Shown piece after piece: positions 1 to 64,000 of a DNA stretch of 64,000 nt. The DNA is taken from NCBI GenBank assembly GCA_938028665.1, contig CALIMB010000020.1:1-64000 (forward strand), read 5' to 3'. The notes below the pieces were generated by a model. It was given only the letters and a program-made list of their open reading frames with translations. It was not told where the DNA came from and ran no database searches. The stretch is from an uncultured Thermomicrobium sp. (GTDB lineage Bacteria > Chloroflexota > Chloroflexia > Thermomicrobiales > Thermomicrobiaceae). Both the position numbers and the translations under genes were made by a program. Numbering within the stretch: the stretch's first letter is position 1; every line of letters starts with the position of its first letter.

Positions 1-759
1 TGCCATCACTCGCGCGAGCGAGCGCGTTCAAACATGCAACCGCTCGCCAAACTGCCGGTGACTGGCCATGCATTCCAATTCCTCGTTTTCGAGATAACGA
101 ACCATGTTCCTATCAGTGAACCACCTCTATCCTAGAAGCACTCTCGGATGCTGTCAAGACCTTCTGCGAGCCCGTCGCGGCGATCACCGGGGATGCGTAG
201 CCCGGCAGAATGTCTTGTCTTCGTCTGCACACATGTTCTGCGCTTGGACAGATCGTCTCCGTGAGGATGTATTGCCTCGGCAGTGGTTCGACTTGCTTGG
301 CTTTCCAGAGACACTAGTCAGAGCGTCAGTCTATCGGTGGTGAAAGCGCTCTCGTGGCTCGCGCGAGCTTCAGAACATCATTGGGGGGCTGTGCACTGGA
401 ACGGAGCGCCGGTACGGCTTCAAGGAGGTAAGTATCAGATGGCGCTTCCCGGTCTTCCCTGCCTGCTCGGCAAGCCCTGCTGAGAGGGTTGAGGAAGTCT
501 TAGCGAAGACAAGAGGGCAATTGATTCCTGTTCTGCAACTGCAAGACTTCGGCCGAGCCATGGTGGAGCACCGGAGCAATGCTGTGGAGCATGATGCTTA
601 CCGCCCGTCGTGCGATGACGCCCTGGTCCGGATCTCAATGGCGGGTTTTCAGTGCATAGGCACCATGCCATTTACTGCTCCTTCTTGTGCCTTCTCGATG
701 TTAGTCTGGTCTGGTAGGCCCTACACGACACCAAAAGTTGCCGGACGAGAGACGACAGA

Positions 760-789
760 GGGTACAGTGGAGTTATGCACACTGTACCC
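760..789. other. perfect 9-bp inverted repeat (GGGTACAGT-12-ACTGTACCC)
   Basis: Read directly; lies about 58 bp downstream (minus strand) of the 57-aa YtxH-like gene stop; no T-tract, so not called as a terminator. Confidence 0.7.
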
Positions 790-846
790 CTGCGGCCGGA
801 ACTCGGCGATGATCGTTCGGCGATCCAGCAATGGGCGAGAAGTTGG

Positions 847-1020
847 TCAGCTCATGGTTCCGCTCAGGCGCTCTCTGAGTTGTGTGGCGCAGGTCTCGAT
901 CTGACTCATGATCCAGCGGACCATGCGTCGCCGAAGCTCCTGGCCGCTCGCTGGTGCCAAGAGCAGCCCAAGCAGTAGCCCCCACGTGAAAAACTTGGCA
1001 GCAGTTCGCAGGCGTCCCAT
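847..1020 (-). CDS. small YtxH-like membrane protein (57 aa; below the ORF-track size cutoff)
   Basis: Manual translation of minus strand: MGRLRTAAKFFTWGLLLGLLLAPASGQELRRRMVRWIMSQIETCATQLRERLSGTMS*. The GLLLGLLLAPASGQELRRRM segment resembles the YtxH glycine-rich TM plus AP-SG-xExR motif. Confidence 0.6.
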   Translation of the reverse strand: MGRLRTAAKFFTWGLLLGLLLAPASGQELRRRMVRWIMSQIETCATQLRERLSGTMS

Positions 1021-1029
1021 CATTGGTGC

Positions 1030-1323
1030 TCAGTCCCTAGATTCGGCCATCATACTTGTCGGTGCAGGTTCTTCGACCTTCTTCTCCAGATGTTCTTCCT
1101 TTCGCGTCGCAAACCTCTCGCGGACAGTTTGGACCTGTGCCTGGAGGGCAGTAGCGACCTGCCCACCTTGTGCGAGTGCCCACTTGACAAACTCATTGGT
1201 GCGTTCCTGCCAGGCTGGCAAGAACTCCCGGCGCTTCGGAACACTTAGCCAGACCGCCAACGCGCCGAGCACAGTGCCGAGCGCGAGGCCACCGATGAAG
1301 CTGCGCAAAGTTCCTCGTCGCAT
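1030..1323 (-). CDS. YtxH-like small membrane protein (97 aa)
   Basis: Internal start of the 1030..1497 ORF: MRRGTLRSFIGGLALGTVLGALAVWLSVPKRREFLPAWQERTNEF...; purine-rich SD (ccgggaggGAGGtc on minus strand) just upstream of ATG; one TM then charged coiled tail. Confidence 0.6.
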   Translation of the reverse strand: MRRGTLRSFIGGLALGTVLGALAVWLSVPKRREFLPAWQERTNEFVKWALAQGGQVATALQAQVQTVRERFATRKEEHLEKKVEEPAPTSMMAESRD

Positions 1324-2161
1324 CGTTGACCTCCCTCCCGGAGTGGCCTCCGCTATGGAGCAAATCAAGAAGATCGCTCCAAGGCAGTGTAATCGGTCGA
1401 GTTGGATCGTGCAACCAGGCACAAACGGTCGCGAGGAGATGAGGTGATGGGGTGGAGCACCCCGGTCGCAATGACCAGCATGCGGGTAGCACGCCACCTG
1501 CGATCATGCGGCGCTCTGTTATGCGGTAGCCGCCTCCTACGGTGTCACACGGTGCGGGTCTGTCAGTGCGGTACTTGCAGAGACGCCTTGTCGGTGGATT
1601 GGTGGATGGATCTTGTTCTTGAGACGGTTTACTTCAGTGCTTTTCTATAGGTAGAATCAGGTGTCTGCGCTTGGGCACTCGGCAGGACGAGGGAGAACAG
1701 ATGAACCACGGGCGAATCTCCCGACAGCAATTGCTCAAGCGCAGTGTTGTCATCGCGAGTACACTCCTCGCCGCGTACCGCTCGGTGCCGGCAACTGAGG
1801 CAGATCGCTCCTCCCCGGTCTCTGTCACGACTGTGAGAGCGACGGTGCCAACAGCTTGAAGCACGGCAACAGTGTTAATGCCATCGGGCGAGCCGGTGTG
1901 GTTCGTCATGATCGTCGCGCTTTCCGGACTGTTCGCTTCACTTGGGGAGAGTCTCGTTCGTCGTATCCAGCTTGCTCTGGACGAACTCGGTACCCAGGTT
2001 GCTGGCCGGGAACTCCCAGTCTTGGTCGAGATACGGCCCACAGTCCTGACCAAGCGCTGGCCAAAGCTCGGGAGCTTGTCGAGCGAGACACGTGCACATC
2101 TTGACAGGCGTGATGCTGAGTAGCAAGGCTGGGACGCTGGGTGATTCCATCGTCTCGGCAC

Positions 2162-2258
2162 GGGTGCCGCTCATTGAGTACCGGTGGCTTGCATCTCCGC
2201 AACTTGTTTCGCGAAGCGTCGCATGAGGGGTGCCGCTCATTGAGTAACGCTGGATTGC
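2162..2258 (+). repeat. 31-bp direct repeat pair, 66-bp spacing
   Basis: 2162-2192 gggtgccgctcattgagtaccggtggcttgc versus 2228-2258 gggtgccgctcattgagtaacgctggattgc (3 mismatches). Inside the LivK-like pseudogene. Confidence 0.85.
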
Positions 2259-2670
2259 CGGGGCTCACCCGGGATGCGAAGCTGCGCAGTCCGCTTATCT
2301 TCTCTGGCTCAATCGCCAATGGCAGCATGGGGCACCTTACGGTCCGTATGTCTACAAGTAGCTTGGTTACCGGCGAGTGGTGCTGACCGGACTTGGCTAC
2401 TGGGCCGGACGTGACAAAGTAGGAGCGTTCGCTCAGCGTTTGCAGGCCGCTGGGGTGAAATCATCGGCGAAACTCTGTGCACCGGTTGCTACCCCTGATT
2501 TGGGGTCGTATCTCTGACCCGTAGCCCATCTACCGGTCGATCCGGTCTTCGCCCTCCTCTGGTGTGGATGCAGGACGGTTATCCAGCAGGATGCGGACTT
2601 CGGGTTCAAAGACCGCATCCGTTGTTCGGATCAGGTGAGACGGTTGACGAAAGCACCTTGCCGAAGGGGG

Positions 2671-2836
2671 TGAGGCTGCTCTTGACTAGGTCGGTTCGTC
2701 ACCTGTTCTACCGTGAGTCTGAACGCCCGACAAAATGGGGCTGCTCTTGACTATGTTAGGTCCTCACTCAGTGGCGCATTCACAAAATCGTGGTACGACC
2801 GATGGCTGTTCTTGACTATGTGAGTTCCTCACACTC
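2671..2836 (+). repeat. three degenerate ~30-bp direct repeats with exact 65-bp period
   Basis: CTTGACT core at 2681, 2746 and 2811; copies tgaggctgctcttgactaggtcggttcgtcac / tggggctgctcttgactatgttaggtcctcac / gatggctgttcttgactatgtgagttcctcac. Confidence 0.8.
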
Positions 2837-3966
2837 TGTACTCCTCCACGATGCTGCGGAAGACCAAGCGTTTGTTCGACATTGCCGTGAGTGCTGTCGT
2901 TCAACAGAAACCAGTTTATCCATAAAGAATACCTTACTGGCCGAGTGATCGGCGAGGTTTTCGGTGCCTCCAACGGGGTTGTCGAGGATACAATCGCATT
3001 CCTCGAGGTGCTCCAAGCGGTCCGATACACTGGGCTGACCGGCGAATTCTGCTTCCCTGCAGAGTGACAAAGAGATGTGATCACGGTCGTCATCCGAGGC
3101 GTCGAGCGCTCGCCACGTGGTGAATAGTGTTCTTCTCGAGCTTCTTCGTGACATCGCTGATGTCTTCTTTTGGGCCAAGATGGTACGCTCCAGCCATTCC
3201 TGTTTTGGCTGCCGCTCCTCCACAGAGGGCGTGCCTTGAATGTCCCTCATCAAGCACAACGCCAAAGCTCTACCCTTCTTCCTTCAGGATGGGTGTTCGG
3301 TGGTGCTTAGCTCTGTAAGCCTCCTGGCCACAAGGATCAGTATCCTCCTGCCAATTGCTCTCCACGGGGAGGCGATGATGGCTCAGGGTTGTATTCTGGA
3401 TGGATCAGGGAGAATGCTGCGGCAGGGCACTTGCTATCTTCCGATAGGAGGGATTCGTCAGTGTGGGCGAGCCAGAGAGCGAACTCCATGGCGAGAGAAG
3501 GGCGACAGCCCCTCTGGGAACTCAGGCGCAGTGCAAAGGATGCTGGTGTGTACGCCAAGTTTGGGCGCGTCCTAGAACGAAGAACTCGGGCGTACTACAC
3601 AAGGTGCGGGGGCACGAGAGGACGGCAGATGATGCGCTGTCTGGACTAAGATGCCCGGTGCCCAGACTTTGGGGGTATCGCAACCTTCTTGAGGGATCCG
3701 CAAATAGTCCATCGTGCTGATGAGCGGTTGAGTCAGAACATGGCGGGCAGGCGATGCCTTTGCGTTGCAGGGTAGAGAGTGCGTCAGGCTGCAGTGTAAG
3801 GGTCGTCTCCGCTCTTCACGGTACTTGGAGAGCTGTGCCTTCCTTGAGTGCTGACGCTCCGCAGAGTTGATTTGGCTGCCGCGGTCATTCTTGCTGCAGA
3901 GATGTGCCGGAAGCATATTGGACGCGTGGTATGATCGGCTCGGTTGTTGAGTCGAAGGGTGGGGCG

Positions 3967-5103
3967 ATGGATCTTCACGAATACCAAGCTGCGGAGCTGC
4001 TTGCACGATACGGGATACCGATTAACCGGGGCATTCTGGCGCGGACTCCGGAAGAGGCGCGTGCAGCGGCGGAGCAACTAGGTAGCCGGGTCGTCGTGAA
4101 AGCGCAGGTTCATGCCGGCGGTCGTGGGAAGGCGGGCGGGATCCGGCTAGCAGATGATCCTATCCAGGCGGAAGCAGTTGCTCAGCAGATCCTCGGCATA
4201 AATATTCGAGGGAGGACCGTTCGCAAGGTTCTGGTCGCGCCGGCAGTTGCCTTTGAGCGCGAATACTACCTTGGTGTGGTGCTGGATCGGGATGCTCGTC
4301 GTATCGCAGTGATGGGGAGCAGTGCTGGTGGCGTCGACATCGAGGAAGTGGCGCGGGAGCATCCCGAAGCCATTGTGCGGGAATACGCTGATCCCTGCCT
4401 CGGTTTGCAGGACTTTCAGGCACGGCGGCTCGCTTTCCGACTGGGGATAGAGCCAGAGTTGGTGCGGGGATTTGCTACTCTTGCCCGCCAGCTCTATCAA
4501 GCCTATGTTGACTGTGATGCCTCCCTGGCGGAGATCAATCCACTCGTTCTAACGCGTGATCGTACGTGGCTCGCTCTCGATACGAAGGTCGTGCTAGACG
4601 ATAACGGTCTGTTCCGTCATCCCGATCTGGCTGAGCTTCGTGATCCGGAAGAAGAGGATCCGCTCGAGCGCGAAGCGCGACTAGCCGGTATAAGCTTTGT
4701 GCGCCTTAACGGTACAGTCGGCTGCATTGTGAACGGCGCTGGCCTCTCGATGGCGACAATGGATGCGATTCAGTTGTACGGTGGTGAGCCGGCAAACTTC
4801 CTCGACATCGGTGGTGGAGCCTCGGCGCAACGGGTCGCGGCGGCGCTGCGTCTGGTGGTGGCCGATCCGAATGTCCGTGCCATCCTGGTGAATATCTTCG
4901 GAGGGATCACGCGTGGTGACGTGGTCGCGCAGGGACTGCTTGAGGCTCTGCGTCAGGTCGAGGTACGGGTGCCGATGGTGATCCGCCTGGTCGGCACAAG
5001 ACAGGAAGAAGGGCGACAACTCCTTGAAGAGGCGGGTCTGACCGTGGTGGACACGATGGAAGAGGCGGCGCAGCGTGCTGTTTTGGCGGCGCAGAACCAG
5101 TGA
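3967..5103 (+). CDS. sucC: succinate-CoA ligase, ADP-forming, beta subunit
   Basis: [23 protein letters not shown]-terminus, [32 protein letters not shown]; upstream of sucD. Confidence 0.95.
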
Positions 5104-5118
5104 GGTCGGGGGCAGCTG

Positions 5119-5994
5119 ATGGCGATCCTGGTCGATGACTCTACACGACTCCTGGTGCAAGGGATCACGGGGCGTGAGGGCTCGTTCCATACCCAGCAGA
5201 TGCTCGAGTACGGGACGAATGTCGTGGCCGGGGTGACACCTGGAGCAGGTGGGCGAGAGGTTCACGGCGTACCGGTCTTCAACACGGTTGCGGAGGCTGT
5301 TGCGGCGACTCAGCCGAATGCTTCGTTTGTTGCCGTGCCGGCGCCGTTTGCGCCTGACGCCATTCTGGAAGCGGCCGAGGCAGGTATCCCTCTTGTCGTC
5401 TGCATCACTGAGGGGATCCCGGTACTTGAGACGTTACGTGTCTATCATGGTGTACGTGAGCGAGGTGTCCGACTCATCGGGCCGAATTGCCCAGGCCTCA
5501 TCTCGCCAGGAAAGGCGAAGGTTGGCATCATGCCGGGTTTTATCCATACGCCGGGCCCGGTGGGCATCGTCTCGCGGAGTGGAACACTAACCTACGAGGT
5601 TGTTTGGGCACTAACACGTGCTGGGATCGGTCAGTCGACAGCAGTTGGGATTGGTGGTGATCCAGTTATCGGGACGTCATTCATTGAAGTGCTGGAACTT
5701 TTTCAAAACGATCCAGAGACACGGGCGATTGTCCTCATCGGTGAGATCGGTGGTGCTGACGAGGAGGCGGCTGCCGAGTTCATTCGGCAGCATGTGACCA
5801 AACCGGTTGTTGGGTTTATTGCTGGGCGGACAGCACCGCCCGGGCGGCGGATGGGGCATGCCGGGGCGATCATCAGCGGTGGGCGAGGGACTGCTGCCGA
5901 GAAGATCGCTGCACTCGAAGCGGTTGGTGTGCCGGTCGCCGAGCGTCCGGCACAGGTGGCGGAACTTGTTCGCCGCGTGCTTGAGGACATCTGA
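5119..5994 (+). CDS. sucD: succinate-CoA ligase alpha subunit
   Basis: [41 protein letters not shown], phospho-His region [14 protein letters not shown]. Confidence 0.95.
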
Positions 5995-6027
5995 GCGCAT
6001 GGCACCAGAGGAAGGATAAGGAACAGC

Positions 6028-6675
6028 ATGCCGGTCGAACTCGTCCCCCACCAGAGCCTTATCGTCTTGGGGCGACTCGCCGGCAGTCGCGGCTATCTCT
6101 GGGGAACCGGTGGGAACCTCAGCCTACGCCGCAGCGAGTCGCACTTTCTGATCACGATGCGTGGCACCGCGCTTGATCAGCTCGATACCCAGGACTTCGT
6201 CTTGGCACCGCTGCAAGGAGGACCAGGCGAGCCGCCAGAGGCATCAACCGAAATCCAACTCCATCGCCGCATCTACCAGGCGCGCTCAGATGTCCGCTGC
6301 GTGATTCATCTCTCGCCCTTCTACACCACGCTGGTTGCCTGTACCAACATCGAACTGCCGACCGACCTTGTACCTGAGACGGTACTCTATTTGGGCGAGA
6401 TCGCCCGTGTGCCGTATATCCAGCCAGGTACCGATGAGCTGGCCCGGGCCGTTGCTGAAGCGCTTGGTAGGGACCGTTGGGTCGTGATTATGGCCAATCA
6501 CGGCGTCGTAACCGTGGGGGAGTCACCGCTCGACGCATTCCGGCGCGTCGAGGTGTTGGAGTTCCTCTGCCGTCTCGTGGTGACCGCACGCAGCGCTGAG
6601 ATGGAACTCCACCGCATTGGTGAGGAGGCAGTTGCGGCACTGCGGCGCAGCTATGGTGCGAAAGCCCGTTGGTAA
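6028..6675 (+). CDS. class II aldolase/adducin-domain protein
   Basis: GYLWGTGGNLSLR, EASTEIQLHRRIYQARSDVRCVIHLSPFYTTLVA, MANHGVVTVGESPLDAFRRVEVLE. Confidence 0.85.
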   Translation: MPVELVPHQSLIVLGRLAGSRGYLWGTGGNLSLRRSESHFLITMRGTALDQLDTQDFVLAPLQGGPGEPPEASTEIQLHRRIYQARSDVRCVIHLSPFYTTLVACTNIELPTDLVPETVLYLGEIARVPYIQPGTDELARAVAEALGRDRWVVIMANHGVVTVGESPLDAFRRVEVLEFLCRLVVTARSAEMELHRIGEEAVAALRRSYGAKARW

Positions 6676-6738
6676 GTGGACGAGGGAGTTGAGCAGCTAG
6701 GTCACGCGAGGGGAAAGCGGTGGCGCTAGCTTGGCCCC

Positions 6739-9234
6739 CTAAACCTGGAAGGTCTTTGTTTGGCTGGAGAGAGGTGGTCGCGCGTACCGTGAGACGACTG
6801 GGATCCGGCGCGTAACAGTCGTAAGTGTCAGAGCGAGGAGCAGCATGGCCCCACCAACGCTCGCTGCCAGCAGTCCCCACTGGAGAGAAGGCGGCCGGTA
6901 GGTGAAAACGACAGTGTGCTGGCCCGATGGTACCCAGACAGCTTGGTAGATGCCGTCGGCTGTAGCAATCGAGACAGGCTTCCCATCCAGCTGCGCGTGC
7001 CAGCCGGGATCAGCGGTTACTGCGACGACGAGGTACGCCGGTGCACTCGTCTGGACGCGGACGTACAACCGGTTTGGTCCATCCCAGAACATCTGGGTGG
7101 TTCCTGTTGCGGTGGGATCGGGCGGTGGTAACGTACCGGTGAGCAGAAGCTCTCGTCGCGGGTCGAAGTCCGCTTCACAAAGACGCGCGAGTGCAGCTTC
7201 AAGGCTGGTGATAGTCGAGTTCGTGGCTAACCAGCTACGCGGCAGCGCGTGGGGATTCTCCCAGAGCACCAGCCCCTCCGCACTTGTCAACATTTGCGAG
7301 TAACGCATTCCTGGCTGGTACCCCTCACCAGATGTGAGAAGGAAGCGCACATTCAGGAGATCGAGCAGTGGGCGCTCCGGTGCACTTCGCGCGCACTCCA
7401 GTACTCTCGCATAGGCTGCCGGTTGCATCGGGTCGTAGAGGCCCCCAGCATCTTCGAGAGCGTGGACAGCGGCTGCGCTCGGCTGCCAACGGATGGTGAG
7501 GGAGAGCAGACGCCAGGGTCCGCCCTGGCGAGAAGCGCTGCGAACCGTTTCTACCACGCTGGGGTGACGGAAGTCACTGAGCAGGTCATCCGGAGTAGGA
7601 TTGAACGGTGCGGTCGCGCTAAAGAGGTCAAGCGTCACCAGGACAATCCCAGCCACTGCGCTCACGGTTGCTGGCAGTCGAGTCTGGTGTGTCCACAGCC
7701 AGACCATTACGAGCGAGAGCCAGAGGATTGCCAAGAGTACTCCTTCCAGCGCGACAATGGCTCGGATCGGCGGTGTGGCACTGGCAACAATAGGCAGGAG
7801 GAGGAGTGGTGTTATCAAAAAGCTGAGTGCAGCGATGCTGACAGCAAGGCCGCCTCGCAGGAGTGCTATTCCTTTGCGCTCGGTTTCCATGATCGCGGCA
7901 AGGCCAAGCGCGGCGAGCAATGCCAGGGTGAGATCGACGAAGAGAAGTGTGCGAGCCGGTGCGCGCAACAGATCGGCGAACGGAAGGAAGCGATAGACCC
8001 AGCCGTGCAACGGTGTATTGGGGCCGAACGCGTGCAAGAGTGCGAGTAGTCCAATGCCGCCAAGTGCCCAACGAAGTGGCTCGCGACTCCAAACGAGGCC
8101 GATCCCAGCGAGGAGCAGCGTGATAATCCCTGCATAGGCCCACACCTCTCCACTGGACCAATCTCCCCACCAGTTGGTGGGGTTGTCACCCCAGAGTCGT
8201 GGGAGGACAAAGGAGAGCAGTGCGAGAGGTTGAAGCGCAAACTCGCTCGATTGCTCGTAACTCAGTCCGCCGGCTCGCACCGATCGCCGGGCAAGTTCGA
8301 ACGAAGGAAGGAGCACTGGTGCCGCGAGCAGGAGTCCGCTCGTGATACCCAGTCCAGCACGGAGCCCCTCACCGATCAGTGGCCGGAGTGCCCTGAGCAA
8401 ATCCGCACGTGTGGATCCAGCAACCACTTCCCAGAACGTACGAAGTTGCGGATGATGCCACCGGGCCACACAGGCAAGCCACCACAGTCCACTCGCGAGG
8501 AGACTATACAGTAACGTCTGCTGGTGACCGCCGGTCGCGAGCAGGAAGGTAACTACCGTGATTCCGCTCACCCAGTGCCAGCGTTGCGTCGCAGTCAGGC
8601 GGGTAAGTGCCAGCCACAGCCAGGGGATCCAGACAGCAACCGCCAGCATTGAATAATGTCCGAGGTGGGCGACAAGAAAACCGCTATAGGGGAAGACAAT
8701 TCCGGCAGCGAGACTCGGGATCCGCCCAAGGCCGAGACCGTATCGTGTGAGGGCAAAGGCCCCAAGGCTTGCGATCGCATAGTGGATGAGCACCAGGAGT
8801 TCGAGCGCCCCGTAACTGAACGGTCGAGCGAGAAGCCAGACGAACCAGTTCGGCGGGTAAAGGATTCCGACCTGGTAGTTAGCCCAGTGAGGCAGACCAC
8901 CAAAGAGCGTGGGGTTCCAGAAGGGCACATGCCCCTCCTGGACTGTGCGGGCTGCAAAGGCGTGGAGCGGGAAAAAGAATGAGGCAAGATCACCACCGCC
9001 CCGTGGTACCTGCGCTGGGGTCGTCAACGGGCGCCAGAAGAAGAGGAGCCAAGTGAGCGCGAGTGCGCCGATCGCAATGAGTTCCCGGGCAAGAGGGCGA
9101 CGCCAGCGCCAGGCAGCAAGGATTGCCGTAAGCCAGAGGGTGGCAGTCAGTAGGACAAACCAGGTCGGGAGCAGTCCGGTCGTCCGCGGTGCGAGGTCGA
9201 CGCTCACTGTACCGCTCCGCGCAGGATCAGACAT
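6739..9234 (-). CDS. multi-TM YfhO-like membrane protein (about 830 aa)
   Basis: Start at MSDPARSGTVSVD (cat 9232-9234) rather than the longer ORF; many TMs, GGGDLASFFFPLHAFAARTVQEGHVPFWNPTLFGG typical of YfhO-like proteins, C-terminal VQTSAPAYLVVAVTADPGWHAQLDGKPV. Confidence 0.75.
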   Translation of the reverse strand: MSDPARSGTVSVDLAPRTTGLLPTWFVLLTATLWLTAILAAWRWRRPLARELIAIGALALTWLLFFWRPLTTPAQVPRGGGDLASFFFPLHAFAARTVQEGHVPFWNPTLFGGLPHWANYQVGILYPPNWFVWLLARPFSYGALELLVLIHYAIASLGAFALTRYGLGLGRIPSLAAGIVFPYSGFLVAHLGHYSMLAVAVWIPWLWLALTRLTATQRWHWVSGITVVTFLLATGGHQQTLLYSLLASGLWWLACVARWHHPQLRTFWEVVAGSTRADLLRALRPLIGEGLRAGLGITSGLLLAAPVLLPSFELARRSVRAGGLSYEQSSEFALQPLALLSFVLPRLWGDNPTNWWGDWSSGEVWAYAGIITLLLAGIGLVWSREPLRWALGGIGLLALLHAFGPNTPLHGWVYRFLPFADLLRAPARTLLFVDLTLALLAALGLAAIMETERKGIALLRGGLAVSIAALSFLITPLLLLPIVASATPPIRAIVALEGVLLAILWLSLVMVWLWTHQTRLPATVSAVAGIVLVTLDLFSATAPFNPTPDDLLSDFRHPSVVETVRSASRQGGPWRLLSLTIRWQPSAAAVHALEDAGGLYDPMQPAAYARVLECARSAPERPLLDLLNVRFLLTSGEGYQPGMRYSQMLTSAEGLVLWENPHALPRSWLATNSTITSLEAALARLCEADFDPRRELLLTGTLPPPDPTATGTTQMFWDGPNRLYVRVQTSAPAYLVVAVTADPGWHAQLDGKPVSIATADGIYQAVWVPSGQHTVVFTYRPPSLQWGLLAASVGGAMLLLALTLTTVTRRIPVVSRYARPPLSSQTKTFQV

Positions 9235-10330
9235 TGAACAGGATATGGACGATATCCCCGTCCTGAACGATGTAATGGCGACCTTCAAGACGCAGCGCGC
9301 CAAGCTTGCGTGCCTCAGCGAGTCCACCAGCGCGCACGAGATCATCGTAGTGTACGACCTCGGCCCGGATGAAGCCCTGCGCAAAATCGCTATGGATCGC
9401 GCCGGCTGCCTCGACCGCAGTTGACCCGCGACGGATCGTCCAGGCACGGACTTCGTCGGGACCAACGGTGAAGAAGGAGATGAGCCCGAGCAGACGGTAC
9501 GAAGTACGGATGACGCGGTTGCGTGCCGCCTCACTGATCCCGAGCTCTTGCATGAAGATGGCTGCCTCGTCAGGGGTGAGTTGGGCTAGTTCTGCCTCAA
9601 GCTTCCCTGGTAGCGCCTCCACAGCGACACCGGGGCCGGTAACGCGCTCGCTCGCCGCTGCGAGGAGTGCTTCTGCTTCCGCTCGTCGTTCTTCGCCGAG
9701 ATTGAGCAGGATAAGGAGCGGCTTCTGGGTAAGGAAACCAAAGCCACGGAGAAGCTTCTCCTCGTCTGGTGCAAGCTCGACGGCCCGGATCGGTGTCCCA
9801 TCGCTCAGTGCACGGTGGAGGCGCTCCAGAACTGCGCCTTCGCGTTCGTGCGTTTCGCGCTCTGGGCCGCGAAGCTTCGGGATCATCTGGCGGATTCGAT
9901 GGAGGCGCTTTTCAACCATGGCGAGATCAACAAAAAGGAGCTCCATCTCCAGGGTTGCAATGTCGCGCAGTGGATCGACCGAGCCTTCCGGATGAGGAAC
10001 AGTGGGATCATCGAAGGCACGGACGACATACACAAGTGCGCTTGCTTGTTGCAGGTACCCAAGAAGGCGGCCGCCCAGCCCGCGCTCATGAATCCCTGTG
10101 GCTAGCCCGGCCACGTCCCAGTACTGGATCTCAGCCGGAACAGTCCGACGCGGCCGGAACATCTGGGTGAGCACCTCCAGCCGGGGATCCGGTACCTTCA
10201 CGGTCGCAAGGTTCGGCTCGTCCTCGGCCCCGCTGAAGGTACCGGTCGCTGCGCTTGCACCGGTCAATGCATTGAAGACGGTTGTCTTGCCACTCTGCGG
10301 AAGCCCGATCAACACCAGCTGGACTGGCAT
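9227..10330 (-). CDS. YchF/Obg-related GTPase (DUF933-like C-terminal domain)
   Basis: GLPQSGKTTVFNALTGA P-loop, DVAGLATGIHERGLGGRLLGYLQQA, LNLGEE (NxxE), C-terminal FFTVGPDEVRAWTIRRGSTAVEAAGAIHSDFAQGFIRAEV. Confidence 0.9.
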   Translation of the reverse strand: MPVQLVLIGLPQSGKTTVFNALTGASAATGTFSGAEDEPNLATVKVPDPRLEVLTQMFRPRRTVPAEIQYWDVAGLATGIHERGLGGRLLGYLQQASALVYVVRAFDDPTVPHPEGSVDPLRDIATLEMELLFVDLAMVEKRLHRIRQMIPKLRGPERETHEREGAVLERLHRALSDGTPIRAVELAPDEEKLLRGFGFLTQKPLLILLNLGEERRAEAEALLAAASERVTGPGVAVEALPGKLEAELAQLTPDEAAIFMQELGISEAARNRVIRTSYRLLGLISFFTVGPDEVRAWTIRRGSTAVEAAGAIHSDFAQGFIRAEVVHYDDLVRAGGLAEARKLGALRLEGRHYIVQDGDIVHILFNV

Positions 10331-10340
10331 GCAACCTCCC

Positions 10341-11045
10341 TCATTGGTCTACCGCGCCTGTTGTACCACGCGGTGTTGCGGGAGGTGCTAGAAGCGGGTC
10401 GGGGACGCCCACTTCAGCGAAGGCGCGTGCGCGTAAGCGACAAGAATCACACTCTTGGCAGGGCCTATCACCACCACGGTAACAGGACCACGTGAGTCCG
10501 TAGTCGACCCCAAGACGTAGACCTAGTCGGATGATCGCTGACGTTGGCACGTCGAGGAACGGTGCAAGGACGGGGATGCGCCGGCCAGTCTCGATGAAGC
10601 GGCGGGAGGCCAGATCGGCTGCTTGCTGGTAGGCTGCGAGGAACTCCCCGCGACAGTCTGGATACCCGCTATAGTCAACGTGGCTGACCGCAATGGCTAC
10701 AGCATCGGCATCAATTACCTCGGCGTAGGCGTGGGCGACAGCGAGGAAGATCAGGTTGCGGACGGGGACGTCGGTTGACGGGATTCCGCTGGTTGGCTGG
10801 GAGGGGATCTCTCCGGCACCGACGAGCGAAGAGCCACCCCATTGAGCGAGATCGATGGTCACGATCCGGTGCTCGGCAAAGCCGAGTCGTTGGGCGATAG
10901 CCTGTGCCGCGAAGAGCTCGCGCTCGTGACGCTGGCCGTAGCGGAACGAGAGGCCGTAGAGTTGGAAGCCATACGCGTGGAGAAGATATGCAAGTGTCGT
11001 GCTGTCAAGACCTCCAGAGAGGAGGACGACGGTGCGGCACAGCAT
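10341..11045 (-). CDS. queC: 7-cyano-7-deazaguanine synthase
   Basis: VVLLSGGLDSTTLAYLL PP-loop, YGLSFRYGQRHERE, Cys cluster CYRGGDRPCQECDSCRLRARAF. Start uncertain (MLCRTV used; MGSKQG at 11087 also possible). Confidence 0.92.
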   Translation of the reverse strand: MLCRTVVLLSGGLDSTTLAYLLHAYGFQLYGLSFRYGQRHERELFAAQAIAQRLGFAEHRIVTIDLAQWGGSSLVGAGEIPSQPTSGIPSTDVPVRNLIFLAVAHAYAEVIDADAVAIAVSHVDYSGYPDCRGEFLAAYQQAADLASRRFIETGRRIPVLAPFLDVPTSAIIRLGLRLGVDYGLTWSCYRGGDRPCQECDSCRLRARAFAEVGVPDPLLAPPATPRGTTGAVDQ

Positions 11046-11135
11046 GGTGTTGCTGTCCACCTTGGTTCTCCCTTGCTTGCTTCCCATCAATTGCCCACGT
11101 CTCGAGTATGCTCGGCGCGGAAAGTGAAGGTGAAG

Positions 11136-11666
11136 ATGCGACACTGGGCTCTTAGCGGTGCAGCGTGGATTGCAGCGGTCATCACTCACCGAATCTGGAG
11201 GATGACGCCGCCGGGGACGCTCGGCCGCGGGTTAAGCGATGCTGCCTCGCATGCTGCGCTTGCGCTTGCGACGACGCTGCCACTTGCGGACCGCGTGCCC
11301 ACTCCGCGGCGTGTGTGGGTGGGGGTGTTGATTGGTGCGCTGGCGATCGATCTCGACCACGTTGTTGCGGCACGATCCATCCGACTACGGACCTGCATGA
11401 CGATGCCGAGCCGCCCAGCAACACATTCGGTAATCACGGCTGGAGTAGCCGTGGGCTGGGCGCTGCGGTGGGATTGTTCGTTTGGTCTCGGTGTCGGTCT
11501 TGGCCTGGGATCGCACCTGGTGCGTGATCTGGTAACCGGGGGCGCGCCACTCTTCTATCCGGGTCGCGTCATTACACTTCCGGAGCGGTGGGGGTTTCCC
11601 TTTGCACTCAGTCTTGGTGCATTGGGATGGTGGGTGTCTGGCCGGCTACCAAACGCACAGTCGTAA
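11136..11666 (+). CDS. membrane-bound metal-dependent hydrolase, YdjM-like
   Basis: DLDHVVAARS, THSVITAGVAVG, GLGSHLVRDLVTGG motifs; start internal to the longer ORF. Confidence 0.65.
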   Translation: MRHWALSGAAWIAAVITHRIWRMTPPGTLGRGLSDAASHAALALATTLPLADRVPTPRRVWVGVLIGALAIDLDHVVAARSIRLRTCMTMPSRPATHSVITAGVAVGWALRWDCSFGLGVGLGLGSHLVRDLVTGGAPLFYPGRVITLPERWGFPFALSLGALGWWVSGRLPNAQS

Positions 11667-11702
11667 GCGTGTGGTAGCATACTGATCAGGAAGGGAGCGG
11701 AT

Positions 11703-12056
11703 ATGGGGACAATCAGCACGATTCATGGTGCGCTGGGTGAGTCACTGGCAATGATCTATCTCCTCGTTGCGATTGGGAATTTCCTGCGACGTCGGCAAGG
11801 AGGTCTCCCACTGTGGCTGATCGGTATTGCGCATCTGTTGATCGCAGTGCAGGTGGTGCTCGGTACGATCCTCTATATCCGTGCGCCGCAAATCATTAGC
11901 ATTTGGCATCCGGTGACCGGATATCTCGCACTCGTGGCGTTGGGGCTCACCGTCGTCTTCCGAAACCGTCTTGGACGGGCGAACAGCGCTGCGCTAACAG
12001 CGCTCATCGTTACTTTCTTGGTGATTATCAATGTACTGATTGCCCGCCTGCGTTGA
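11703..12056 (+). CDS. hypothetical 4-TM protein (117 aa)
   Basis: SD-like aagggagcggat before ATG; hydrophobic helices MIYLLVAIGNFLRRR...VQVVLGTILYIRAPQ...TALIVTFLVIINVLIARLR. Confidence 0.7.
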   Translation: MGTISTIHGALGESLAMIYLLVAIGNFLRRRQGGLPLWLIGIAHLLIAVQVVLGTILYIRAPQIISIWHPVTGYLALVALGLTVVFRNRLGRANSAALTALIVTFLVIINVLIARLR

Positions 12057-12075
12057 ACCGATGTGCCCGAACGTG

Positions 12076-12175
12076 GTCGTCGTCCGGCTGAAAGATCGCT
12101 AATCAGCCATCACCGCTTCACCTCCATGCGCTCCACCAGCCGTGTCGTCGTCCAGCTTACAGCTCGCTAATCAGC
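12076..12175 (+). repeat. 32-bp imperfect direct repeat pair, 68-bp spacing, at the 3' end of rnj
   Basis: 12076-12107 gtcgtcgtccggctgaaagatcgctaatcagc versus 12144-12175 gtcgtcgtccagcttacagctcgctaatcagc (28/32 identical, ungapped); second copy covers the rnj C-terminal codons and stop. Confidence 0.8.
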
Positions 12176-13818
12176 GGGAGGATGAGTGGGCGGAACTTGG
12201 CCCGGCGATAGAGCTGGCGCCCAAGCACGCTCTTCGTGCGACTAACCAGGTAGCCGTGGCTGAAACCACCCTTTTGCTTGGCGAGAAATCTCTTGAACTC
12301 CTCGGTGACCTTGGCAAGTGTTTCTGGACTGACCTTGCCATTGAGTCCCCGTGCCGTGACTTCGGGTCCGGCGATGAGTTTCCCGGTCTCGCGGTCGATG
12401 ACGAAGGCAGCGATGATGACGCCACTTGCGGCCACCTCGTCACGGCGCCGCAAGAGCGCGTGGGTCGGGGTGACAAAATCAACGAGTACTGGCCCGCAGT
12501 CGACGCTACCTTCGCGACGTGCGTCCTCACGGCTGAAGCTCAAGATGCTCCCCAATTCCGGGATGACAACTCGTTCTGGGAGATACCCCAGTTCAAGAGC
12601 AAGTTCTCTGTAGAGTGCCAGATGCCGGTACTCACCGTGTACAGGTACGCAGAAGCGTGGGCGGAGAAGTTGCAGCATGTGCTTGAGCTCATCGCGGCTG
12701 GCATGTCCGGAAACATGGACTGTCGGTTCAATATCCGGGTAGATGACCTTGATACCCATGCGAAAGAGCTGGTCGATGGTCTCACTGACGGTTTGCTCAT
12801 TGCCGGGGATCGGCGTGGCCGAGAAGATCACGAGGTCGCCGGGTGTGAGACGGATGTTGGGATGATCGTTGCTCGCGATCCGTGCGAGCGCTGCCGTTGC
12901 CTCACCTTGACTGCCGGTCGTCAAGAGCATTGCTTGCTTGCGTGGCAGGGTCATGGCGATCTCGACTGGCACAATGACCCCTGCCGGTGGCTGGAGGTAA
13001 CCAAGCTCCTGCGCAATGCGTGTACTCTGCTCCATGCTGCGACCAGAGATCGCTACTTTGCGCCCATGGCGGTATGCTGCTCGCATTGCCTGATCAATCC
13101 GGGTGATGTTGGAGGCAAATGTTGTCAGCACGACACGCCCCTCGGCTGCGCCGATAATTCGGTCGAGTGTCTCACTGACCACGGCCTCAGAGGGGGTCCG
13201 ACCTGACCGTTCGACACGGACGGCGTCAGAGAGGAGCACAAGGACCCCCTCTCGTCCGATCTGCTTGAGCCGTTCCTCGTCAGTCTTGGGGCCGAGTGGT
13301 GGTGTGGGATCGAACTTGTAGTCGCCGGTGTGGACGACCCAGCCCAGCGGTGTTTTGAGCGCGATGGCGTAACTACCGGGAATGCTATGGGTGACAGGAA
13401 TGAACTCCACCTCAAAGTGCAAGCCGAGACGATACCGTTTCCGTGGTTGGACAACCCGGAAGTCGGCAAGCTTCGGATCACTGTAGTCCTCGATCTTCGC
13501 TCGCGCGTATGCAATCGCAAGTTCAGAGCCATAGATCGGTACGGGCGCGATCCCCTTCAACTCGTTGAGGATGAACGGAATCCCACCGATGTGATCCTCG
13601 TGCCCATGGGTGAGCAGGATGGCACGGAGCTTCGTCAGGCGTTGCTTGATATAACCGACGTCGGGGATAATCAGATCGACTCCGCGGAGATCCTCTTCGG
13701 GGAATTTGGCGCCGGCGTCGATCACAAGCATGTCGTTCCGGTATTCGTAGACGGTCATACTCTTCCCGATCTCGCCGACGCCGCCGAGCGGGATGATCCG
13801 AAGACGTGGTTTGGCCAT
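12157..13818 (-). CDS. rnj: ribonuclease J
   Basis: LRIIPLGGVGEIGKSMTVYEY, THGHEDHIGG metallo-beta-lactamase motif, VHTGDYKFDPTPPLG, VHVSGHASRDELKHML; start MAKPRLR. Confidence 0.95.
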   Translation of the reverse strand: MAKPRLRIIPLGGVGEIGKSMTVYEYRNDMLVIDAGAKFPEEDLRGVDLIIPDVGYIKQRLTKLRAILLTHGHEDHIGGIPFILNELKGIAPVPIYGSELAIAYARAKIEDYSDPKLADFRVVQPRKRYRLGLHFEVEFIPVTHSIPGSYAIALKTPLGWVVHTGDYKFDPTPPLGPKTDEERLKQIGREGVLVLLSDAVRVERSGRTPSEAVVSETLDRIIGAAEGRVVLTTFASNITRIDQAMRAAYRHGRKVAISGRSMEQSTRIAQELGYLQPPAGVIVPVEIAMTLPRKQAMLLTTGSQGEATAALARIASNDHPNIRLTPGDLVIFSATPIPGNEQTVSETIDQLFRMGIKVIYPDIEPTVHVSGHASRDELKHMLQLLRPRFCVPVHGEYRHLALYRELALELGYLPERVVIPELGSILSFSREDARREGSVDCGPVLVDFVTPTHALLRRRDEVAASGVIIAAFVIDRETGKLIAGPEVTARGLNGKVSPETLAKVTEEFKRFLAKQKGGFSHGYLVSRTKSVLGRQLYRRAKFRPLILPLISEL

Positions 13819-13927
13819 GTACCGTTCCTCCACTGATAAACGCGGCGCTCGTAAGGTCGCCGCACGATCGCGTCAATCATAGCTGAGGGAGAGGATGTGA
13901 CGAGCGGTGCGAGCGTGGGGGTGGGTG

Positions 13928-14599
13928 ATGTTTCGAGATCGTTTCGATGCAGGCCAACAGCTTGCTGCGCGCTTGGGTGACCTTGTAGGACAACCGGGAA
14001 TCGTGCTGGCATTACCCCGCGGGGGTGTTTTGGTGGGCTACGAGATTGCCCGTGCGCTCCGCCTCCCGTTAGACGTGATCCTGACACGGAAGATCGGAGC
14101 CCCGTTTAATCCAGAATACGCGATTGGCGTCGTCGCCGAAAATGGGTTTGTCTCAGTGAATAAAGAAGAACTTGCACTAGGAGTAGCTAGCGAAGAGTAC
14201 ATCCGGCGCGTTGTGCCAAAACTGTTGGCAGAACTTGAGCGGCGTCGTCAGCTCTACCGTGAAGGTCGACCGCTCCCGGATCTTACCGGGAAGAGTGCGA
14301 TTCTTGTGGACGATGGGGTCGCCACGGGGTTTACAATGCTCGGCGCAATTGCCGCGGTCCGTGAGCAACATCCGGAGCGAATCATTGTTGCACTGCCGGT
14401 TGCGCCACCGTCAACGGCGGAGCGGCTGCGTCGCGAGGTGGACCGCCTTGAAGTGCTCATCATGCCCGAGCCGCTCGACGGTGTTGGTGCCTGGTATGAG
14501 GACTTCCACCAAGCAAGTGATGAGGAAGTCCTGGAACTCTTGCGGCGTGCGCGTGAGATGCTGGCCGAGTTGGACGGACAGAAGAGTGAGGAGTCCTGA
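13928..14599 (+). CDS. phosphoribosyltransferase family protein
   Basis: MFRDRFDAGQQLAARL, LALPRGGVLVGYEIARAL, PRPP-loop AILVDDGVATGFTM. Confidence 0.85.
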   Translation: MFRDRFDAGQQLAARLGDLVGQPGIVLALPRGGVLVGYEIARALRLPLDVILTRKIGAPFNPEYAIGVVAENGFVSVNKEELALGVASEEYIRRVVPKLLAELERRRQLYREGRPLPDLTGKSAILVDDGVATGFTMLGAIAAVREQHPERIIVALPVAPPSTAERLRREVDRLEVLIMPEPLDGVGAWYEDFHQASDEEVLELLRRAREMLAELDGQKSEES

Positions 14600-15082
14600 G
14601 TGTACGCCCAAGAGCCTCCGCTGGCTCATCCCGCATTGGTGCGTGTTCCACTACTACGTTGTGCTCTGCCCGATCCCTCACGAGTTTGGGACTGTGAGAG
14701 CTCCAGGTGGTGCGTTCAGGAATGACACAACGGGTCACCGCCCCGCCTCCACTACGCGAGGAGGTGCACTCTTCCCCGACCATCTTGCTCGTGCCCTGAT
14801 AGCGAGCGCCCAAGCAACGAGAAATTGCTGTCACCGCTCGTCGGGATGAGATTCGTTGCCGTGACGCGGCTGTACTTCGTGTGTTAGACCTGGTGTCGAT
14901 ACGCGTATTCTTCCAGGTCGCTTTCTCTCTGGCGGTCGCGCCAAGAGACAGTCATTGTGGGCAGGTGAGGGTGTCAAGCTGAAGCCATGAGCCTGGCTTT
15001 CTGTGTTCCGTGGGCACAACAGAGCTTGTTTGAAGGTCAGCCAGCGTGTGACATGGTGCCGAGCTGCATATGGCTCTTGCGT

Positions 15083-15111
15083 TTGACGGTCGCCGGCTTG
15101 CACCCTATTAT
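15083..15111 (+). promoter_or_regulatory. sigma70-type promoter TTGACG-17-TATTAT upstream of alaX
   Basis: ttgacg 15083-15088, 17-bp spacer, tattat 15106-15111; ATG at 15129. Confidence 0.55.
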
Positions 15112-15128
15112 CGCTGCGGGGGTGTACG

Positions 15129-15881
15129 ATGCCGGTGACGGAGCTTTTGTATCTCGACGATAGCTACCTCCGTGAGTTCGATGCAACGGTCGTTACGGTG
15201 ACACCTGACCACGGGGTTGTCCTTGACCGAACAGCATTCTATCCAGGAGGCGGAGGGCAGCCGCACGATACCGGTGAGCTTGTCGCTGCGGATGGTCAAC
15301 GATGGCGTGTCGTTTCGATGCGGCGGGGGACAAGTGCACACGAACTCGTCCATTTGCTTGATCGAGTGCCGCCGCCAAGCGGCACGCGTGTGCATGGTGT
15401 CCTCGATTGGGAGCGGCGGTATCGGTTGATGCGGTATCACACGGCATTGCACATTCTCTCGGCAGTCGTCTACCGCGAGTACGGTGCGCTGGTAACGGGT
15501 GCAGCCTTGGACGTGGACAAGGCACGAATGGACTTCGAATTGGAAGATCTCGCACCAGATCGGGTGGCACGGATCGAGGCGCTGGCTAACGAGGCGATCG
15601 CCCGTGGCTTGCCAGTACGCTGGTGGATCATCTCGCGGGAGGAAGCAGAGGCGATTCCTGATTTGATCCGCACGAAGGTCAATCTGCTTCCACCTTCGAT
15701 CCAACAGGTACGGGTCGTAGCAATCGAGGGGCTGGACCTCCAAGCGGACGGAGGCACGCACGTTCAAAATACGCAGGAGATCGGAGGAATTCGGGTAGTT
15801 GGGACGCGCTCGAAGGGGCGAAGTAACAAGCGGATCGAGATCGAGCTCGTGGACAGGCCCGAGCGAATGGAGGCAGTGTGA
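15129..15881 (+). CDS. alanyl-tRNA editing protein AlaX-like
   Basis: FYPGGGGQPHDTG, MRYHTALHIL (HxxxH), LDLQADGGTHVQNTQEIG. Confidence 0.9.
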   Translation: MPVTELLYLDDSYLREFDATVVTVTPDHGVVLDRTAFYPGGGGQPHDTGELVAADGQRWRVVSMRRGTSAHELVHLLDRVPPPSGTRVHGVLDWERRYRLMRYHTALHILSAVVYREYGALVTGAALDVDKARMDFELEDLAPDRVARIEALANEAIARGLPVRWWIISREEAEAIPDLIRTKVNLLPPSIQQVRVVAIEGLDLQADGGTHVQNTQEIGGIRVVGTRSKGRSNKRIEIELVDRPERMEAV

Positions 15882-17080
15882 GGCTCTCTTGGGAGAGGAT
15901 TCTGGCGAAGCGTGTTGCCGCGTTCCGCCCTTGCATTCGAACGGATTTTTCGCTCCTTCCTGCTCCGCCAGACACGATCCATTTCACGGGTGGTGCGCCG
16001 CCGGTCGAGTGCTTACCGGTTGAGCCGCTCGCTGAAGAGCTTGCACGTGCTTGGCGTTCCGAACCAACAGCGCTCTGGTATGGCGAGACCGAAGGGCATC
16101 GGCCGCTTCGCGAGGCGATCGCTGCTCGGCTCGCGCGTCGCGGAGCACTGGTCGATCCAGACGATATCCTGATCACGCAAGGTGCTCAGCAGGCGATCGA
16201 TCTTTTGGCCCGTCTTCTGCTCGAACCAGGCGATCGGGTTCTGGTCGAAGGGCCAACCTACTTTGGAGCGTTGCAGGTCTTTGAGCCATATGCGGTGCAG
16301 ATTGAGGCAGTTCCGCTCGATGAGGAGGGCGTACAGCTTGAACGGCTTGAGGAGTCGTTGGCGCGCCAGCCACGAGCGAAGTTGTTCTACACGGTTCCCA
16401 CGTTCCAGAATCCGGCAGGGGTGACGATGTCGGCGGAGCGGCGGAGGGCCGTTGTCGAACTCGCTGGGCGATACGGCGTCCCGATTGTCGAAGATGACCC
16501 ATATGGGGACCTCTGGTACGAGACATTACCGCCACCGCCATTGCGCGCGTTCTCCGAAGAAATCCTCTCGCTGGGGAGCTTCTCGAAGACGCTTGCTCCT
16601 GGGCTGCGCGTCGGCTGGCTCGTCGCTCCACGTCGCTTGATGAAGCCTCTCATCGATGCCAAGGAAGCTGCTGACATTCAGTCTGACCGGTTACTCCAGC
16701 GTGCGATCGCTGCCGTCATTACCAGCTCCTGGTACGAGGAGCATTTGACAGCGGCTCGGCGGATCTATGCCGCACGTTGTCAGACATTGGCCGATGCTTT
16801 GGCACGTGAACTCGGTGATCTCGCGACGTGGCGGCTGCCGGGTGGCGGTTTCTTCCTCTGGGTAACGCTCAGCAGCGATGTAGACAGTGCGGCCCTCTTG
16901 CCACGCTGTGCGGCAGCTGGAGTGACCTATGTGCCAGGCTCAGAGTTCTATCCTGACCATCGTCCGACCCCAAGCTTCCGGCTTGGTTTCACCACGCTCT
17001 CAGTAGAAGCAATGCTGGTCGGTGTGGAACGTCTCGGACGAGCACTCCGGGCAGCGCTCGTTGAGGTCTCAGGGCGCTGA
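15878..17080 (+). CDS. PLP-dependent aminotransferase, class I/II (2-aminoadipate/MocR-type fold)
   Basis: FTGGAPPVECLP, ITQGAQQAIDLLARLLLEPGDRVLVEGPTY, VPTFQNPAGVTMS, VEDDPYGDLWYE, LGSFSKTLAPGLRVGW; ATGA-type overlap with alaX. Confidence 0.92.
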   Translation: MRLSWERILAKRVAAFRPCIRTDFSLLPAPPDTIHFTGGAPPVECLPVEPLAEELARAWRSEPTALWYGETEGHRPLREAIAARLARRGALVDPDDILITQGAQQAIDLLARLLLEPGDRVLVEGPTYFGALQVFEPYAVQIEAVPLDEEGVQLERLEESLARQPRAKLFYTVPTFQNPAGVTMSAERRRAVVELAGRYGVPIVEDDPYGDLWYETLPPPPLRAFSEEILSLGSFSKTLAPGLRVGWLVAPRRLMKPLIDAKEAADIQSDRLLQRAIAAVITSSWYEEHLTAARRIYAARCQTLADALARELGDLATWRLPGGGFFLWVTLSSDVDSAALLPRCAAAGVTYVPGSEFYPDHRPTPSFRLGFTTLSVEAMLVGVERLGRALRAALVEVSGR

Positions 17081-17532
17081 AGAGCGTCAGTACTGGGTAC
17101 AAGGTGAAGCGTTTTGGAGTCGGACTCCCTGACCCAGCTAGCCCAGGAGGGGTTTCGTAGTGTGTCGCTTACCAGGTACCGAGAATGTGATGTTTCTGTC
17201 CTTTCTCGCATCATGGGGCAGGGTGCCGACATGCTGCTCCTGTGGCTCCGTGAATAGGACCAACTCCTTTGGTTTGAGACCGCACTGACCCGGTTTGCGG
17301 ACCTCCTCTCTTGTGTGAGCAGAGATGTTCATCGGCTCGCCGGTGAGTGCATGGGCACTGCTTGTCTACTTTGACGGCCGGCGCATCTGGCAAAGGTGAA
17401 GCGTTTGTCAGGTCTCGCAACCATCAATGGAAGGTCTCAAGTTGTGCTGCCCTGGTCCCCTTGGGATTGTGCTGCAAGCGGCGAGGCAGAGCGGCTAGCC
17501 GAGTAGTGAGCAGAGGTGCATTCGCGTTCTCT

Positions 17533-18726
17533 TCACCATACCCGGCAGACAAGGCCTTTGAGGTACTCCCCTTCGGGGAAAGAAAGACGGATTGGATGGT
17601 CAGGAGCTTGTCCCAGCCGTTCGAGGATCTGAACCTCACGACCGGCATCCTCAGCGGCGGCAAAGAGGATCTTCTGAAAGAGATCGGTGGAGACCAGGCC
17701 AGAGCAGGAGAACGTCACAAGAATTCCTCCTGGCTCGATAAGGTGAAGCGCTTGCAAGTTGATGTCCTTGTAGCCGCGTGCGGCGCGTTCCAGATGCGCT
17801 TGTGCGAAGGCAAATTTGGGGGGATCAAGAATCACAGCCTGGAAGCGGCGGCCACTAGCACGGAACTGGCGGAGAACTTGGAAGGCATCACCTGCGATGT
17901 TCTCGAAACGACTAGCAGAAAAGCCGTTGAGTTGCAAATTGCTTGCTGCTTCGGCGAGTGCTTCGGCAGACGTGTCAAGATTGACGACAAACTCTGCACC
18001 AGCAGCAAGTGCGTACACCGCAAAGGCACCGGTATAGGAAAACGCGTTCAGTACTCGTGCCCCTGCAAGGTATGAAGCAACCCGCCGCCGGTTCTCGCGT
18101 TGGTCGAGGTAGAAGCCGGTCTTCTGACCGTAGCGGATGTCGACACGGAACTGGTGTCCATGTTCTCGGATGACGATTCGTTCCGGTGGCGTCTTCCCAT
18201 GGCGTACACCGTCTGAGGGGGGCAATCCCTCCTTAGCACGGACATCGAGCTCGCTGCGCTCGTAGATCCCAGTGGGGTGGCAGCGCTCGGCGAGGATGCG
18301 CACCAGAAGCTCCTTACGCCGCTCGATGCCAAGTGTTAGCGACTGGATGACGAGGAAGTCTCCGTAGCGATCGACCACCAGACCAGGAATCCAATCATTC
18401 TCAGCAAAGACGAGCCGGTACGCGTTGGTGGTCTCGTCCAGTCCAAGCAGACGCCGTGCAGCAAGTGCGCGGTCAATCCGGCGTTCCCAGTACGACTCGT
18501 CAATGGTTTCCTCAGGGTTCCAGGTGAGAAGTCGAACTATGATTTGTGAACGGCGATTCAGGTATCCTCTGGCTAGCCACTCGCCCTCGCTACTATACAC
18601 ATCGACAATGTCGCCGTCCTCAATGTGCCCCTCCAGTTCGGCGACCGCGCCTGAGAAGATCCAGGGGTGGTGGCGACGTACCGGACGATCGTGACCACGT
18701 TTCAAAATCAGACGTGCGTGTCTCAC
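17533..18726 (-). CDS. class I SAM-dependent rRNA (cytosine-5) methyltransferase, RlmI-like, PUA domain
   Basis: LKRGHDRPVRRHHPWIFSGAV PUA N-terminus; YGQKTGFYLDQRENRRRVASYLAGARVLNAFSYTGAF; ILDPPKFA; LVTFSCSG. Confidence 0.92.
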   Translation of the reverse strand: MRHARLILKRGHDRPVRRHHPWIFSGAVAELEGHIEDGDIVDVYSSEGEWLARGYLNRRSQIIVRLLTWNPEETIDESYWERRIDRALAARRLLGLDETTNAYRLVFAENDWIPGLVVDRYGDFLVIQSLTLGIERRKELLVRILAERCHPTGIYERSELDVRAKEGLPPSDGVRHGKTPPERIVIREHGHQFRVDIRYGQKTGFYLDQRENRRRVASYLAGARVLNAFSYTGAFAVYALAAGAEFVVNLDTSAEALAEAASNLQLNGFSASRFENIAGDAFQVLRQFRASGRRFQAVILDPPKFAFAQAHLERAARGYKDINLQALHLIEPGGILVTFSCSGLVSTDLFQKILFAAAEDAGREVQILERLGQAPDHPIRLSFPEGEYLKGLVCRVW

Positions 18727-18787
18727 CAGCTGCTTGTGCCCCCTTCGTTGCGCATCAGTTCAGTAACGAGCTCTGCCTAGGACACTC

Positions 18788-19717
18788 TCAGGCGAGTGGT
18801 AGTGCGGCCATCTGATACGTCTGCCACACGTGGGCACCAGCACGACCGTAGAAGGTGGCAAGCTCGGTCCAATCGATCACGACCCAGCGTGCGCCAGTCT
18901 GGCGTAATTGCTCGAGTGCTCCTCCCACCATGGCGAGGCCGAGCCCCTGCTTGCGATGCGCGGCGGCAATGCCGAGCGGACCTAGACCTGCGACCAAGCC
19001 CGATACGGCTTTGGCCCAGAAAAGACTCGGTGGAGGTGGCCACTGACCGGGATGGTGGATCGCGGCGAACCCAATGAGCTCGCTGTTGCGGCGGAGCCCG
19101 AGAATAGTAGCGCCCGCTTCGTAGGCCTCCGTGACGTCGATTTCCCATGCACCAGGAAATTCCCGCGCAAGGAAGGAAAGCATCTCATCGCGGGGTGCTG
19201 GTTCAAGGGTGATGCCCTCTGGCCAGTTGATGGCGGGCGACGGTAACGTCAGATCAACGAGAAGGTCATGGAAGACTTCGCGCGGGAATGCGCCAGCGCC
19301 TCGCAGGAAGCGCCACGTAGCGAGCGGTGCTCTGCTAGGAATACCCGGGACGAGGTGGCCTGGTCCTCCCCCGAAGACGAGCGTCTGGTACCCGTATGTC
19401 ATTGCATGCGCAGTTGCTTGAGTGAGGAGTGCGCGGCCAATGCCGCGGCCACGCGCAGACCGGGCAACGCCGAAGAGCGTGACAAAACCGACACCCTGTG
19501 GAAACCACGCGAGCGAGGGGAGTCGCAGAAAGAGAGCTCCGAGGCCATCCTCGCCTTGGCGTGCCACCCACGCAGCTGCGGGTTCGCTAGGAGCTGGCCG
19601 CCATCGATGGAGGAGTAGCTCGGGTGAAAGCGGGAGGTGATCACCAAACTCCTCGTTCCATATGGAGGCAACAGCAGGTGCGTCTTTGTTCTGATACGGT
19701 TCGATTATCCAGCCCAT
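18788..19717 (-). CDS. tandem GNAT N-acetyltransferase
   Basis: Two acetyl-CoA loops: VARSARGRGIGRALLTQA and IAAAHRKQGLGLAMVGGAL in one ORF. Confidence 0.8.
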   Translation of the reverse strand: MGWIIEPYQNKDAPAVASIWNEEFGDHLPLSPELLLHRWRPAPSEPAAAWVARQGEDGLGALFLRLPSLAWFPQGVGFVTLFGVARSARGRGIGRALLTQATAHAMTYGYQTLVFGGGPGHLVPGIPSRAPLATWRFLRGAGAFPREVFHDLLVDLTLPSPAINWPEGITLEPAPRDEMLSFLAREFPGAWEIDVTEAYEAGATILGLRRNSELIGFAAIHHPGQWPPPPSLFWAKAVSGLVAGLGPLGIAAAHRKQGLGLAMVGGALEQLRQTGARWVVIDWTELATFYGRAGAHVWQTYQMAALPLA

Positions 19718-19739
19718 CTTTCAAGAGCCTCCGGTGCCA

Positions 19740-21224
19740 TCAGGTGAGCGCAGCTGGCCAGCGTTGTGCCAATTCCAAGATTGGGCCAGAAACGAGGCCC
19801 AAGGCAAGTGTCGCAGCGGCCATCACGGCGAGGCCAAGCCCGAGCAAAGGAGTCCGGACCGGGCGCCAGGTACCACCCGGTTCCTGGAAGTACATCTGAG
19901 TGATGACACGCAGGTAGAAGGAGGCAGACACAGCACTCATCACAACGATAGCGACGGCGAGCCAGAGCTGCCCTGCTTCGATCAGCGCGAGGATCACGTA
20001 GTACTTCGCGTAGAACCCCAGGAGTGGAGGCATTCCCATTAAGGAGAGCATAAAGATGGCCATGGTCAGTGCGGCGAGTGGAGCCCGCCCCGCTAAGCCA
20101 GCTACATCATCGAGTGTCGTACCCAGCCCGCGTTCCTGTAGCCAGGCAATGACGCCGAAGGCCCCGATGTTCATAAAGGTATACGCAAAGAGATAGAAAA
20201 GGACACTTCCCACGCTGCGGTCGCCGGCAAGTCCTGTGGTGAAAGCAGCCAGCCCTGCCAGCATGTAGCCGGTGTGGCCAATGGCTGAATACCCTAACAT
20301 CCGCTTGAGGTCACGCTGGGCGATGGCCACAACGTTCCCGTACACCATTGTGACCAGGGCGAGGAGAGCGAGAAGCCCAGCCCATTGGTCGCTCAGTGGC
20401 TGGAGACCCTGAACGAGGATTCGTGCTACAGCAGCGAAGCCGGCTACCTTCGGCACAACTGACATGTAGGCTGAAACGGGCGTGGGCGCACCCTGGTAGG
20501 CGTCTGGGGTCCACATGTGGAAGGGGACAGCCGCGATCTTAAAGCCCAGACCAACTGCCAGGAGCAGCAGTGCAAGCAGGAGCGCTGGATCAACTGGTTG
20601 GCCAGGGATGACAACTGTCCGCAGCGTGTACGCAATATCGCTGAGTTTAATGCTTCCCGTCAGCCCGTAGATCCAGGCCATACCGTAAATCAGGATAGCG
20701 CTGGCAAAGGCGCCCAACAGGAAATACTTGAGTGCGCCCTCCACGCTGGTCAGCCGTCGTCGGGCGAAGGCGGTGAGGGCGTAGACGGCGACAGCGCTCA
20801 TCTCCAAACCGAGTAAGAGGACAAGAAAATCGCCTGCAGCGCCTACGACCATCGTTCCCAATACTGAGAAGAGAAGCAGGGCGAGATACTCAGCCAGCCC
20901 AACACCAGGCTCGAGGCCGGACTCCGTGTATCCGGCCGAAACAAGGACTGAGAGAATACCCGCGACGAGTGCGATGAGCGAGACAACAAGGGCAAACCAG
21001 TCCGCACGATAGCTGACACCAAAGGTGGTGGCTCCCTGCCCCCAATCGATGCTCGCCAAGGAGCCGAGTGCGAGAAGCTGGCCGGCCAGAGCGAGCGGGA
21101 GAGCGAATCGGCGAGCCGTTCGCTCGCTGACGGCATCAATGGCTAACAATAGAACAATCGTGCCAAGAACGATCAGCGGTGGAACGAGGAGCGACCACTC
21201 GGGTGCGACGAGGCGCAGTGGCAT
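19740..21224 (-). CDS. nuoN: NADH-quinone oxidoreductase subunit N
   Basis: [34 protein letters not shown]-like antiporter motif; start [11 protein letters not shown]. Confidence 0.93.
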
Positions 21225-21237
21225 CGCCGATCTCCCC

Positions 21238-22824
21238 TCACATGTTCTCGCCGGTGACTGCGGCGAGGATCGCACGCACCGAAAGCTCGATCAACTCGAG
21301 CACTGGCAGCGGGTAGACGCCGACCCAGAGCGTGAGCAGTGCCAAGGGGGTAAGTGTCAGTGCTTCACGCCACGTGACGTCAGGGAACGTGCGTGGATCA
21401 GGGGTATGATGTTCCACGTCACCCCCACCGGCAACCGGTGGTACCTCGTGGGCGAGCGACACACGGAGTTCTGGGTCGTCCGGGTCAGGTGGTTCGCCAG
21501 GAGCTCGGACAAGTGCGACTCGCTGATAGACTCGCAACATGTACCAGGCCGCGAAGATAACGACCGTTGTCCCCAGTACACCGGCCCAGCGGTAGCTCTG
21601 GAAGCCGCCGAGGAGCGCCAGAAACTCACCGACGAAGCCGCTGAGTCCTGGAAGACCGAGCGAGGCGAGAGCAAAGAACCCGAAAAACGCCGCGAAGACC
21701 GGCATATTGCGGGCGAGACCACCGAAGGCGGCGAGTTCACGGGTGTGTGCCCGCTCATACAGCACACCGACGATGAGGAAGAGTGCGCTGGTGACGAAGC
21801 CATGACTGAGCATGACGACCATTGCGCCGCTCAGTCCCTGCTGGTTGAGTGCAAAGATACCGAGCGTTACAAAGCCCATATGACTGACGGAGGAATACGC
21901 CACCAGCTTCTTGAAGTCTTGCTGGACCAGTGCCATGAGTGCCCCATAGAGAATGGCGATAACCGAGAGCACAACGATCGCTGGTGCCCAGCGTTGTGTC
22001 GCCTCCGGGAAGAGCGGTAAGTTGAAGCGGAGGAATCCGTATCCGCCCATTTTGAGGAGTACCCCGGCCAGAATGACCGAGCCCGCGGTCGGTGCCTCCA
22101 CGTGGGCGTCGGGAAGCCAGGTGTGAAACGGCCACATTGGTACCTTAATCGCGAAGGCCAGGAAGAAGGCGAGGAATGCCCAAAACTGGAAGGTCGGGCT
22201 ATAGTTACCCTGCGTCAGTTCTAAGACGTTCAGCGTGCGGATGCCGGTCTGCTGGAAGTACTCCTGGTAGAGTGCAACGATCCCCACAAGCATCAAGAGG
22301 CTTCCGGCCAGTGTGTACAGGAAGAACTTCACGGCGGCGTAGACACGGTTGGCGCTGCCCCAGATGCCAATGATCAGTGCCATAGGAATCAGCACAATCT
22401 CCCAGAAAATATAGAAGAGAAAGAGATCAAGGCTGACAAAGACGCCCAGCATGCCGGTTGCCAGCAGGAGTAACGTGATATAGTACTCGCGCACGCGGTA
22501 ACGGATCGGATCCCAAGAGGCAATAACCGCGATGAGGGTAAGCAGCGTGGTCAGTCCGACCAGCGGCGCGCTAATTCCGTCCACCCCGAGCCGGTAGGCG
22601 ATGCCGAGTTCTGGTAGCCACTCGAACGTCTCAGTAAACTGCATGCTGGCCTGGTTCGGGTCAAAAGCGAGCAGCATCGCTCCGGAGAGCGCAAAGGATA
22701 CCCCGCTTGCGATGAGTGCAATCCAGCGCGCGGCTCGTGCCGGGGCGTTCCCCCACAGAAAGAGCACGACCGCTCCAACAAGCGGGCTGTAGGTGATCAC
22801 GCTCAGAATGGGGAACTGCTCCAC
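21238..22824 (-). CDS. nuoM: NADH-quinone oxidoreductase subunit M
   Basis: [59 protein letters not shown]. Confidence 0.95.
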
Positions 22825-22846
22825 TGCTTACTCCCTGTACTACTAC

Positions 22847-24748
22847 TCAACGAAACAAAGTGCTGCCGAAGACCAAATAGGCCCCGACGAGCACAACGGT
22901 ACCGAGTGCAATCATCAGCGCATAGTTGGCGACCAGGCCCGTTTGAAGACGCCGCCACAGCTGTGCCGTTGACGCAACAATGCGGGCGGAGCCATTTACT
23001 GCACCGTCGATGATCCCAACGTCAACCGAACGCCATAGCCAGGTCGCTGCAGCATCAAGCGGTCGTACAACGTACCGCTGGTAAATGAAGTCAAAGTACC
23101 AGCCGTTTGCTGCCAGCCGATAAAACGGGCCCAGACGTGCAGCGACCGCAGCAGGTGAGAGTGTCCCGCGAACGTAGGCCGCATAGGCTATCCACAGTCC
23201 GGCAAATGCCACGAGCGTTGAGGCGATAGCCAAGCCAAGCGTGAGGCTAAGCGTGACCTCGTGATGTGCGGCACTCTCGAAGACCGGCTCAAGGGCATGG
23301 TGGATCCAACCAGCTTCAGGAGGAACACCAAGAAATCCAGTAGTTGCCGCGCCGATTGCCAGGACAACTAGCGGCACCGCCATCGTTGCTGGCGGATCGT
23401 GTGGATGGAGTTGATGCGGATCGAAGCGTGGCTGGCCGTGAAAGGTCAGGAACACGGCGCGGAACATGTACAGAGCAGTGAAAAAGGCAGCAGCCAACCC
23501 AAGAAGTGCGAGGAGCGGTGCACCTCCGACCCAGGCACTGACCAAGATTTCGTCTTTGCTCCAGAAACCAGCAAGCGGTGCAATGCCCGCGTTTGCTGCA
23601 GCGCCGATCACCAGCGTCCAATACGTGAGTGGCATCCAGCGCTTGAGCCCGCCCATGCGGCGCATGTCAAGTTCGTCATGCATGGCATGCATCACTGCGC
23701 CCGAACCGAGGAAAAGAAGTGCCTTGAAGAAGGCGTGTGTGAACAGATGAAAAATGGCGGGGATCCATGCGCCGACCCCTAGTGCCAAAGCCATGTAACC
23801 GAGTTGGCTCACGGTGGAGTAGGCCACGACGCGCTTAATATCGAACTGCGTCGTCGCGATCGTCGCTGCCACAAAGGAGGTGAGTGCACCAATTACAGCG
23901 ACGATCCACAGAGCCAAAGGCGAGGCGAGGAAGATCGGATGGGCTCGTGCCACCATGAAGATGCCGGCGGTCACCATAGTTGCCGCATGAATGAGGGCCG
24001 AGACCGGCGTCGGCCCCTCCATGGCGTCTGGGAGCCAGACAAAGAGTGGCAGCTGCGCAGACTTGCCGATCGCACCGGTAAAGAGCAGTAAGGCGATCGT
24101 TGTCACGGTGCCCGAGCTGAGTCGGGGTATGGCCTCAAAGACTGCCTGGTACTCAAGCGTCCCGACCTTGGTAAAAAGGAGCATGATGCCCAGCGCGAAG
24201 CCGAAATCACCAATACGGTTGACGACGAACGCCTTCTTCGCTGCTTCTGCCGCCGAGCGACGACGGAACCAGAAACCGATGAGGAGATATGAGCAGAGTC
24301 CAACCGCCTCCCAGAAGACGAAGAGCACCAAAAAGTTGCTTGCCAAAACAAGCATCACCATCGAGAAGACAAAGAGTGGCAGCCAAGCGAAGAAGCGATA
24401 GTAACCAGGGTCATGGTGCATATAGCCGATTGAGTAGACGTGAACAAGGAAGCTCACGCCGGTGACAACCAGGAGCATAATCGCTGTCAGTTCGTCGATG
24501 ACTAGTTCCACCGGCACCTGGAACTCACCGGCACTAATCCAGGTGTACAACGGCTGGCGCAGGAGCTGATGGTGGCCGAGCACTGTCCACGCTGCCGCAA
24601 CACTAGCGAGGAACGAGAATCCGACCGCTGGCACTGCCAGCCAATGGGCGCGATCACGGATCCACCACTTCCCAAACAAGAAGTTGGCTATCGCGGCCAG
24701 CAGGGGTGCAAGCGGAATAACAACAAGCCAGTCGACCGTCCGCTCCAT
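22847..24748 (-). CDS. nuoL: NADH-quinone oxidoreductase subunit L
   Basis: KSAQLPLFVWLPDAMEGPTPVSALIHAATMVTAGIF; C-terminal TM region; 633 aa. Confidence 0.95.
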   Translation of the reverse strand: MERTVDWLVVIPLAPLLAAIANFLFGKWWIRDRAHWLAVPAVGFSFLASVAAAWTVLGHHQLLRQPLYTWISAGEFQVPVELVIDELTAIMLLVVTGVSFLVHVYSIGYMHHDPGYYRFFAWLPLFVFSMVMLVLASNFLVLFVFWEAVGLCSYLLIGFWFRRRSAAEAAKKAFVVNRIGDFGFALGIMLLFTKVGTLEYQAVFEAIPRLSSGTVTTIALLLFTGAIGKSAQLPLFVWLPDAMEGPTPVSALIHAATMVTAGIFMVARAHPIFLASPLALWIVAVIGALTSFVAATIATTQFDIKRVVAYSTVSQLGYMALALGVGAWIPAIFHLFTHAFFKALLFLGSGAVMHAMHDELDMRRMGGLKRWMPLTYWTLVIGAAANAGIAPLAGFWSKDEILVSAWVGGAPLLALLGLAAAFFTALYMFRAVFLTFHGQPRFDPHQLHPHDPPATMAVPLVVLAIGAATTGFLGVPPEAGWIHHALEPVFESAAHHEVTLSLTLGLAIASTLVAFAGLWIAYAAYVRGTLSPAAVAARLGPFYRLAANGWYFDFIYQRYVVRPLDAAATWLWRSVDVGIIDGAVNGSARIVASTAQLWRRLQTGLVANYALMIALGTVVLVGAYLVFGSTLFR

Positions 24749-24761
24749 CGCTCCTCCTCAG

Positions 24762-25070
24762 TCACTCGCGAAGCTGGCGAAGTTCGTCGATATCAACCGT
24801 ATCAGCGCGGCGGGTGAGTGCCATGACGATCCCCAGCCCCACCACTGCTTCAGCTGCCGCGATGGCGATGACAAAGAGAGCAAACACCTGGCCGGTTAGT
24901 TGGTGAAGTTCCCAGGCAAAGCCGATCAGGCTCACGTTGACCGCGTTCAGCATGAGCTCGATGCACATGAAAATGACCAGCACGTTGCGCCGTGTGAGCA
25001 CGCCCACCATACCGATAATGAAGAGTGCAGCGCTCAAAAGGAGAAAGTGTGTCGCTGACAGTTCACTCAT
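24762..25070 (-). CDS. nuoK: NADH-quinone oxidoreductase subunit K
   Basis: VLTRRNVLVIFMCIELMLNAVNVSLIGF; EAVVGLGIVMALTRR. Confidence 0.95.
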   Translation of the reverse strand: MSELSATHFLLLSAALFIIGMVGVLTRRNVLVIFMCIELMLNAVNVSLIGFAWELHQLTGQVFALFVIAIAAAEAVVGLGIVMALTRRADTVDIDELRQLRE

Positions 25071-25792
25071 GGTGTCCTCCACTCGCCCCAGGCAGGCTGC
25101 TCAGTGAACTCACTCGCCGAACGGGCTAGGACAATTGACCGTCCGCCGCCGGCTGGTTTGACCTGCCCGTCAGGTGGAAGCGGCAGCGCTGGTGGAAGCT
25201 CGGGCTGGTCAAGGCCGCGCGGATGCGCCAGCGAGATTGTCAGCGTCCGTCGTGCTGCCATGACGCGCTCGCTGACCGCCTCTGGCCGTGCCAGGACGAT
25301 CGCACCGATGGTCGCCGCAAGCAGGAGCAGCGCAGTGAGCTGAATTGCCAGCATGTAGTCCGAGTAGAGCGTCTGGCCCAACGCGCGTGTATTCCCACCA
25401 ATTAGCGAGATGGTCTGGTCGGTCCAGGGACCAGGAACTCCAGAAAGATTGCGGGTGAGGATGGCAGCGGCGACCTCAAGAAGCAGAGCTCCTCCGAGAA
25501 GGAGACCGGTTGCCACGCGGAGCGGACGACGTCCATGAAATTCCGGCAGATCATCGGGATGAACCAGCATTGTCACAAAGACGACGAGAACAATCACAGC
25601 GCCGGCGTACACAATCACTTGCACCACGGCTAAGAACTCAGCCCGCGCGATGAGGTAGATCGCAGCGACGTTCAAAAATGACAGGACGAGCCCGATGGCG
25701 CTGTGTACCGGGTTACGGGCGATGACCACACCAAGAGCACCGAGGATGCTCACGCCGGCGAGGAGGGAGAAGATCAGTACTTGCAGTGACAT
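25067..25792 (-). CDS. nuoJ: NADH-quinone oxidoreductase subunit J
   Basis: NPVHSAIGLVLSFLNVAAIYLIARAEFLAVVQVIVYAGAVIVLVVFVTML; start MSLQVLIFS. Confidence 0.93.
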   Translation of the reverse strand: MSLQVLIFSLLAGVSILGALGVVIARNPVHSAIGLVLSFLNVAAIYLIARAEFLAVVQVIVYAGAVIVLVVFVTMLVHPDDLPEFHGRRPLRVATGLLLGGALLLEVAAAILTRNLSGVPGPWTDQTISLIGGNTRALGQTLYSDYMLAIQLTALLLLAATIGAIVLARPEAVSERVMAARRTLTISLAHPRGLDQPELPPALPLPPDGQVKPAGGGRSIVLARSASEFTEQPAWGEWRTP

Positions 25793-25817
25793 ACCCAGCA
25801 ATTCCTCTCCCCTTGCC

Positions 25818-26843
25818 TCATAAGGCTCCAATTCCCCACAACCGTACGAGTCCGGTAAGTCCAATGTTCAGAAGGGCGAGCGGTAACAGCACCTTCCACG
25901 CGAGCCCCATGAGTTGGTCGTATCGAAATCGTGGCAAGGTTGCCCGAAGCCAGACATAGAAGAAGAGGAAAAACAGTGCCTTGAGCGCCAGCCACCAAAC
26001 ACCGTCGACGAATGGCCCGTCGATACCGCCCAAGAACAGCGTGGCCGCCAGGAGCGAAACGACGATCATGTTGATGTATTCGGCGAGGAAGTAGAAAGAG
26101 AAGCGGAATCCAGAGTACTCGGTGAAGTAGCCCGCCACAAGCTCTGTCTCGGCTTCCGGCAGGTCGAAAGGTGCCCGGTTCGTCTCGGCAACTGCCGCGA
26201 TGAGGAATAGCGCGAAAGCGAGCGGCTGGGAGAGAATGTACCAGTTTGGTAGAGTGAGCGAGCCGATCACCAGTGCCCGCTGCTGTTCGCGTAAGATGTC
26301 CTGCAGGCTGAGCGATCCGGCGAGAATGAAGACCCCCACCAGTGAAAGCCCGAGCACGAGTTCGTAGCTAATCACCTGTGCCGTGGAACGCAAGGCTCCA
26401 AGGAGCGAGTAGCGGTTCCCTGAAGCATAGCCGCCGAGGATGATGCCATAGACGCCGATTGAGCCGAGTGCCAGCACGTAGAGCACTGCGACATTGATGT
26501 CCGCGACGAGCAGGGGGATCTCCAGGCCGAAGAGGTGTAGCGTCTCCCCAAAGGGGATAACTGCGGCACCAAGAGGCGCCAGTGCAAAGGAGAGGAGCGG
26601 TGCCACTAAGAAGACAAGCCGATCAGCGTTAGCTGGGACAATATCCTCTTTGGCGAGAAGCTTGACCCCATCCGCAATCGGTTGCAAGAGACCAAACGGA
26701 CCAGTGCGGTTTGGCCCAACACGATGTTGCATCCGTGCCAGGACGCGCCGCTCAAACCACGTCATGTAGGCCATGAGGCCGAGCAGCACGTTCAACAGCA
26801 CAAAGCCCACAGCATAGCTCACCAGCAATCGCTGCCAGTCCAT
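25818..26843 (-). CDS. nuoH: NADH-quinone oxidoreductase subunit H
   Basis: [65 protein letters not shown]. Confidence 0.96.
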
Positions 26844-26873
26844 TCCTTGCGCCGCCTCACCTGTCTCCCACCG

Positions 26874-28103
26874 TCAGCGGTCGACCGATCCGAGTACGAT
26901 GTCGATCGTTCCGATAAGAGCGACAATGTCGGCGAGCATCGCGCCCTGTGCCATATACGGAAGCGACTGGAGATTGACGAAATCCGGGCTCCGGATACGC
27001 AGACGATACGGGATTGGGCTCCCATCGCTGACGATGTAGTAGCCCAGCTCTCCCTTCGAATGCTCAACTGCGTGGTAAACCTCGCCCTTCGGAGGACTAA
27101 AGCCCTTAATCACCCAAATAAAATGCCGCTGCATGTCCTCGGCCGTCGTCATCACGTTCTTGTGCGGTGGGATGACATACTGCGACTCATAGGCCATGAG
27201 CGGTCCATCGGTTGGCACCTGCTCGAGACACTGTTCGATAATGCGAATTGACTGGCGCATCTCCTCAATTCGCACCAGATACCGATCGTAGACATCACCG
27301 TGCGTGCCCAGAGGAACGTCGAACTCAACGCGGTCATAGAGGAGATAGGGCATGGCCTTGCGGACATCGTAGTTGACGCCAGAGCCACGGAGGCAGGCGC
27401 CCGTGAGTCCATAGTTGATGGCGACCTCGGGCTCAATGATGCCAACCCCCTTCGTGCGGGCAAGCCAGATCGGATTCTCCGTTAGTAAATCCTCGTACTG
27501 ACGAATCGCCTTGGGAAAGTACCGGCAGAATTCCCGCACCATCTCCGGGAGATCCGGCGGGATCTCCCGAGAGAACCCGCCGATCTCCATCATGTTGGTT
27601 GTCAGTCGTGCACCACAGAACTTCTCAAAAATGTCGAGGATCAGCTCACGATCACGGAACGTATAGAGTGAAACAGAGAGCGCTCCAATATCCAACGCGT
27701 GTGTGCCGAGCCAGACAAGATGCGAGGCCAAGCGTGCGAGCTCGGCCATGATCATACGCCAGTATTGCGCACGCTCCGGAGCCTGGAGGCCACAGAGCTT
27801 TTCAACTGCGAGCACGTATCCAAGATTGTTTGAGGGGGCAGCGACGTAGTCCGTTCGGTCGGTCCACGGCACAAACTGAGCGTAGCGGTGCGACTCGCCG
27901 AGCTTTTCGACCCCGCGGTGCAAGTAGCCAATGACGGGGTCGCAGGCGATCACCGTCTCACCCTCGAGAGTGAGGCGGACGCGAAGCACGCCGTGTGTGC
28001 TCGGATGTTGCGGGCCCATATTGAGGACGAGCTCGCGCCGCGTCGGAGTAAGCTGCCGGACTTCACTCAGAATGACCGGCGTTGGCTGTGAGAAGTCGAT
28101 CAT
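26874..28103 (-). CDS. nuoD: NADH-quinone oxidoreductase subunit D
   Basis: [70 protein letters not shown]. Confidence 0.96.
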
Positions 28104-28717
28104 GGTCCTGGCCTCCGCAGTGTACCGCGGATCCGCGGTGCAGGCGAATCGAAGCCGGGCTGAACATAGTCGCGGTACCCGCGCAATGGATAGTCCTTGC
28201 GCAAGGGATGTCCCTCCTCCCAGTTCTCTGGAAGAAGGATGCGCCGAAGATCCGGATGACCTTCAAAGACCACACCGAACATGTCATAACACTCACGCTC
28301 AAGCCAGGTCGCTCCCGCGAAGATCGGCACCAGCGAGGGAACAGTCTCTCCGTCATCGACACTGCACTTCACCCGCAGGCGCTGACGCCGTGGGATCGAG
28401 TAGAGCTGGACAACAATGTCAAAACGCGGCCGTTCACGCAGGTAGAGCATGTCAACTGCGGTGATATCCGTCAGGTGGTTGTAGCGGAGCTCCGGATGCG
28501 TCCGGAGGAAGGCGACCACGTCACGCAAGGCGCGCCGATCAACGTGAATCGTCATCTCGTCACGGAAGACGGTCGCTTCACGGAAAGCGTCTGGGAAGCG
28601 CTCATGGACCAGACGAACCGCGGGGTGCTGCTCAGGATCAGTCGGCCCCCAGTATCCGGTTAGATCCCACGGACTCGTCACCGTCGGCGTTGGAACTGAT
28701 TGATGTTCGCCCATCAT
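28100..28717 (-). CDS. nuoC: NADH-quinone oxidoreductase subunit C
   Basis: [41 protein letters not shown]. Confidence 0.95.
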
Positions 28718-29283
28718 CGTACTCCTGATGAGCGTGGGCCAAGCGCAGCTCGCGCAGCCTCGCGCTGCTCTTGGCGGTCTCTCTCCGCAGCTTCAAGACC
28801 GTACCGCTGCTTCAGCCGCTCGTAGCGGATAATCCGGTTCTGCAGTTCCAGGACGCCATAGTAGAGTGCCTCCGGGACTGGTGGACAGCCGGGGACATAA
28901 ATATCGACAGGGATAACCTGATCGACGCCTTGCACAACAGCATAAGTGTCAAAAGGCCCACCGACGTTGGCGCAGCTTCCCATACTGATCACCCACTTGG
29001 GATCAGCCATCTGGTCATAGAGCTGACGCACCACCGGTGCCATCTTCTTCGTCACTGTGCCGGCCACAATCATCAGGTCAGCTTGGCGTGGCGAGGCTCG
29101 GTACAGCATGCCGAAACGCTCGGCGAGATCGAAGCGAGGCATGGCGGAACTGATCATCTCAATAGCACAGCAGGCGAGTCCGAACTGGAGCCACCAGAGG
29201 CTGGAGCGTCGAGCCCAGCTAAAGACCCAGTCAGCCGCAGTCGTGATGATGTTGGGGTGACTCTGCGCCGTATTCACACCCAT
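28714..29283 (-). CDS. nuoB: NADH-quinone oxidoreductase subunit B
   Basis: [62 protein letters not shown]; start MGVNTAQ. Confidence 0.96.
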
Positions 29284-29639
29284 TCGAGGGCTCCTTTCCG
29301 CCATTCGTAGAGGAGCCCAATGAGCAGGATCCCAACGAACAGCGCAGCTTGGATATACCCATAAAGCGCTAACACGTCGAAGGCTACTGCCCACGGGTAG
29401 AGGAAGATCGCTTCGACGTCAAAGACGACGAAGAGGAGGGCCACAAGATAGAAGCGTGGCGTGATGCGGCCACGGGGCGGCTGAACATCAGGGATCCCCG
29501 ATTCATAGGGTTGGAGCTTGGCTGGCGTCGGCTTGCGCGGCCGAACAAAGTGACCAAGGAGGATGAGAGCTGCCCCCATCACAGTACTGGTGAGAACGAG
29601 CAACCCAATGACGGCGTACTCAATAAGCGACACCGGCAC
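29274..29639 (-). CDS. nuoA: NADH-quinone oxidoreductase subunit A
   Basis: [41 protein letters not shown]. Confidence 0.95.
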
Positions 29640-29862
29640 ACCTCACTCTCGCCGACCCCACCCTACCCGCTCGTGAAGGATAGCACGACTGTGACGGTCG
29701 CGCAGCGTTCTTGCTTGGGGGAGAGTGTGCGTGAGGGGCCCCCTCCTGGTACTACGCGTTGTCTGGTGATGGAGTCTTGCCGATTTGCCTTCGCACGGGA
29801 CTCGGAGCGCGCACGGTACGCGTTATGGTCGTAGGAAGAAGTCACAGGTGGATTAGTGCGCC

Positions 29863-32388
29863 TCAGGGGTTCGCTGAACCGGGTGGCTCGCCTGGAAGGG
29901 TTGGCGGCCTGGGGACGGGCAAAGAAGCTGGACTGGGTGGTGTTGGTTGGGGACTTGGGATGTCTGGTCCTTCTGCTGGCCCGTTCGACTCACTGGTCGC
30001 CGGTGTCGGAGTAGGTTGACGAATCTCGATGCGTGGTCCGATGCCCACCATCGCTGCATAGGCCTGAAGCGAACTCCAGCCCCGGCCTGTCATGCCCTTT
30101 GGGGTGGCAAGGGCTGCTCGTAGCTCGCGCAGCTCGTTCTCTGACGCCTGATAGCAGCGGAGTCGTGGTGGTCCATCCCGCACACTCAGCTCCGTGACGG
30201 TCCGCACTCCTCGGATTGGGAGCTTGCCGGTTGCCGCACAAACCTGAACCTCCACGATACCCGGTGGCCGTTGAAATTCGACCGGAACTGGTTGCCCGTC
30301 GGGCCCGAGAAGTGTCTTGGTAAGTTGCGGATCTTGGTGAACTTTCACCATGAAATCGTGCCAGATCAGCGCGGCGCTCGAGATCCCGTCGAGCCCACGG
30401 GTCGGTTGGTTATCAGTTCTCCCGACCCACACACCGACGACGAGATCAGTCGTATAGCCGACCGTCCAGAGGTCCCGTGCGTCCTCGCTAGTTCCAGTCT
30501 TAGCTGCGACTGGTCGATTATCAAGTTCGGGAAGGACGAGCGGATTATTTAGCCCGAAGATCAAAGCGCGTGCCTTGTTATCGGAGAGAATATCCGTAAT
30601 GAGATAGGCGTACTCGGCGCGAACGACCTGAGGGGCTTGCTCAAGCGTCTTTGTACGGTCGAGCTGATAGATGCGGTTATTGCCTGGTGCAATGATTTCG
30701 ACTATGGGGTTGTACGGCACATACTTGCCGTTATTGGCAATGGTCGCATAGGCGTTCGTGAGCTCGAGCAGTGAGACCTCACCGCCACCAAGCGTAATTG
30801 AAAGACCGTAGTAGCTTGGATCGCGCCAGAACCCTGTTTTGATGCCAAGCCGGTGGGCCATGTCGATCATCGCTGGGGCACCGACAACCTCGATTGCCTG
30901 CAAGGCGGGAAGATTCAGCGAGTTGGCAAGCGCCTCCCGCACGGTGATCGCCCCAAAATGCTGGCCAGTCGCATTCTTCGGTTCATATTTGCCAAAACCC
31001 GGAATGTTCCACACCTTGGCGTAATCGAAGACGATAGTCCCCGGATACCAACCAGCCTTCTCGAAGGCAGTGAGGTAGGTAATCGGCTTGATTGCGGATC
31101 CTGGTTGGCGCTCAGCCGTTGTCACGTTGAACTGGCCATCGATTGTGTCATCGTAGAAATCGGTACTACCGACCATGGCGATAATCTCGCCGCTCCACGG
31201 AAGCATGGCAACAAGAGCACCGTTATTGACACGGTAAGGAGCGAGTTGCTGAACACGACGCTTCACAATCTCCTCGGCTGCCTGCTGGACGGAAAGATCA
31301 AGGGTCGTGCGCACCATTAAGCCGCCGCGGTAGACTGCCGCTGGCCCATATTTCGTCTCTAGATAATCCAGGACAAAATTGACAAAGTGCGGAGCCTTGT
31401 TATAGCGCCCCTCGCGGCTCTGAGGGTGGAGCGGCTCAGCAAAGGCTTGCTCTGCTTCAGCGCGTGTGATCATGCCAAGCTCAACCATGCGGTCCAAGAC
31501 GTAGCGCTGGCGAGCCTTCGCGAGCTCGAAGTTCTTCGTCGGATCGTAGACACTTGGGGCCTGGGGGAGACCAGCGAGCATCGAGGCTTCAGCCAGTGTG
31601 AGCTCCCAGGCGAACTTGTTGAAGTAGGCTTGTGCGGCCGCGTCGATCCCATATGCACGGTTCCCGTAATAGACGTTGTTCAGGTACATCAGAAGAATCT
31701 CTTGCTTGGAGTAGCGCTGCGTAAAGCGTATTGCCATGATTGCTTCGCGTATCTTGCGGCGATAGGTACGCTCGGTACCGATCGTCTCGGGATAGAGCAT
31801 GCGCACGAGCTGCTGGGTGATCGTCGACGCGCCGCTGGTGCTCTCACCGCTGAGGTTGAAGATAAGACTGCGCAGGATCGCACGCGGCTCGACTCCTGAG
31901 TTTGTCCAGAACGTCTGATCTTCTGCGGCGATGGTCGCATCGATAATCCAAGCACGATGTGGCTTGTTCGGATCGTTCTGCTGTTGGCGGATGTGGTCCA
32001 TCAACTCCTCGTAGCTGATGGCGGTCCGCCAGCCAGTTGAGGGGTCGGTCACCTCGCTTAGGAGAACCCAGTTGCGGTCGTAAATCTTCGTCGTCTGGAA
32101 TTCCAGCGCTTCAAAGCGGTCGGGGGAAGGTAGGTCGACAGTCAAAGCCGACCATCCAAGATAGCCTGCAGCGGCTGCAACCCCAGCTCCAACGAAGGTG
32201 AGCAGGGCGAGTGTTAAGCCGATTGCCCCAGCAATACGCAACAGTGCGTTGGTGACGGGATGACGCTGCCGGGCTCGTCGTCGGCGTGCGAGGATGACAG
32301 TCGTCCCGTTCGACTGGCGACGTCCGTTGCCCCGCCCCCGTCCGTTGCCCCTGCCTGGTGTTCGCTTCGTGTGCCCGTGTCGCGCCAT
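29863..32388 (-). CDS. class A penicillin-binding protein (transglycosylase/transpeptidase)
   Basis: AAEDQTFWTNSGVEPRAILRS, GASTITQQLVRM, QPGSAIKPITYL, AAKTGTSEDARDLW; start MARHGHTKR (cat 32386-32388). The 5' extension of the 1085-aa ORF is antisense to the PRC-barrel gene. Confidence 0.92.
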   Translation of the reverse strand: MARHGHTKRTPGRGNGRGRGNGRRQSNGTTVILARRRRARQRHPVTNALLRIAGAIGLTLALLTFVGAGVAAAAGYLGWSALTVDLPSPDRFEALEFQTTKIYDRNWVLLSEVTDPSTGWRTAISYEELMDHIRQQQNDPNKPHRAWIIDATIAAEDQTFWTNSGVEPRAILRSLIFNLSGESTSGASTITQQLVRMLYPETIGTERTYRRKIREAIMAIRFTQRYSKQEILLMYLNNVYYGNRAYGIDAAAQAYFNKFAWELTLAEASMLAGLPQAPSVYDPTKNFELAKARQRYVLDRMVELGMITRAEAEQAFAEPLHPQSREGRYNKAPHFVNFVLDYLETKYGPAAVYRGGLMVRTTLDLSVQQAAEEIVKRRVQQLAPYRVNNGALVAMLPWSGEIIAMVGSTDFYDDTIDGQFNVTTAERQPGSAIKPITYLTAFEKAGWYPGTIVFDYAKVWNIPGFGKYEPKNATGQHFGAITVREALANSLNLPALQAIEVVGAPAMIDMAHRLGIKTGFWRDPSYYGLSITLGGGEVSLLELTNAYATIANNGKYVPYNPIVEIIAPGNNRIYQLDRTKTLEQAPQVVRAEYAYLITDILSDNKARALIFGLNNPLVLPELDNRPVAAKTGTSEDARDLWTVGYTTDLVVGVWVGRTDNQPTRGLDGISSAALIWHDFMVKVHQDPQLTKTLLGPDGQPVPVEFQRPPGIVEVQVCAATGKLPIRGVRTVTELSVRDGPPRLRCYQASENELRELRAALATPKGMTGRGWSSLQAYAAMVGIGPRIEIRQPTPTPATSESNGPAEGPDIPSPQPTPPSPASLPVPRPPTLPGEPPGSANP

Positions 32389-32614
32389 TGCTTTGAAACC
32401 TCGACCAAGCAGCTGCTCACCGCAGAGGATACACGACTGACGGGTGCTGTGTTCGTGTGTCGTGGGGAGTGTGGGGAACTGGGACTGCTGCCAACCCTCG
32501 CGCCGCACTGGGATCGGGCAGAAGTATATTCCTCTAGGACGATAGGCAAAGTGGATGAGAAACTGATGGATGCGCAGGGTATGATGTTGTCCAAGGGATG
32601 AAAGGAGTGCTCCC

Positions 32615-33169
32615 GTGGAACTTCGAGCACTGCGTGGACTAGCTGTCATCGCTGTCGAAAGTGGGGAGCGGATTGGTGAGGTCTCCGACGTACTCCTCGA
32701 TCCACAAGAGCGGCAGCTTGCGGTCCTCCGCGTGCGGCGCGGTGGGCGGTTCCGCGGGGATCTCAGCGATGTGTTGTTTTCGGAGCTGCAGAGTATCGGA
32801 CGCGACGCAGTGATGCTGCCGCATCGTGAGGTACTCCGGCCGGCTAGTGACGAGGAGAGGGCAACGCTGCGGCTCGACGAGTTTGTTGGGCTCCGGGTAG
32901 TGACGGAACGAGGGGAAGCGCAAGGGACCGTGGACGATGCGGAGTTCGATCCAACGAGTGGCGTGCTCACGGCAGTTGTGATTGCCCCTCCTGGCATCGG
33001 CGGTTTGCTTGGTCGACGACGCACAGTGCCGATCGAGCAAGTCCGGACGATAGGTCGCGACGCGGTTGTCCTCCACGAGATCGGACCTGGCGAGCGGGAA
33101 GATGAGAGGCAATCCGGCACGGATCATCCGGTGGTCTCAGCTGATACCGAGCAGACGCACCAGGAGTAG
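32615..33169 (+). CDS. PRC-barrel domain protein (two PRC-like repeats)
   Basis: GLAVIAVESGERIGEVSDVLLDPQERQLAVLRVRRGG and GLRVVTERGEAQGTVDDAEFDPTSGVLTAVVI; GTG-type start. Confidence 0.75.
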   Translation: MELRALRGLAVIAVESGERIGEVSDVLLDPQERQLAVLRVRRGGRFRGDLSDVLFSELQSIGRDAVMLPHREVLRPASDEERATLRLDEFVGLRVVTERGEAQGTVDDAEFDPTSGVLTAVVIAPPGIGGLLGRRRTVPIEQVRTIGRDAVVLHEIGPGEREDERQSGTDHPVVSADTEQTHQE

Positions 33170-33310
33170 TCCCAGGAACGGTGCCGGAACAATGTCACGG
33201 AGAAGTGCGAGCCAGAGTGGTAGCCGTCGCATTGGTCGCGTCAGTCGCCAGAGTGTGGCGAGTATCCACCATAGCCCACAGACGAAGGCGATGAGTGCCC
33301 AACTTGTCAT
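33137..33310 (-). CDS. hypothetical small membrane protein (57 aa)
   Basis: MTSWALIAFVCGLWWILATLWRLTRPMRRLPLWLALLRDIVPAPFLGLLLVRLLGIS; two hydrophobic segments; convergent overlap with the PRC-barrel gene. Confidence 0.5.
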   Translation of the reverse strand: MTSWALIAFVCGLWWILATLWRLTRPMRRLPLWLALLRDIVPAPFLGLLLVRLLGIS

Positions 33311-33347
33311 CGATCTCCTCAGAACAACGTGACGAACGGGGTGGACG

Positions 33348-34535
33348 ATGCGCATTCTCTTCGTATCACCGTTTGACTTTAGCTATCCAGGCGGCGTCAA
33401 CGAGCACATTCTTCATCTGGATACAGAATACTGCAAGCTTGGTCACGAGACACGAATCTTGGCTCCTCGTTCGCCCGGTGAGGCGGAGAGTGATGATGGG
33501 CACTTTATCAAGCTGGGCGTCGCTGTACCTATCCCGGCGAATGGCTCAACTGCGCGGATCACGTTGTCGCCGTTCGTCTCGGGTAAGGTGAAGGAGCTCC
33601 TCCGCCGCGAGCGTTTCGACATTGTTCATCTGCATGAGCCTCTCGCACCGATGTTACCCCAGCTTGCACTGTTGCATTCTCGCTCGGTGAACGTTGGGAC
33701 ATTCCATGCGGCGCGAGCGCACAATTGGGGGTATCTTTCGGCCAAACCGGTGCTGAGTCTCCTCTTCACCAAGCTTCATGGGCGCATTGCCGTCTCGCCG
33801 GCTGCACTTGAGTCGATTGCCCGTTACTTTCCAGGGTACTACGAACTCATCCCGAACGGCATCGATAGTGAGCGGTTCCGTCCTGACGTTCCTCCGATCG
33901 CGCGTTTCGAGCGTCCAACGGTGCTCTTTGTCGGCCGGTTCAACGAGTCGCGCAAAGGACTCCGCTACTTGCTGGAAGCGCTTGCTCTGGTGCGGCGTGA
34001 GTTTCCAGATGTCTTGCTCGTTGTAGTCGGTCCAGGGGATCCGCAGCGCTACGAACGACAGATCGAGCGGGCAGAACTTGGTGAGAACGTCCGCTTCGTT
34101 GGCCCTGTCTCGGAGGAGATCTTGCCGTCCTACTACACTGCCTGTGACGTGTTCTGTGCGCCAGCGACGGGTGGGGAGAGCTTCGGTATCGTTTTGCTTG
34201 AGGCGATGGCGAGTGGGCGCCCGGTCGTTGCCAGTGATATCCGGGGATATCGCTTCGTGCTCCGTCACGGTGTTGAGGGATTACTGGTCGAGCGGAAAAA
34301 TGCCGAGGCTTTGGCCGTGGCGCTGGTGCACCTCCTGGCTGATCCTCACCTCCGGGAACGCCTCGGCAAAGCAGGTCGGCAGCGTGCAGAGCAGTTCTCA
34401 TGGTCCATGATTGCACAGCGCACGCTGGCCTACTACGAGCGGCTCTTGCGGGGAGTGCGCCAGCGAGCACCGGAACCGCCGATGGACTGGTGGAACTCAC
34501 TTCGGGTCGCGCTCCGCGCATGGTCGGGGAGGTAA
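33348..34535 (+). CDS. GT4 glycosyltransferase, PimA-like
   Basis: MRILFVSPFDFSYPGGVNEHILHLDTEYCKLGHETRILAPRS; ELIPNGIDSERF; GGESFGIVLLEAMASGRPVVASDIRGY. Confidence 0.88.
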   Translation: MRILFVSPFDFSYPGGVNEHILHLDTEYCKLGHETRILAPRSPGEAESDDGHFIKLGVAVPIPANGSTARITLSPFVSGKVKELLRRERFDIVHLHEPLAPMLPQLALLHSRSVNVGTFHAARAHNWGYLSAKPVLSLLFTKLHGRIAVSPAALESIARYFPGYYELIPNGIDSERFRPDVPPIARFERPTVLFVGRFNESRKGLRYLLEALALVRREFPDVLLVVVGPGDPQRYERQIERAELGENVRFVGPVSEEILPSYYTACDVFCAPATGGESFGIVLLEAMASGRPVVASDIRGYRFVLRHGVEGLLVERKNAEALAVALVHLLADPHLRERLGKAGRQRAEQFSWSMIAQRTLAYYERLLRGVRQRAPEPPMDWWNSLRVALRAWSGR

Positions 34536-34541
34536 GAACGC

Positions 34542-35123
34542 GTGCTTAGTTCGCTAGTTGCGGATCGGGTGCGCGAGCGTGTCTTACGGCTGGGCGCGCT
34601 CCTTGCACGGGCTGGCCTTACACCGAACCAGCTGACGGTCATGGGTCTCCTGCTCAATGGAGTGGTGGGCTGGGTTGCTGCCGAAGGTCGACTTCAGCTT
34701 GCCGGCGTCCTTCTTCTCGTCGCTGGAGCCTTCGATCTGCTCGACGGTGCGGTAGCGCGTGCGACACGACGCGTGACACGCTTTGGAGGTGTGCTCGATT
34801 CCGTCCTTGACCGGTACGCTGAGGCCTTTGTGCTCGGAGGACTCCTCATCTGGGTAGTGCGGATGGAACTCGGTGCCGTCCCCGTCCTGCTCTGCTATGC
34901 AACGATTGTGGGGTCGATTCTGGTGAGCTATGTCCGAGCACGGGCAGAAGGTGCCGGTATTCAGCTCACACAAGGCTTCTTTGCACGACCAGAGCGCGTG
35001 GTGGTGCTTGCCCTGGGGCTCATGCTTAACCACCCACTTTGGGCGCTGTGGCTTTTGGCCGTGGCGACCAACCTGACTGTTCTGCAGCGGCTGTGGCTTG
35101 TCCGTCGTACAGCCGGGGACTAA
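34542..35123 (+). CDS. CDP-alcohol phosphatidyltransferase (PgsA/PIP-synthase superfamily)
   Basis: CDP-alcohol motif DLLDGAVARATRRVTRFGGVLDSVLDRYAE (DGxxAR..G..D...D); GTG start. Confidence 0.9.
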   Translation: MLSSLVADRVRERVLRLGALLARAGLTPNQLTVMGLLLNGVVGWVAAEGRLQLAGVLLLVAGAFDLLDGAVARATRRVTRFGGVLDSVLDRYAEAFVLGGLLIWVVRMELGAVPVLLCYATIVGSILVSYVRARAEGAGIQLTQGFFARPERVVVLALGLMLNHPLWALWLLAVATNLTVLQRLWLVRRTAGD

Positions 35124-35128
35124 CCGAA

Positions 35129-36022
35129 TTGGTACGTGGGATCCTTCGTCTCTTCACCATTCAGCTTCTCGCACTCCTTGTGATCGCCTGTTCGCTGCCT
35201 GGGCGGGGAGCGGTCTCCTCAGGGACAACGCTGACCGTCGCAGTGCTCGATGTCGGACAAGCGCTTGCAGTGGCAGCGGTCACGGCCGATGGGCACGCAC
35301 TTTTGTACGATGCTGGGAACAGCCGGGAAGACGCTACACAGGTGATCCTGCCGTTCTTTCGGTCGCATCGCATTGATCGGCTAGACTACCTGGTATTGAG
35401 CCATCCCGATCAGGACCATGTGGGTGGTATGCCAGCAGTGCTCGAGGGGATCTCGGTGAGTACGTACGTTGATCCGGTCTTGCCTTCCACAAATCGTGCA
35501 TATGGAGAAACGCTCCGCTTGGTGCGTGATTTACGTATCCGACCACTCCGGGCCGAGCGTGGGCTGGTGTTGGAGCTCGGTGCACATGTGCGGGCAAAGA
35601 TCCTGTGGCCAGAGAGACCGTTCATCCTCAATGCGGATGGCGAAGTCTCGGACAATGACAACTGTGTTGTCTTGCTGTTGGAGCACGGCGCTGTCCGCAT
35701 GCTCCTGCCAGGCGATCTGGAGACCCGCGGGGAGGCGGCCCTTGTCGCGCGTGAAGCGGAACAATTGCGCGCGGCTATTCTCGTTGTCGGTCATCATGGG
35801 AGTCGCACCTCCTCGAGCGAACTCTTTCTCTCCGCTGTTCAGCCAGAAGTGGCCATTATTTCGGTGGGGAAAAACAACGCTTATGGACATCCGCACGAAG
35901 CGACGGTGCGGCGCTTGCGTGCTGCCGGTGCTCGCATCTACCGGACAGATGTCCATGGAACAGTGGTGGTGACATCGGATGGCGAACGGTATACCCTGAA
36001 CACACAGGGAGAACGGTCGTGA
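35129..36022 (+). CDS. ComEC/Rec2-like metallo-beta-lactamase domain protein (secreted or anchored)
   Basis: TVAVLDVGQALAV, LSHPDQDHVGG, DNDNCVVLLLEHGAVRMLLPGDLE, VVGHHGSRTSSSELFLSAVQPEVAIISVGKNNAYGHPH. Start uncertain. Confidence 0.85.
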   Translation: MVRGILRLFTIQLLALLVIACSLPGRGAVSSGTTLTVAVLDVGQALAVAAVTADGHALLYDAGNSREDATQVILPFFRSHRIDRLDYLVLSHPDQDHVGGMPAVLEGISVSTYVDPVLPSTNRAYGETLRLVRDLRIRPLRAERGLVLELGAHVRAKILWPERPFILNADGEVSDNDNCVVLLLEHGAVRMLLPGDLETRGEAALVAREAEQLRAAILVVGHHGSRTSSSELFLSAVQPEVAIISVGKNNAYGHPHEATVRRLRAAGARIYRTDVHGTVVVTSDGERYTLNTQGERS

Positions 36023-36261
36023 TGCAAGGTCAGTTGTGGGCGACCGTCGACCGGATCGAAAGCGGGGAAGATGGGCAGGAACTTGTGGTACTCGTCTTTG
36101 ACGAAGGGCCGGAGTGTGTCATGCCACGCTCACTGCTCCCCTGGCTGCGGCGTGGCATGGTGGTGCGCGTGACGTTCGAACGAGATGAAGCCGCTGAGCG
36201 TGTGCGTCGGGCTGACGTTGAGCAGCTCCAGGCAGAGCTCTTCGGGAGAGAAGAGGAATAA
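36019..36261 (+). CDS. DUF3006-like small protein
   Basis: ATVDRIESGEDGQELVVLVFDEGPECVMPRSLLPWLRRGMVVRVTFERDEAAERVRR; ATGA overlap with the MBL gene. Confidence 0.75.
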   Translation: MMQGQLWATVDRIESGEDGQELVVLVFDEGPECVMPRSLLPWLRRGMVVRVTFERDEAAERVRRADVEQLQAELFGREEE

Positions 36262-36623
36262 TGAAGATCCGTTGGCTCGCCCTCGTGAGTGCGCTGCTGG
36301 CGTTGGGTTGTCTCCCATTTGGTCGGACAATACCCACCGTGACACCGACGGCGCTTCCCACCCCGACGCCGTTACCGGTATTGCCAATTGTGACTCCAAC
36401 ACCACCACCACCGTCCTTCCGTGCGCCAACGCCGACCGTGGCACCAGCAGCACCAATGACGCCTGGCAGCGGTACAACGTACGTCGTGCAACCTGGCGAT
36501 ACCCTCTACAGCATCGCAGTGCGCTTTGGTGTCTCCCTTCAGGCGCTGATCGAAGCGAATGGAATCGAAGATCCTAATCGCTTACAGGCTGGGCAGGTGC
36601 TGGTCATTCCACGGAGTCCGTAA
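36261..36623 (+). CDS. LysM-domain lipoprotein
   Basis: Lipobox ALGC, Pro/Thr linker, LysM TYVVQPGDTLYSIAVRFGVSLQALIEANGIEDPNRLQAGQVLVIP. Confidence 0.88.
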   Translation: MKIRWLALVSALLALGCLPFGRTIPTVTPTALPTPTPLPVLPIVTPTPPPPSFRAPTPTVAPAAPMTPGSGTTYVVQPGDTLYSIAVRFGVSLQALIEANGIEDPNRLQAGQVLVIPRSP

Positions 36624-36959
36624 ACCGTGGTGAGCGCTGGTGGCTCTTTGGGCCGAACGTGACGACGCGCCTGTTGTCTGACGTCACTACAGGTATCAGG
36701 CATGCAGAGCCGGTTGCGTTGTGAGCGGCCCGGGTGGAAGTAGCCGTAACCATTGGCGTGACGACCGACTCGGTGACGTGTATGTCAGCAAGCCAACGTG
36801 CGGCGCGCCCCTGAGCCAGCCTGATGCAACTCTACACTTCAGCTGGGGACAGTATCGTTCCGAGCTGATCGCTGTGGCGTTTCCCCCGGTCTCTCGCGCA
36901 TGAGGACAGGACAAAGAGACAACTGGGATGGTCGAAAGCGAACCAGGAAAGATCGAACG

Positions 36960-38159
36960 GTAGCTTTGGCTTGTCCGATGTTTTCTGCTAAGGATATGCT
37001 ACAGAATGTCACGCGCTTCCACACGGCTGGAGTATGCGGCATGGTTCTGTGCGTGTCTCCTGCTATTGCCAGTAAGCACCTCGCCCGCTCGACGTCTGGT
37101 GGGCTCGTGCTTGCGGTGCTCTTCCTTGTCCTCCTGCCGTCGCCTGCCGGGGCTGTGCTCGGTGGCCCAGATCGTGTCTACTTTCCACAGACTGGTCACA
37201 CGCTCGCCTATGGTTTCCTTGAGTTCTGGTTGCGGAACGGCGATGTTCCCATCTTCGGATATCCGCTCAGTGAGGAGCTAAGCGAACAGGGAATGACCGT
37301 GCAATACTTTGAGCGTGCTGTTTTTGAGTGGCATCCTGAAGCGCCTGCCGAGTGGCGTGTCCAGCTGCGACGTCTCGGGGTTGAGGCAACGAGTGGCCGT
37401 TCTGATCGGGCGTTCCGTCCTGCTGAAGCAATGGATAACGTGGCCTGTCGGTACTTCGTGGAGACGCAGCACAACCTCTGCCACGGCTTCCGCTGGTTTT
37501 GGGAGCGCTTCGGAGGAGTACGGATCTTCGGGTATCCCATCAGTGAGGAGCTCACTGAAGATGGCCTTACCGTCCAATATTTCGAACGTGCTCGACTGGA
37601 GTGGTATCCGCAGAAACGGGGGACGGCTGGGGAAATCGAGGTGACGCGCCTTGGTGAGTGGGTTGCTCGCCGGATCTCAACACAGACGGCGCCACTTGAC
37701 CAACCACCCGATATCCCCCTGTACACGCCAGAGTTGTTCCCGCGCGTGCCGACTCTCGTGCGGACTCCGCCGGCCGGGGCACCCGTTGGCGAAGCGAAGT
37801 GGATCGAGGTCGATCTAAGTCAGCAAGCACTCCGAGCCTGGGAGTACGACCGCCTTGTCTTCGGGACGCTTGTCTCGACCGGGCTCCCACAGTATGCGAC
37901 GCCAATTGGGAGATTCCGTGTGTACGTGAAGCTGCGTTACGAGCGGATGCGGGGTGGGACACCAGGGATTGACTATTACGATCTCCCGAATGTTCCGCAC
38001 ACGATGTATTTCTATCTCGGCTATGCACTGCATGGTGCCTACTGGCACAACAACTTTGGCCACCCGATGAGTCACGGCTGTGTGAATCTTCCCTTAGACG
38101 CTGCTGCGTGGCTCTACGACTGGACTCCTGTCGGAACGGTCGTTTGGATCCATCCCTGA
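36960..38159 (+). CDS. L,D-transpeptidase (YkuD) with N-terminal duplicated GYP(L/I)SEE-VQYFERA modules
   Basis: IFGYPLSEELSEQGMTVQYFERAVFEWHPE and IFGYPISEELTEDGLTVQYFERARLEWYPQ; catalytic HGAYWHNNFGHPMSHGCVNL. Start uncertain. Confidence 0.85.
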   Translation, partial: VALACPMFSAKDMLQNVTRFHTAGVCGMVLCVSPAIASKHLARSTSGGLVLAVLFLVLLPSPAGAVLGGPDRVYFPQTGHTLAYGFLEFWLRNGDVPIFGYPLSEELSEQGMTVQYFERAVFEWHPEAPAEWRVQLRRLGVEATSGRSDRAFRPAEAMDNVACRYFVETQHNLCHGFRWFWERFGGVRIFGYPISEELTEDGLTVQYFERARLEWYPQKRGTAGEIEVTRLGEWVARRISTQTAPLDQPPDIPLYTPELFPRVPTLVRTPPAGAPVGEAKWIEVDLSQQALRAWEYDRLVFGTLVSTGLPQYATPIGRFRVYVKLRYERMRGGTPGIDYYDLPNVPHTMYFYLGYALHGAYWHNNFGHPMSHGCVNLPLDAAAWLYDWTPVGTVVWIHP

Positions 38160-38205
38160 TTGGCCTGCCGCCGTGGTATACCGGGTCCAGGGTGCAGTGA
38201 GCCGC

Positions 38206-39636
38206 ATGGAGCGTGTGCCCGTGTCATGGCTGCTCCGGGCCATCCTACCAGTCCTTCTGCTCACAGCAGCCTGTCGCAGTTTACCGACCGCGCCGACCGG
38301 GGGAATGGTATCAACACCGGTTGTCCCAACGGCTCGGGTGACAGAGATGTCCACTCTTCCACCGCTGCCAACCCCTTCTGTTGCTGTCGACCTCCCGCAA
38401 TCCTGCACGCTGGAGAAAACGCTGGACAGCTTAGCCGCATTCCTCTCCGCGTTGAGTCGTGGCGATGGCGAACGCCTCAGAGGCTTCCTCGGATTACCGA
38501 CATCCTGGGCTGTCGAGCCGCGGATCTATGCAGTTGTGCCGCGTGAGCCGGAGGTGTTGGGGACTGGCCTCTACACTGAACGGCCGGAGGTGTTCCTTGA
38601 TTGGGTGGAGCGGCGAGCAATGCAGCGTGAACGGTGGAGCATCCTGGAGTTTGTGCGCTTCGTTCCGATCGATGAGCAACGTCTTCTTGTGACAGCAGCG
38701 CTGCTCCGCGAGGCAGATGACCTCATGGCAAAGCCCATGCTAGGGATGATCGAGTTCGACTGTACTAGGCAGGTTGTGATTTCTGTCGTTGCCGGATCGG
38801 TCGGTGCTGAAGCACTGCCAGCTAGCCCGCAGGGACTGCTTGTCACAGCGCTGCGGCAGCGCCCACTCCGGCTGCCAGAGCCTGCCCAACCCTGTCCACG
38901 AACTGCTTGGGCATTCGGGAGTGTGATCGGTGAAGGACCAGTCTACCTGGGACTGGGCCCAGATGCTGTAGTCAATCTTGGTGATCGCAATGCAACAGCC
39001 GGCCAAACGATCAGCACCGAACTCCGGATCGCGGCAGCCGAGCATGGTCCCATTCTTGTTCGCCTATTCAAGCTTTTGGAGGTTTCTCCTCTCTTGGTGA
39101 ATGGTGAGCCGGCACTGTTTATCGAGCCGAGTCGCACGGGTGAACGATCACTGTCGGTGGAACTCCAGGTGGAAGGACCAGGATGTTATGTCTTACAGGC
39201 TGACGGTGCGACTTGGCAAACACAGCTTGTCTTTGAAGCTGTTCCCGATGCCCTGGAGGGGCTGGCGCCGAACTTGGCCGTCGTCGCGTTCCCGGCGGGG
39301 CTCCGTGTCGTTTCCGCGGTGCGTGAGGATGCTGAGACAGTCAGAGTTGGCCTAGTCGGCCCGACACTCGTGGCCAGGCTGAGTATCTCTGTTGCCGGAC
39401 CTGGTGGACCCACAGCCGGGCCGGAAGCACAGTGTGTCCGGGTCTCAGAGCGGATCCAGCTCTGTTGGGTACCGCATCCGGTGTGGGGCTGGCCACAAAC
39501 CGCAGTGTGGCAGGACGGTATACGTCGCTACCAGCTTGTGGTGCTCGCCGGTAACCGTGATGCCTGGAGTGAGCAAGAGCTCCTCGAATTGGTCCGTCGG
39601 GTGAACACAGGTGGAGATCAACCCGGTGCGTCGTGA
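38206..39636 (+). CDS. hypothetical lipoprotein (about 476 aa)
   Basis: Signal plus lipobox MERVPVSWLLRAILPVLLLTAACRS; no recognised domain; good coding character in one frame. Confidence 0.7.
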   Translation: MERVPVSWLLRAILPVLLLTAACRSLPTAPTGGMVSTPVVPTARVTEMSTLPPLPTPSVAVDLPQSCTLEKTLDSLAAFLSALSRGDGERLRGFLGLPTSWAVEPRIYAVVPREPEVLGTGLYTERPEVFLDWVERRAMQRERWSILEFVRFVPIDEQRLLVTAALLREADDLMAKPMLGMIEFDCTRQVVISVVAGSVGAEALPASPQGLLVTALRQRPLRLPEPAQPCPRTAWAFGSVIGEGPVYLGLGPDAVVNLGDRNATAGQTISTELRIAAAEHGPILVRLFKLLEVSPLLVNGEPALFIEPSRTGERSLSVELQVEGPGCYVLQADGATWQTQLVFEAVPDALEGLAPNLAVVAFPAGLRVVSAVREDAETVRVGLVGPTLVARLSISVAGPGGPTAGPEAQCVRVSERIQLCWVPHPVWGWPQTAVWQDGIRRYQLVVLAGNRDAWSEQELLELVRRVNTGGDQPGAS

Positions 39637-40250
39637 GGTTTGCAGAGTTGAGATGGGCTGGCTTGGTAGGGCTAGACGACTTGCGTCAGGTCCGGCTTCC
39701 GTCAGCGGATTGAACATCATACCTGCTGTTGTGGCAGGAGATCACCCTACGAATCGGCCACGCTCCTCCGTCGAGTGTCAGGGAACTTCCGACTAAGCCG
39801 TGCTCTTCTATCGGGGTGGAGTGAGAGAGACAAGATTGGGTATTCCCGGATCCTGCTGTCCTCTCTCACACGGCACAAGCCAGAGTATGTGGCGGCGCTG
39901 CAGCTGGCTGCGACAGAGAGGCATAGCGGGGTTAGCTGTGTCGGACTGGTGAACAGGGGGTATCCCTAAGACGGTAGCTTCAAACAGCTGCGTTACGGCT
40001 CTACCTCCATGACCTGCCTTATGGGATGAGAGGAGCTGTCAGTTGCGTTGGTGCCTCTCCGTTCGCAGAACCAAGATCGTCAAGAGTCAAGCCCGTAAGG
40101 CAGTCAGTCGATGGCCGGATGAGATCGCGCCTTAATCGATGGTCCCCCGTGCTGCGGTTAGCATGCCCTGGTAGTTCAGCAGGCTCGCTAAGATTGACAG
40201 GAGCGCACAGGGGGCGCTGCGAGTGTTCATACGAGGTAACAGGAGGTCGC

Positions 40251-41078
40251 ATGAGCCGGTTCACCTGGATACCAATCAAGCAGTACACGGACATTCTCTA
40301 CGAGCGGTTAGAGGGAGAGGGGATCGCGAAGATCACTATCAATCGTCCTGAAGTGCGCAACGCGTTTCGACCGCTCACCGTGATGGAGATGATGGACGCG
40401 TTCGCGCACGCGCGGGACGATGCATCGATCGGTGTGGTCCTCTTGACCGGGGCTGGTGACAAAGCTTTCTGTTCGGGTGGGGATCAACGGGTACGCGGCG
40501 AGGGTGGTTACGTTGACGATCAAGGTATTCCTCGTCTCAATGTCCTTGACCTGCAAAAGCAGATCCGCTATCTCCCCAAGCCAGTTATTGCGGTTGTCAA
40601 CGGGTATGCAATTGGTGGTGGCCACGTATTGCATGTGGTGTGCGATCTCACGATTGCAGCCGAGCACGCCAAGTTTGGGCAAGTCGGCCCCCGTGTTGGG
40701 AGCTTCGACGCTGGATACGGCGCAACGTTGCTTGGTCGGATCGTTGGGCACAAGAAGGCGAAGGAGATTTGGTTCCTGTGTCGTCAGTACACCGCGCAAG
40801 AGGCACTGGAGATGGGACTGGTGAACGCAGTTGTGCCCTACGAGCAGCTTGAGGAAACGGCTGTGCAATGGGCGCGTGAGATCTTGGAGAAGAGTCCAAT
40901 GGCGATCCGTTTCCTCAAAGCGGCTTTTAATGCAGATACCGACGGGCTAGCCGGACTGCAGCAATTGGCGGGGGATGCGACCCTGCTCTACTACTTGACT
41001 GACGAAGCGAAAGAAGGGCACCGTGCCTTCCTGGAAAAGCGGAAGCCCGACTTCTCGAAATTCCCACGCTTTCCGTGA
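40251..41078 (+). CDS. menB: 1,4-dihydroxy-2-naphthoyl-CoA synthase
   Basis: Start [115 protein letters not shown]. Confidence 0.95.
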
Positions 41079-41095
41079 TGCAGTGAGGTGCCGTA

Positions 41096-42019
41096 ATGCT
41101 GATGCCGGCGAGCGATTCGGCCAGGCGAGAGACCGAAGGACCAAGATGGCGGGTGTGGTGGCTGGGAGCTCGTCCAGCGACGCTGGTGGCTGCCGTGGGT
41201 CCCGTTCTGGTCGGTACGGCCGTTGGGGTACGCGAGGCGGGAACAGTGCAGTGGTTCCCGTTCCTCGCAGCACTCGCGGCAGCACTCTTGATCCAAGTGG
41301 GGACGAATTACGCAAACGACCTCTTTGATTACCTCAAGGGAGCTGACCGACCGGAGCGGGTCGGGCCAACTCGGATCACCGCGCGCGGACTGGTCACGGT
41401 TTCTGAGATGCGTAGTGCGGTCATCCTGACGTTCGGTGCAGCAATGGTGCTTGGGTTGTACCTCGTTTGGGTCGGTGGCTGGCCAATCTTGGCGATCGGC
41501 CTTGCCTCAATTGCAGCGGGGATCCTCTATACGGCTGGTCCTTGGCCGCTTGGGTACATTGGACTTGGTGACCTTTTCGTTTTCCTCTTTTTCGGGCTCG
41601 CGGCAGTCAGTGGGAGTGCCTATCTTCAGACTGGCGACTTCTCCTGGCTTGCGGTGATCGCAGCTGTGCCGATTGGGGCGTTGATTACCGCGATCCTTGT
41701 CGTCAACAACTTGCGTGACATCCCGACCGATCGTGCGGCAGGTAAGCGAACGCTTGCGGTCCGCATTGGGGAACGTGCGACCCGTTGGCAGTACGCGGTG
41801 CTCGTCAGTGTTGCCTATCTCACCCCTCTGTTCCTTGTCCTCGGAGGGCGAGGAGGGCTTGCGTTGCTGCTCCCGTGGCTCACCTTGCCCTTAGCCGTCA
41901 AGCTCGTGCGCAGTGTGCTCAACGGGACCTCTGGAGCAGCGCTGAACAGTGTATTGCGGCGTACGGGGCAGCTCCAACTCATGTTTGCTGTGCTCTTCGG
42001 GATAGGGCTGCTGTGGTGA
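41096..42019 (+). CDS. menA: 1,4-dihydroxy-2-naphthoate octaprenyltransferase
   Basis: WWLGARPATLVAAVGPVLVGTAV, NYANDLFDYLKGADRPERVGPTRITARGLV, VNNLRDIPTDRAAGKRTLAVRIG. Confidence 0.94.
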   Translation: MLMPASDSARRETEGPRWRVWWLGARPATLVAAVGPVLVGTAVGVREAGTVQWFPFLAALAAALLIQVGTNYANDLFDYLKGADRPERVGPTRITARGLVTVSEMRSAVILTFGAAMVLGLYLVWVGGWPILAIGLASIAAGILYTAGPWPLGYIGLGDLFVFLFFGLAAVSGSAYLQTGDFSWLAVIAAVPIGALITAILVVNNLRDIPTDRAAGKRTLAVRIGERATRWQYAVLVSVAYLTPLFLVLGGRGGLALLLPWLTLPLAVKLVRSVLNGTSGAALNSVLRRTGQLQLMFAVLFGIGLLW

Positions 42020-43092
42020 GATCGCTGCAGTGCCGTTGGTGGCCCTACCGACTGGAGTTCCGAACACCGTTCCGAACGGCGCGCGGCATGCTCTACGAAC
42101 GGTACGGCCTGATCGTCGAGCTCCGCACGCCGGACGGCGTCATCGGACTTGGTGACGTAGCACCGTGGCCAGGGAGCGAGGCCCGGGCACTCCTTGAGGC
42201 GAAGGCCTGGTTGACGGAACTTCGTCAGGCCGACGCGTTCCGCGATGAGCGGTCGCTCCGTCAGGCGCTCCACCGTGTTCCTGCGTCGGCGAGTGGGGCT
42301 CGGGCGGCTCGTGCAGCAATTGAGACGGCACTCGTCGATCTGCTGGCGCAGCGGGAAGGCGTGATGCTGGCACGCTGGCTGCACCCGGCCGCGCGGCCTG
42401 CAGTAGCCGTGAATGCACTCATCGGGCTGTTTGATGTGGAGAGGACGGTCGCAGCAGCATGCCAAGCAGTGGCGGCGGGATATAGCGCACTCAAGCTGAA
42501 GGTGCGTCTGGAGCCGAGCGAGACGGAGCGGGTCGCTGCGGTGCGCGCGGCAGTTGGGTCGGCAGTGCGCTTGCGGTTGGACGCGAATGGTGCTGCGACG
42601 ATCGAGCAGGCGCTCGCCTTCGCCCGTGCGATCGCTCCGCTTGATGTTGAGTACCTGGAGCAGCCGGTGGAGACGCTCGAGGACCTGGCTGAGCTCCGAC
42701 GGCGTTCTCCGGTACCCGTGGCTGCTGACGAGGTGCTTATTGGCTTGGGGGAGGTTGAGCGAGCGCTCATGCTGGCAGCGGCTGACATTCTCATCTTGAA
42801 GTTGCCGCTACTCGGTGGGCCACACTGCTTGCTTGCTGCAGTGGAGCAGGCGGCTCGGTGTGGGATTGGGGCAGTGATCACGAGCATTTTCGAGTCGGGC
42901 ATAGGGCTCGCAGCGGCACTGCACACGGCAGCAGCTCTGGCGGATCACGAGCAAGTACATGGATTGGCGACTGCGGTGATGCTCCGCTCGCTGGGAACAG
43001 CCGAACGGTTCGAACCGGTGGAAGGGCGACTTAGCCTACCGTCTGGGAGTGGACTTGGAGTGCGGTGGGACGAAGGGCAAGCAGGGACATGA
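42016..43092 (+). CDS. menC: o-succinylbenzoate synthase
   Basis: LKLKVRLEPSETERVAAVR, RLDANGAATIEQAL, EYLEQPVE, AADEVLIG, LKLPLLGG, TSIFESGIGLAAALH; GTG start overlapping the menA stop. Confidence 0.9.
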   Translation: MRSLQCRWWPYRLEFRTPFRTARGMLYERYGLIVELRTPDGVIGLGDVAPWPGSEARALLEAKAWLTELRQADAFRDERSLRQALHRVPASASGARAARAAIETALVDLLAQREGVMLARWLHPAARPAVAVNALIGLFDVERTVAAACQAVAAGYSALKLKVRLEPSETERVAAVRAAVGSAVRLRLDANGAATIEQALAFARAIAPLDVEYLEQPVETLEDLAELRRRSPVPVAADEVLIGLGEVERALMLAAADILILKLPLLGGPHCLLAAVEQAARCGIGAVITSIFESGIGLAAALHTAAALADHEQVHGLATAVMLRSLGTAERFEPVEGRLSLPSGSGLGVRWDEGQAGT

Positions 43093-43496
43093 GGGAAGAG
43101 CGATTTGCTCGCCGGCGTGTTGCTGCAGTAATGACTGGTGGGCTGGTGACAGTACTTGGTTTTGCGCTGTGCGCGGTTATCGTGCCACGGGTGCTGGTCA
43201 GTTCGACCGGGCTCGCGAACGTTCTGGTAATACTGGCGGCATCACTCATTGCAGGCAGTTGGATGCTGGTTGGGGCGGGAACGCGCCGCTTCGGTGGCCG
43301 GATATGGGGTGCGCTCTTTGGTCTCTTGGCCTATCTGTTTGTAGGAGCTCTCTGGACCGCTGGCTTCGTGCTGATCGATCCATGGGAAGTCGACTTCCGG
43401 CAGATTGATCTCATCCGGTTCATCCTTTACTCGGTGTTCTTGTGGCCGTATGCGCTCGTCTACACGTTTGATTGGTTTGGGCTCGGAGGGATCTGA
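43089..43496 (+). CDS. hypothetical 4-TM protein embedded in the men cluster
   Basis: MREERFARRRVAAVMTGGLVTVLGFALCAVIVPRV...; start overlaps the menC stop (ATGA-type). Confidence 0.7.
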   Translation: MREERFARRRVAAVMTGGLVTVLGFALCAVIVPRVLVSSTGLANVLVILAASLIAGSWMLVGAGTRRFGGRIWGALFGLLAYLFVGALWTAGFVLIDPWEVDFRQIDLIRFILYSVFLWPYALVYTFDWFGLGGI

Positions 43497-43506
43497 GAGG
43501 GCGACG

Positions 43507-45012
43507 ATGCGTCTTCCGGAGTGGCTGGCCTGGCGTGCGGTCGCGACACCGGAGCGGACGGCACTCATCTGGCGCCAGCGCGCCTGGACGTTTGCGGAAC
43601 TGGCGCAGGATGCGGACCGCATGGCGCGTCAGCTCGCTGGACTTGGTGTTGGGCCTGGCGACCGGATTGCCGCGTGCCTGTCGAATCGGCCGGAGCTCGT
43701 GGTGTTGGCCCATGCTGTGAGCCGGCTTGGTGCGGTGCTGGTACCGCTCAACATACGTCTCACTCCTCAGGAGCTCTTCATCGTGCTCTCTGATGCTGAT
43801 CCACGGGTTGTGCTAGTCGAAGCAGCGACGCGACAGGCAGTGGGGTTGTGGGCCGGGACGGTGGTTGAGGTTGAGAGTGAACTTGTTCAGCTGCCGGAGG
43901 CAATGGTGGACCTCCGGCGAGACGTTGAGGTTGAGGCGGTACACACACTGATCTATACATCGGGAACAACCGACCGTCCGAAGGGTGTTTTGCTCACGTA
44001 CGGCAATCACTGGTGGAGCGCTGTGGGTTCTCACCTGAACCTTGGAGTCCTGCCAGACGATCGCTGGCTGCTCTGCTTGCCGCTCTTTCACGTGGGAGGG
44101 CTCTCGATCCTCTTCCGCAGTGTTATTGGCGGATTCGCGGTGGAGTTGCACGAGCGGTTCGACGCAGCACTGGCGAACGCCGCGATTGAGCGCGGGGTGA
44201 CGCTCGTCTCGCTGGTAGGGACGATGCTCTGGCGAATGCTCGAGGAACGCGGTGAGCGATGCTATCCGGCGCATCTTCGTGCTGTGCTCCTTGGCGGAGG
44301 ACCTGCACCGCGTCCGTTGCTTGAGCGCTGTGTTGCAGTCGGGCTGCCGGTGCTACAGACGTATGGATTAACAGAGACCGCATCACAGTTAGCAACCCTC
44401 GCACCTGAAGATGCACTGCGCAAGCTGGGTTCGGCTGGAAAACCGCTCTATCCGAACGCGCTGCGCATCGTCCTGCCGGACGGAAAGATAGCTGGACCAG
44501 GTGAGCCGGGAGAAATCGAAATACAGGGGCCAGTGGTCACACCAGGCTACTGGCGACGGCCGGATCTTACTGCGCGTGCCTTCTCTGACGGGTGGCTACG
44601 CACCGGTGATATCGGGTATCTCGACGAGGAAGGGTACCTCTACGTACTCGACCGGCGTGATGATCTGATCGTGACCGGTGGGGAGAATGTCTTTCCAGCT
44701 GAGGTTGAGGCGGTGCTGCTTGGTCATCCGGCTGTCGCTGAGGTAGCCGTGATAGGGATACCGGACGTCGAGTGGGGGCAGCGAGTAGCGGCTTTCGTCG
44801 TGCTCCGAGGGGGAATGCGTGCCACAGAGAAAGAGCTCGTTGCCTGGTGCCGTACACGACTGGCAGGGTACAAGGTGCCGCGTGTGATTCAGTTCGTCGA
44901 GCAGCTTCCGCGCACGGCCAGCGGCAAACTACAGCGTTGGCTTCTTCGCCAAGCGTGGGAATGCACTGTGCACGGTCGGACGAGCGGTACCGGGGAGCTG
45001 CACCAGGTCTGA
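43507..45012 (+). CDS. menE: o-succinylbenzoate-CoA ligase
   Basis: LIYTSGTTDRPKGVLLTYGNH, LLCLPLFHVGGLSILFRSVI, QTYGLTETASQLATL, GWLRTGDIGYLDEEGYLYVLDRRDDLIVTGGENVFPAEVE, PRTASGKLQR. Confidence 0.93.
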   Translation: MRLPEWLAWRAVATPERTALIWRQRAWTFAELAQDADRMARQLAGLGVGPGDRIAACLSNRPELVVLAHAVSRLGAVLVPLNIRLTPQELFIVLSDADPRVVLVEAATRQAVGLWAGTVVEVESELVQLPEAMVDLRRDVEVEAVHTLIYTSGTTDRPKGVLLTYGNHWWSAVGSHLNLGVLPDDRWLLCLPLFHVGGLSILFRSVIGGFAVELHERFDAALANAAIERGVTLVSLVGTMLWRMLEERGERCYPAHLRAVLLGGGPAPRPLLERCVAVGLPVLQTYGLTETASQLATLAPEDALRKLGSAGKPLYPNALRIVLPDGKIAGPGEPGEIEIQGPVVTPGYWRRPDLTARAFSDGWLRTGDIGYLDEEGYLYVLDRRDDLIVTGGENVFPAEVEAVLLGHPAVAEVAVIGIPDVEWGQRVAAFVVLRGGMRATEKELVAWCRTRLAGYKVPRVIQFVEQLPRTASGKLQRWLLRQAWECTVHGRTSGTGELHQV

Positions 45013-45227
45013 TCGACCGACTTCCGGAACTGTCCTGCAAGGTGATGCTGCGTGCCTGATGTGCCCGAGCAGTTCGGGACATGATGGCCGTGGGTAATGA
45101 CATGCGTGCTTTGATTGGGTTACTGGACGCAGCTCGACTGCCTGTTTCCTGGCAGGTAATGATTGTTCGGGGTCACAGTCTAAGATGGAGAAAGGAACGG
45201 AGTGAGCAGTATGCTGCACAAAGGCGA

Positions 45228-45257
45228 TTGTTCCTGGGGTCGTGCACACCGTACAAT
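45228..45257 (+). promoter_or_regulatory. possible promoter TTGTTC-18-TACAAT upstream of the malic enzyme gene
   Basis: ttgttc 45228-45233, 18-bp spacer, tacaat 45252-45257; ATG 45304. Confidence 0.35.
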
Positions 45258-45303
45258 GCGCGATGATGGGGGCAGCGCCTGTGCATGCTGAGCGGGGTGG
45301 GGA

Positions 45304-47817
45304 ATGTATCTGCTTGATCAGCCAGATGCAGCGTTAGAGTACCGACGGCAATATCGAGGGCTGATCGGTATTGCGAGCAAAGTGCCGCTGCGTGATCGGG
45401 CAATGCTTAGCCTGGTTTATACGCCGGGAGTCGCCGAGGCCTGTCGCGTCATCAATCAGGACGAAGTCGCCTCCTTCGATCTTACTGGGCGCGGCAACAC
45501 CGTGGCGATTCTCACCGATGCCTCGGATCTGTTCGGGCCAACCCGGGCTCCGGTTGAGGCAGCTTTGCCACTGCTCGAAGCCAAGGCTGTGCTTTTTAAG
45601 ACATTCGCTGGCGTAGACGCTGTCCCGATTGGTGTCGATTTGGCGAATCCCTTGGAGATTGTTGAGGTTGCTCGTTCTCTGATTCCAACCTTTGGCGCGA
45701 TCTGCCTTGACCACATTCGGGCCCCTCACAGCTTCACAATTCAGGATCACCTGGAAAAGGCTGCACCAATTCCCGTCTTCTCCAATCAGCATCACGGGAC
45801 AGCGATCCTGGTACTTGGGGCGCTCAAGAATGCGCTGGAGGTTGTCGGCAAGCGGCTGGAACAGGTGCGAGTAGTGATCGCTGGCGCTGGTTTGGCCGGG
45901 ATCGGGGTCGCGCGGTTGCTGACCCGCGTCGGGGTGAAGGATCTTATTGTCTGCGACCGTGCGGGTGCGATCTACCTGGGGCGGCCATACCGGATGAACT
46001 GGGCCAAGGCGTACTTGGCCAAGGAGACCAATCCGGAGCGGCGGCGTGGCTCACTCGCTGAGGTGTTGAAGGGGGCGGACGTCTTCATCGGGTTGGCTCG
46101 GGGAAACATTGTAACCCCGGAGATGATCGCCGCAATGGCTCCCGACCCGATTGTCTTCGCCCTTGCTCTGCCGTTTCCAGAGATTGACCCAAATCTCGCG
46201 CGTCAGGCTGGTGCCGCGGTCGTAGCGACCGGCCGCTCGGACTATCCGAATATGATGGATGTGTCGCTCGTCTTTCCGGGAGTCTTCCGTGGACTGCTGG
46301 ACTCGGGAGCACGGAATATTCGTTTGCGCACCTTGGTCTACGCTGCCGAGGCGCTGGCGAGTCTTGTGCCGCCACAGCAACGGAGACCAGAGCATATTGT
46401 GCCGCAGATCTTCGACTTCCGAGTTGCCCCAGCCATCGCGGCTGCAGTCGTCCAGGCAGCACTTGAGACTGGCGAGGCGACGCGACAGGTCGAGCCGCAG
46501 CAGGTGGCCGAGAATACGCGGCGGTACATCTACGAGGGAGCTTTTGAACCTCCACGGGTGAGTTCGCGGCGTCCGCGTTCCCTAAACGAGCAGGCACTTG
46601 ACCTCCGGAGACGGTATCGCGGTGTGTTGGAAATCCGTAGTAAGTTACCTGTTCGTGACCATCATATTCTGAACCTACTCTATCTACCGCCAGCTGCACT
46701 TGCTCCCGTCGACGAGGTGCGCCAGCATCGTGAGGCGGTCTACGATCTCACCGTCAAGGGGAATCTTGTGGCCATTGTGACTGACGGGAGTGCTGTGCTC
46801 GGCCTTGGTGACATCGGACCGCAGGCGGCGTTGCCGGTGATGGAGGGAAAGGCCGTTCTGTTCCAGTCACTGGGTGGTGTTGAAGCCTTCCCGATCTGTA
46901 TCGCCGAGCGTGATCCACAACAGATCGTCGACATCGTCGTAGCAATCGCGCCCTCGTTTGGTGGCATCAACCTCGAAGATATCTCGGCTCCGCGATGCTT
47001 CGAAATTGAGGCGGCCCTTAAGGAGCGCCTCGATATGCCGGTCTTCCACGATGACCAGCACGGAACGGCAATTGTGGTGCTTGCCGGGCTCATCAATGCC
47101 TGCAAGCTCCGCGGGACGCCGCTGAGTGAGGCGAGAGTGGTAATTAACGGTGCAGGTGCGGCTGGAATTGCAACCGCCAAGCTGCTCTTAACGTATGGGG
47201 TTGGTGATCTCATTCTGTGCGATCGGCATGGGACCATCTACCGCGAGCGTGAAGTGGGAATGAATCGCTACAAGATGGAGATTGCTCGCCTGACAAATAA
47301 GGCGGGTGTGCGCGGCGGGCTGGCTGACGCACTGGTTGGAGCCGATGTGTTTATCGGGCTCTCCAGCCCCAATATTCTCTCTCCTGAGATGATCCGCACC
47401 ATGGCTCCTCACCCCATTATCTTTGCCCTTGCAAATCCCGATCCCGAAATTCTGCCCGATCTCGCCCTTGAGGCCGGTGCGCTGGTGGTGGCCACCGGCC
47501 GCTCTGACTTCCCGAACCAGGTCAATAACTCCCTTGCCTTCCCCGGGGTCTTCCGAGGCGCCCTCGATGTCCGTGCCCGGGACATAAACGATGCAATGAA
47601 ACTGGCAGCCGCGCAGGCAATCGCGGAGCTCGTCACGCCACGTCAGCTCTCACCGCAGTTCATTATCCCCGATAGTCTCGACCTCAATGTTCCTCCAGCA
47701 GTCGCTGCTGCAGTCGCACGGGCTGCAATGGAAACCGGGGTGGCCCAGGTGCAGGTCGATCCGGATGAAGTAGCCGCGCGGACGCGGGAGCTGTTGTACG
47801 AAGGAGTGCGCCACTAG
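45304..47817 (+). CDS. tandem fusion of two malic-enzyme modules (837 aa)
   Basis: Residues 1-~425 and ~426-837 align with each other and with NAD(P)-malic enzymes. Module 2: GSAVLGLGDIGPQAALPVMEGKAVLF, NLEDISAPRCFEIE, PVFHDDQHGTAIV, ANPDPEI, GRSDFPNQVNN. Module 1: LVYTPGVAEAC, DASDLFGPTRAPVEAALPLLEAKAVLF, CLDHIRAPHSFTIQ, PVFSNQHHGTAI. Confidence 0.93.
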   Translation: MYLLDQPDAALEYRRQYRGLIGIASKVPLRDRAMLSLVYTPGVAEACRVINQDEVASFDLTGRGNTVAILTDASDLFGPTRAPVEAALPLLEAKAVLFKTFAGVDAVPIGVDLANPLEIVEVARSLIPTFGAICLDHIRAPHSFTIQDHLEKAAPIPVFSNQHHGTAILVLGALKNALEVVGKRLEQVRVVIAGAGLAGIGVARLLTRVGVKDLIVCDRAGAIYLGRPYRMNWAKAYLAKETNPERRRGSLAEVLKGADVFIGLARGNIVTPEMIAAMAPDPIVFALALPFPEIDPNLARQAGAAVVATGRSDYPNMMDVSLVFPGVFRGLLDSGARNIRLRTLVYAAEALASLVPPQQRRPEHIVPQIFDFRVAPAIAAAVVQAALETGEATRQVEPQQVAENTRRYIYEGAFEPPRVSSRRPRSLNEQALDLRRRYRGVLEIRSKLPVRDHHILNLLYLPPAALAPVDEVRQHREAVYDLTVKGNLVAIVTDGSAVLGLGDIGPQAALPVMEGKAVLFQSLGGVEAFPICIAERDPQQIVDIVVAIAPSFGGINLEDISAPRCFEIEAALKERLDMPVFHDDQHGTAIVVLAGLINACKLRGTPLSEARVVINGAGAAGIATAKLLLTYGVGDLILCDRHGTIYREREVGMNRYKMEIARLTNKAGVRGGLADALVGADVFIGLSSPNILSPEMIRTMAPHPIIFALANPDPEILPDLALEAGALVVATGRSDFPNQVNNSLAFPGVFRGALDVRARDINDAMKLAAAQAIAELVTPRQLSPQFIIPDSLDLNVPPAVAAAVARAAMETGVAQVQVDPDEVAARTRELLYEGVRH

Positions 47818-47944
47818 TCGGTCAACGACCAAGACAAACCGACCGGATGAGGTGAGCCAGCAGAGATCGAACGCCCCGTGGGAACCGGTTGGTTCTGTCC
47901 TTGCAGGGAACTCCCGGAGTCTACCCTTCGTGTTATCTGCGCTG

Positions 47945-48042
47945 GTACCGGAGCTACCACGTGGCTTTGTAACCCTGAGAGAGCGGTCGCAAGGGCACCC
48001 ATGGCGATGCATGTACCGGAGCTACCACGTTGCTTTGTAACC
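47945..48042 (+). repeat. 30-bp direct repeat pair, 68-bp spacing
   Basis: 47945-47974 gtaccggagctaccacgtggctttgtaacc and 48013-48042 gtaccggagctaccacgttgctttgtaacc (1 mismatch). Confidence 0.9.
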
Positions 48043-48257
48043 GCAGGGCTTCAAAGAACGCTTTCTCAAATGGTGGAAACGAGTCACGCCAGTGCAACAG
48101 ACTGGCTCGCTCATTGAGGAGATGGATCGCAGGGTGAGCGTGTAGCGCGTCCATTTGTGTAACCCCGGGAGAATGGACTGTTATGCACGAGGTTCTCCGC
48201 TGGGTGTCGTGTCCCGCCCGGTAGTGACTTGGTCCAGATTGGACAGCATCAGGCGTG

Positions 48258-51068
48258 TTAAGCAGCTGTCCGGGTGAGGTTCTGACGGGGAGATTGCGTG
48301 GCGAATGGTTCGAGATCACTCGTCTCCCAGGAATCGTAGCGCGGCCACCGCCGTCGCAACCACTTGTGGATTTCCACGGCGATCAAAATCGTCAGTGCAA
48401 CTGCCACGATGTGTGGCCAAATCTCTCTGGGGATGGGTTGGACACGCAGGACAAGTTGGGTGAGCGGGATGTAGAGCGCGGCGACGTGGAGGCTCAACGC
48501 CGCAAGGACGGAACCAAAGAGCATACGGTTGGAGAATGGATTCATTCGCAACAGCGAGCGGGTGGTCGAGCGGGCGTTGCCGACCTGGAAGTTCTGGAAG
48601 ATCACCATTGTGGTGAGGGCGACGGTGCGAGCCAGGTCAACCGAGCCAGTGGAGCGAAGCGTCCAGTCGAACATGTAGAGTGTGCCTGCTGCCATGATGA
48701 GACCACTCAGAAGGGTCCGTTCCCAGAGGAGTGGCGAGAGGAGTCCCTCGCGGCGTGGGCGAGGCCGGCGCCGCATCAGTCCCGGTTCTTTGGGTTCAAA
48801 GGCCATAGCGACATCTTGCAGGCCGTTGGTAACAAGGTTGAGCCAGAGGAGTTGTGCCGGGTAGAAGGGTAGAGGCCAGTTAAACAGGATGGCAAAGGGA
48901 AGAACAAAAATCATGGCTGCGCCGGTCGAGATGAGAAAGAAGGTCGCTTTGCGCAAATTGTCAAATGCTCCGCGCCCTTCTTCGACCGCTGCCACAATGG
49001 TGACGAAATTATCGTCGGTGAGCACGATATCGGCCGCTTCCCGTGCCACGTCAGTGCCACTTTTGCCCATGGCTACACCGATTTCCGCGGCACGGAGCGC
49101 TGGGGCATCGTTGACACCATCGCCAGTGACGGCAACCGTCTCACCATTGGCTTGCAAGGCACGGACAATGCGAAGCTTCTGTTCTGGCTCAACGCGGGCA
49201 AAGACGGAGACCCGCTGCACCACCTCACAGAGTTCCTGATCCGACAGACGCTGGAGTTCGCGACCAGTCAGGACACCGCTTTCACGTTCAGCGATTCCCA
49301 GGTGCTCGGCGATTGCCGCCGCAGTTGCGGCATGATCGCCAGTGATCATTACGACCCGGATACCGGCTGCACGACACTCGGCAATCGCTTCACGGACACC
49401 TGGGCGTGGTGGATCCCAGAGTCCCACAAGGCCTAAAAAGGTCAAGTTACGAGGTTCAAGCAGTTCTTCCAGGCGTTCAGCTGCCTCGCTACTGATGGTT
49501 CCTGCGGCGAAACCGAGAACGCGCAATCCGCGGCCAGCAAGTTCGTGTGCTGCTGCAAGAATTCGGTCGGTTTCAAGTGGGGTGATCCCAGTTGGGCTTG
49601 CCCAAGTTGTACACATCTCCAAGATACGCTCTGGTGCACCCTTAGCAAAAAGGTGCAATTCATCTCCGACCCGTGCGACAACTGCAGCAAAACGCCGCTC
49701 TGGCTCAAAGGGAACGACAACAACCGTTGAGTACAGGCTCTCAATCTCCTCTCGAATGAGACCTAGCTGCATTCCAGCCACAAGGAGCGCGATATCTGTC
49801 GGATCGCCAAGACCTTCCAGTTGTTGGTCAGTCTCATCGGACACGGCCAACGTCGCCTCATTAGCCAGAATGCCAGTCAGTAGCACGCGGGTGACTGGTG
49901 GCAGCTCCCAGAAAGTACGTTCCCGAACCTCGTGTATGGGGATGTGCAAGAGCTCTGATGTGCTTCGCTCCTGTGTAAGCGGGAAAACCTCCCCTGCTGC
50001 CCAGACTGAGTGGGCGGTCATCCGGTTCTCGGTGAGTGTGCCTGTCTTGTCAGACCCAATGACGGTTGTACTCCCCAGTGTCTCCACTGCAGCGAGCTGT
50101 CGAACGATGGCCCGGCGCCGAGCCATTCGCTGGGCACTCACGGCCAAGACCAGCGTGAGGACGATCGGCAGCCCTTCCGGTACGATCGCCACGGCAGCGC
50201 CGACAGCAAACTTGAACAACAAAACCCACGGGTCGCCGCGCAGGAGACCAAAGGCGCTGATGACGGACACACCGATGACAACGAACAAGGCGACCAACCG
50301 TGCAAATCGGGCCATCTGTCGTTCAAGTGGTGTCTGTGGCTGGATCTCGTGGCGGGCTAGTTCTGCGATTTTGCCCAGTTCTGTCCGGCTTCCTGTTGCC
50401 ACCACCACCCCGACGCCCCGGCCACTGGTGACGATTGTTCCGAGGTAGGCCATTGAGCGACGATCGGCTAGGGGTGTATCGGCAGCAACGGGCGATACGT
50501 GCTTGACGACAGGAACCGACTCACCAGTAAAGACTGATTCGTCGACCATGAGCGCTGTCGTCGCCAAGAGACGCAAATCAGCTGGGACACGAATCCCTGA
50601 TTCAAGGAGAACGATGTCCCCTGGAACGAGTTCGCGAGCGGGAAGCTGTTGCTCCTCGCCGTCTCGGACAACGCGAGCCCGCGGGCTTAAGAACTGCATC
50701 AGCGATCGGATCGCCTGCTCAGCACGGAGTTCATGGAATGTCCCGAGGGTTGCGTTGATGAGAAGCACGGCGAGAATCACACCACTGTCGATCCACTCGC
50801 GGAGCGCTGCTGTGATGAGTACCGCGATGAGGAGGACATAGATCAGCGGGCTCTTAAACTCTCGCAAGAAAATGCGTAGTGCATTCGGCGGTCGGATGAC
50901 CTCGAGTTCGTTTGGTCCAAACTCAGCGAGCCGCCGTTTAGCCTCAGATACCGAGAGTCCTGCTTCAGAAGTACCGAGCAGCTCCAGGACGCGCTCTGGT
51001 GGTAAGGCGTGCCATGGGTGCGCCTTAATCAGTTCAGGAGTGGTTGGTGTAGTCGTGGTCTCGGTCAT
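48258..51068 (-). CDS. cation-transporting P-type ATPase, type II (Ca2+/SERCA-PMR1-like)
   Basis: VDESVFTGESVPV, AVAIVPEGLPIVLTLVLAV, SDKTGTLTENRMTA, MITGDHAATAAAIAEHLGI, VAVTGDGVNDAPALRAAEIGVAMG. Confidence 0.93.
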   Translation of the reverse strand: MTETTTTPTTPELIKAHPWHALPPERVLELLGTSEAGLSVSEAKRRLAEFGPNELEVIRPPNALRIFLREFKSPLIYVLLIAVLITAALREWIDSGVILAVLLINATLGTFHELRAEQAIRSLMQFLSPRARVVRDGEEQQLPARELVPGDIVLLESGIRVPADLRLLATTALMVDESVFTGESVPVVKHVSPVAADTPLADRRSMAYLGTIVTSGRGVGVVVATGSRTELGKIAELARHEIQPQTPLERQMARFARLVALFVVIGVSVISAFGLLRGDPWVLLFKFAVGAAVAIVPEGLPIVLTLVLAVSAQRMARRRAIVRQLAAVETLGSTTVIGSDKTGTLTENRMTAHSVWAAGEVFPLTQERSTSELLHIPIHEVRERTFWELPPVTRVLLTGILANEATLAVSDETDQQLEGLGDPTDIALLVAGMQLGLIREEIESLYSTVVVVPFEPERRFAAVVARVGDELHLFAKGAPERILEMCTTWASPTGITPLETDRILAAAHELAGRGLRVLGFAAGTISSEAAERLEELLEPRNLTFLGLVGLWDPPRPGVREAIAECRAAGIRVVMITGDHAATAAAIAEHLGIAERESGVLTGRELQRLSDQELCEVVQRVSVFARVEPEQKLRIVRALQANGETVAVTGDGVNDAPALRAAEIGVAMGKSGTDVAREAADIVLTDDNFVTIVAAVEEGRGAFDNLRKATFFLISTGAAMIFVLPFAILFNWPLPFYPAQLLWLNLVTNGLQDVAMAFEPKEPGLMRRRPRPRREGLLSPLLWERTLLSGLIMAAGTLYMFDWTLRSTGSVDLARTVALTTMVIFQNFQVGNARSTTRSLLRMNPFSNRMLFGSVLAALSLHVAALYIPLTQLVLRVQPIPREIWPHIVAVALTILIAVEIHKWLRRRWPRYDSWETSDLEPFATQSPRQNLTRTAA

Positions 51069-51177
51069 CTTGTTACCTTTTTGATATATGAGACTCAGCC
51101 TTGAGCAGCCGACAGTGTAGGAGCAGCTTTACCCGACCTCCTACGGTATCACGCAACTGTTGCATTGTGGCCGGCCG

Positions 51178-52548
51178 TTACCTGTTCCCACGAGCGACAG
51201 CCTTGAGCACGTCGTGACGGGTCACAATCCCCACAAGCTTTCCCTCCCGCACGACGGGGACATGTCGGACGTTGGCTGCCACCATCCGCTCAGCCAATTC
51301 ACCAAGTGACGTCTCTTCGGTGACAACGACCTCGGGCGGCTGTGCCACCTCGACGGCCTTGAGCTGCCGGGCTTCGGCGTAGATCTGCTCGATCCCCTCC
51401 GGGCTAACCCAGCGTCCAAAGAGCTGTGGGGCGCGGAAGGCAGAAAAAGGAATTGGCCGCTCTCGAGCGAGAAAGTCCTCTTCCCGTAAAAGGCCGATCA
51501 GGTGTCCCTCCGTGTCCACAACTGGAATCGCACCGATCTGGTGCTTCAACATGAGCTGCGCCACTTCCTCAAGTGTAGCCTCCGGCCCCACCGTAACTGG
51601 ATTTGGCGTCATGATGTCGCGCACGCGGAGCTGTTGCGTAGCAGCCGGTGGCTGCTCTATGTGCTGGCGCACCGCTTGAGGGCGGTGTAACAGCAACGGA
51701 ACAGAGGTGGTGTGGAGAACGTGTTCCGCCGTTGAGCCAAGCAGGACTCGCCGGACACCACTCAACCCGTGCGTACCCATGGCGATGAGGCCGGCTCGTC
51801 GTTGTAGAGCCTCTTGTACGATCGTCTCAGCTACTGACCCGTGTCCCATGCTCCAGGTCACCCGATGGCCGCGTTCTCGTAGCTGTTGCGCGATACGCTC
51901 AAGATAGTGCTCCCATCGAGCCGGCTGGTCCGCATTGGTGAGAACATGGAGAAGATGGAGGTCGAGCGGTTCATGCCCCTGACCAAGAAGGGTGAGTGCC
52001 ATCTCCATTGCCTCTTCGGCGAGCGACGAACCATCGAGGGGAATAAGAACCGGGGAGAGGTTCACTGGTGCGTTTGGTGCAGGTACCGGAATTCCTGCAC
52101 GAACAACAATCGCTGGTTGCTGCGCGTGCTGCACAACACGAAACGTGATACTTCCCACCAACAGGCGCGATAGCCCAACGCGACCGTGGCTGCTCATAAC
52201 GATGGTGGCAGCCCTTTGGTCATTGGCAAAAGCAACAATCTCTTTGGCCGGCTCTCCAAGAAGGACTTCGACGCGCGTACGTACACCGTCTACAGCAGCA
52301 GCAAGACGGTTGATCCCTTGCCGCCGTTGCTCGAGCCAGCGCTGAATAAGGCGTTCCACCTGCTCGCCCTCAGCTTCCAGGTACGAACGGAGTGACTCGG
52401 TAATCTCGACGACTGAGAGCAGGACAAGCTCGCTTGCCAGTCGCTGGGCAATCGCTCGACCGTACGGAAGAGCACACTGTGTGACGCGCTCAGGATCCAA
52501 ATAGGTGGGTAGTACTGGCACGATTACCGGCCCTGCCATGGACTCCAT
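51178..52548 (-). CDS. USP-USP-CBS-CBS multidomain protein
   Basis: Two UspA-type domains (IVMSSHGRVGLSRLLVGSITFRVVQHA; IAMGTHGLSGVRRVLLGSTAEHVLHTTSVPLLL) then two CBS motifs (DIMTPNPVTVGPEATLEEVAQLMLKHQIGAIPVVD; VNVRHVPVVREGKLVGIVTRHDVL-like). Confidence 0.9.
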   Translation of the reverse strand: MESMAGPVIVPVLPTYLDPERVTQCALPYGRAIAQRLASELVLLSVVEITESLRSYLEAEGEQVERLIQRWLEQRRQGINRLAAAVDGVRTRVEVLLGEPAKEIVAFANDQRAATIVMSSHGRVGLSRLLVGSITFRVVQHAQQPAIVVRAGIPVPAPNAPVNLSPVLIPLDGSSLAEEAMEMALTLLGQGHEPLDLHLLHVLTNADQPARWEHYLERIAQQLRERGHRVTWSMGHGSVAETIVQEALQRRAGLIAMGTHGLSGVRRVLLGSTAEHVLHTTSVPLLLHRPQAVRQHIEQPPAATQQLRVRDIMTPNPVTVGPEATLEEVAQLMLKHQIGAIPVVDTEGHLIGLLREEDFLARERPIPFSAFRAPQLFGRWVSPEGIEQIYAEARQLKAVEVAQPPEVVVTEETSLGELAERMVAANVRHVPVVREGKLVGIVTRHDVLKAVARGNR

Positions 52549-52736
52549 CCCTCCCCGTCCTCACCGGCACCTCCGACCTCGTCTCGTCCAAGCCTAGCAT
52601 GCCTGGGCTGGCTCGTCGGCAGGTGAACCAGTATTCGGAACCATCACAAAGTTTTCACTGTGCACCATGAGTGCCATCCACTGGATGGAGAGTTTGCTCA
52701 GGGCTTGATATTCGTTGTGACACACCGGTTCTGCGC

Positions 52737-52937
52737 CTACCCACGCTGCTCTTGCTGCCTCACTCCCTCAGGGGTGAGCCACCTGTGGTAATCGGGCATG
52801 AGTCGTAGACGTACGCAGTCTCTCCAGGAGAGAACGAAGTGTTCTCGTTGCTCGTCGATCGGGTGCAGCACGAAAAGTCTGGCGCTTTGGTCGTGGCAGA
52901 GCTCGTCAAAAAGGATCGTGTAGAGTAATGGGGTCAT
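52737..52937 (-). CDS. possible small protein (66 aa)
   Basis: MTPLLYTILFDELCHDQSARLFVLHPIDEQREHFVLSWRDCVRLRLMPDYHRWLTPEGVRQQEQRG; protein-like composition in an otherwise noncoding interval; no strong SD. Confidence 0.35.
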   Translation of the reverse strand: MTPLLYTILFDELCHDQSARLFVLHPIDEQREHFVLSWRDCVRLRLMPDYHRWLTPEGVRQQEQRG

Positions 52938-53029
52938 CGCGACTGCGTCCGGCGGGTGTCCGCTGAGGAGCGTCGGGACAAGGCCTGAAGATCATGCGCC
53001 ACTTGTAGGTTCTGTCGAGGGGGTCGGGA

Positions 53030-54604
53030 ATGACAACCGCAGATGTCCGACGCGTGGTGACCGATTCGGGGATCGAGATTGCTCCAGTGTACCGCGAGAC
53101 TGGGCGCCCGCCCGAGCCGGATCCCGGAGAGTATCCCTACACGCGCGGCATTCACCCGACGATGTACCGCGGAAAGAAATGGACGATCCGTCAGTACGCT
53201 GGCTACGGCTCGGCCGAAGAAACGAATCGTCGCTTCCGACTTCTCTTGGAGCGTGGCCAGACAGGGCTCAGCGTCGCCTTCGATCTTCCGACTCAACTCG
53301 GGTACGACTCTGACCATCCGCAAGCGCGGCCAGAAGTCGGGCGAGTTGGTGTGGCCATCTCGACGCTGGATGATATGCGCCGGCTCTTCGAAGGGATTGA
53401 CCTGGGGGCAGTGACCACCTCCATGACGATCAACGCTCCGGCGGCTATCCTCCTGCTGATGTATCAGATCGTTGCCGAGGAGCGAGGGGTTGACCCAAGA
53501 CAACTACGGGGAACGATTCAGAACGACATTCTCAAGGAATACGCCGCGCGCGGCACATACATCTTCCCTCCTCGCCCCTCAATGCGACTGGTGGTTGATA
53601 CCTTTGCCTACTGCAAGGAGATCCTCCCGAACTGGAATACGATCTCGATCAGTGGTTACCACATCCGTGAGGCTGGGGCGACCGCCGTCCAAGAAGTCGC
53701 CTTTACCCTTGCCAATGCGATTGCCTACGTGCGAGCAGCGATCGAGGCGGGGCTTGCGGTGGATGAGTTTGCGCCGCGACTCAGCTTCTTCTTTGGCGCA
53801 CACAATAACTTTTTCGAGGAGATTGCCAAGTTCCGTGCTGCGCGGCGGATGTGGGCCGTGATCATGCGCGAGCGGTTCGGTGCCCAGAATCCGCGCTCGT
53901 GCATGCTCCGCTTCCACACCCAAACCTGCGGCTGCACGCTTACCGCGCAGCAGCCGCTAAACAACATCGTGCGCGTCGCCTATCAGGCTCTGGCGGCCGT
54001 GCTCGGAGGTACTCAGAGCTTACACACCAATGCGTATGATGAGGCCCTTGGGCTCCCGACTGAAGAATCAGCAACGATTGCACTGCGTACGCAACAGATC
54101 CTGGCGGAAGAAACCGGCGTGGCCGATACAGCTGACCCACTCGGTGGCTCCTACTTCGTCGAGGCGCTGACTGACGAAGTGGAGCGACGAGCGTGGGAGC
54201 TCATCGATGCGATCGAAGCGATGGGTGGTGCGGTCACAGCAATTGAGCGAGGCTGGATCCAGGCGCAGATCGCCGAAAGCGCCTACGCGTGGGAGCAAGC
54301 GGTGGAGCGCGGCGAGCGCATCGTCGTCGGAGTAAACCGCTACCAGGACACGATGCCAGTGCATGTACCGGTGCATCGGCTCGACGAGACAGCGGTGGAG
54401 CGCCAGATCCGACGTGTCCAGGAGTACCGTGCTCGGCAAAGTCCCGAGCGCGTGGCGCGGGCGCTCGACCGGGTTGAGCAGGCCGCGCGGAGCAGCGAGA
54501 ATATGCTGCCAGTGCTCCGGGAAGCGCTGGTAGCTGGCGCGACGCTGGGACAGATCTGCGGGCGGCTGCGGCAGGTGTGGGGCGAGTACCGACCGCGCTT
54601 CTGA
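53030..54604 (+). CDS. methylmalonyl-CoA mutase large-subunit catalytic domain (no B12-binding domain)
   Basis: [118 protein letters not shown]. Confidence 0.94.
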
Positions 54605-54880
54605 AGTGTTGGCAAGGCACACTGCTGGTGAGGATACGCAACCTACTTCTCGGTCGATTCCCACGGTGGATAGCGACCGCAGGCACTATTCTGTCGTAGG
54701 CCGTCGCTTCGCGGGATTCTGGAGACCTACCGCAAGATACCTAGCGCACTACTCCAGGCCCTGAGAACCCACAGTATGGTCGGGAACCTAGCTTCAGCAG
54801 GGCTCGTCTCTTTGTGAGGAGGGTCAGACCGCTTACGACTCTCCTGCTGGCAGCTTCGAGAGCCGGCCCCATGTGCTCCG

Positions 54881-54900
54881 ACGTGGCAGATCTGCCACGT
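54881..54900. promoter_or_regulatory. perfect 20-bp palindrome ACGTGGCAGATCTGCCACGT
   Basis: Read directly; related CCAGATCTGG palindrome centred exactly 60 bp downstream (54946-54955). Confidence 0.6.
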
Positions 54901-55251
54901 TCGGTTCTTCTTGCAGGCTGGGTAATGAGGCCGGGCTGTGCTGGTCCAGATCTGGCGGATCTGCACCTGACGAGGAAGTAGGGAAGCGACTTACCGTCCC
55001 GTACGGCCAGCTGTCTTGTTCGCTACGTTACGAAGTGCCTCGAAGACGACTGCGGCGATGTTGGCCAAGGGCCTCTTTCACCCTCGGGTAAGAGAGATGG
55101 ACGCTTGGAGTCCAGAGGCTGGCTGTTCTGAAGACTCGGCAAGTCCACGCGCAACATGGCCGTGCAGACGGCCGCAGGGACGAGTAGCCACCCGGCACCC
55201 ACTGTGTACGGACGAGCTGTACGAACAATGCCGCGACTTGACAGAAGCTCC

Positions 55252-55280
55252 TTGCGCGTTGGGGTGTCCGTGCATATGCT
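55252..55280 (+). promoter_or_regulatory. candidate mraZ/dcw promoter TTGCGC-17-TATGCT
   Basis: ttgcgc 55252-55257, 17 bp, tatgct 55275-55280, immediately upstream of the MraZ repeats. Confidence 0.45.
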
Positions 55281-55281
55281 T

Positions 55282-55316
55282 GTGGATAACTGTGGGGGAA
55301 GGTGGGGATAAGTGGG
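55282..55316 (+). promoter_or_regulatory. MraZ-box-like operator: four GTGG(A/G) direct repeats with exact 10-bp period
   Basis: gtgga 55282, gtggg 55292, gtggg 55302, gtggg 55312; about 65-100 bp upstream of the mraZ start. Matches the described TGGGN-N5 architecture. Confidence 0.75.
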
Positions 55317-55380
55317 GGCTCCTGTGGAAAAGTGCCCAGCGACTCTTTCCCTGCAGATCTGAGCGACGAGGGCAGCGGTC

Positions 55381-56801
<1,421 letters not shown>

Positions 56802-56805
56802 GGTA

Positions 56806-57261
56806 ATGGTGGCGGAAGGAGTGCGATCGGTTCCAGGCTCACGCCTGCAGCCGGTTGGCCGTCAAGTGATGCGGCGGCGCAGTCGGGCTTGGCTCACGTT
56901 GACGTTAGTGCTCGTGGGAGCCTTGGCTGGATTGTGCCTTCTCTACCTCGAGCAGACGAGTCGGGTGGTGGAACTCGGGTACAAACTTACTGCACTCCAA
57001 AAGCAGCGCGACTCTGTCGCTCTCGAGGCAGCGGCGCTGCGCTATGAACTAGCGCGGCGCCAGTCTCTCGCCCAAATCTACGAGCTGGCCACGCGCGAGT
57101 ATGGTATGGTGCCCCTCCGGCGAGTCGAGGCGCTCGAGGTGGAACGCTCGGCAGCAATACCGACCCCGACCCCAACTACACCACTACACGCGCCTTGGTG
57201 GCAGCGAGCCAGTGACGCGCTCCTTGGTGTTGGGCGTGCACAAGCGGGGGATGAACCATGA
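56806..57261 (+). CDS. ftsL: FtsL-like cell division protein
   Basis: Position between rsmH and ftsI; single TM (AWLTLTLVLVGALAGLCLLYL) followed by coiled-coil LGYKLTALQKQRDSVALEAAALRYELAR. Confidence 0.7.
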   Translation: MVAEGVRSVPGSRLQPVGRQVMRRRSRAWLTLTLVLVGALAGLCLLYLEQTSRVVELGYKLTALQKQRDSVALEAAALRYELARRQSLAQIYELATREYGMVPLRRVEALEVERSAAIPTPTPTTPLHAPWWQRASDALLGVGRAQAGDEP

Positions 57262-58985
57262 GTGGGCTCTCGGCGCGCCGTCTTCGCGTGCTCTTGGCTG
57301 CCTTTGTCCTGTTCAGCGGTGCGGTCAGTTACCGCGTCGTGTCGTTTGCAGTGCTTCAGGGGCCGATTCTGGCGCAGCGTGCCGAAGCGTTCCGCTATCG
57401 TGAGGACATCGTTCCCGCGCACCGCGGAGATATTCTCGATGTCAGGGGACGTGTGCTGGCGACAGATATACCCGCTGACCGTGTCTCAGCGATCGTCCGT
57501 CAGGTGGAAGATCCGCATCGGACGGCGCAACTCCTTGCACCGTTGATCGGACGTTCAGCGGAGGAGATCGAAGCGGCGCTGACGCAACCTAATCGAGAGT
57601 GGGTGGTGCTCCAACGTCAGCTCGATCCGGAGGTCTCGGCCCAGATTCGTGCTTTAGGGCTGCCGGGTATCGTACTAGATCCGGAACCAAAGCGGGCTTA
57701 CCCGATGGGCGATTTCGCCTCGCAGGTGCTTGGCTTCGTCAACTGGGAATATCGCGGAGCCTACGGGCTGGAGGCGGAATATGATGATGTCGTCGGAGGT
57801 GTCCCCGGGCAGCTCGTTGGCGAGCGTGATCTTGCAGGGAATGTGATCGCGCTAGGACAGAGTTCTTGGAATCCACCCAAAGATGGTGCGACACTCGTTC
57901 TCACGATCGATAGTGCAGTGCAATATCTCGCCGAATCGGTGCTCGATCGCACGATTCAGGAGCAGCGGGCCGTTGGAGGAACGATCATCGTCCTGGATGT
58001 TCAGACTGGAGCAATCTTGGCGATGGCCAACCGCCCCTCCTTTGACCCAAACCGTTTCACGGCCGTGCGTGATCCAGCCCTGTTTGTCAATCCCTCAGTC
58101 AGCGCGACCTACGAACCGGGTTCTACTTTCAAGGTGATAACCATGGCGCTTGGGCTTGACGCTGGTGTTGTGACCCCGGAGACCGTTGTCGATGGAGGTG
58201 CTTATCGGGAACTTCCTGACGGAACGCGTATCTACAATGCGCTGTTCCAGGAGTTCGGCCCGGAGACGATGACCGAGGTCTTAATTCACTCGAGCAACGT
58301 CGGCGCCATGGAAGTCGTTCATCGACTCGGCCCGGAGAGATTTTATGACGGGCTGCAACGCTTTGGCTTCGGACAGCCGACCGGAGTCGATTTGCCGGGA
58401 GAAGTGGAGGGAATTGTTAACCGGCCGGGAACGACCGGCTGGTCGTTGGCCACCTTCTATACAAACGCCTTCGGGCAGGGGATTGCTGTGACCCCGTTGC
58501 AGCTGGTGACTGCTGTTGCGGCGATCGCCAATGGGGGCGTGTTGATGCGGCCCTACATTGTGCGGGAGATCCGGGATGGGCAGCACATTCAGGTAACTCA
58601 GCCGACCCCGGTACGCCGGGTGATTAGTGAGAAGACAGCACGCACCTTGAGTGAGATGCTCGCGGAGGTGACGGAGAGCTACTCGACACGCTTTCGCATT
58701 CCGGGGTACCGAATCGCTGCGAAGACGGGAACGGCGGAAATTCCAGGGCCACATGGTTACGAGCGTGGTGAGGGTGCAACCATCGCTTCGGTGATCGGGT
58801 ATGGGCCGGTGGAGAGCCCACGGTTTTGCGTGTTGGTCAAGATTGACCGGCCCAAGGGATCGCCGTGGGGTGAGCGAGCCGCTGGTCCCGCGTTCGCTGA
58901 AGTTTTCCGGCAGCTACTCTTGCTTTATGGGATTCCACCGTCACAGCCAGTCAACGGCACGACCGGTGAAGGAAGACAGCCATGA
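57258..58985 (+). CDS. ftsI: peptidoglycan D,D-transpeptidase (division PBP)
   Basis: RGDILDVRGRVLATDI, EPGSTFKVITMALGL, SSN, KTGTAEIP; 575 aa, no PASTA domains. Confidence 0.93.
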   Translation: MSGLSARRLRVLLAAFVLFSGAVSYRVVSFAVLQGPILAQRAEAFRYREDIVPAHRGDILDVRGRVLATDIPADRVSAIVRQVEDPHRTAQLLAPLIGRSAEEIEAALTQPNREWVVLQRQLDPEVSAQIRALGLPGIVLDPEPKRAYPMGDFASQVLGFVNWEYRGAYGLEAEYDDVVGGVPGQLVGERDLAGNVIALGQSSWNPPKDGATLVLTIDSAVQYLAESVLDRTIQEQRAVGGTIIVLDVQTGAILAMANRPSFDPNRFTAVRDPALFVNPSVSATYEPGSTFKVITMALGLDAGVVTPETVVDGGAYRELPDGTRIYNALFQEFGPETMTEVLIHSSNVGAMEVVHRLGPERFYDGLQRFGFGQPTGVDLPGEVEGIVNRPGTTGWSLATFYTNAFGQGIAVTPLQLVTAVAAIANGGVLMRPYIVREIRDGQHIQVTQPTPVRRVISEKTARTLSEMLAEVTESYSTRFRIPGYRIAAKTGTAEIPGPHGYERGEGATIASVIGYGPVESPRFCVLVKIDRPKGSPWGERAAGPAFAEVFRQLLLLYGIPPSQPVNGTTGEGRQP

Positions 58986-60382
58986 TCGGCCTACGAGACG
59001 TGCTTGAGGGCACGAAGGGGGTCTTGCGAGGGTCGGCCGCGCCTGACCTGCTCTTCCGGCGTGTCTGGCATGATTCTCGCTCGGTTCAACCAGGTGATCT
59101 TTTTGTCGCAGTGCGGGGCGAACGGCATGATGGTCACGATTTCATCCCCGATGCCGTGCGCCGTGGTGCCATTGCTGCTCTTGTCGAGGCGCGGCGGGCT
59201 GAAGAATACGCGAGCCTTGGAGTTCCGCTGATCGTTGTGGACGATTCGCTAGCTGCATTGCTCCGCTTAGCAAGCTACTGGCGACGACTCTTTGATGTTC
59301 CAGTTGTTGCGGTCACGGGCAGTGTCGGTAAGACCAGTACCAAGGAGGCCATCGCTTCGGTCCTGACGCAGCGTTTCCAAGTCGTGCGCAGCCGCGGAAG
59401 CTTCAACACTGATATTGGGGTTGCCCTGGATCTCCTGGACATTAATCCAGATACAGATGTCGTCGTGCTCGAGTTCGGCGAAGCCTATCGGTTGGGTGAA
59501 GTGCGTGAACTGTGTGCACTGGCAGAGCCACTGATCGGTGTCGTGACCAATGTTTCCTACGCGCATCTGGCGCGGATGGGAACAGTCGAGCGCATCGCAC
59601 AGAGCATTGCCGAGCTTCCAGAGTCATTGCCGGACGAGGGTATCGCTGTCCTGAATGGGGACGATTTCCGCGTTCGTCTCATGGCTGAGCGGACGCGGGC
59701 GCGTGTCCTCTGGTATGGACTCTCTCCAGATTGCCACGTCCGGGCGGAGGATATTGAGAGCCGTGGGCTCGAAGGGATCTCGTTCGATCTTGTGGCTTAC
59801 GGTGAGCGAAATCGGGTGCGCTTGCCGCTGCTTGGCCAGCATAGCGTCCATCATGCTCTGGCCGCTATCGCGGTTGGATACCAGTTTGGCTTAACGCTTG
59901 ACGAGATGCTGTTAGGCTTCCGCGATCCACGCGTTCAGGTGCGGCTTTTGACCGTGCCGGGTGTCAATGGCTCAACCTTGCTCGACGACACCTACAACGC
60001 CAGCCCTGCGTCCTGCATGGCAGCCCTCTCGCTCTTACAGGAAATTCCCGCCCAGCGTCGGATCGCAGTCATAGGGGACATGTATGAACTTGGTTGGTAT
60101 GAGGAGGAAGGGCATCGGATAGTCGGTCGGCGGGCTGCAGCGGTCGTCGATCGCCTCTACACACTGGGGCCACGCGCTCGCTGGATTGCTGAGGAAGCGA
60201 TTGCCTCGGGACTTGCACCAGAGCAGGTGTATGCCACCGATGATCGCCGGGAACTGATCGCAGTATTGCGAGAGGCATTACGACCAGGAGATTTTGTACT
60301 AATCAAAGGAGCACGCGGGATGCGAATGGAAGAGATTGTCGAGGCATTGCGAGGAGCCAGCAGCGAGGAGCGTGAACGGTGA
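58982..60382 (+). CDS. murF: UDP-N-acetylmuramoyl-tripeptide--D-Ala-D-Ala ligase
   Basis: HDSRSVQPGDLFVAVRGERHDGHDFI, VVAVTGSVGKTSTKEAIASVL, LLDDTYNASPASCMAALSLL, IGDMYELG. Confidence 0.93.
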   Translation: MIGLRDVLEGTKGVLRGSAAPDLLFRRVWHDSRSVQPGDLFVAVRGERHDGHDFIPDAVRRGAIAALVEARRAEEYASLGVPLIVVDDSLAALLRLASYWRRLFDVPVVAVTGSVGKTSTKEAIASVLTQRFQVVRSRGSFNTDIGVALDLLDINPDTDVVVLEFGEAYRLGEVRELCALAEPLIGVVTNVSYAHLARMGTVERIAQSIAELPESLPDEGIAVLNGDDFRVRLMAERTRARVLWYGLSPDCHVRAEDIESRGLEGISFDLVAYGERNRVRLPLLGQHSVHHALAAIAVGYQFGLTLDEMLLGFRDPRVQVRLLTVPGVNGSTLLDDTYNASPASCMAALSLLQEIPAQRRIAVIGDMYELGWYEEEGHRIVGRRAAAVVDRLYTLGPRARWIAEEAIASGLAPEQVYATDDRRELIAVLREALRPGDFVLIKGARGMRMEEIVEALRGASSEERER

Positions 60383-61398
60383 CAGAGCTCCTCGCGCTCA
60401 TACGTTCGCAGAGTGTCCTACCTCGAGATCCTGGAGAGAACTTGGCTCTCTCGCTCGCCCTTTCGGGTGTCGCCTTCGTTGTGACGGTCGCGATCGGGAA
60501 GCCGTACATTGCCTGGTTGCGACGGCACAACATCGGCAAGCAGATTCGCGTGGAGGGGCCGGAGGGGCATCGCACCAAGCTTGGGACGCCGACGATGGGT
60601 GGCTTCATGTTCACGATCCCGGTCGTCGTCTTGACGGTGATTTTCAACCTCGCTGGACGACTCTCGATGCTTTTGCCGCTGGTAGTACTGCTTGGGACGG
60701 CAATCCTTGGTGCGCTTGATGACCGGCTGAGCCTAGTCACGACGCAGCGGGGTGGGGTCACGGCACGCTTCAAGATGGCATGGCTTCTCCTGTTGTCGCT
60801 ACTCGCTGCGCTCCTTCTGCACTTCCCGCTTGGTTTACGTAGTATCTACGTGCCATTTGTCGGCAAGTTCGATATCGGGCTCTGGTACATTCCCATCGCC
60901 GTCCTCGGTATCGTTGGGACGGCCAACGCCGTAAACCTGACAGACGGGCTGGATACTCTTGCCGGGGGAACGGCTGCAGTGGCCTTCACGGCCTACGGGA
61001 TTATTGCGTTCCTCCAGGGTCAGATTCAGGTGGTGACCCTCTGCTTTACCATGGTTGGTGCAATTCTGGGGTTCCTGTGGTACAACGCCCACCCGGCACA
61101 GGTCTTTATGGGAGACACTGGGTCACTGACGTTGGGTGCAGTGCTGGCCACGGCTGCCTTTATGACTGGACAGTGGTTACTCTTACCGCTCATTGGGATC
61201 GTTTTCGTAGCTGAGGCGCTATCGGTAATCTTGCAGGTGACGTACTACAAGCTGACTGGCGGCAAGCGTCTTTTCCGGATGGCGCCGTTACATCATCACT
61301 TTGAGCTCCTCGGTTGGTCAGAGACGCAGATTACGATGCGGTTCTGGCTGGTGAGTATGATGGCAGGTCTCCTGGGGATCGCCTTAGCGCTCGTCTAG
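60379..61398 (+). CDS. mraY: phospho-N-acetylmuramoyl-pentapeptide-transferase
   Basis: EGPEGHRTKLGTPTMGGFMF, NAVNLTDGLDTLAGG, FLWYNAHPAQVFMGDTGSLTLG, APLHHHFELLGWSETQITMRFW. Confidence 0.96.
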   Translation: MTELLALIRSQSVLPRDPGENLALSLALSGVAFVVTVAIGKPYIAWLRRHNIGKQIRVEGPEGHRTKLGTPTMGGFMFTIPVVVLTVIFNLAGRLSMLLPLVVLLGTAILGALDDRLSLVTTQRGGVTARFKMAWLLLLSLLAALLLHFPLGLRSIYVPFVGKFDIGLWYIPIAVLGIVGTANAVNLTDGLDTLAGGTAAVAFTAYGIIAFLQGQIQVVTLCFTMVGAILGFLWYNAHPAQVFMGDTGSLTLGAVLATAAFMTGQWLLLPLIGIVFVAEALSVILQVTYYKLTGGKRLFRMAPLHHHFELLGWSETQITMRFWLVSMMAGLLGIALALV

Positions 61399-61420
61399 GC
61401 TGGGAACAGGGGGCACCAAT

Positions 61421-62833
61421 ATGACCACCACGCGGCAGCTTGATCTCCGTGGCAAGCGGGTTCTGGTGATGGGACTCGGGACACGTTCCGGTGGTCTGGG
61501 TGTCACGCGCTGGCTCGTTGCTCAGGGTGCGGAGGTGACAGTAACTGACCTACGCTCCGCCGAGGAGCTGCGATCTAGCCTTGAGGTCTTACGCGATCTC
61601 CCGGTGCGCTTCGTCCTCGGCGAGCATCGCCGCGAGGACTTCGAGCAGGCTGAGATTGTGGTGCGGAATCCTGCTGTCCCTCGCGAGTCGCCTTGGCTTG
61701 CGCTCGCCCGGGCCGCTGGCGCACGGATCGAGATGGAAATGACCCTCTTCTTCCGTGTTTGCCCCGCACCGATCATCGGCGTAACCGGTACCAAGGGCAA
61801 GACGACGACGGCGACGCTCTGTGCGACGATCCTGCGTCAGTGGAAACCCGAAACCGTTCTGGCTGGCAATCTCGGGCGCTCGGTATTCGAAGTCTTTCCT
61901 GCGATTGCTCCAGATACACCGGTCGTTCTCGAGTTGTCTAGCTGGCAACTAGAAGGGCTCGATGAGCAGGGAATGAGCCCGGACATTGCCGTGCTGACGA
62001 CCATTTCGCCTGACCATCTCGACCGCTATCCGTCCTTCGAGGCCTATGTGGATGCCAAGCGTGCCATCGCCCGCCACCAGCGGCCTGGTGATTGGTTTGT
62101 TGTCAATCGTGACGACCCGGTTGCCTGGTCTTGTCGGGGTATTGCTCCAGGACGTGTCATCGCCTTCGGGGAGGATGACGGAGCAAGCGAAGGGGCCTTC
62201 TACCAAGGTGATCGCCTGATCTGGCGATTTGCGAACCGGGAGGAGGAGCTTCTCCATCGCAAGGAGATACCCTTACCCGGTGACCATGCTGTCTCCAATG
62301 CCTTAGCTGCAGCGGCTGCGGCCCTTCTCCGCGGTGCAACGCTGGAGCATGCTCGGGCGGGGCTGCGAGGAGCAGAGCCGGTACCACACCGGCTCGAGTT
62401 TGTGGCCTCTGTCAATGGTGTTGAGTACATCAATGATACGGCAGCAACGGCACCAGTTGCGGTGCTTGCCGCACTCGAGACGTTCCGTGGACGACCAATC
62501 GTTCTCATCGGGGGTGGGGCGGCCAAGGGGGTCTCCCTAGCAGGGCTTGCTCAGGTTGTTGCGGCGCGTGCGCGGGCAGTTGTGCTCCTCGACGGAACAG
62601 CGACGCCTGAGTACAAGGCCGCGCTCGAGAACGCAGGAGCGTGTGTCTTTGGCCCATACCGGTCGATGGAGGAGGCGGTTCACCAGGCGGCGCGTCTTGC
62701 CAAGCCTGGTGATGTGGTGTTGCTCTCACCTGGCTGTGCGAGTTTTGGGCTTTTCCGCGATGAGTTCCATCGTGGCGAAGCATTCCGTGCCGCGGTGAGG
62801 CAACTGGCCAGCGGGCGGGGAGTGGAGCGATGA
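61421..62833 (+). CDS. murD: UDP-N-acetylmuramoylalanine--D-glutamate ligase
   Basis: GKRVLVMGLGTRSGGLGVTRWL, GVTGTKGKTTTATL, LSSWQLEG, EYINDTAATAPVAVLAALE. Confidence 0.95.
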   Translation: MTTTRQLDLRGKRVLVMGLGTRSGGLGVTRWLVAQGAEVTVTDLRSAEELRSSLEVLRDLPVRFVLGEHRREDFEQAEIVVRNPAVPRESPWLALARAAGARIEMEMTLFFRVCPAPIIGVTGTKGKTTTATLCATILRQWKPETVLAGNLGRSVFEVFPAIAPDTPVVLELSSWQLEGLDEQGMSPDIAVLTTISPDHLDRYPSFEAYVDAKRAIARHQRPGDWFVVNRDDPVAWSCRGIAPGRVIAFGEDDGASEGAFYQGDRLIWRFANREEELLHRKEIPLPGDHAVSNALAAAAAALLRGATLEHARAGLRGAEPVPHRLEFVASVNGVEYINDTAATAPVAVLAALETFRGRPIVLIGGGAAKGVSLAGLAQVVAARARAVVLLDGTATPEYKAALENAGACVFGPYRSMEEAVHQAARLAKPGDVVLLSPGCASFGLFRDEFHRGEAFRAAVRQLASGRGVER

Positions 62834-64000
62834 GGCGCCTGATCCACGTTTCCGCTCGAGTCCTGACTCCTCCGGGAGAGCGGCGCGTGCTCCACGAACC
62901 GGATCTTGCACTGCTCCTCACCATTCTTGCCCTGAACACTTTCGGACTCGTGATGGTGTTCAGTGCCAGCGTCGGGAGTGACCGGAGCTATGCTCTCCGG
63001 CACGCTGTCTGGCTCGGATTAGGAACTCTCGTGGCTGTGATAACCACCGCTTTAGATTACCGGATCTGGCGTCGCCTGGCGGTGCCGGCACTCATCGCCA
63101 CTATTGGGCTCATGACGGCTGTTCTGATCCCAGGGATCGGTGAGGCGCGTCTGGGAGCCCAGCGGTGGATCGATCTGGGTCCGTTCTCCTTCCAGCCATC
63201 GGAGCTCGCTAAGTTTTCGCTCACTCTCTATCTAGCGAGTTGGCTTGCTGGGAAGGGCGACCGCATCCGTCAGTTTGGCCATGGTGTCATACCGTTCGTC
63301 ATGCTGCTTGGTGCGCTTGTTGGCCTTACAATGCTTCAGCCGGATCTTGGCACATCGATCGTGCTTGTGGTGATCGGATTCACCATGTTCTTTGCTGCCG
63401 GGGCAGCAATGTCCCACTTTGCATTACTGGGCGCAAGCGGATTGGCAGCTGCCTTGGTTATGGCACTGGGTGCCTCCTATCGACGCGAGCGGATTCTTGT
63501 CTTACTGAGCTCCGACCAAGAACTGTTCGATCCCAACGGGCTCTTGCGAACGCTCGGCTGGCAAATTGCGCAAGCACGCCTGGCCTTTGGCGGGGGCGGA
63601 TGGTTTGGAGTTGGCCTTGGGGCAGGGCGGCAGAAGTTCCAGTGGCTGCCGCACGCACACAATGACGCGATTTTCGCGGTCATTGGCGAGGAACTCGGTG
63701 TTCTCGGCTGTACAGTGCTGCTTCTCCTTTTCCTGGTGCTCGCCTGGCGTGGGTTCAGTATCGCACGACGGGTGCCCGATCGCTTTGGCGGTCTGCTCGC
63801 AGTTGGGATCACGAGTTGGATCGTCAGTCAAGCGCTGATTAACGCGGGCGGAATCGCTTCAACGCTCCCATTTACCGGAATTCCTTTACCGTTCATCAGT
63901 TATGGCGGGTCGGCGTTGGTAACCTCACTCGCAGCGACAGGCATCTTGCTCAGTATCTCGCGGGCGACTGTTCCCCGTGGTGCTGAGCGAGTGGTCTTTA
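62830..64000 (+). CDS. ftsW: FtsW/RodA-family lipid II flippase/polymerase (truncated at window edge; absent from ORF track)
   Basis: Manual translation: LLTILALNTFGLVMVFSAS, GARRWIDLG-like LGAQRWIDLGPFSFQPSELAKFSL, LQPDLGTSIV, HAHNDAIFAVIGEELGVLG, PLPFISYGGSALVTSL; ATGA overlap with the murD stop. Confidence 0.94.
   Translation, partial: MRRLIHVSARVLTPPGERRVLHEPDLALLLTILALNTFGLVMVFSASVGSDRSYALRHAVWLGLGTLVAVITTALDYRIWRRLAVPALIATIGLMTAVLIPGIGEARLGAQRWIDLGPFSFQPSELAKFSLTLYLASWLAGKGDRIRQFGHGVIPFVMLLGALVGLTMLQPDLGTSIVLVVIGFTMFFAAGAAMSHFALLGASGLAAALVMALGASYRRERILVLLSSDQELFDPNGLLRTLGWQIAQARLAFGGGGWFGVGLGAGRQKFQWLPHAHNDAIFAVIGEELGVLGCTVLLLLFLVLAWRGFSIARRVPDRFGGLLAVGITSWIVSQALINAGGIASTLPFTGIPLPFISYGGSALVTSLAATGILLSISRATVPRGAERVVF

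Follow-up and report, generated by a model that had tools for sequence, protein, structure and literature searches.

A fused pair of malic enzyme modules in Thermomicrobium and its relatives, predicted to pair within one chain as a pseudo-heterodimer that has one composite active site

Results

The fusion gene and its surroundings

The window, a stretch of 64,000 nucleotides from the genome of an uncultured Thermomicrobium sp. (contig CALIMB010000020.1 of assembly GCA_938028665.1), carries an open reading frame of 837 codons with an ATG start and no internal stops (Table 1). Each half of its translation separately matched both PF00390 (malic) and PF03949 (Malic_M) above the curated cut-off in a Pfam search, which bears out an earlier note on this DNA that had described one 837-aa frame holding two malic enzyme (ME) modules. 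The modules are ~413 residues each and are separated by a linker of ~11 residues. A search of the 2.78 Mb source assembly found the ME-ME fusion to be its sole malic enzyme gene. Upstream, at 40188-45012 on the same strand, lie menB, menA, menC, a hypothetical gene and menE. These genes provided no operon clue to function, as fusion loci outside the window and T. roseum do not have them (the neighbours at L004, L006, L007 and L013 are unrelated), and a promoter and terminator scan of the fusion locus was uninformative.

In T. roseum DSM 5159, the nearest named relative, the 837-codon frame is also open (92.6% identity) in the closed record NC_011961.1, a 918 kb circular plasmid on which the menB/A/C/E order upstream of the fusion is identical. 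The fusion was found in all six other genomes of the genus (the frame is shortened in one) and throughout the order. The closed T. roseum genome and the order-wide conservation exclude a frameshift, an assembly artefact or a MAG chimera, and with these the possibility, raised earlier, that a frameshift conceals two separate genes. RefSeq lists the T. roseum gene (L173, NC_011961.1 9279-10514) as a 412-aa 'NADP-dependent malic enzyme' with an internal start that omits module 1; the fusion frame is open from 8001, ahead of that start.

Table 1. Features of the fusion gene, with positions in the window and residue numbers in the 837-aa protein; counts refer to the homologous fusions surveyed
Feature	Residues	Position	Strand	Remarks
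ME-ME fusion gene	837 aa	45304..47817	+	ORF translation, Pfam search, T. roseum orthologue
Module 1	1-413	45304..46542	+	Predicted catalytically dead; Tyr-donor loop and NADP-binding residues kept
Module 1 YTPGVA loop	39-44	45418..45435	+	Predicted trans-donated Tyr (MaeB Y52 equivalent); Tyr in 107/107
Module 1 LDHI	135-138	45706..45717	+	Degenerate LEDI metal-ligand motif
Module 1 SNQHHG	160-165	45781..45798	+	Degenerate HDDQHG; N161 is the D174-equivalent, non-Asp in 108/108
Module 1 D218, R227, K235	codons 217-235	45952..46008	+	Predicted nucleotide-binding; MaeB D233/R242/K250 equivalents, kept in 108/108
Inter-module linker	~11 aa	46543..46575	+	6-19 aa in homologues, one of 95 aa
Module 2	425-837	46576..47814	+	Predicted catalytic module with all Lys/Glu/Asp/Asn residues
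Module 2 YLPPAALAP	460-468	46681..46707	+	Degenerate Tyr loop; TPGV lost, one-residue insertion, Y460 kept
Module 2 MEGKA	513-517	46840..46854	+	Catalytic Lys K516; Lys in 108/108
Module 2 LEDI	557-560	46972..46983	+	E558, D559; 108/108
Module 2 HDDQHG	582-587	47047..47064	+	D583 positions Lys, D584 metal ligand; 108/108
Module 2 NPDPE	711-715	47434..47448	+	N711; Asn in 108/108
Module 2 NQVNN	738-742	47515..47529	+	N741/N742; 108/108

Active-site motifs and the MaeB geometry

Every motif that had been quoted for module 1 was found in the translation, LPFPEI (residues 289-294) and NMMDV (residues 316-320) among them; this module also contains LEAKA, with K94. The metal and substrate motifs said to be retained by module 2 (LEDI, HDDQHG, NPDPE, NQVNN and MEGKA) are likewise present. 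An alteration of the module 2 Tyr loop had also been reported, and the TPGVA stretch after the Tyr is indeed lost, but the catalytic Tyr itself (Y460) is retained. The proposal that the losses of the two modules are complementary is thus upheld for whole sites but not residue by residue, with module 1 keeping K94 and its NADP-binding residues and module 2 keeping Y460.

The ME part of Bdellovibrio MaeB is a domain-swapped dimer (PMC7902834). Its Y52 comes from the partner monomer, K107, E149 and D174 are provided in cis, and the NADP phosphate is read by D233, R242 and K250. According to the same paper, MaeB and small prokaryotic MEs form a tight dimer with a catalytic site built from both protomers, and in the large eukaryotic-type ME the Tyr and the metal site are on the same chain. 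The suggestion in the earlier note that small bacterial MEs can take their Tyr from the partner subunit was therefore correct. Spacing is equal in MaeB and the window protein between Tyr and Lys (Y52-K107 and Y39-K94, 55 residues), between Lys and Glu (K107-E149 and K94-136, 42 residues) and between Glu and Asp (E149-D174 and 136-161, 25 residues). The +9/+17 spacing of MaeB D233-R242-K250 is common to D218-R227-K235 of module 1 and D640-R649-K657 of module 2.

Homologues and origin

A survey of ME-ME fusions, such as had been proposed earlier, was carried out by a genome scan and whole-genome searches and gathered 109 distinct fusions from several bacterial groups. Merging the window's own copies left 108 rows; the module 1 Tyr position was scorable in 107 of them. 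The fusions span the window's order and other parts of its phylum. They also occur in five records bearing the titles Vampirovibrionales, Deltaproteobacteria, Proteobacteria, Chloroflexi and bacterium, every one of which has relatives with a fusion in its class. Linker length is 6-19 residues, with a single exception of 95.

In the phylogenetic tree, all module 1s group together (100/100), as do all module 2s (100/92), with standalone MEs outside both clades. Because of this topology, the sequences point to a single duplication-fusion as the origin of the ME-ME fusions; multiple independent fusions find no support in the tree. In a Clostridiales MAG (L008, 5998-8436), two intact and very similar standalone MEs lie head to tail in one frame with a stop between them, the kind of duplication that could precede an ME-ME fusion. 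A second, partial ME-ME fusion (L150, G089 C80, ORF 2971-4401, reverse strand) lies directly upstream of a first on the same strand, so that the copies are in tandem, and the Tyr of its module 2 loop is replaced by Phe. In a fusion from a MAG titled Nitrospirae (L026, 2-2455), the module 1 catalytic Lys is Asn and the module 2 coding sequence is broken up among several frames, probably through an assembly error.

Completeness of the possible active sites

For the 107 scorable fusions we tallied which combination of a Tyr with the Lys/Glu/Asp/Asp/Asp/Asn/Asn/Asn set is complete. The module 1 Tyr combined with the other catalytic residues of module 2 was complete in 107/107, whereas the mirror site (module 2 Tyr with the site of module 1) was complete in 0/107; one interface site is therefore complete and the other degenerate across the homologues. 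A site lying wholly within module 1 was complete in 0/107. A site wholly within module 2 was complete in 100/107, the seven exceptions arising because the module 2 Tyr became His, Cys or Phe. This Tyr is kept in 101/108 fusions and replaced by His in five, Cys in one and Phe in one, which amounts to ~5 independent changes on the tree; the module 1 Tyr is unchanged in every scorable fusion. A self-sufficient module 2, which the earlier note had regarded as fatal to its reading, is disfavoured by these repeated Tyr losses, although most module 2s still hold a complete set.

The equivalent of MaeB D174 in module 1 is not Asp in any of the 108 fusions (N in 68, H in 19, A in 8, S in 8, T in 3 and G in 2). 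Module 1 retains the E/D/D metal triad in 24/108 and the catalytic Lys in 88/107. Homologues with module 1 metal ligands, which had been expected to argue against a composite site, thus exist, but none of them keeps the D174-equivalent. Because this residue, which positions the catalytic Lys, is absent throughout, no module 1 is expected to have a working site, even where the metal ligands are kept. Its loss appears to have come first in the decay; metal and substrate residues would then have gone in some lineages. The least decayed module 1s of the set belong to the G506 class (L224-L234); in L224 and L228 the Lys, N300, every metal ligand and the leading Asn of the NN pair are intact, and the chief difference is a Ser or Ala at the D174 position.

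Conservation of and selection on module 1

Whole modules were compared at 102 columns that are near-invariant in standalone MEs. At 37 of these columns module 2 has preserved the residue and module 1 has not, and no such column falls within residues 1-62; six show the reverse (L35, G42, V43, C47, K99 and K183). Four of the six (L35, G42, V43 and C47) surround Tyr39 on the crossover segment. The pattern (Fisher exact p = 1.2e-4, indicative only, as the columns are not fully independent) is as predicted by donation of the Tyr in trans and not as predicted by a self-sufficient module 2.

Within the genus and its neighbours, dN/dS is ~0.02 (0.015-0.05) for module 1, the same as for module 2, although farther pairs are near synonymous saturation and their values rough. 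Module 1 is hence judged, from codon comparison, to be under strong purifying selection. The equivalents of D233, R242 and K250 are each present in 108/108 module 1s, compared with 106, 104 and 98 of 108 module 2s, so that the adenine-phosphate half of the module 1 nucleotide site is under no less constraint than its counterpart in the catalytic module. The nicotinamide contact N300 is mostly lost from module 1. The simplest reading of this residue conservation is that module 1 has retained an NADP(H) site with a structural or regulatory role.

Structure prediction

AlphaFold2, applied to the window protein with 49 fusions, returned a pLDDT of 93.4 and a pTM of 0.93. Two equal modules of uncertain mutual placement are expected to give a pTM of ~0.5-0.6 by our own estimate, and the predicted placement of the modules relative to each other is confident by that comparison. 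The homologue with the 95-residue linker (L151, G090 C84) gave a pTM of 0.87, which suggests that docking is independent of a short tether; its linker is of low complexity and mostly predicted to be disordered (429-513). Homology and the pTM together would place Y39 close to the module 2 site. A fold search of the PDB matched single MEs only, with TM-scores to the target of 0.84-0.96 (5CEE, 0.96), because library chains hold one ME module; both modules matched minimal MEs. Module 2 is ~50% identical to solved MEs.

Discussion

We consider it highly probable, from residue conservation and the predicted structure, that the fusion encodes a single-chain pseudo-heterodimeric ME with one composite site, a dead former site in module 1, a probable preference for NADP and one ancient origin by duplication and fusion. 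The pseudo-heterodimer with a composite site put forward in the earlier note is thereby supported, both by the residue tally and by the confident predicted docking. The ancestor would have been a minimal (~40 kDa) bacterial malic enzyme, and the two modules would dock within one chain as the usual domain-swapped dimer does. The N-terminal crossover helix of module 1 would insert Tyr39 into the module 2 site, to which module 2 would supply Lys516, Glu558, Asp559, Asp583, Asp584, Asn711 and Asn741/742. No other site would work, so that each chain would have a single active one. The mirror site, formed by the module 1 pocket and the module 2 Tyr loop, is predicted to have no turnover, because module 1 would have lost first the Lys-positioning Asp and then, by lineage, metal and substrate residues, while the TPGV loop of module 2 decayed. 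Module 1 would persist as the half that supports the structure, donates the Tyr and probably binds NADP(H), and an allosteric role for it is possible. Catalysis, in-chain pairing, cofactor choice and regulation by the dead site are all steps that we infer.

A more specific suggestion, which we offer tentatively and hold to be rather doubtful, is that module 1 may act as an NADP(H) sensor through its invariant GxGxxG/Asp/Arg/Lys set, switching the composite site by way of the Tyr-bearing crossover helix.

Among the alternatives, two concern how the modules pair. Module 2s of two chains could dimerize with each other and use Tyr460, reducing module 1 to an appendage that serves regulation or oligomerisation, comparable to the PTA of MaeB. 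The prevalence of Tyr at the module 2 position (101/108) and the precedent of MaeB for fusion to a regulator are in keeping with such an arrangement. We nevertheless regard it as improbable, given that module 2 has lost the Tyr ~5 times independently while keeping all its other residues, that module 2 has a decayed TPGV loop where every scorable module 1 has an intact one, and that AlphaFold docks module 1 onto module 2 with high confidence. Alternatively, module 1 of one chain could be paired with module 2 of another in a swapped dimer with two composite sites. The residue pattern is equally compatible with in-chain and between-chain pairing, but the single-chain pTM values of 0.93 and 0.87 and the linker of 6-19 residues in nearly all homologues make between-chain pairing, in our view, quite improbable.

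It is very unlikely that the protein catalyses another reaction, such as oxaloacetate decarboxylation or malolactic-type chemistry. Superfamily relatives do catalyse different reactions, and a malolactic model is among the weak matches; against this, all ME-site residues of module 2 are kept in 108/108, the module is ~50% identical to solved MEs and no other ME-like gene occurs in the genome. That module 1 is a decaying pseudogene half in which the YTPGVA loop was left by chance is scarcely credible: many of its active-site residues are lost, but its dN/dS equals that of module 2, which contradicts decay, and its Tyr (107/107) and NADP residues (108/108) are kept over several bacterial groups since one ancient origin.

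The minimal bacterial MEs of Candidatus Phytoplasma (5CEE), T. maritima (1VL6) and P. horikoshii (2DVM) have the same fold and module length, but they are homodimers with two equal sites, whereas the fusion is joined and asymmetric, with two modules per ORF and a second site that is incomplete in 107/107. MaeB resembles the fusion in joining a catalytic ME module to a module without catalysis of its own, and in the shared NADP residues. Its appendage is, however, an unrelated phosphotransacetylase (PTA) that senses acetyl-CoA, and its ME part is a symmetric dimer, whereas the partner in the fusion is another ME. The Pfam search found no PTA domain in the window protein, and the MaeB-type model NF009501 scored 645 bits, far under its 1178-bit cut-off; the distinction from the ME-PTA fusion drawn in the earlier note thus holds.

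The plan of a fused homodimer is shared with membrane adenylyl cyclases, in which one site works and the degenerate one binds forskolin; as fold and chemistry are unrelated, this is an analogy only. There, a homodimer with active centres at its interface was duplicated and fused into a pseudo-heterodimer (C1/C2) (PMC9552081). Plant mitochondrial NAD-ME is a heteromeric ME of two diverged subunits, alpha and beta (PMC3742170); these are encoded by separate genes and belong to the large eukaryotic-type ME, whereas the ME-ME fusion is a single gene. No ME-ME fusion and no tandem ME came up in a literature search, and the paper on the T. roseum genome is silent on malic enzyme. Malic enzymes, dimers with a trans-donated Tyr, ME-PTA fusions and, as a kind, duplicated and fused homodimers are already known. 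As a fused and asymmetric ME-ME enzyme with a single predicted composite site, the protein appears to represent a class of ME that has not been described, present in >100 species under single-ME names.

Conclusions

The RefSeq entry for T. roseum is an annotation fault of consequence, as cloning the 412-aa protein drops the predicted Tyr-donor half and would probably miss the active enzyme. The fusion is a natural experiment on how the residues of one active site are divided between the halves of a domain-swapped dimer. With one predicted site per chain that can be mutated without symmetry, it would allow a direct test of the trans-Tyr mechanism and of half-site regulation. If the sensor reading is true, the fusion would be an allosteric malic enzyme regulated by its own former twin subunit.
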